This document shows positions 1 to 15,095 of a stretch of 15,095 nucleotides of DNA, piece after piece (position 1 is the stretch's first letter; each line of letters starts with the position of its first letter). A model generated the notes under the pieces. That model did not search any database. It was not told the origin of the DNA and was given only the letters and a program-made list of their open reading frames with translations. Where the stretch lies: positions 1 through 15,095 of the forward strand of contig JAPHUI010000136.1 in the NCBI GenBank assembly GCA_026193755.1, in the 5' to 3' direction. Made by a program: the position numbers and the translations under genes. The DNA is from Ignavibacteriaceae bacterium (GTDB taxonomy: Bacteria; Bacteroidota; Ignavibacteria; Ignavibacteriales; Ignavibacteriaceae).

Positions 1-2638
1 ATTTATAAATCAGTTACTAAAAGTTCTTGAAGATCATAAACCCGACTACATAGCAGTTGCAACTGATTCAAAAGAAAAAACTTTCCGGCACGAGAGATAT
101 AAAGACTACAAAGCCACCAGAGAGGAAATGCCCGATGATATGATTCCACAAATTGGAAGGATTAAAGAGATTGTCGAGTTGATGAACATTCCTCTTTACA
201 TAAAACCCGGTTACGAAGCAGACGATATTATTGGGACTGCTGTAAAGCTTGCCTCAAAAAAAGGAATGATGTCTTATGCAATTACACCGGACAAAGATTA
301 TATGCAGCTTGTAACTGATAAAGTAATTGTTGCAAAACCCGGAAGAGGTTCTGATGAAGTTGTCTTTTTTGATCCAAAGAAAGTAAAAGAAGAATATGGT
401 TTCGAACCAAAACAAATGATTGACTATCTTGCATTGATTGGCGATAGTTCAGATAATATTCCGGGTGTAAGAGGAATCGGACCGAAGACAGCATTGCCGT
501 TAATTCAGGAATTTGGCTCACTAGAAAATTTGTATAAAAATATTGATAAAATTGAAAAACCAGGAACGAAGAAAAAACTGGAAGAAAGTAAAGAGAACGC
601 ATTCCTATCAAAAGAGTTAGCAACAATCTACTGCGATGTTCCATTAGAGTTTGATTTTGAGAAAGCAAAATTTGAAAAACCAATTTTCGATAAGTTGCGC
701 GACCTATTTATCGAGCTAGAGTTTAAAAATCTTTTCAACAGGTTATTAAAAGTTTACAATCAGAATGTTGAAAAGAAAGAAATAACTAAAGAAGAAATTT
801 CAACTACAACTACTTTCGATAAATCGAAATCTAAATATGTATTGATTACGTCGAAAGAAGAATCAAAAAAACTTGTTGAAAAATTAAGTAAAGCTTCCCT
901 TCTTGTATTCGATACAGAAACAGATTCCCTTGATCCATTTGAACTACATATTGTAGGAGCATCATTTTCTACTAAAGCCGGAGAAGGATATTTCGTAGCA
1001 ATTGATCCGGGAAGTACAATCTTTTCTGATGGAAAAGAAAGATTAGCAGTAGACGATTTTGTAAAAATCTTCAAGCCGATTTTCGAAAACAAGAAGATTA
1101 AAAAAGTTTGTCAGAACGGTAAGTATGATATTTCTGTTTTACGAAGTATTGGGATAAAAGTCGAGAATTTCTTTTTTGACACAATGGTTGCTAGTTATAT
1201 CATCGATCCTGACCAAAAGCACGGAATGGATGCTCTTTCGGAAAAATATTTAAACTACACACCCATACCTCTTTCACAACTCATTGGTGAAAAAAAGGAT
1301 CCGACAAAAATTTACGATGTTGATTTAGATACGCTTTCAGATTATGCTGCCGAAGATTCAGACATCACTTACCAGCTTTATGAAATTCTCAGTAGAGAAA
1401 TAAAAAAAGAAAAACTGGATAAAGTAGCTTACGAAGTTGACTTTCCGCTCGTCCCTGTACTTGAGGATATGGAACATGAAGGGATAAAAATTGATAAAAA
1501 ATCTCTGGAGAATTTTAGTAAAGAACTTCAAAAGCTTATTAACGATTACACAAAAAAAATCTATAAAGATGCTGGAGAAGAATTTAATATCAGCTCGCCA
1601 AAACAACTACAGGTAATTCTTTTTGAAAAGCTTGGATTAAGTTCCGGTAGAAAAACCAAAACAGGTTTTTCAACTGACGCACGTGCTCTTGAAAATCTTA
1701 GAGGTGAGCACGAGATAATAGAATTAATTCTTGATTATAGGCAGGTTACAAAACTTAAATCAACGTACTCCGATGCTCTTCCAAATCTTATAAACTCAAA
1801 AACAGGACGAGTACATACTGATTTCAATCAGACAATAGCTGCTACCGGAAGATTATCAAGCATGAATCCAAATCTTCAGAATATTCCTATCAGAACGGAA
1901 ATGGGAAAGGAAATCAGAAGAGCCTTTGTTCCAAGAGATAAAAATTATGTTCTTCTGAGTGCAGATTATAGTCAGATTGAACTAAGATTTCTTGCAGAAA
2001 TTTGTAAAGATGAAGCACTAATTAATGCATTCAAGCATGATGAAGATATTCATAGAAGCACTGCCGCATTAGTATTTATGGTCGATCCGAAAGATGTTAC
2101 TGAAGATATGAGAAGAAAAGCAAAGGAAGTTAATTATGGAATACTTTATGGAATAGGTCCATTTGGATTAAAGACTAGACTGGGAATTTCACAATCGCAC
2201 GCTAAAGATATAATTGAAACATACTTTAAAACTTTTAAGAATGTAAAAAACTACATGGTCGATTCTGTTAAGAAAGCTCAGGAAAAAGGTTACGCTGAAA
2301 CTTTACTCGGGAGAAGACGATATCTTAGAAATATCAACAGCAATAACAGAGTTGTTCGTCAGTTTGAGGAAAGAGTTGCTATTAACATGCCTATTCAGGG
2401 AACTTCAGCTGATATGATTAAAATAGCAATGATAAATATTTTCAACGAGTTGAATAAAAGAAAAGCAAAAACAAAAATGGTTTTGCAGGTTCACGACGAA
2501 TTATTATTTGATGCACATAAAGATGAAGTTGAGGAACTTCGCCCGGTAATAAAAAAATTAATGGAAACAGCAATACCACTTAAGGTACCAATACTTGTCG
2601 ATACTGGTGTTGGAGACAATTGGCTTGATGCACATTAA
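1..2638 (+). CDS. polA: DNA polymerase I, 5'-truncated by the window edge
   Basis: The reading frame is open from base 2, so 878 residues are visible. By comparison with Taq polymerase, roughly 47 N-terminal residues are missing. Pol I fills gaps and removes RNA primers in Okazaki-fragment maturation and excision repair. The visible 5'-nuclease domain (residues about 1-250) has FRHERYKDYK, GYEADD, TPDKD and GDSSDNIPG. The 3'-5' exonuclease domain (about 280-470) is intact: DTETD (D304, E306), NGKYD (D376) and YAAED (D452), so proofreading should be active. The polymerase domain carries motif A SADYSQIELR (D655), motif B RRKAKEVNYG and motif C QVHDELLF. The residue equivalent to E. coli F762 is Tyr (residue 712). 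The first internal ATG at base 128 is not the start, because homology continues upstream of it. The family assignment is certain; only the true start is unseen. Confidence 0.97.
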   Translation, partial: FINQLLKVLEDHKPDYIAVATDSKEKTFRHERYKDYKATREEMPDDMIPQIGRIKEIVELMNIPLYIKPGYEADDIIGTAVKLASKKGMMSYAITPDKDYMQLVTDKVIVAKPGRGSDEVVFFDPKKVKEEYGFEPKQMIDYLALIGDSSDNIPGVRGIGPKTALPLIQEFGSLENLYKNIDKIEKPGTKKKLEESKENAFLSKELATIYCDVPLEFDFEKAKFEKPIFDKLRDLFIELEFKNLFNRLLKVYNQNVEKKEITKEEISTTTTFDKSKSKYVLITSKEESKKLVEKLSKASLLVFDTETDSLDPFELHIVGASFSTKAGEGYFVAIDPGSTIFSDGKERLAVDDFVKIFKPIFENKKIKKVCQNGKYDISVLRSIGIKVENFFFDTMVASYIIDPDQKHGMDALSEKYLNYTPIPLSQLIGEKKDPTKIYDVDLDTLSDYAAEDSDITYQLYEILSREIKKEKLDKVAYEVDFPLVPVLEDMEHEGIKIDKKSLENFSKELQKLINDYTKKIYKDAGEEFNISSPKQLQVILFEKLGLSSGRKTKTGFSTDARALENLRGEHEIIELILDYRQVTKLKSTYSDALPNLINSKTGRVHTDFNQTIAATGRLSSMNPNLQNIPIRTEMGKEIRRAFVPRDKNYVLLSADYSQIELRFLAEICKDEALINAFKHDEDIHRSTAALVFMVDPKDVTEDMRRKAKEVNYGILYGIGPFGLKTRLGISQSHAKDIIETYFKTFKNVKNYMVDSVKKAQEKGYAETLLGRRRYLRNINSNNRVVRQFEERVAINMPIQGTSADMIKIAMINIFNELNKRKAKTKMVLQVHDELLFDAHKDEVEELRPVIKKLMETAIPLKVPILVDTGVGDNWLDAH

Positions 2639-2639
2639 G

Positions 2640-2660
2640 AAGAGTAAGTTTAAGAGTAAG
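2640..2660 (+). repeat. Short direct repeat AAGAGTAAG x2 in the polA-GT9 gap
   Basis: AAGAGTAAG occurs at 2640-2648 and again at 2652-2660, separated by TTT, directly after the polA stop. The rest of the 54-bp gap shows no hairpin terminator or clear promoter. It may be no more than a simple purine-rich slippage duplication. Confidence 0.4.
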
Positions 2661-2692
2661 AGAAAGAATAATCTTTTTAACCTGTCCTGATT

Positions 2693-3709
2693 TTGAAAAT
2701 TAAACAAGAAGAAATAAGAAAAATTCTTTGTGTTAAACCCAGGGGAATTGGTGATATAATACTTTCAACAATTGTATTAGAAAATTTACGAACTGCATTT
2801 CCTAAAGCCGAAATCCATTACCTCACTGAAGAGTTTGCTAAACGTGCTGTTGAGAATAACACCTTTGTTTCAAAGATATTGACTTTCAAGAAAGACGATT
2901 TAGTTTTCAAAACAATAAATAAAGTCAGAAGAGAAAAGTATAATCTTGTTTTAGACCTTTATTCCAATCCGAAGACAGCTCAGATTACATTTTTATCAGG
3001 TGCAAAATACAGAGCAGGTTTTGAAAAGAGAGGAAGAAGATACGCATACAACATTTTAGGCAAATCTGGTTCTACTGGTAAACATGCAGCAGAAGATAAC
3101 CTTGTGCTACTGAACATTTTGGAGATACCGATAAATTCTAAAAAAATTATCTATGCAACCACAAAAGAAGAAAAGTTATTTGCGGATAATTTTCTTAAGG
3201 ATAAAATTAAACGAAATGAGTTTCGCTTAATCGGAATAATACCTTCAGGAGGATGGGAATCCAAAAGATGTGATGCAAGTAAATTGATTGAAATATGTAA
3301 TGAGATTCAAAAATCTATCAAAACAAAATTTATAATCCTTTGGGGACCTGGAGATGAAAAAGATGCAAAAGAAATTTTTGAAGGTTTAAAACCCAATCCT
3401 TTAATTGCACCTAGTACCTCATTTGGGGAACTTTCAGGTTTAATAGAAAAGTGTGATTTAATTGTTGCTAATGATTCAGGTCCTATGCACGTTGCTGCTG
3501 CTTTGGGCATCCCAACAATAGGAATATTCGGACCAACAAATCCAGAAAATCATAGACCGTTTTCATCCAATTCCGACTTTGTAATAAAAAGTGATCTTCA
3601 TTGTATTATTTGCAATAAACTTGTTTGTCCATATAAACACGAATGTATGCTTGAACTCGATCCCAAAGAGTTTGCCACTAAAGCAAAAAAACTTCTGGGT
3701 TTTGTATGA
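2693..3709 (+). CDS. Glycosyltransferase family 9 protein (heptosyltransferase-like), first of three
   Basis: GT9 enzymes transfer ADP-activated heptose or related sugars onto the inner core of lipopolysaccharide or other surface glycans at the cytoplasmic face of the inner membrane. This 338-residue protein has the GT-B two-lobe layout: KPRGIGDIILST at residues 15-26 (acceptor-side lobe), GGWESKR at 186-192, and the donor-site signature ANDSGPMHVAAALG at 259-272 followed by FGPT. A C-terminal cysteine cluster, C304-x2-C307-x4-C312-x5-C318, resembles one found in many non-enteric GT9 proteins. The start is TTG at 2693. An in-frame stop lies 12 nt further upstream at 2678-2680, and no ATG lies between it and the GDI motif. 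A purine-rich stretch precedes the gene, but no convincing ribosome-binding site is seen. Its stop overlaps the next start (ATGA). The donor and acceptor sugars cannot be told from sequence. Confidence 0.9.
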   Translation: MKIKQEEIRKILCVKPRGIGDIILSTIVLENLRTAFPKAEIHYLTEEFAKRAVENNTFVSKILTFKKDDLVFKTINKVRREKYNLVLDLYSNPKTAQITFLSGAKYRAGFEKRGRRYAYNILGKSGSTGKHAAEDNLVLLNILEIPINSKKIIYATTKEEKLFADNFLKDKIKRNEFRLIGIIPSGGWESKRCDASKLIEICNEIQKSIKTKFIILWGPGDEKDAKEIFEGLKPNPLIAPSTSFGELSGLIEKCDLIVANDSGPMHVAAALGIPTIGIFGPTNPENHRPFSSNSDFVIKSDLHCIICNKLVCPYKHECMLELDPKEFATKAKKLLGFV

Positions 3710-4776
3710 TTAAAGAAATTGAGATATCACTCAGAAAATTAATTTTCAGATTGCTTTTACTTTTTTCTAGAAGAAGAACTAGCAATGAGAAACCGATTGT
3801 CACGTCAAAATCAAAAGTTATATTTCTTAGACTGAATCGAATTGGGGATGCATTGGTCACTACTCCCCTTCTCCATCAAATAAAAAGACAAATTGGTTGT
3901 TCAGTTTTTGTTCTTGCTGATAAAAATAACCATTTTGTTTTTGAGCATTGTCCATCTGTTGACGAAACAATAATATTTAAAAAGGGAATGAAAGTTATTC
4001 AAAAAATCAATTCATTCATTACAAAAAATAATATTGATACAATAGTTGATCTTCACGATGATGTTTCCACCTCAGTCAGTTTTATTTTAAGCACAGCTTC
4101 TGTAAAGCAAATTTTAGGATTGAAAAAAGAAAATGAAAAATTATATACTCACACTGTTGAAAGACTAAACTCATCTGCTCATCATATAATTGAAAGAACT
4201 CTGGAGTTAACCAAATTATTCGGATTCAATCCTGATTTTCAAAGTGCAAAAGTTGATTACCAGATTCATCAGAAATCAATTGATTTAGCTGAATCATTTA
4301 TGAATAAATTTAATGGAAAATTTAAATTAGGGATTAACATCACAGCCGGCAGTCCAGCAAGATTTTGGGGAGTAAATAACTACAAAGAATTAATTAGTTT
4401 GCTTAAAAATTATGATTTAAGCTGTATTGTTTTCACAAGTGAAGATTATTTCGATAAAGCAATGCAAATAACAGAAGAAAAAAATATATATCCTCCAAGC
4501 AAAGACTTTGATATTTTTGCAGCAGGAATATCAAAACTAAATATGTTATTTACTCCTGATACATCTATTATTCACATTTGCTCAGAGTTTAAAATTCCAG
4601 TTTTCGGTTTATATGTTAAATACAAAACAAATGATATGATATGGAGTCCCTGCAACTCAGAGTTTGAAGCAATAATTACAGAAGAACCAACATTGGAGAA
4701 CGTAACTTTCAATGAAGTCAAGAATAAATTTATTCCTTTTTTGGAGAAGCACTTAAATGCCAAAAGAAATTCCTAA
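3706..4776 (+). CDS. Divergent glycosyltransferase family 9 protein, second of three, with a basic-hydrophobic N-terminus
   Basis: This 356-residue protein starts inside the stop codon of the previous gene (ATGA overlap), which suggests translational coupling. After an unusual leader of about 35 residues the GT9 fold begins with VIFLRLNRIGDALVTTPLL (residues 38-56). The leader contains IFRLLLLF flanked by Arg and Lys residues, which could lie along or in the inner membrane. The donor-site region is recognisable but degenerate: TPDTSIIHICSEFKIPVFGLY (283-303) replaces the usual NDSGPMH-type motif, keeping only D and S at equivalent spots. The C-terminal four-cysteine motif of its two neighbours is absent. 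It probably acts in the same glycan-assembly route but on a different donor or acceptor. A lost or altered activity is possible given the weak donor motif. Confidence 0.82.
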   Translation: MIKEIEISLRKLIFRLLLLFSRRRTSNEKPIVTSKSKVIFLRLNRIGDALVTTPLLHQIKRQIGCSVFVLADKNNHFVFEHCPSVDETIIFKKGMKVIQKINSFITKNNIDTIVDLHDDVSTSVSFILSTASVKQILGLKKENEKLYTHTVERLNSSAHHIIERTLELTKLFGFNPDFQSAKVDYQIHQKSIDLAESFMNKFNGKFKLGINITAGSPARFWGVNNYKELISLLKNYDLSCIVFTSEDYFDKAMQITEEKNIYPPSKDFDIFAAGISKLNMLFTPDTSIIHICSEFKIPVFGLYVKYKTNDMIWSPCNSEFEAIITEEPTLENVTFNEVKNKFIPFLEKHLNAKRNS

Positions 4777-5872
4777 TTGTAAAAGGTTTACCGGTTACAA
4801 ACCTTGTTTTCCTGATCACAATTGCTGGGAAGAAGGATGTAAAGATAACATTCCTACCGGCACCAAGATTCTAATTATTAATCTTGACGCAATGGGTGAT
4901 GTTTTGATGACCACAGCACAACTTCCAGCCATAAAAAGAAAGTATCCTGAATCAACAATTTATTGGCTGACTTTAAAAAATGCTGCTCCTCTTCTATTTA
5001 ATAATTCATTAATTGATCACATCTACATTTTTGATGCATCATCTATTTTGATTCTTCAGCAAATAAAATTTGATTACATAATGAATGTTGATAAATCTCA
5101 AGTGTCTTGTTCTTTGCTGAATACTTTAGAAGGGAAAAATAAACTTGGCTTTGGATTGAATGAGAACGGAAAAATAATTCCGGTAAATGAGGGAGCTTAT
5201 TATAATTATAATTTAGGAATGGATGATAATCTTAAATTTAAAGTAAACAAAAGAACTGGACAGGATTATCTCGCTGAAACTTTCGAACTGGAGTACAAAA
5301 GAGATGAATATATTCTTGAATTAACTGATGAAGCAAAGAAATTTATTGAGAAATATAGAAAAAGAAAGAAGCTTGTTACAAGAGATAAAATTGTAGGCTT
5401 TAATACAGGGTGTTCCGAACTTTATCCAAATAAAAAAATGAGAATTGATCAGCACGTTTATCTTATTAAAAAACTTCTCAAAAAGAAATATAAAATTGTT
5501 CTGCTCGGTGGTCCTGAAGATACCGAGCGCAACCAAAATATTTACTCTCACTTCAAAGGAAAAATAATCAATACTCCTACAAATGAAGGACTCAGAAAAG
5601 GTATCTGTTACGAAAGTATTCCTGATGTAATAATTACGGGTGATTCTTTAGGAATGCATATTGCAATCGGCTTGAAGAAATTTGTGATTGCCTGGTTTGG
5701 TGTAAGCTGCTGGACAGAAATTGATTTATATGATCGTGGTGTTAAGTTATTTCACGAAGAATTATTCTGCTCCCCTTGCTGGAAAAAATCCTGTCCTTAC
5801 AATCTAGAATGCATAAAAATGATTGACCTGGATAGAATAATTTCAGCAGTTGATAAATATTATTCGAAATAA
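4757..5872 (+). CDS. Glycosyltransferase family 9 protein with N- and C-terminal cysteine clusters, third of three
   Basis: This 371-residue protein overlaps the end of the preceding gene by 20 nt. It begins with a cysteine-rich segment (C8, C17, C23, C28, including FTGYKPC) ahead of the GT9 nucleotide-fold start LIINLDAMGDVLMTT (39-53). Further GT9 features are NTGCSELYPNKK (216-227), KIVLLGGPED (246-255) and TGDSLGMHIAIGL (294-306), the counterpart of the NDSGPMH donor motif. The C-terminus has C338-x2-C341-x4-C346-x5-C352, the same spacing as in the first GT9 gene. The N-terminal and C-terminal cysteines could together bind a metal or form disulfides; this is inferred from spacing only. 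The likely role is sugar transfer in LPS core or another surface glycan. The gene ends two bases before the next start. Confidence 0.88.
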   Translation: MPKEIPNCKRFTGYKPCFPDHNCWEEGCKDNIPTGTKILIINLDAMGDVLMTTAQLPAIKRKYPESTIYWLTLKNAAPLLFNNSLIDHIYIFDASSILILQQIKFDYIMNVDKSQVSCSLLNTLEGKNKLGFGLNENGKIIPVNEGAYYNYNLGMDDNLKFKVNKRTGQDYLAETFELEYKRDEYILELTDEAKKFIEKYRKRKKLVTRDKIVGFNTGCSELYPNKKMRIDQHVYLIKKLLKKKYKIVLLGGPEDTERNQNIYSHFKGKIINTPTNEGLRKGICYESIPDVIITGDSLGMHIAIGLKKFVIAWFGVSCWTEIDLYDRGVKLFHEELFCSPCWKKSCPYNLECIKMIDLDRIISAVDKYYSK

Positions 5873-5874
5873 AA

Positions 5875-6780
5875 ATGTCTTATCCTTTAGTAAATATTGA
5901 TAACAATCCGTTCACTACTTCAAGGGTTGACTCAAAACCATTGATATTAGATGGAGCAATGGGGACTTATTTACAGGAAAAGGGATATTCTCCAAACAAA
6001 GCTTTATGGATGACAGAGATTAATCAAACAAATCCAGATGTAATTGTTCAAATACATAAAGAATATATTGAAGCGGGAGCAGATATTGTAACTACAAATA
6101 CCTTCAGAACTAATCCTTCTGCGTTTGAAAATACAGGAAATGATTGGATTCCTTATGTGGAGCAAGCAGTCAAATTAGCTCAAACTGCAGTGAAAGGCTA
6201 TGATAAAAAAGTATATATTACTGGCTCAAATGCACCTGCGGAAGATTGCTACCAAACGGAAAGAACTATAAGCAATAATAAGCTTGAGATAAATCATAAA
6301 TATCATATTGATTTACTTATAGATAGTGGAGTTAACTTCATTTTAAATGAAACACAAAGTCATTTTGACGAAATCCAAATTATTTGTAATCATTGTCATA
6401 AAAATAAGATCCCTTTTTTAATTAGTTTATATCTTACGGATACGCTTAGTATTTTATCGGGAGAATCTTTTAAATATGTTTTACAATTTATTTATGAATA
6501 TGAACCGCTGGCAATTGGTTTTAATTGTATTTCTCCAAATGTATTTAATAAAATACGGGAGCAAGTTCAGCTTAATTTCAATTGGGGATATTATTTAAAT
6601 TGTGGATTGGGAAATCCAAGCGATAAAATAATTACTTGTGGTATTAATCCAGATGAATATATCGAAATTGTAAAAGAAAGTATGAAAAATAATCCTTCAT
6701 TCATTGGTTCATGTTGCGGATCAAATCCGAATCATATAAGAAAAATAAAAGAGTTTCTTGATGGAAGAAATAAAAGTTGA
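5875..6780 (+). CDS. Homocysteine S-methyltransferase family protein (single domain)
   Basis: The family transfers a methyl group from a donor (S-methylmethionine, betaine or methylcobalamin) to homocysteine, giving methionine, in the cytoplasm. The 301 residues form one TIM-barrel domain: LDGAMGTYLQEKG (25-37), GADIVTTNTF (68-77), NETQ (158-161, Glu159), GFNC (C218) and GSCCG (C280, C281). The three cysteines are the zinc ligands that bind the homocysteine thiol, so the protein looks catalytically competent. The length fits MmuM-type enzymes rather than full MetH, which would add folate- and cobalamin-binding domains. The ATG at 5875 follows the GT9 stop by two bases, and the 3' end overlaps ispE by 20 nt. 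The gene looks more A+T-rich than its neighbours: a hand count gives about 26% G+C for 6241-6420. The methyl donor is unknown, and its place between surface-glycan and isoprenoid genes is unexplained. Confidence 0.85.
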   Translation: MSYPLVNIDNNPFTTSRVDSKPLILDGAMGTYLQEKGYSPNKALWMTEINQTNPDVIVQIHKEYIEAGADIVTTNTFRTNPSAFENTGNDWIPYVEQAVKLAQTAVKGYDKKVYITGSNAPAEDCYQTERTISNNKLEINHKYHIDLLIDSGVNFILNETQSHFDEIQIICNHCHKNKIPFLISLYLTDTLSILSGESFKYVLQFIYEYEPLAIGFNCISPNVFNKIREQVQLNFNWGYYLNCGLGNPSDKIITCGINPDEYIEIVKESMKNNPSFIGSCCGSNPNHIRKIKEFLDGRNKS

Positions 6781-7612
6781 ATCTCATTCAAAAATAAATA
6801 TTGGACTAAATGTAGTTGATAAGAGAGAAGATGGTTTTCATAATCTTCAAACTGTATTCTATCCCCTGCTTCTATCTGACAAATTAAGTTTCCGCAAGTC
6901 GAATAAACTCGAATTCAATTCTAATTCTGATTTCTTGAAAAATCTGGATAACAATTTAATTATTAAAGCTATTAAACTTTTGGAGGATAAGACAGGTGTT
7001 GAAATAAAAGTTAAAATATTTGTAGAAAAATTAATTCCAATCGGAGGCGGACTTGGAGGCGGAAGTTCTAACGCTGCAGCAGCATTGAAAGCAATCAATA
7101 AGCTATTTAGTTTAGAATTAAATTATGAAAAATTAGCGGAAATAACGTTGGAGCTTGGTTCAGATGTTCCGTTTTTTCTGAAACACAATCCTGCATACGC
7201 AGAATCAAGAGGTGAAAAATTATTCCCATTAAATCTCGAGATTCAGTATCCAATAGTAATTGTAAATCCCGGTATAAATATTTCAACTCGGTGGGCATTC
7301 GAAAGAATTAATCCTTCAAAACCAAATTACAATTTACGTGAGTTATTGAGTAAAAATTTTGATTTTAAGGTTATCAGAGATTATGTCACAAATGATTTTG
7401 AACCAATAGTTTTTAAAGAATATCCGGTTATAGAGAAAATTAAAAAAGATTTGTATGAGCTGGGTGCTAACTTTGCTTTAATGAGTGGTACAGGTTCAAC
7501 TGTTTACGGTATATTTTCAAACCTGCAAAAAGCTTATTGGGCAGAGGAGCACTTCAAACAATCTTATTTTACTTTTATTAACAATCCTTTCAATAAAGGT
7601 TCAATCACCTGA
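6761..7612 (+). CDS. ispE: 4-diphosphocytidyl-2-C-methyl-D-erythritol kinase
   Basis: IspE phosphorylates the 2-hydroxyl of CDP-methylerythritol with ATP, the fourth step of the MEP (non-mevalonate) isoprenoid pathway. The 283-residue length is normal. GHMP-kinase motifs are all present: SKINIGLNV near the N-terminus (K11), the glycine-rich ATP loop PIGGGLGGGSSNAAA (93-107), LGSDVPFF with the catalytic Asp (D135), and MSGTGSTVYG (241-250). I chose the ATG at 6761. A TTG lies directly before it at 6758 and would add only one residue. The first 20 nt overlap the end of the methyltransferase gene. The 3' end runs 8 bp into the convergently transcribed carboxypeptidase gene, leaving no room for an intergenic terminator. 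The host therefore uses the MEP pathway for quinone, carotenoid or undecaprenyl precursors. Confidence 0.95.
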   Translation: MEEIKVESHSKINIGLNVVDKREDGFHNLQTVFYPLLLSDKLSFRKSNKLEFNSNSDFLKNLDNNLIIKAIKLLEDKTGVEIKVKIFVEKLIPIGGGLGGGSSNAAAALKAINKLFSLELNYEKLAEITLELGSDVPFFLKHNPAYAESRGEKLFPLNLEIQYPIVIVNPGINISTRWAFERINPSKPNYNLRELLSKNFDFKVIRDYVTNDFEPIVFKEYPVIEKIKKDLYELGANFALMSGTGSTVYGIFSNLQKAYWAEEHFKQSYFTFINNPFNKGSIT

Positions 7613-8546
7613 CACAACTTTCAATAATTTCTACGAAACCTTTAGTTGCATTTAATTTAGTTCTTAGCCCAACTGGTAACGTTATAAAGTCTTTTATATG
7701 ACCATGCGGAAATGTATAAACTGAGGGTACTTTAATACCACTTAGGTAATCATTCATTACTTCACTTAGCGTTAGCGTTTTTTTATTCGGATCGTGTTCG
7801 AAACAGTCAACAAACCTTCCCAAAACTATCCCCTTAATCTTTTTAAAGACTTTATTCAATCTCAATTGATTCATCATCCTGTCAATCTTATAAGGGTATT
7901 CTCCAACATCTTCCAAAAATAATATTTTATCTTTTAAATCAGGCAGGAACTCAGTTCCTATCAAAGAAACAAGGACAGCTAAATTTCCTCCAACCAACCG
8001 ACCTGTACTGATTCCAGTATTTATATTTGGAAGTGTGTTTGATTCCGGAAATTTTAACCTCCCTACTTTTTTACTTGAAGTAATTAATCGCCAAAAATTC
8101 GCTTCAGTATATTTATTAATATTTTTTGAAAAATTTGGAACAATCATTGGTCCTGCAAATGTTATAAGATTAGCTTTACGCAGAAACGCCATTTGTAATG
8201 AAGTGATTTCACTAAAACCAACAAATATTTTAGGATACTTCTTAATTAAATTATAATTAATTTTATCCAGTAATCTGAAAGCGCCGTAACCGCCACGTAA
8301 ACAAAAAATAGCTTTTACAATTTTATTCTTAAACATTTGATGAAGATCTTCAACTCGTTCTTCGTCAGTACCGGCTAAATACCCACGATTCTTATTTATA
8401 TTTTTCCCGAGTTCGATTCTATACCCAATACTTTCTAAATATCTTATTCCCTTGTTCACTAAAATTGGATCTTCAGGAGAAGATGCTGGCGAGATAATTC
8501 CGATCACTTCTCCCTTATTTAATTTTTTAGGTTTGATATAGGACAT
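7605..8546 (-). CDS. ldcA: LD-carboxypeptidase (peptidase family S66)
   Basis: S66 enzymes such as LdcA remove the terminal D-Ala from muropeptide tetrapeptides during murein recycling; MccF relatives cleave microcin C. The 313-residue protein has no signal peptide, which fits cytoplasmic recycling. The catalytic Ser lies in VGFSEIT (S112), the catalytic Glu in LFLEDVGEYP (E212) and the catalytic His in PHGHIKDFITLP (H283). Other family blocks are LRGGYGAFRLL (83-93) and GRLVGGNL (182-189). The start is ATG at 8544-8546 on the minus strand. The gene is convergent with ispE (8-bp overlap) and divergent from the ulosonic-acid-type cassette. A murein-recycling role is more likely than antibiotic immunity, because no microcin-like genes are near, but sequence alone does not separate the two well. 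Confidence 0.92.
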   Translation of the reverse strand: MSYIKPKKLNKGEVIGIISPASSPEDPILVNKGIRYLESIGYRIELGKNINKNRGYLAGTDEERVEDLHQMFKNKIVKAIFCLRGGYGAFRLLDKINYNLIKKYPKIFVGFSEITSLQMAFLRKANLITFAGPMIVPNFSKNINKYTEANFWRLITSSKKVGRLKFPESNTLPNINTGISTGRLVGGNLAVLVSLIGTEFLPDLKDKILFLEDVGEYPYKIDRMMNQLRLNKVFKKIKGIVLGRFVDCFEHDPNKKTLTLSEVMNDYLSGIKVPSVYTFPHGHIKDFITLPVGLRTKLNATKGFVEIIESCVR

Positions 8547-8612
8547 ATAATTATTTGTGGAAATTATTTATTGTCAAAATAAAAATTAGATATTCTTTCA
8601 ACAAGTTTTGTT

Positions 8613-8630
8613 ACTTAAACTAATTTAAGT
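8613..8630. repeat. Perfect 7-bp inverted repeat, 4-nt centre (operator-like)
   Basis: ACTTAAA-CTAA-TTTAAGT is directly visible. It lies 67 bp upstream of the carboxypeptidase start and just outside that gene's candidate -35 element, where a repressor or activator could act. In A+T-rich DNA such palindromes also arise by chance, so a binding role is only a suggestion. Confidence 0.4.
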
Positions 8631-8730
8631 TGGCTCACAATTTCAGTCCGTTCATCATATTTTCAAACATATTTAATGTGATTTGAATCAATAAGTTCAA
8701 TAAATGGGCTAACGAAATCTGACTTAGATC

Positions 8731-8752
8731 AACAAAAAACATTTATTTTGTT
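8731..8752. repeat. Perfect 7-bp inverted repeat, 8-nt centre, upstream of the glycan cassette
   Basis: AACAAAA at 8731-8737 pairs perfectly with TTTTGTT at 8746-8752. It ends 41 bp before the first start codon of the plus-strand cassette and touches the possible TATATTTC promoter element. It could be an operator or a weak A/U hairpin in a leader. Low complexity makes chance occurrence quite possible. Confidence 0.3.
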
Positions 8753-8793
8753 ATATTTCGATTGCTAAACCTATTTCACAATTTGATACACAA

Positions 8794-9861
8794 ATGAATA
8801 AAAAGAAGATTTTATACATATGTGGTTCTCTAAATCAAACCACTCAAATGCATAAGATTTCGAATGAACTTCAAGAGCACGATGCTTATTTCACACCTTA
8901 CTATTCCCAGGGATATTGGTATATAGAATTTACAAGCAAGTTTGGATTAATGGATTTTAGCATTCTTGGAGGACAGGCTAAACAAAATACATTAAATTAT
9001 TTAAAGGAAAATAACCTGAATCTTGATGATGAAGGAAAGATGAATGATTATGATTTAGTTTTTACTTGCTCCGATATGCTCATACCGAAAAATATCCGTG
9101 AAAAAAAAATAATTCTTGTCCAGGAAGGTATGACGGACCCAGAAAATTGGGGATATCACCTTGTTAAGAAATTTAATTTCCCGCGTTGGTTTGGAAGTAC
9201 TTCAACAACGGGAATGAGTAATATTTATGAAACTTTTTGTGTTGCTTCAGAAGGATATAAAGATTTATTTATTTCGAAAGGTGCAGATCCTAAAAAAATT
9301 GTTGTAACCGGTATACCAAACTTTGATAATTGTGCTAAATTTCTCAAGAATGATTTCCCACATAAAGGATTTGTACTTGTTGCTACATCAGATATGAGAG
9401 AAACCTTCAAGTACGAAAACAGAAGAAAATTTATTGAAAGAGTTGTCGAGATTGCGTCTGGTAAACAAATTATATTTAAGCTGCATCCGAATGAAAATTA
9501 TGATAGGGCTGTAAAAGAAATAAATATATATGCACCTGGCTCAATCGTATTTCAAAAAGAAAATATTGACCCAATGATTGCTAACTGCGATGTGCTTATT
9601 ACCCGCTTTTCATCGGTTGTTTATGTTGGACTTGCCCTAGGTAAGGAAGTATATTCTGATTTCGATCTCGAGGAATTAAAAAAATTATTACCCTTACAAA
9701 ATGGTGGTGTTTCGGCATCGAATATTGCTAACATAGCAAGAAAAATACTTGAACGAATGGAAAGTTCTAAGGTATTTTATATGAAAAACGAAAAGACTTA
9801 TAATCGTAGATTTATGAATAGGATCAGATTGAAGAAAAAATTTGCGAAGGTAAAAAATTAA
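8794..9861 (+). CDS. Putative GT-B-fold glycosyl- or glycerophosphotransferase-like protein, first gene of the cassette
   Basis: I do not recognise a precise family for this 355-residue protein. It begins with a Rossmann-like KKKILYICGSLNQ (3-15). Its C-terminal half shows features common in GT-B enzymes of the CDP-glycerol glycerophosphotransferase, polysialyltransferase and UDP-GlcNAc-2-epimerase-like clan: KKIVVTGIPNFDN (167-179), FVLVATSD (193-200), IFKLHPNEN (227-235) and CDVLITRFSSVVYVGLALGK (265-284). The K-HP motif plus an Ser/Thr-rich stretch before a 'whole-lobe' helix is typical of donor-nucleotide binding. The hydrolysing-epimerase signature of NeuC/LegG is not visible. The C-terminus is very basic (KKKFAKVKN), which could help membrane association. 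Because a CMP-sugar synthetase follows directly, my inference is a transferase for the CMP-activated product of the downstream genes. Start is ATG at 8794; no strong ribosome-binding site is present. Confidence 0.6.
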   Translation: MNKKKILYICGSLNQTTQMHKISNELQEHDAYFTPYYSQGYWYIEFTSKFGLMDFSILGGQAKQNTLNYLKENNLNLDDEGKMNDYDLVFTCSDMLIPKNIREKKIILVQEGMTDPENWGYHLVKKFNFPRWFGSTSTTGMSNIYETFCVASEGYKDLFISKGADPKKIVVTGIPNFDNCAKFLKNDFPHKGFVLVATSDMRETFKYENRRKFIERVVEIASGKQIIFKLHPNENYDRAVKEINIYAPGSIVFQKENIDPMIANCDVLITRFSSVVYVGLALGKEVYSDFDLEELKKLLPLQNGGVSASNIANIARKILERMESSKVFYMKNEKTYNRRFMNRIRLKKKFAKVKN

Positions 9862-9907
9862 TTTTTTAAAATAGTTCTTATCACTCTTTAAATCCCCATA
9901 TTGACAC

Positions 9908-10717
9908 TTGAGCCAACTTCCTAATATTGTAACCATAATTCAAGCACGAATGGGTTCTTCCCGACTGCCCGGAAAAGTAATTCTTCCTTTAGCCGGGAAA
10001 CCATTACTTTTAAGAATGTACGAAAGGGTTGCAGCATCCAAGTATGCAGGTGAAATTGTTATAGCTATTACTGAAGATGAATCAGATAACGAACTTACTG
10101 TATTGTGTAAAAAGAATAATCTCAATTTTTTCAGAGGAAGTTCGGTTGATTTGCTTGACAGGCACTATAAAACAGCAAAAAAATATAATGCAGAGGCTGT
10201 TGTTAAAATACCATCGGATTGCCCGTTGATTGATTCTGACATCATTGATAAAGTAATCTTATATTATATTAACAATTCTGATAAATTTGATTTTGTAAGT
10301 AATCTCCATCCGCCAAGTTATCCGGATGGAAACGATGTTGAAATAATGAGCATGAAAACGCTGGAATATGCCTGGACTAAAGCAAAGAAAGAATTCGAAA
10401 GGGAACATACTACTCCGTTTATTTGGGAGAATCCTGATAAGTTCAGGATTGGAAATGTAGTTTGGGAAACAGGTCTCGATTATTCGATGACACATAGATT
10501 CACGATTGATTACAAAGAGGATTATAATTTCATAAAAAGGGTCTACGATGAGTTGTATCCTAAGAATAAAAGATTCAGTTTGAATGATATTTTAACACTA
10601 TTAAAAGAAAAACCTGAATTAAAAAAAATTAATGAAATGTATGCTGGGGTAAACTGGTATAGAAATCATCTTAACGAATTGAAGACGATTTCACCAGAAC
10701 AAACAAGAAATATTTGA
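9908..10717 (+). CDS. SpsF-type cytidylyltransferase (CMP-ulosonic acid synthetase-like)
   Basis: The 269-residue protein belongs to the SpsF/NeuA/KdsB nucleotidyltransferase superfamily, which activates 3-deoxy-ulosonic acids with CTP to CMP-sugars and releases pyrophosphate. The nucleotide-binding signature is IIQARMGSSRLPGKV (10-24), followed by GKPLLLRMYERV (30-41), the metal-site region PSDCPLIDSDIID (102-114), and RFTIDYKEDY near residue 215, typical of SpsF. The start must be TTG at 9908: no ATG or GTG lies upstream in frame before the signature, and the first internal Met (M15) is inside the catalytic loop. No Shine-Dalgarno sequence is visible. The gap to the preceding gene is 46 bp and to the next 28 bp. 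With a NeuB-type synthase and KdsC-type phosphatase nearby, a ulosonic-acid substrate is likely, but the exact sugar is unknown. Confidence 0.85.
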   Translation: MSQLPNIVTIIQARMGSSRLPGKVILPLAGKPLLLRMYERVAASKYAGEIVIAITEDESDNELTVLCKKNNLNFFRGSSVDLLDRHYKTAKKYNAEAVVKIPSDCPLIDSDIIDKVILYYINNSDKFDFVSNLHPPSYPDGNDVEIMSMKTLEYAWTKAKKEFEREHTTPFIWENPDKFRIGNVVWETGLDYSMTHRFTIDYKEDYNFIKRVYDELYPKNKRFSLNDILTLLKEKPELKKINEMYAGVNWYRNHLNELKTISPEQTRNI

Positions 10718-10745
10718 TTTAACAAAAAAATAAAATTAAAAACTT

Positions 10746-12080
10746 ATGCCAAACAAAGTAGAATTCAATAAAGATTATCCATCAATAAAAAAATCAGATG
10801 AGCTTTATAAAAAAGCTTTAAATCTTATTCCAGCGACAACACAAACATTAGCAAAAGGTCCGCAGCAAAATGTTAAAGGTATCGCACCAAAATATCTTGT
10901 TCAAGGAAAAGGTTCACACGTGTGGGATGTTGATGGAAATGAGTACCTGGATTTCAATATGGGTATCGGTCCCCTATCGCTTGGATATGCTTATGATAAA
11001 GTAGATGAAGCAATAAAAAAGCAGCTCGAAGATGGAATCACTTTTTCCTTAATGCATCCATTGGAAGTTGAAGTTGCAGAACTTTTAAATAAAATAATTC
11101 CAAATGCTGAGTCTATCAGGTATAGTAAAGTAGGCGCGGATGTAACTACAGCAGCGATAAGAGTTGCTCGAGCTTACACAAAACGTCAGAAAATTCTCTG
11201 CTGCGGTTATCATGGCTGGCACGATTGGTATATCTCGGTAACTGATCGGAATGCCGGAATTCCACAAGCTGTTCAGGATTTAACTTTTACTTTCAATTAT
11301 AATGATATCCAGTCTGTAATGGATTCAATTGATGAAGATACAGCAGCTGTTATTCTTGAACCATTTGTTTTTGAAGCACCGAAAGATAATTTTCTTCAGA
11401 AGTTAAGAGATATCTGTACAAAAAACGGAACACTGCTGATTTTTGATGAAATGTGGACCGGGTTTAGAATAGCACTCGGTGGTGCACAGGAATTTTTTAA
11501 TGTAAAAGCAGATCTCGCAACATTCTCAAAAGCTGTTGCAAATGGAATGCCCATAGCTATTCTCGCTGGAAGAAAAGATGTAATGAAGGTACTTGAGAAA
11601 GATGTTTTCTTCTTCACAACATTCGGCGGTGAAGCATTATCTCTTGCTGCAGTTATAGCTACAGTTAATGAAATAAAAGAAAAAAATGTTCCTGCATATC
11701 TGGCTAAACAAGGAAAAAAATTGAAAGATGGTTACAATCAAATTGCCAAAGAATTAGAAATGCCATATACCAAATGCATCGGTTATGAATGCCGTTCACT
11801 AATGACTTTCGATGCCTCAGCGGGAAATCCACTTGAATTGAAATCTCTTGTTCAGCAGGAAATGATAAAGCGTGGAATTCTATGGGGTGGATTTCATAAT
11901 ATGAGCTTCTCTCATTCAGATAAAGACGTTGAGTATACTTTGAAGGCTTATAAAGATGTTCTGCCAATTCTAAAAAAAGCTGTTAATGAAAATAATGTTC
12001 GCGGTTATCTTAAAGGAGAACCGGTTGAACCTGTATTTAGAAAAGTGAGTAACTTCAATACTAAACCGAAGAGAAAATAA
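10746..12080 (+). CDS. Class III PLP aminotransferase, glutamate-1-semialdehyde aminomutase-like
   Basis: The 444-residue protein has the fold-type I class III layout: VWDVDGNEYLDF (59-70), GYHGWHD (154-160), which stacks near the PLP ring, LIFDEMWTGFR (231-241, D234 contacts the pyridine nitrogen) and ATFSKAVANGMP (258-269) with the Schiff-base lysine K262. It is closest in look to HemL, but its place inside a CMP-sugar operon argues against tetrapyrrole synthesis. Related GSA-aminotransferase-like proteins occur in O-antigen loci of other bacteria. The inferred role is transfer of an amino group to a keto-sugar made by the dehydrogenase encoded next, or an aminomutase-type shift on a sugar. 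The C-terminal tail of about 25 residues beyond the core (VRGYLKGEPVEPVF and on) resembles tails of polysaccharide-locus members. The ATG at 10746 fits; the next gene starts 2 nt after the stop. Confidence 0.87.
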   Translation: MPNKVEFNKDYPSIKKSDELYKKALNLIPATTQTLAKGPQQNVKGIAPKYLVQGKGSHVWDVDGNEYLDFNMGIGPLSLGYAYDKVDEAIKKQLEDGITFSLMHPLEVEVAELLNKIIPNAESIRYSKVGADVTTAAIRVARAYTKRQKILCCGYHGWHDWYISVTDRNAGIPQAVQDLTFTFNYNDIQSVMDSIDEDTAAVILEPFVFEAPKDNFLQKLRDICTKNGTLLIFDEMWTGFRIALGGAQEFFNVKADLATFSKAVANGMPIAILAGRKDVMKVLEKDVFFFTTFGGEALSLAAVIATVNEIKEKNVPAYLAKQGKKLKDGYNQIAKELEMPYTKCIGYECRSLMTFDASAGNPLELKSLVQQEMIKRGILWGGFHNMSFSHSDKDVEYTLKAYKDVLPILKKAVNENNVRGYLKGEPVEPVFRKVSNFNTKPKRK

Positions 12081-12082
12081 TT

Positions 12083-12907
12083 TTGTCTACTGAAAAGAAA
12101 ATATCAGAACTTTTTTCGTTAAAAGAAAAAATTGCGATCGTTACAGGTGCTCTTGGATTAATTGGTAAACATCATTGTCATGCACTTGCAGAAGCAGGTG
12201 CAAATGTTGTTGTGTGTGACCTTAATGAAAGTCAGTGCGCTAAATTTGCATCTTCCCTTTCTGTTCTGTCTTTGGGAATTGGAGTAAATATAACTGATAA
12301 AAAATCTGTTCTTTCACTGAAGAGAAAAGTTTTAAGCAACTACGGTAAAATTGACATTTTAGTCAATAACGCAGCAATAAATGATAAATTTGAAGATCCA
12401 CAATCGGCATTAGAAGAATCAAAGTTTGAAAACTATCCGGTTGAGATGTTCAAGAAATCACTGGATGTAAATGTAACCGGAATGTTCATCTGCTCCCAAG
12501 TACTTGGCTCTGAAATGGCTAACAGAGGATCAGGAAGCATAATTAATGTTGCATCAACTTATGGTGTTGTTGCGCCAGACCAATCAATTTATAAAAACGA
12601 AAAAGGTGAACAATCTTTTTATAAGTCAGCTGCTTATCCCGTTACAAAAGGTGCGGTAATTTCGTTTACAAGATTTCTTGCCACTTACTGGGCAAATAAA
12701 GGTGTTCGAGTAAACACTCTTTCCCCTGGCGGAGTTAAAGATAACCAGGAAGAATTTTTTGTAAAAAATTATTCTAATAGAACACCCCTTGGACGAATGG
12801 CTTTTCCTACAGATTATAAAGGTGCGCTCGTTTTCTTGGCTAGTGATGCATCCAGTTATATGACAGGAGCTAATCTTGTTGTTGATGGAGGCTGGACAGC
12901 ATGGTAA
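12083..12907 (+). CDS. Short-chain dehydrogenase/reductase (SDR), PtmA-like
   Basis: This 274-residue classical SDR should oxidise or reduce a sugar hydroxyl or ketone using NAD(P). Visible motifs are the dinucleotide loop TGALGLIG (21-28), D46 at the end of the second strand (favours NAD over NADP), NNAAI (95-99), the catalytic Ser in NVASTYG (S158), and YPVTK (Y185, K189). The segment SPGGV after the catalytic helix is normal. The fold resembles PtmA-type flagellin-glycan dehydrogenases, but that is an impression. The start is TTG at 12083, two bases after the aminotransferase stop; the next in-frame Met would remove the cofactor site. The end overlaps the phosphatase gene by 7 nt, so tight translational coupling is expected. 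It probably supplies the keto substrate for the class III aminotransferase. Confidence 0.88.
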   Translation: MSTEKKISELFSLKEKIAIVTGALGLIGKHHCHALAEAGANVVVCDLNESQCAKFASSLSVLSLGIGVNITDKKSVLSLKRKVLSNYGKIDILVNNAAINDKFEDPQSALEESKFENYPVEMFKKSLDVNVTGMFICSQVLGSEMANRGSGSIINVASTYGVVAPDQSIYKNEKGEQSFYKSAAYPVTKGAVISFTRFLATYWANKGVRVNTLSPGGVKDNQEEFFVKNYSNRTPLGRMAFPTDYKGALVFLASDASSYMTGANLVVDGGWTAW

Positions 12908-13443
12908 TTGACAATCAACTAAAACAAAAGAATTTACGTCTGAAAAAGAAAATTGAAAAAATCAAAGTTGTATTGACGGATAATGATGGTGTCTTAACAG
13001 ATACAGGTGTTTATTATTCTAATAAAGGTGAAGAGTTTAAAAGATTTTCGATCCGCGATGGAATGGGAGTTGAACGATTAAGAAAGTATGCAGGAATCGA
13101 AACTATAATTATTACGGGAGAAGAATCCGGTTCAGTTAAAGCCAGGGCAAAAAAATTAAAAATCAAAGAATATTATCTTGGTGTAAAGAAAAAGGCTGAT
13201 ATTCTTACTGAAATACTAAAAAAAAATAAAGTTAAACCGGAGAATATCGCATTCATAGGCGATGATGCAAATGATTTTGAATTGATGAAATTAGTCGGAT
13301 TTAAAGTCACTCCTGTAGACGGTATGAACTTCATAAAGGAAATTTCTGATTACGTTTGTGAAAATAAAGGTGGCAATGGTGCTTTCAGAGAATTAGCAGA
13401 ATTAATAATAGCATTTCAATCCGGATTAAAACGTAGTTATTAA
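12901..13443 (+). CDS. HAD-superfamily phosphatase, KdsC / KDN-9-phosphate phosphatase-like
   Basis: This 180-residue protein matches the small cap-less C0 HAD family that removes phosphate from KDO-8-P (KdsC) or KDN-9-P/Neu5Ac-9-P. Motif I is LTDNDGVLTD (25-34; nucleophile D27, acid/base D29), motif II is IITG (70-73), motif III uses K98 or a neighbouring Lys, and motif IV is GDDANDFELM (120-129). The C-terminal GGNGAFRE (157-164) closes the neighbouring subunit's site in this tetrameric family. The motif II segment reads TGEES with a lysine 11 residues after the first Glu (E74, K85). From memory this Glu/Lys pair marks KDN-9-P phosphatases rather than KdsC. If so, the pathway passes through a nine-carbon 9-phosphate. 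The ATG at 12901 overlaps the SDR stop by 7 nt. Confidence 0.88.
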   Translation: MVIDNQLKQKNLRLKKKIEKIKVVLTDNDGVLTDTGVYYSNKGEEFKRFSIRDGMGVERLRKYAGIETIIITGEESGSVKARAKKLKIKEYYLGVKKKADILTEILKKNKVKPENIAFIGDDANDFELMKLVGFKVTPVDGMNFIKEISDYVCENKGGNGAFRELAELIIAFQSGLKRSY

Positions 13444-13452
13444 ATTACTATC

Positions 13453-13459
13453 AAAAAGG
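13453..13459 (+). promoter_or_regulatory. Shine-Dalgarno-like sequence of the NeuB-type gene
   Basis: AAAAAGG sits 5 nt before the ATG at 13465. It is notable because the other genes of the cassette have no comparable site, or start by overlap with the previous gene. Confidence 0.45.
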
Positions 13460-13464
13460 TTTTT

Positions 13465-14340
13465 ATGAAAAGGGAGATCAAAGTTGGAAATAGAATGATT
13501 GGAGACGGTCATCCCGTTTTCATTGTTGCTGAAATTGGAATAAACCATAATGGCTCACTTGATATTGCAAAAAAACTTATTCAAGGAGCTAAAGCTGCGG
13601 GAGCCGATGCTGTAAAGTTTCAAAAAAGAACTCCGGAAATCTGCGTCCCTAAAGATCAATGGAATGTTGAACGGGATACTCCCTGGGGAAGAATGACTTA
13701 TATTGATTACAGATATAAAGTTGAGTTTTCAAAAGAAGATTATTCCGTAATTGACAAATTCTGTAAAGAAAAAAATATTATCTGGTTTGCATCGTGCTGG
13801 GATGAGGAAGCAGTTGACTTTATGGAACAATTTGATGTTCCAATTTATAAGACAGCATCGGCTATATTAACTGATATAAATCTTCTTAAAAAGCATAAAA
13901 CGTTAAACAAACCGGTTATGATATCAACGGGTATGTCTACTATGGAAGAAATTGAGGAAGCAGTAAAGATTTTTGAGAATAAAAATCATCTTGTAGCTCA
14001 TTCAACTTCTACTTACCCTTGTCCTAATGAAGAATTAAATTTGAAGATGATAACAACTTTAAGAGAAAAATATCCAAATACCCCGATCGGATATTCAGGA
14101 CATGAAACTGGTTTAGCGCCAACCTGGGCAGCGGTTGTTCTTGGTGCAAGCTTTGTTGAAAGGCACATTACTCTCGATCGTGCTATGTGGGGAAGCGATC
14201 AGGCTGCTTCTGTTGAAGTTAATGGTTTTAACAGGCTGATAAGAAATATTCGTGACATCGAAATAGCGCTTGGTGATGGTATTAAAATAGTATATCAAAG
14301 TGAAATGGGTGCTCGCGCAAAACTTAGAAAAGTAAAATAA
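13465..14340 (+). CDS. NeuB-type PEP-condensing ulosonate synthase lacking the SAF domain
   Basis: NeuB enzymes condense phosphoenolpyruvate with a C6 sugar (ManNAc or relatives, or their 6-phosphates) to form nonulosonic acids. The TIM barrel is complete: VAEIGINHNG (21-30, E23), AVKFQKRTPE (49-58), KTASAILTDINLL (129-141), ISTGMST (153-159), HSTSTYPCP (179-187), GYSGHETG (209-216, H213), and ERHITLDRAMWGSDQ (232-246, H234). The protein stops at residue 291, where the usual proteins of about 345 residues continue into the C-terminal antifreeze-like SAF domain. That domain is not encoded downstream in any frame that I can see. Because the SAF domain normally supplies a substrate-binding Arg for the N-acyl sugar, its absence suggests a different substrate. 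The start is ATG at 13465 with an AAAAAGG sequence about 5 nt upstream, the best ribosome-binding site in the cassette. Confidence 0.9.
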   Translation: MKREIKVGNRMIGDGHPVFIVAEIGINHNGSLDIAKKLIQGAKAAGADAVKFQKRTPEICVPKDQWNVERDTPWGRMTYIDYRYKVEFSKEDYSVIDKFCKEKNIIWFASCWDEEAVDFMEQFDVPIYKTASAILTDINLLKKHKTLNKPVMISTGMSTMEEIEEAVKIFENKNHLVAHSTSTYPCPNEELNLKMITTLREKYPNTPIGYSGHETGLAPTWAAVVLGASFVERHITLDRAMWGSDQAASVEVNGFNRLIRNIRDIEIALGDGIKIVYQSEMGARAKLRKVK

Positions 14341-14360
14341 AAGAAATTGAATAAGATACT

Positions 14361-15095
14361 ATGTTTAAATTTTTAGCTGATATTACAAATACAATTTATA
14401 ATTACTTCGCAACTATGTCAGATGCAGAATTTTATTCGACTTTAGTAATTGTTGGAACTGCAGTTTTTTTTATTATTGCTGAAAGAATATGGCCTTATAC
14501 AAAAGGGCAGAAAGTACTGCGTGAAGGTTTTTTCGACGACCTTGCACTATATACAATTGCACAAAGTTACATTCTTGGCATATTCATTTTTACGTATATC
14601 ATTAATTTTATTGACAACTCAACGGGACTATCAAGGTTAAGATTGTTTGAAAATGTTCCGATCTGGATTCAGTTAATTTTCTTCTTAATTACACATGATC
14701 TTTACATCTACTGGATGCATCGCTGGCAGCACAAGAATAAATATTTGTGGCGAATCCACGAAGCTCACCATTCACCTAAAAAAGTTGACTGGCTTTCAGG
14801 TTCACGATCACACGCATTGGAGATTCTTATCAATCAAACAATTGAGTTTCTTCCTATAGTCTTATTAGGCTCTCCTCCTGAAGTAATTGCTTACAAAGGT
14901 GTTATCAGTGCTGTATGGGGAATGTATATTCATTCAAATCTTGATATTCATACAGGCAAACTTCAAAAGATCATCAACGGACCGGAAATGCATCGCTGGC
15001 ACCACTCAACAGGAAAAGGCAGGAACAGAAACTTTGCAACCAAGCTTGCTATATGGGACTGGATTTTCGGTACTGCTTTTTTTCCAGAAACCAAG
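14361..15095 (+). CDS. Sterol desaturase / fatty acid hydroxylase superfamily protein, 3'-truncated by the window edge
   Basis: From ATG 14361 the frame stays open to the last base, giving 245 residues. This superfamily of membrane di-iron enzymes hydroxylates or desaturates lipid chains or sterol-like substrates using O2. The protein has hydrophobic segments at about 26-42, 62-84, 100-112 and 160-185. Histidine clusters that would bind the two irons are THDLYIYWMHR (111-121), HEAHH (133-137) and EMHRWHH (209-215), with additional H151 and H191. The N-terminal half and all three His boxes are present, so only the C-terminal end is missing. It follows the NeuB-type gene by 20 nt on the same strand and could be co-transcribed. 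Whether it modifies a lipid carrying the glycan or is merely a neighbour cannot be said. Another small open frame at 14449-14640 is a shadow of this gene. Confidence 0.88.
   Translation, partial: MFKFLADITNTIYNYFATMSDAEFYSTLVIVGTAVFFIIAERIWPYTKGQKVLREGFFDDLALYTIAQSYILGIFIFTYIINFIDNSTGLSRLRLFENVPIWIQLIFFLITHDLYIYWMHRWQHKNKYLWRIHEAHHSPKKVDWLSGSRSHALEILINQTIEFLPIVLLGSPPEVIAYKGVISAVWGMYIHSNLDIHTGKLQKIINGPEMHRWHHSTGKGRNRNFATKLAIWDWIFGTAFFPETK

Follow-up and report, generated by a model that had tools for sequence, protein, structure and literature searches.

A recurrent gene cassette of an Ignavibacteriaceae bacterium, apparently for an undescribed variant of aminated ulosonic-acid biosynthesis

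Here we report a conserved gene cassette on a 15,095-nt contig of an Ignavibacteriaceae bacterium (JAPHUI010000136.1, assembly GCA_026193755.1; the whole contig is referred to as the window), which apparently encodes an undescribed variant of aminated ulosonic-acid biosynthesis and seems related to a sugar pathway that the genomes of green sulfur bacteria encode as well. With modest confidence, we propose that the operon core encodes the synthesis of an aminated ulosonic acid, an unusual sugar related to sialic acid, as well as its activation with CMP and its transfer to an acceptor in the envelope, probably a membrane lipid. No published description of the cassette was recognised in the open-access literature, which was searched partly for it and at limited depth. 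The recurrent cassette is now defined, with named carriers and a counterpart in the Chlorobiaceae. If the proposal is true, two amination modules are interchangeable around a common ulosonic-acid core, a divergent second transketolase that is easily mistaken for an enzyme of central metabolism gains a role, and the amino glycolipid that has been reported from green sulfur bacteria gains candidate genes.

Table 1. Genes of the cassette in the window, and the transketolase partner encoded elsewhere in the same genome.
Feature	Position	Strand	Details
GT-B glycosyltransferase, candidate CMP-ulosonate transferase (gene 1)	8794..9861	+	355 aa; fold and motifs
SpsF-type cytidylyltransferase (gene 2)	9908..10717	+	TTG start; 269 aa; PF02348, 105.9 bits
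Class III PLP aminotransferase (gene 3)	10746..12080	+	444 aa; PF00202, 171 bits
SDR, short-chain dehydrogenase/reductase (gene 4)	12083..12907	+	TTG start; 274 aa; PF13561/PF00106
KdsC-type HAD phosphatase (gene 5)	12901..13443	+	180 aa; TIGR01670, 148.6 bits
NeuB-family synthase without C-terminal SAF (antifreeze-like) domain (gene 6)	13465..14340	+	291 aa; PF03102, 255 bits
Fatty-acid-hydroxylase-family membrane protein, 5' part (gene 7)	14361..15095	+	contig ends inside gene; PF04116, 107 bits
Transketolase partner	G000:C439:298-2280	-	660 aa; outside the window, on another contig of the window's own genome

The six consecutive open reading frames of a first-pass annotation, all on the plus strand, were all found by ORF calling, and the tight spacing it described was confirmed by measured gaps of 46, 28, 2, −7 (an overlap) and 21 nt. 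Pfam and NCBIfam concur with its family names for genes 2–6. Its limit of six genes was too narrow, since the hydroxylase gene, which has the same orientation, begins 20 nt past the NeuB gene and continues off the contig, and the off-contig transketolase belong to the cassette as well. In agreement with the annotation, Pfam detected no DegT-type aminotransferase in the window (the KdnA type included) and no N-acetyltransferase among the seven window genes; a KdnB-type Fe-ADH was likewise absent from the window.

A search of gene neighbourhoods, which the annotation had recommended, showed that the families recur beside the aminotransferase in 81 loci (the best 80 of 540 aminotransferase matches and one plasmid, many of the contigs being incomplete), with NeuB in 73, SDR in 69, SpsF in 67, the glycosyltransferase in 63, the hydroxylase in 56 and the HAD phosphatase in 55. 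The gene order was nearly constant in Ignavibacteria, Chitinophagaceae, Kapabacteria and Myxococcota and on a methanotroph plasmid among the loci examined, and named carriers include Chitinophaga ginsengisoli (L077), Minicystis rosea (L076) and Methylomagnum ishizawai (L002). The sample of the order comprised 59 genomes (raw genome counts). The 35 genomes with the aminotransferase contained the cassette NeuB in 34 cases, the second transketolase in 33 and the hydroxylase in 29; each of the three was found in 0 of the 24 genomes without it. The arrangement seen in the 81 loci is not due to chance and represents a real, conserved gene set. One of the 24 genomes (G304) encodes a longer NeuB with 40% identity. 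Plasmid-borne relatives of the aminotransferase were present in 38 records, and among the five of these regions examined just the Methylomagnum plasmid carried the cassette.

The reading of NeuB, KdsC-type phosphatase and CMP-transferase as a ulosonic acid series is supported. The closest solved relative of the SpsF-type protein is a cytidylyltransferase (6oew). The phosphatase score lies above the cut-off of TIGR01670 (KdsC/YrbI subfamily; 106.95 bits), and the top-scoring model is NF058599 (KDN-9-phosphate phosphatase) with 151.8 bits, under its cut-off of 180. The synthase matches PF03102 alone over its 291 aa, and it misses the equivalog models TIGR03569 (252 versus 399.65 bits needed) and TIGR03586 (209 versus 340.25); together with the missing SAF domain, these scores agree with the mismatch to the textbook Neu5Ac, legionaminate and pseudaminate routes that the annotation had pointed out. 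Relatives of the cassette-type NeuB in other genomes are 61–81% identical, and the identity of the longer NeuB proteins found in the order is 37–40%. Fusions were found in single relatives, one of HAD with NeuB (L133) and one of the aminotransferase with the SDR (L126).

The aminotransferase might have been a true HemL without co-occurring partners, as the annotation had allowed. This is contradicted, and a housekeeping HemL rejected, by the scores for TIGR00713 (hemL; 248 versus 527 needed) and PRK00062 (257 versus 398 needed) and by the co-occurrence with the cassette NeuB in all 44 genomes of the phylum sample that hold the aminotransferase. The score for PRK06209 was 394 versus 486 needed.

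The Chlorobiaceae have the same transferase, NeuB and phosphatase as the cassette, and here NeuB and HAD occur without the class III aminotransferase. The order LPG_TM - GT - cytidylyltransferase - Fe-ADH - DegT was observed in all seven Chlorobiaceae loci; the slots of one cassette locus (G005, L160) are LPG_TM - GT - SpsF - TKN - TKC - aminotransferase. The family of G005 (f22) also includes G087, with a contig labelled Chloroherpetonaceae. For the one Chlorobiaceae DegT protein compared, the best solved relative is KdnA (5k8b; 278 bits, the next scoring 162), and the Fe-ADH is distantly related to KdnB (5k8c; 59.7 bits), with 23 other solved sequences ranking higher. The Fe-ADH was present in 64 of 296 genomes and in none of the 44 carrying the aminotransferase, and the two amination modules never occurred together in the 296. 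Searches of the ORFs of 114 loci yielded no match to the Chlorobiaceae Fe-ADH at 1e-25, and the DegT matched in four loci, three of them archaeal plasmids without NeuB. The pair of Fe-ADH and KdnA-like protein stands in place of the amination module of the cassette (aminotransferase and transketolase) in Chlorobiaceae. The annotation had likened the SDR and aminotransferase to KdnB and KdnA, and this analogy is independently supported because a Chlorobiaceae operon with the same transferase holds a KdnA-like DegT and an Fe-ADH; that the amine is placed on the sugar is something we infer.

Many relatives have a split transketolase pair upstream of the aminotransferase. The acceptor phosphate-binding set of Escherichia coli TktA comprises R358, S385, H461 and R520 (positions checked on the sequence). 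The 660-aa form has replacements at R358, S385 and R520, and H461 aligns to His; the split form retains R358 and has replacements at S385, H461 and R520. The ThDP residues are retained in the cassette transketolases. Most residues that hold the sugar phosphate are missing, and the enzyme therefore probably uses a non-phosphorylated aldehyde. In E. coli transketolase, mutation at the clamp positions is associated with activity on aldehydes that are non-phosphorylated, aliphatic or aromatic (PMC5073344). A second split transketolase in G019 was placed on a long branch. Excerpts of a Clostridium butyricum paper mention transketolase and nonulosonic genes in separate places.

Several genes in or near the cassette hint at a lipid. 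Gene 7 scored 116.8 bits (partial gene) with the OlsE model NF052566, and a whole relative (L007) scored 123.9; both miss the cut-off of 475. An OlsF-like acyltransferase was encoded near the cassette in 8 of the 81 loci, an SMR-family protein in 10 and a PF03706 protein in 9, and the Methylomagnum locus contains an OlsB-like gene that scores below the cut-off of its model. OlsF was rejected as a fixed part of the cassette (13/35 genomes with the aminotransferase versus 7/24 without, p = 0.59); the two genes were less than 5 kb apart in 8 of the 13 genomes having both. An aminoglycosphingolipid is documented for Chlorobium limicola (Jensen 1991, as cited in an excerpt of PMC11762602). The envelope acceptor is most likely a membrane lipid. 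The first-pass annotation had left a lipid acceptor out of consideration, though some neighbour genes point there.

We infer the reactions below, the sequence in which SDR, transketolase and aminotransferase act, and the identity of sugar and acceptor. NeuB would condense PEP with a phosphorylated aldose, and the HAD enzyme would strip the phosphate. The SDR may then oxidise a hydroxyl group, and conversion of the carbonyl to an amine would fall to the class III aminotransferase and the dedicated transketolase. SpsF would form the CMP-sugar, from which the product of gene 1 would transfer the sugar to the acceptor; the hydroxylase would complete the product, and flippase-like proteins possibly move it in some relatives. 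In a chain-extended variant, which we consider quite unlikely, the SDR would produce a terminal aldehyde of the dephosphorylated ulosonate, transketolase would add a C2 ketol unit and the aminotransferase would aminate the ketone, yielding a lipid-borne C10/C11 amino sugar acid. To our knowledge, no higher-carbon (C10/C11) amino sugar acid carried by a lipid is known from any bacterial envelope.

Gene 1 is probably a CMP-ulosonate transferase, judging from its motifs. The GT-B-like assignment of the annotation agrees with the predicted structure (pLDDT 88.7, GT-B fold), although no Pfam or NCBIfam family scored above cut-off. Q110-E111-G112, H231-P232 and S273-[S/T]274 are invariant in 49 of 49 aligned sequences, and the same motifs are found in all seven Chlorobiaceae orthologs. 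In kind and order, they match three elements that an excerpt of PMC5517516 describes for a polysialyltransferase, namely the loop of the catalytic base, the HP motif and the Ser-Thr that binds phosphate. Bacterial sialyltransferases (GT38, GT52, GT80) likewise share the GT-B fold and a D/E-D/E-G-like, an HP and a Ser-Thr motif with gene 1, whose first motif is QEG; no sequence match to any solved sialyltransferase was found. Alternatively, gene 1 could be a NeuC-like hydrolysing 2-epimerase in a set that makes a Neu5Ac-like sugar from UDP-GlcNAc, with the true transferase elsewhere. NeuC and UDP-GlcNAc 2-epimerases are indeed on top of the fold ranking, which is unspecific and leaves transferase and epimerase inseparable among the families listed; there is also a weak Epimerase_2 match, and orthologs from Chlorobiaceae are labelled UDP-GlcNAc 2-epimerase in some public records. 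However, that match (19.3 bits) falls short of its 30.6-bit cut-off, the invariant motifs look like those of CMP-sugar transferases, the cassette NeuB has no SAF domain, and there is no second recurrent transferase among the identified neighbour families (clusters 18–23 not among them); we regard an epimerase as very doubtful.

The genes might also serve two branches, with NeuB, HAD, SpsF and the transferase providing a plain Kdn-like acid, and transketolase, aminotransferase and hydroxylase building the amino-alcohol moiety of a lipid acceptor; an aldehyde and a C2 unit would give a 2-keto-1,3-diol and then an aminated sphingoid-like base. This would suit the hydroxylase and nearby OlsF/OlsB-like genes, the Chlorobiaceae NeuB and HAD without this aminotransferase, the Chlorobium limicola lipid (PMC11762602), the loss of transketolase clamp residues at positions mutated in PMC5073344, and the SAF-less NeuB; in the enzyme from Neisseria, Arg314 of the SAF domain helps to position the N-acetyl group (excerpts of PMC6795526). 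Its probability is lowered by the KdnA-like enzyme at the equivalent place in Chlorobiaceae, because the KdnA substrate is a sugar acid, and we consider it unlikely; the aminotransferase-SDR and HAD-NeuB fusions also speak against it but say little on the branch served. An O-antigen or capsule module, with a product that is polymerised or put on a polysaccharide and has no lipid-specific role, has a parallel in the Legionella serogroup 6 locus, which unites genes for a class III aminotransferase, cytidylyltransferase, PseG and NeuB (excerpt of PMC3694923), and three GT9 heptosyltransferase-family genes lie upstream of the cassette in the window. Yet GT9 is the sole polysaccharide transferase among the identified recurrent families (clusters 18–23 not among them) and occurs near the cassette in 8 of the 81 loci, not across lineages; a pure O-antigen module is weakened because the identified flanks vary between lineages, and appears very unlikely.

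The proposed aminated ulosonic-acid pathway can be compared with several known systems. The Kdn pathway consists of Kdn-9-P synthase, Kdn-9-P phosphatase and CMP-Kdn synthetase. The cassette is alike in having a NeuB-type synthase, a KdsC-like phosphatase and a cytidylyltransferase as successive steps, but has an additional aminotransferase, SDR and transketolase, and its phosphatase is below the cut-off of the KDN-9-P model. The best solved matches of its NeuB and SpsF include 6ncs, with a 290-residue NeuB chain, and 6oew, the SAF-less NeuB and the SpsF relative of Leptospira. The legionaminic acid operon sps of Bacillus subtilis also has an SpsF-type cytidylyltransferase and a NeuB-family SpsE (1vli, the third solved match of the cassette NeuB). 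On UDP-linked sugars, that route employs SpsM, SpsG and the acetyltransferase SpsD (excerpts of PMC7439481), besides the aminotransferase SpsC; no acetyltransferase was detected among the seven window genes. ChTK, the split-gene transketolase of Carboxydothermus, has two subunits like the split form of the cassette. According to excerpts of PMC7661550, none of the engineered substitutions at R358, S385, D469 and R520 is present in ChTK, and no full-length enzyme is encoded by its host, whereas in the cassette S385, D469 and R520 are altered and a canonical full-length transketolase (about 1e-70 or better) is additionally present in 56 of the 59 genomes of the order. The Kdo8N pathway of Shewanella, with the Fe-ADH oxidase KdnB (Kdo 8-oxidase; excerpt of PMC5125639) and the DegT aminotransferase KdnA (8-amino-Kdo transaminase), would share the logic of oxidising and then aminating a 3-deoxy-2-keto sugar acid. 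The cassette instead employs unrelated families, an SDR and an aminotransferase of class III, together with a NeuB and a HAD enzyme of its own and a transketolase; it may function like Kdo8N synthesis, yet outside that family.

The six genes proposed by the first-pass annotation, for a GT-B-like transferase (GT), SpsF, a class III aminotransferase, an SDR, a KdsC-type HAD phosphatase and NeuB, were all found where it had placed them, on the forward strand and with gaps of 46, 28, 2, -7 and 21 nt, and its family names for them were upheld. The NeuB protein consists of 291 aa with PF03102 as its sole domain; 20 nt past its gene begins a seventh one, a member of the fatty-acid-hydroxylase family that runs off the contig end. 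The window is contig C426 of draft genome G000 (2.54 Mb, 84% complete), and its closest named relatives are Ignavibacteriaceae.

Loci were collected with a profile of the aminotransferase (best 80 of 540 matches, in named genomes), to which one Methylomagnum plasmid locus was added. The resulting 81 loci, many of them interrupted by contig ends, are silent on how frequently the other genes occur without the aminotransferase, which is covered by genome-wide searches; the neighbour families assigned in them exclude clusters 18-23. The families recur together in the common order GT - SpsF - (TKN - TKC) - aminotransferase - SDR - HAD - NeuB - hydroxylase, in which TKN and TKC together form a split transketolase. 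Among the carriers are Ignavibacteria, Chitinophagaceae, Kapabacteria, Myxococcota (Minicystis rosea, L076) and a contig with the label Nitrospirae (L053), as well as the Methylomagnum plasmid, in which NeuB precedes HAD and the hydroxylase is missing. Cassette neighbours are joined in an aminotransferase-SDR fusion (L126) and a HAD-NeuB fusion (L133, 475 aa).

Several features were observed beside the cassette or among its distant relatives (see table). Of the six genes upstream of it in the window, numbers 1, 4, 5 and 6 have relatives in 8, 7, 8 and 11 of the 81 loci. A metallophosphoesterase-family gene lies near the cassette in 21/81 loci, and four additional cassettes (L128-L131) have one after the hydroxylase. 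Three halophilic archaeal plasmids (L003, L004, L005) carry a class III aminotransferase of 43-46% identity near DegT and Gfo/Idh/MocA genes, with no annotated NeuB in the stretch read. More distant class III aminotransferases (32-35% identity; G161, G177, G145, G244, G183) have open frames of 682-703 aa, which would leave room for a second, fused domain.

Coordinates of features in the window, its genome and related loci
Feature	Location	Coordinates	Strand	Length
Three GT9 (heptosyltransferase-family) genes in a row, homocysteine S-methyltransferase-family, GHMP-kinase and LD-carboxypeptidase-family genes	window	2693-8546		
Second transketolase of the window genome	G000:C439	298-2280		660 aa
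Aminotransferase-SDR fusion; ~235 residues between domains match no Pfam family	L126	4721-7543	-	940 aa
Second transketolase reading as two open frames, perhaps through an error of assembly or sequencing	L122 (G320)	8046-10170	-	
Cassette-type NeuB (65% identity), PseF-like/HAD fusion and SDR in a transferase-rich locus without aminotransferase	L147 (G219)	7288-10214		
Second SAF-less NeuB, OlsF-like acyltransferase and metallophosphoesterase, apart from the aminotransferase cassette	L135 (G035)	8810-11727		
As L135	L136 (G314)	7899-12594		

Across a phylum sample of 296 genomes, the specific aminotransferase (≥55% identity, E ≤ 5e-171; next match 39%) was found in 44, all of which have a cassette-type NeuB. 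This NeuB occurs without it in 67 further genomes, namely G219, G237, G272 and 64 of one family, f24, which is taken as Chlorobiaceae because those of its transferase relatives that have a name are assigned to Chlorobium, Chlorobaculum, Chlorobiaceae or Chlorobiales. HAD adjoins NeuB in the seven f24 loci read around NeuB, with no other cassette gene within about 9 kb. GT is present in 12/12 f24 genomes tested and an SpsF match (1e-20) in 0/12; the order around GT is LPG_TM - GT - cytidylyltransferase - Fe-ADH (iron alcohol dehydrogenase) - DegT (7/7 loci). In G005 (family f22) the slots read LPG_TM - GT - SpsF - TKN - TKC - aminotransferase, with SDR, HAD, NeuB and hydroxylase placed elsewhere, so a single core is combined with one or the other of two amination modules that are unrelated. 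KdnA is the best solved relative of the f24 DegT (278 bits vs 162 for the next); KdnB is only a distant relative of the Fe-ADH. Relatives of the latter occur in 64/296 genomes (63 in f24, the remaining one at 33% identity) but in none of the 44 with the specific aminotransferase, an exclusion that may be a single event since the 63 belong to one family.

In an order sample of 59 genomes, the hydroxylase occurs in 29/35 with and 0/24 without the aminotransferase, counts that, like all per-genome counts given here, carry no kinship correction, so that the Fisher values calculated from them are too strong. Near the cassette are an OlsF-like acyltransferase (8/81 loci), an SMR-family protein (10/81) and a PF03706 protein (9/81), and in Methylomagnum an OlsB-like gene (160.9 bits, below the cut-off of 350). 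Together with the second SAF-less NeuB that adjoins an OlsF-like gene in G035 and G314, these co-occurrences suggest a membrane lipid as acceptor; against this, the presence of OlsF in a genome does not follow that of the cassette. The sugar of a Chlorobium limicola aminoglycosphingolipid was reportedly called neuraminic acid. The lipid itself is reported from that species in the available text of PMC11762602.

TKN was found in 47/81 loci and TKC in 52/81; among the 67 loci with both SpsF and aminotransferase, a transketolase half is present in 46 and absent in 21, including the window's closest relatives (e.g. L007-L012). In the order sample, likewise uncorrected for kinship, a TKN match (1e-30 or better) was obtained in 33/35 genomes with the aminotransferase vs 0/24 without. 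The transketolase is split and within ~1.5 kb of the aminotransferase on the same contig in 18 of the 33, and full-length (656-675 aa) and away from it in 15, nine of which have a visible operon without transketolase between SpsF and aminotransferase. Six unlinked full-length proteins, including that of the window genome, cluster in the tree (support 100/99) with the L054 protein, the one transketolase lying within the operon as a fused gene. The two exceptions among the 35, G320 and G019, belong to one genus; the former has a full-length-type transketolase split into two open frames and the latter another split pair of uncertain kinship. All 59 genomes additionally have a Transketolase_N match above cut-off, the best being canonical (about 1e-70 or better) in 56, with none as strong in G236, G315 and G321.

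Compared with E. coli TktA, to which single-residue alignment is uncertain at about 25-40% identity, both cassette forms retain the thiamine-diphosphate residues and have largely lost the acceptor-phosphate clamp. The split form (five proteins) has H26F, H261W and D469N, with S385, H461 and R520 altered; the full-length form (four proteins) has H261W and D469P, with R358, S385 and R520 altered, H26 retained and H461 aligned to His. Loss of the clamp at positions engineered in E. coli leads us to infer that the cassette enzyme would use a non-phosphorylated aldehyde. According to the available text of PMC5073344, the E. coli variant S385Y/D469T/R520Q was evolved from phosphorylated toward non-phosphorylated, aliphatic and aromatic aldehydes. 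For a characterised split transketolase, the available text of PMC7661550 records none of the engineered substitutions at R358, S385, D469 or R520.
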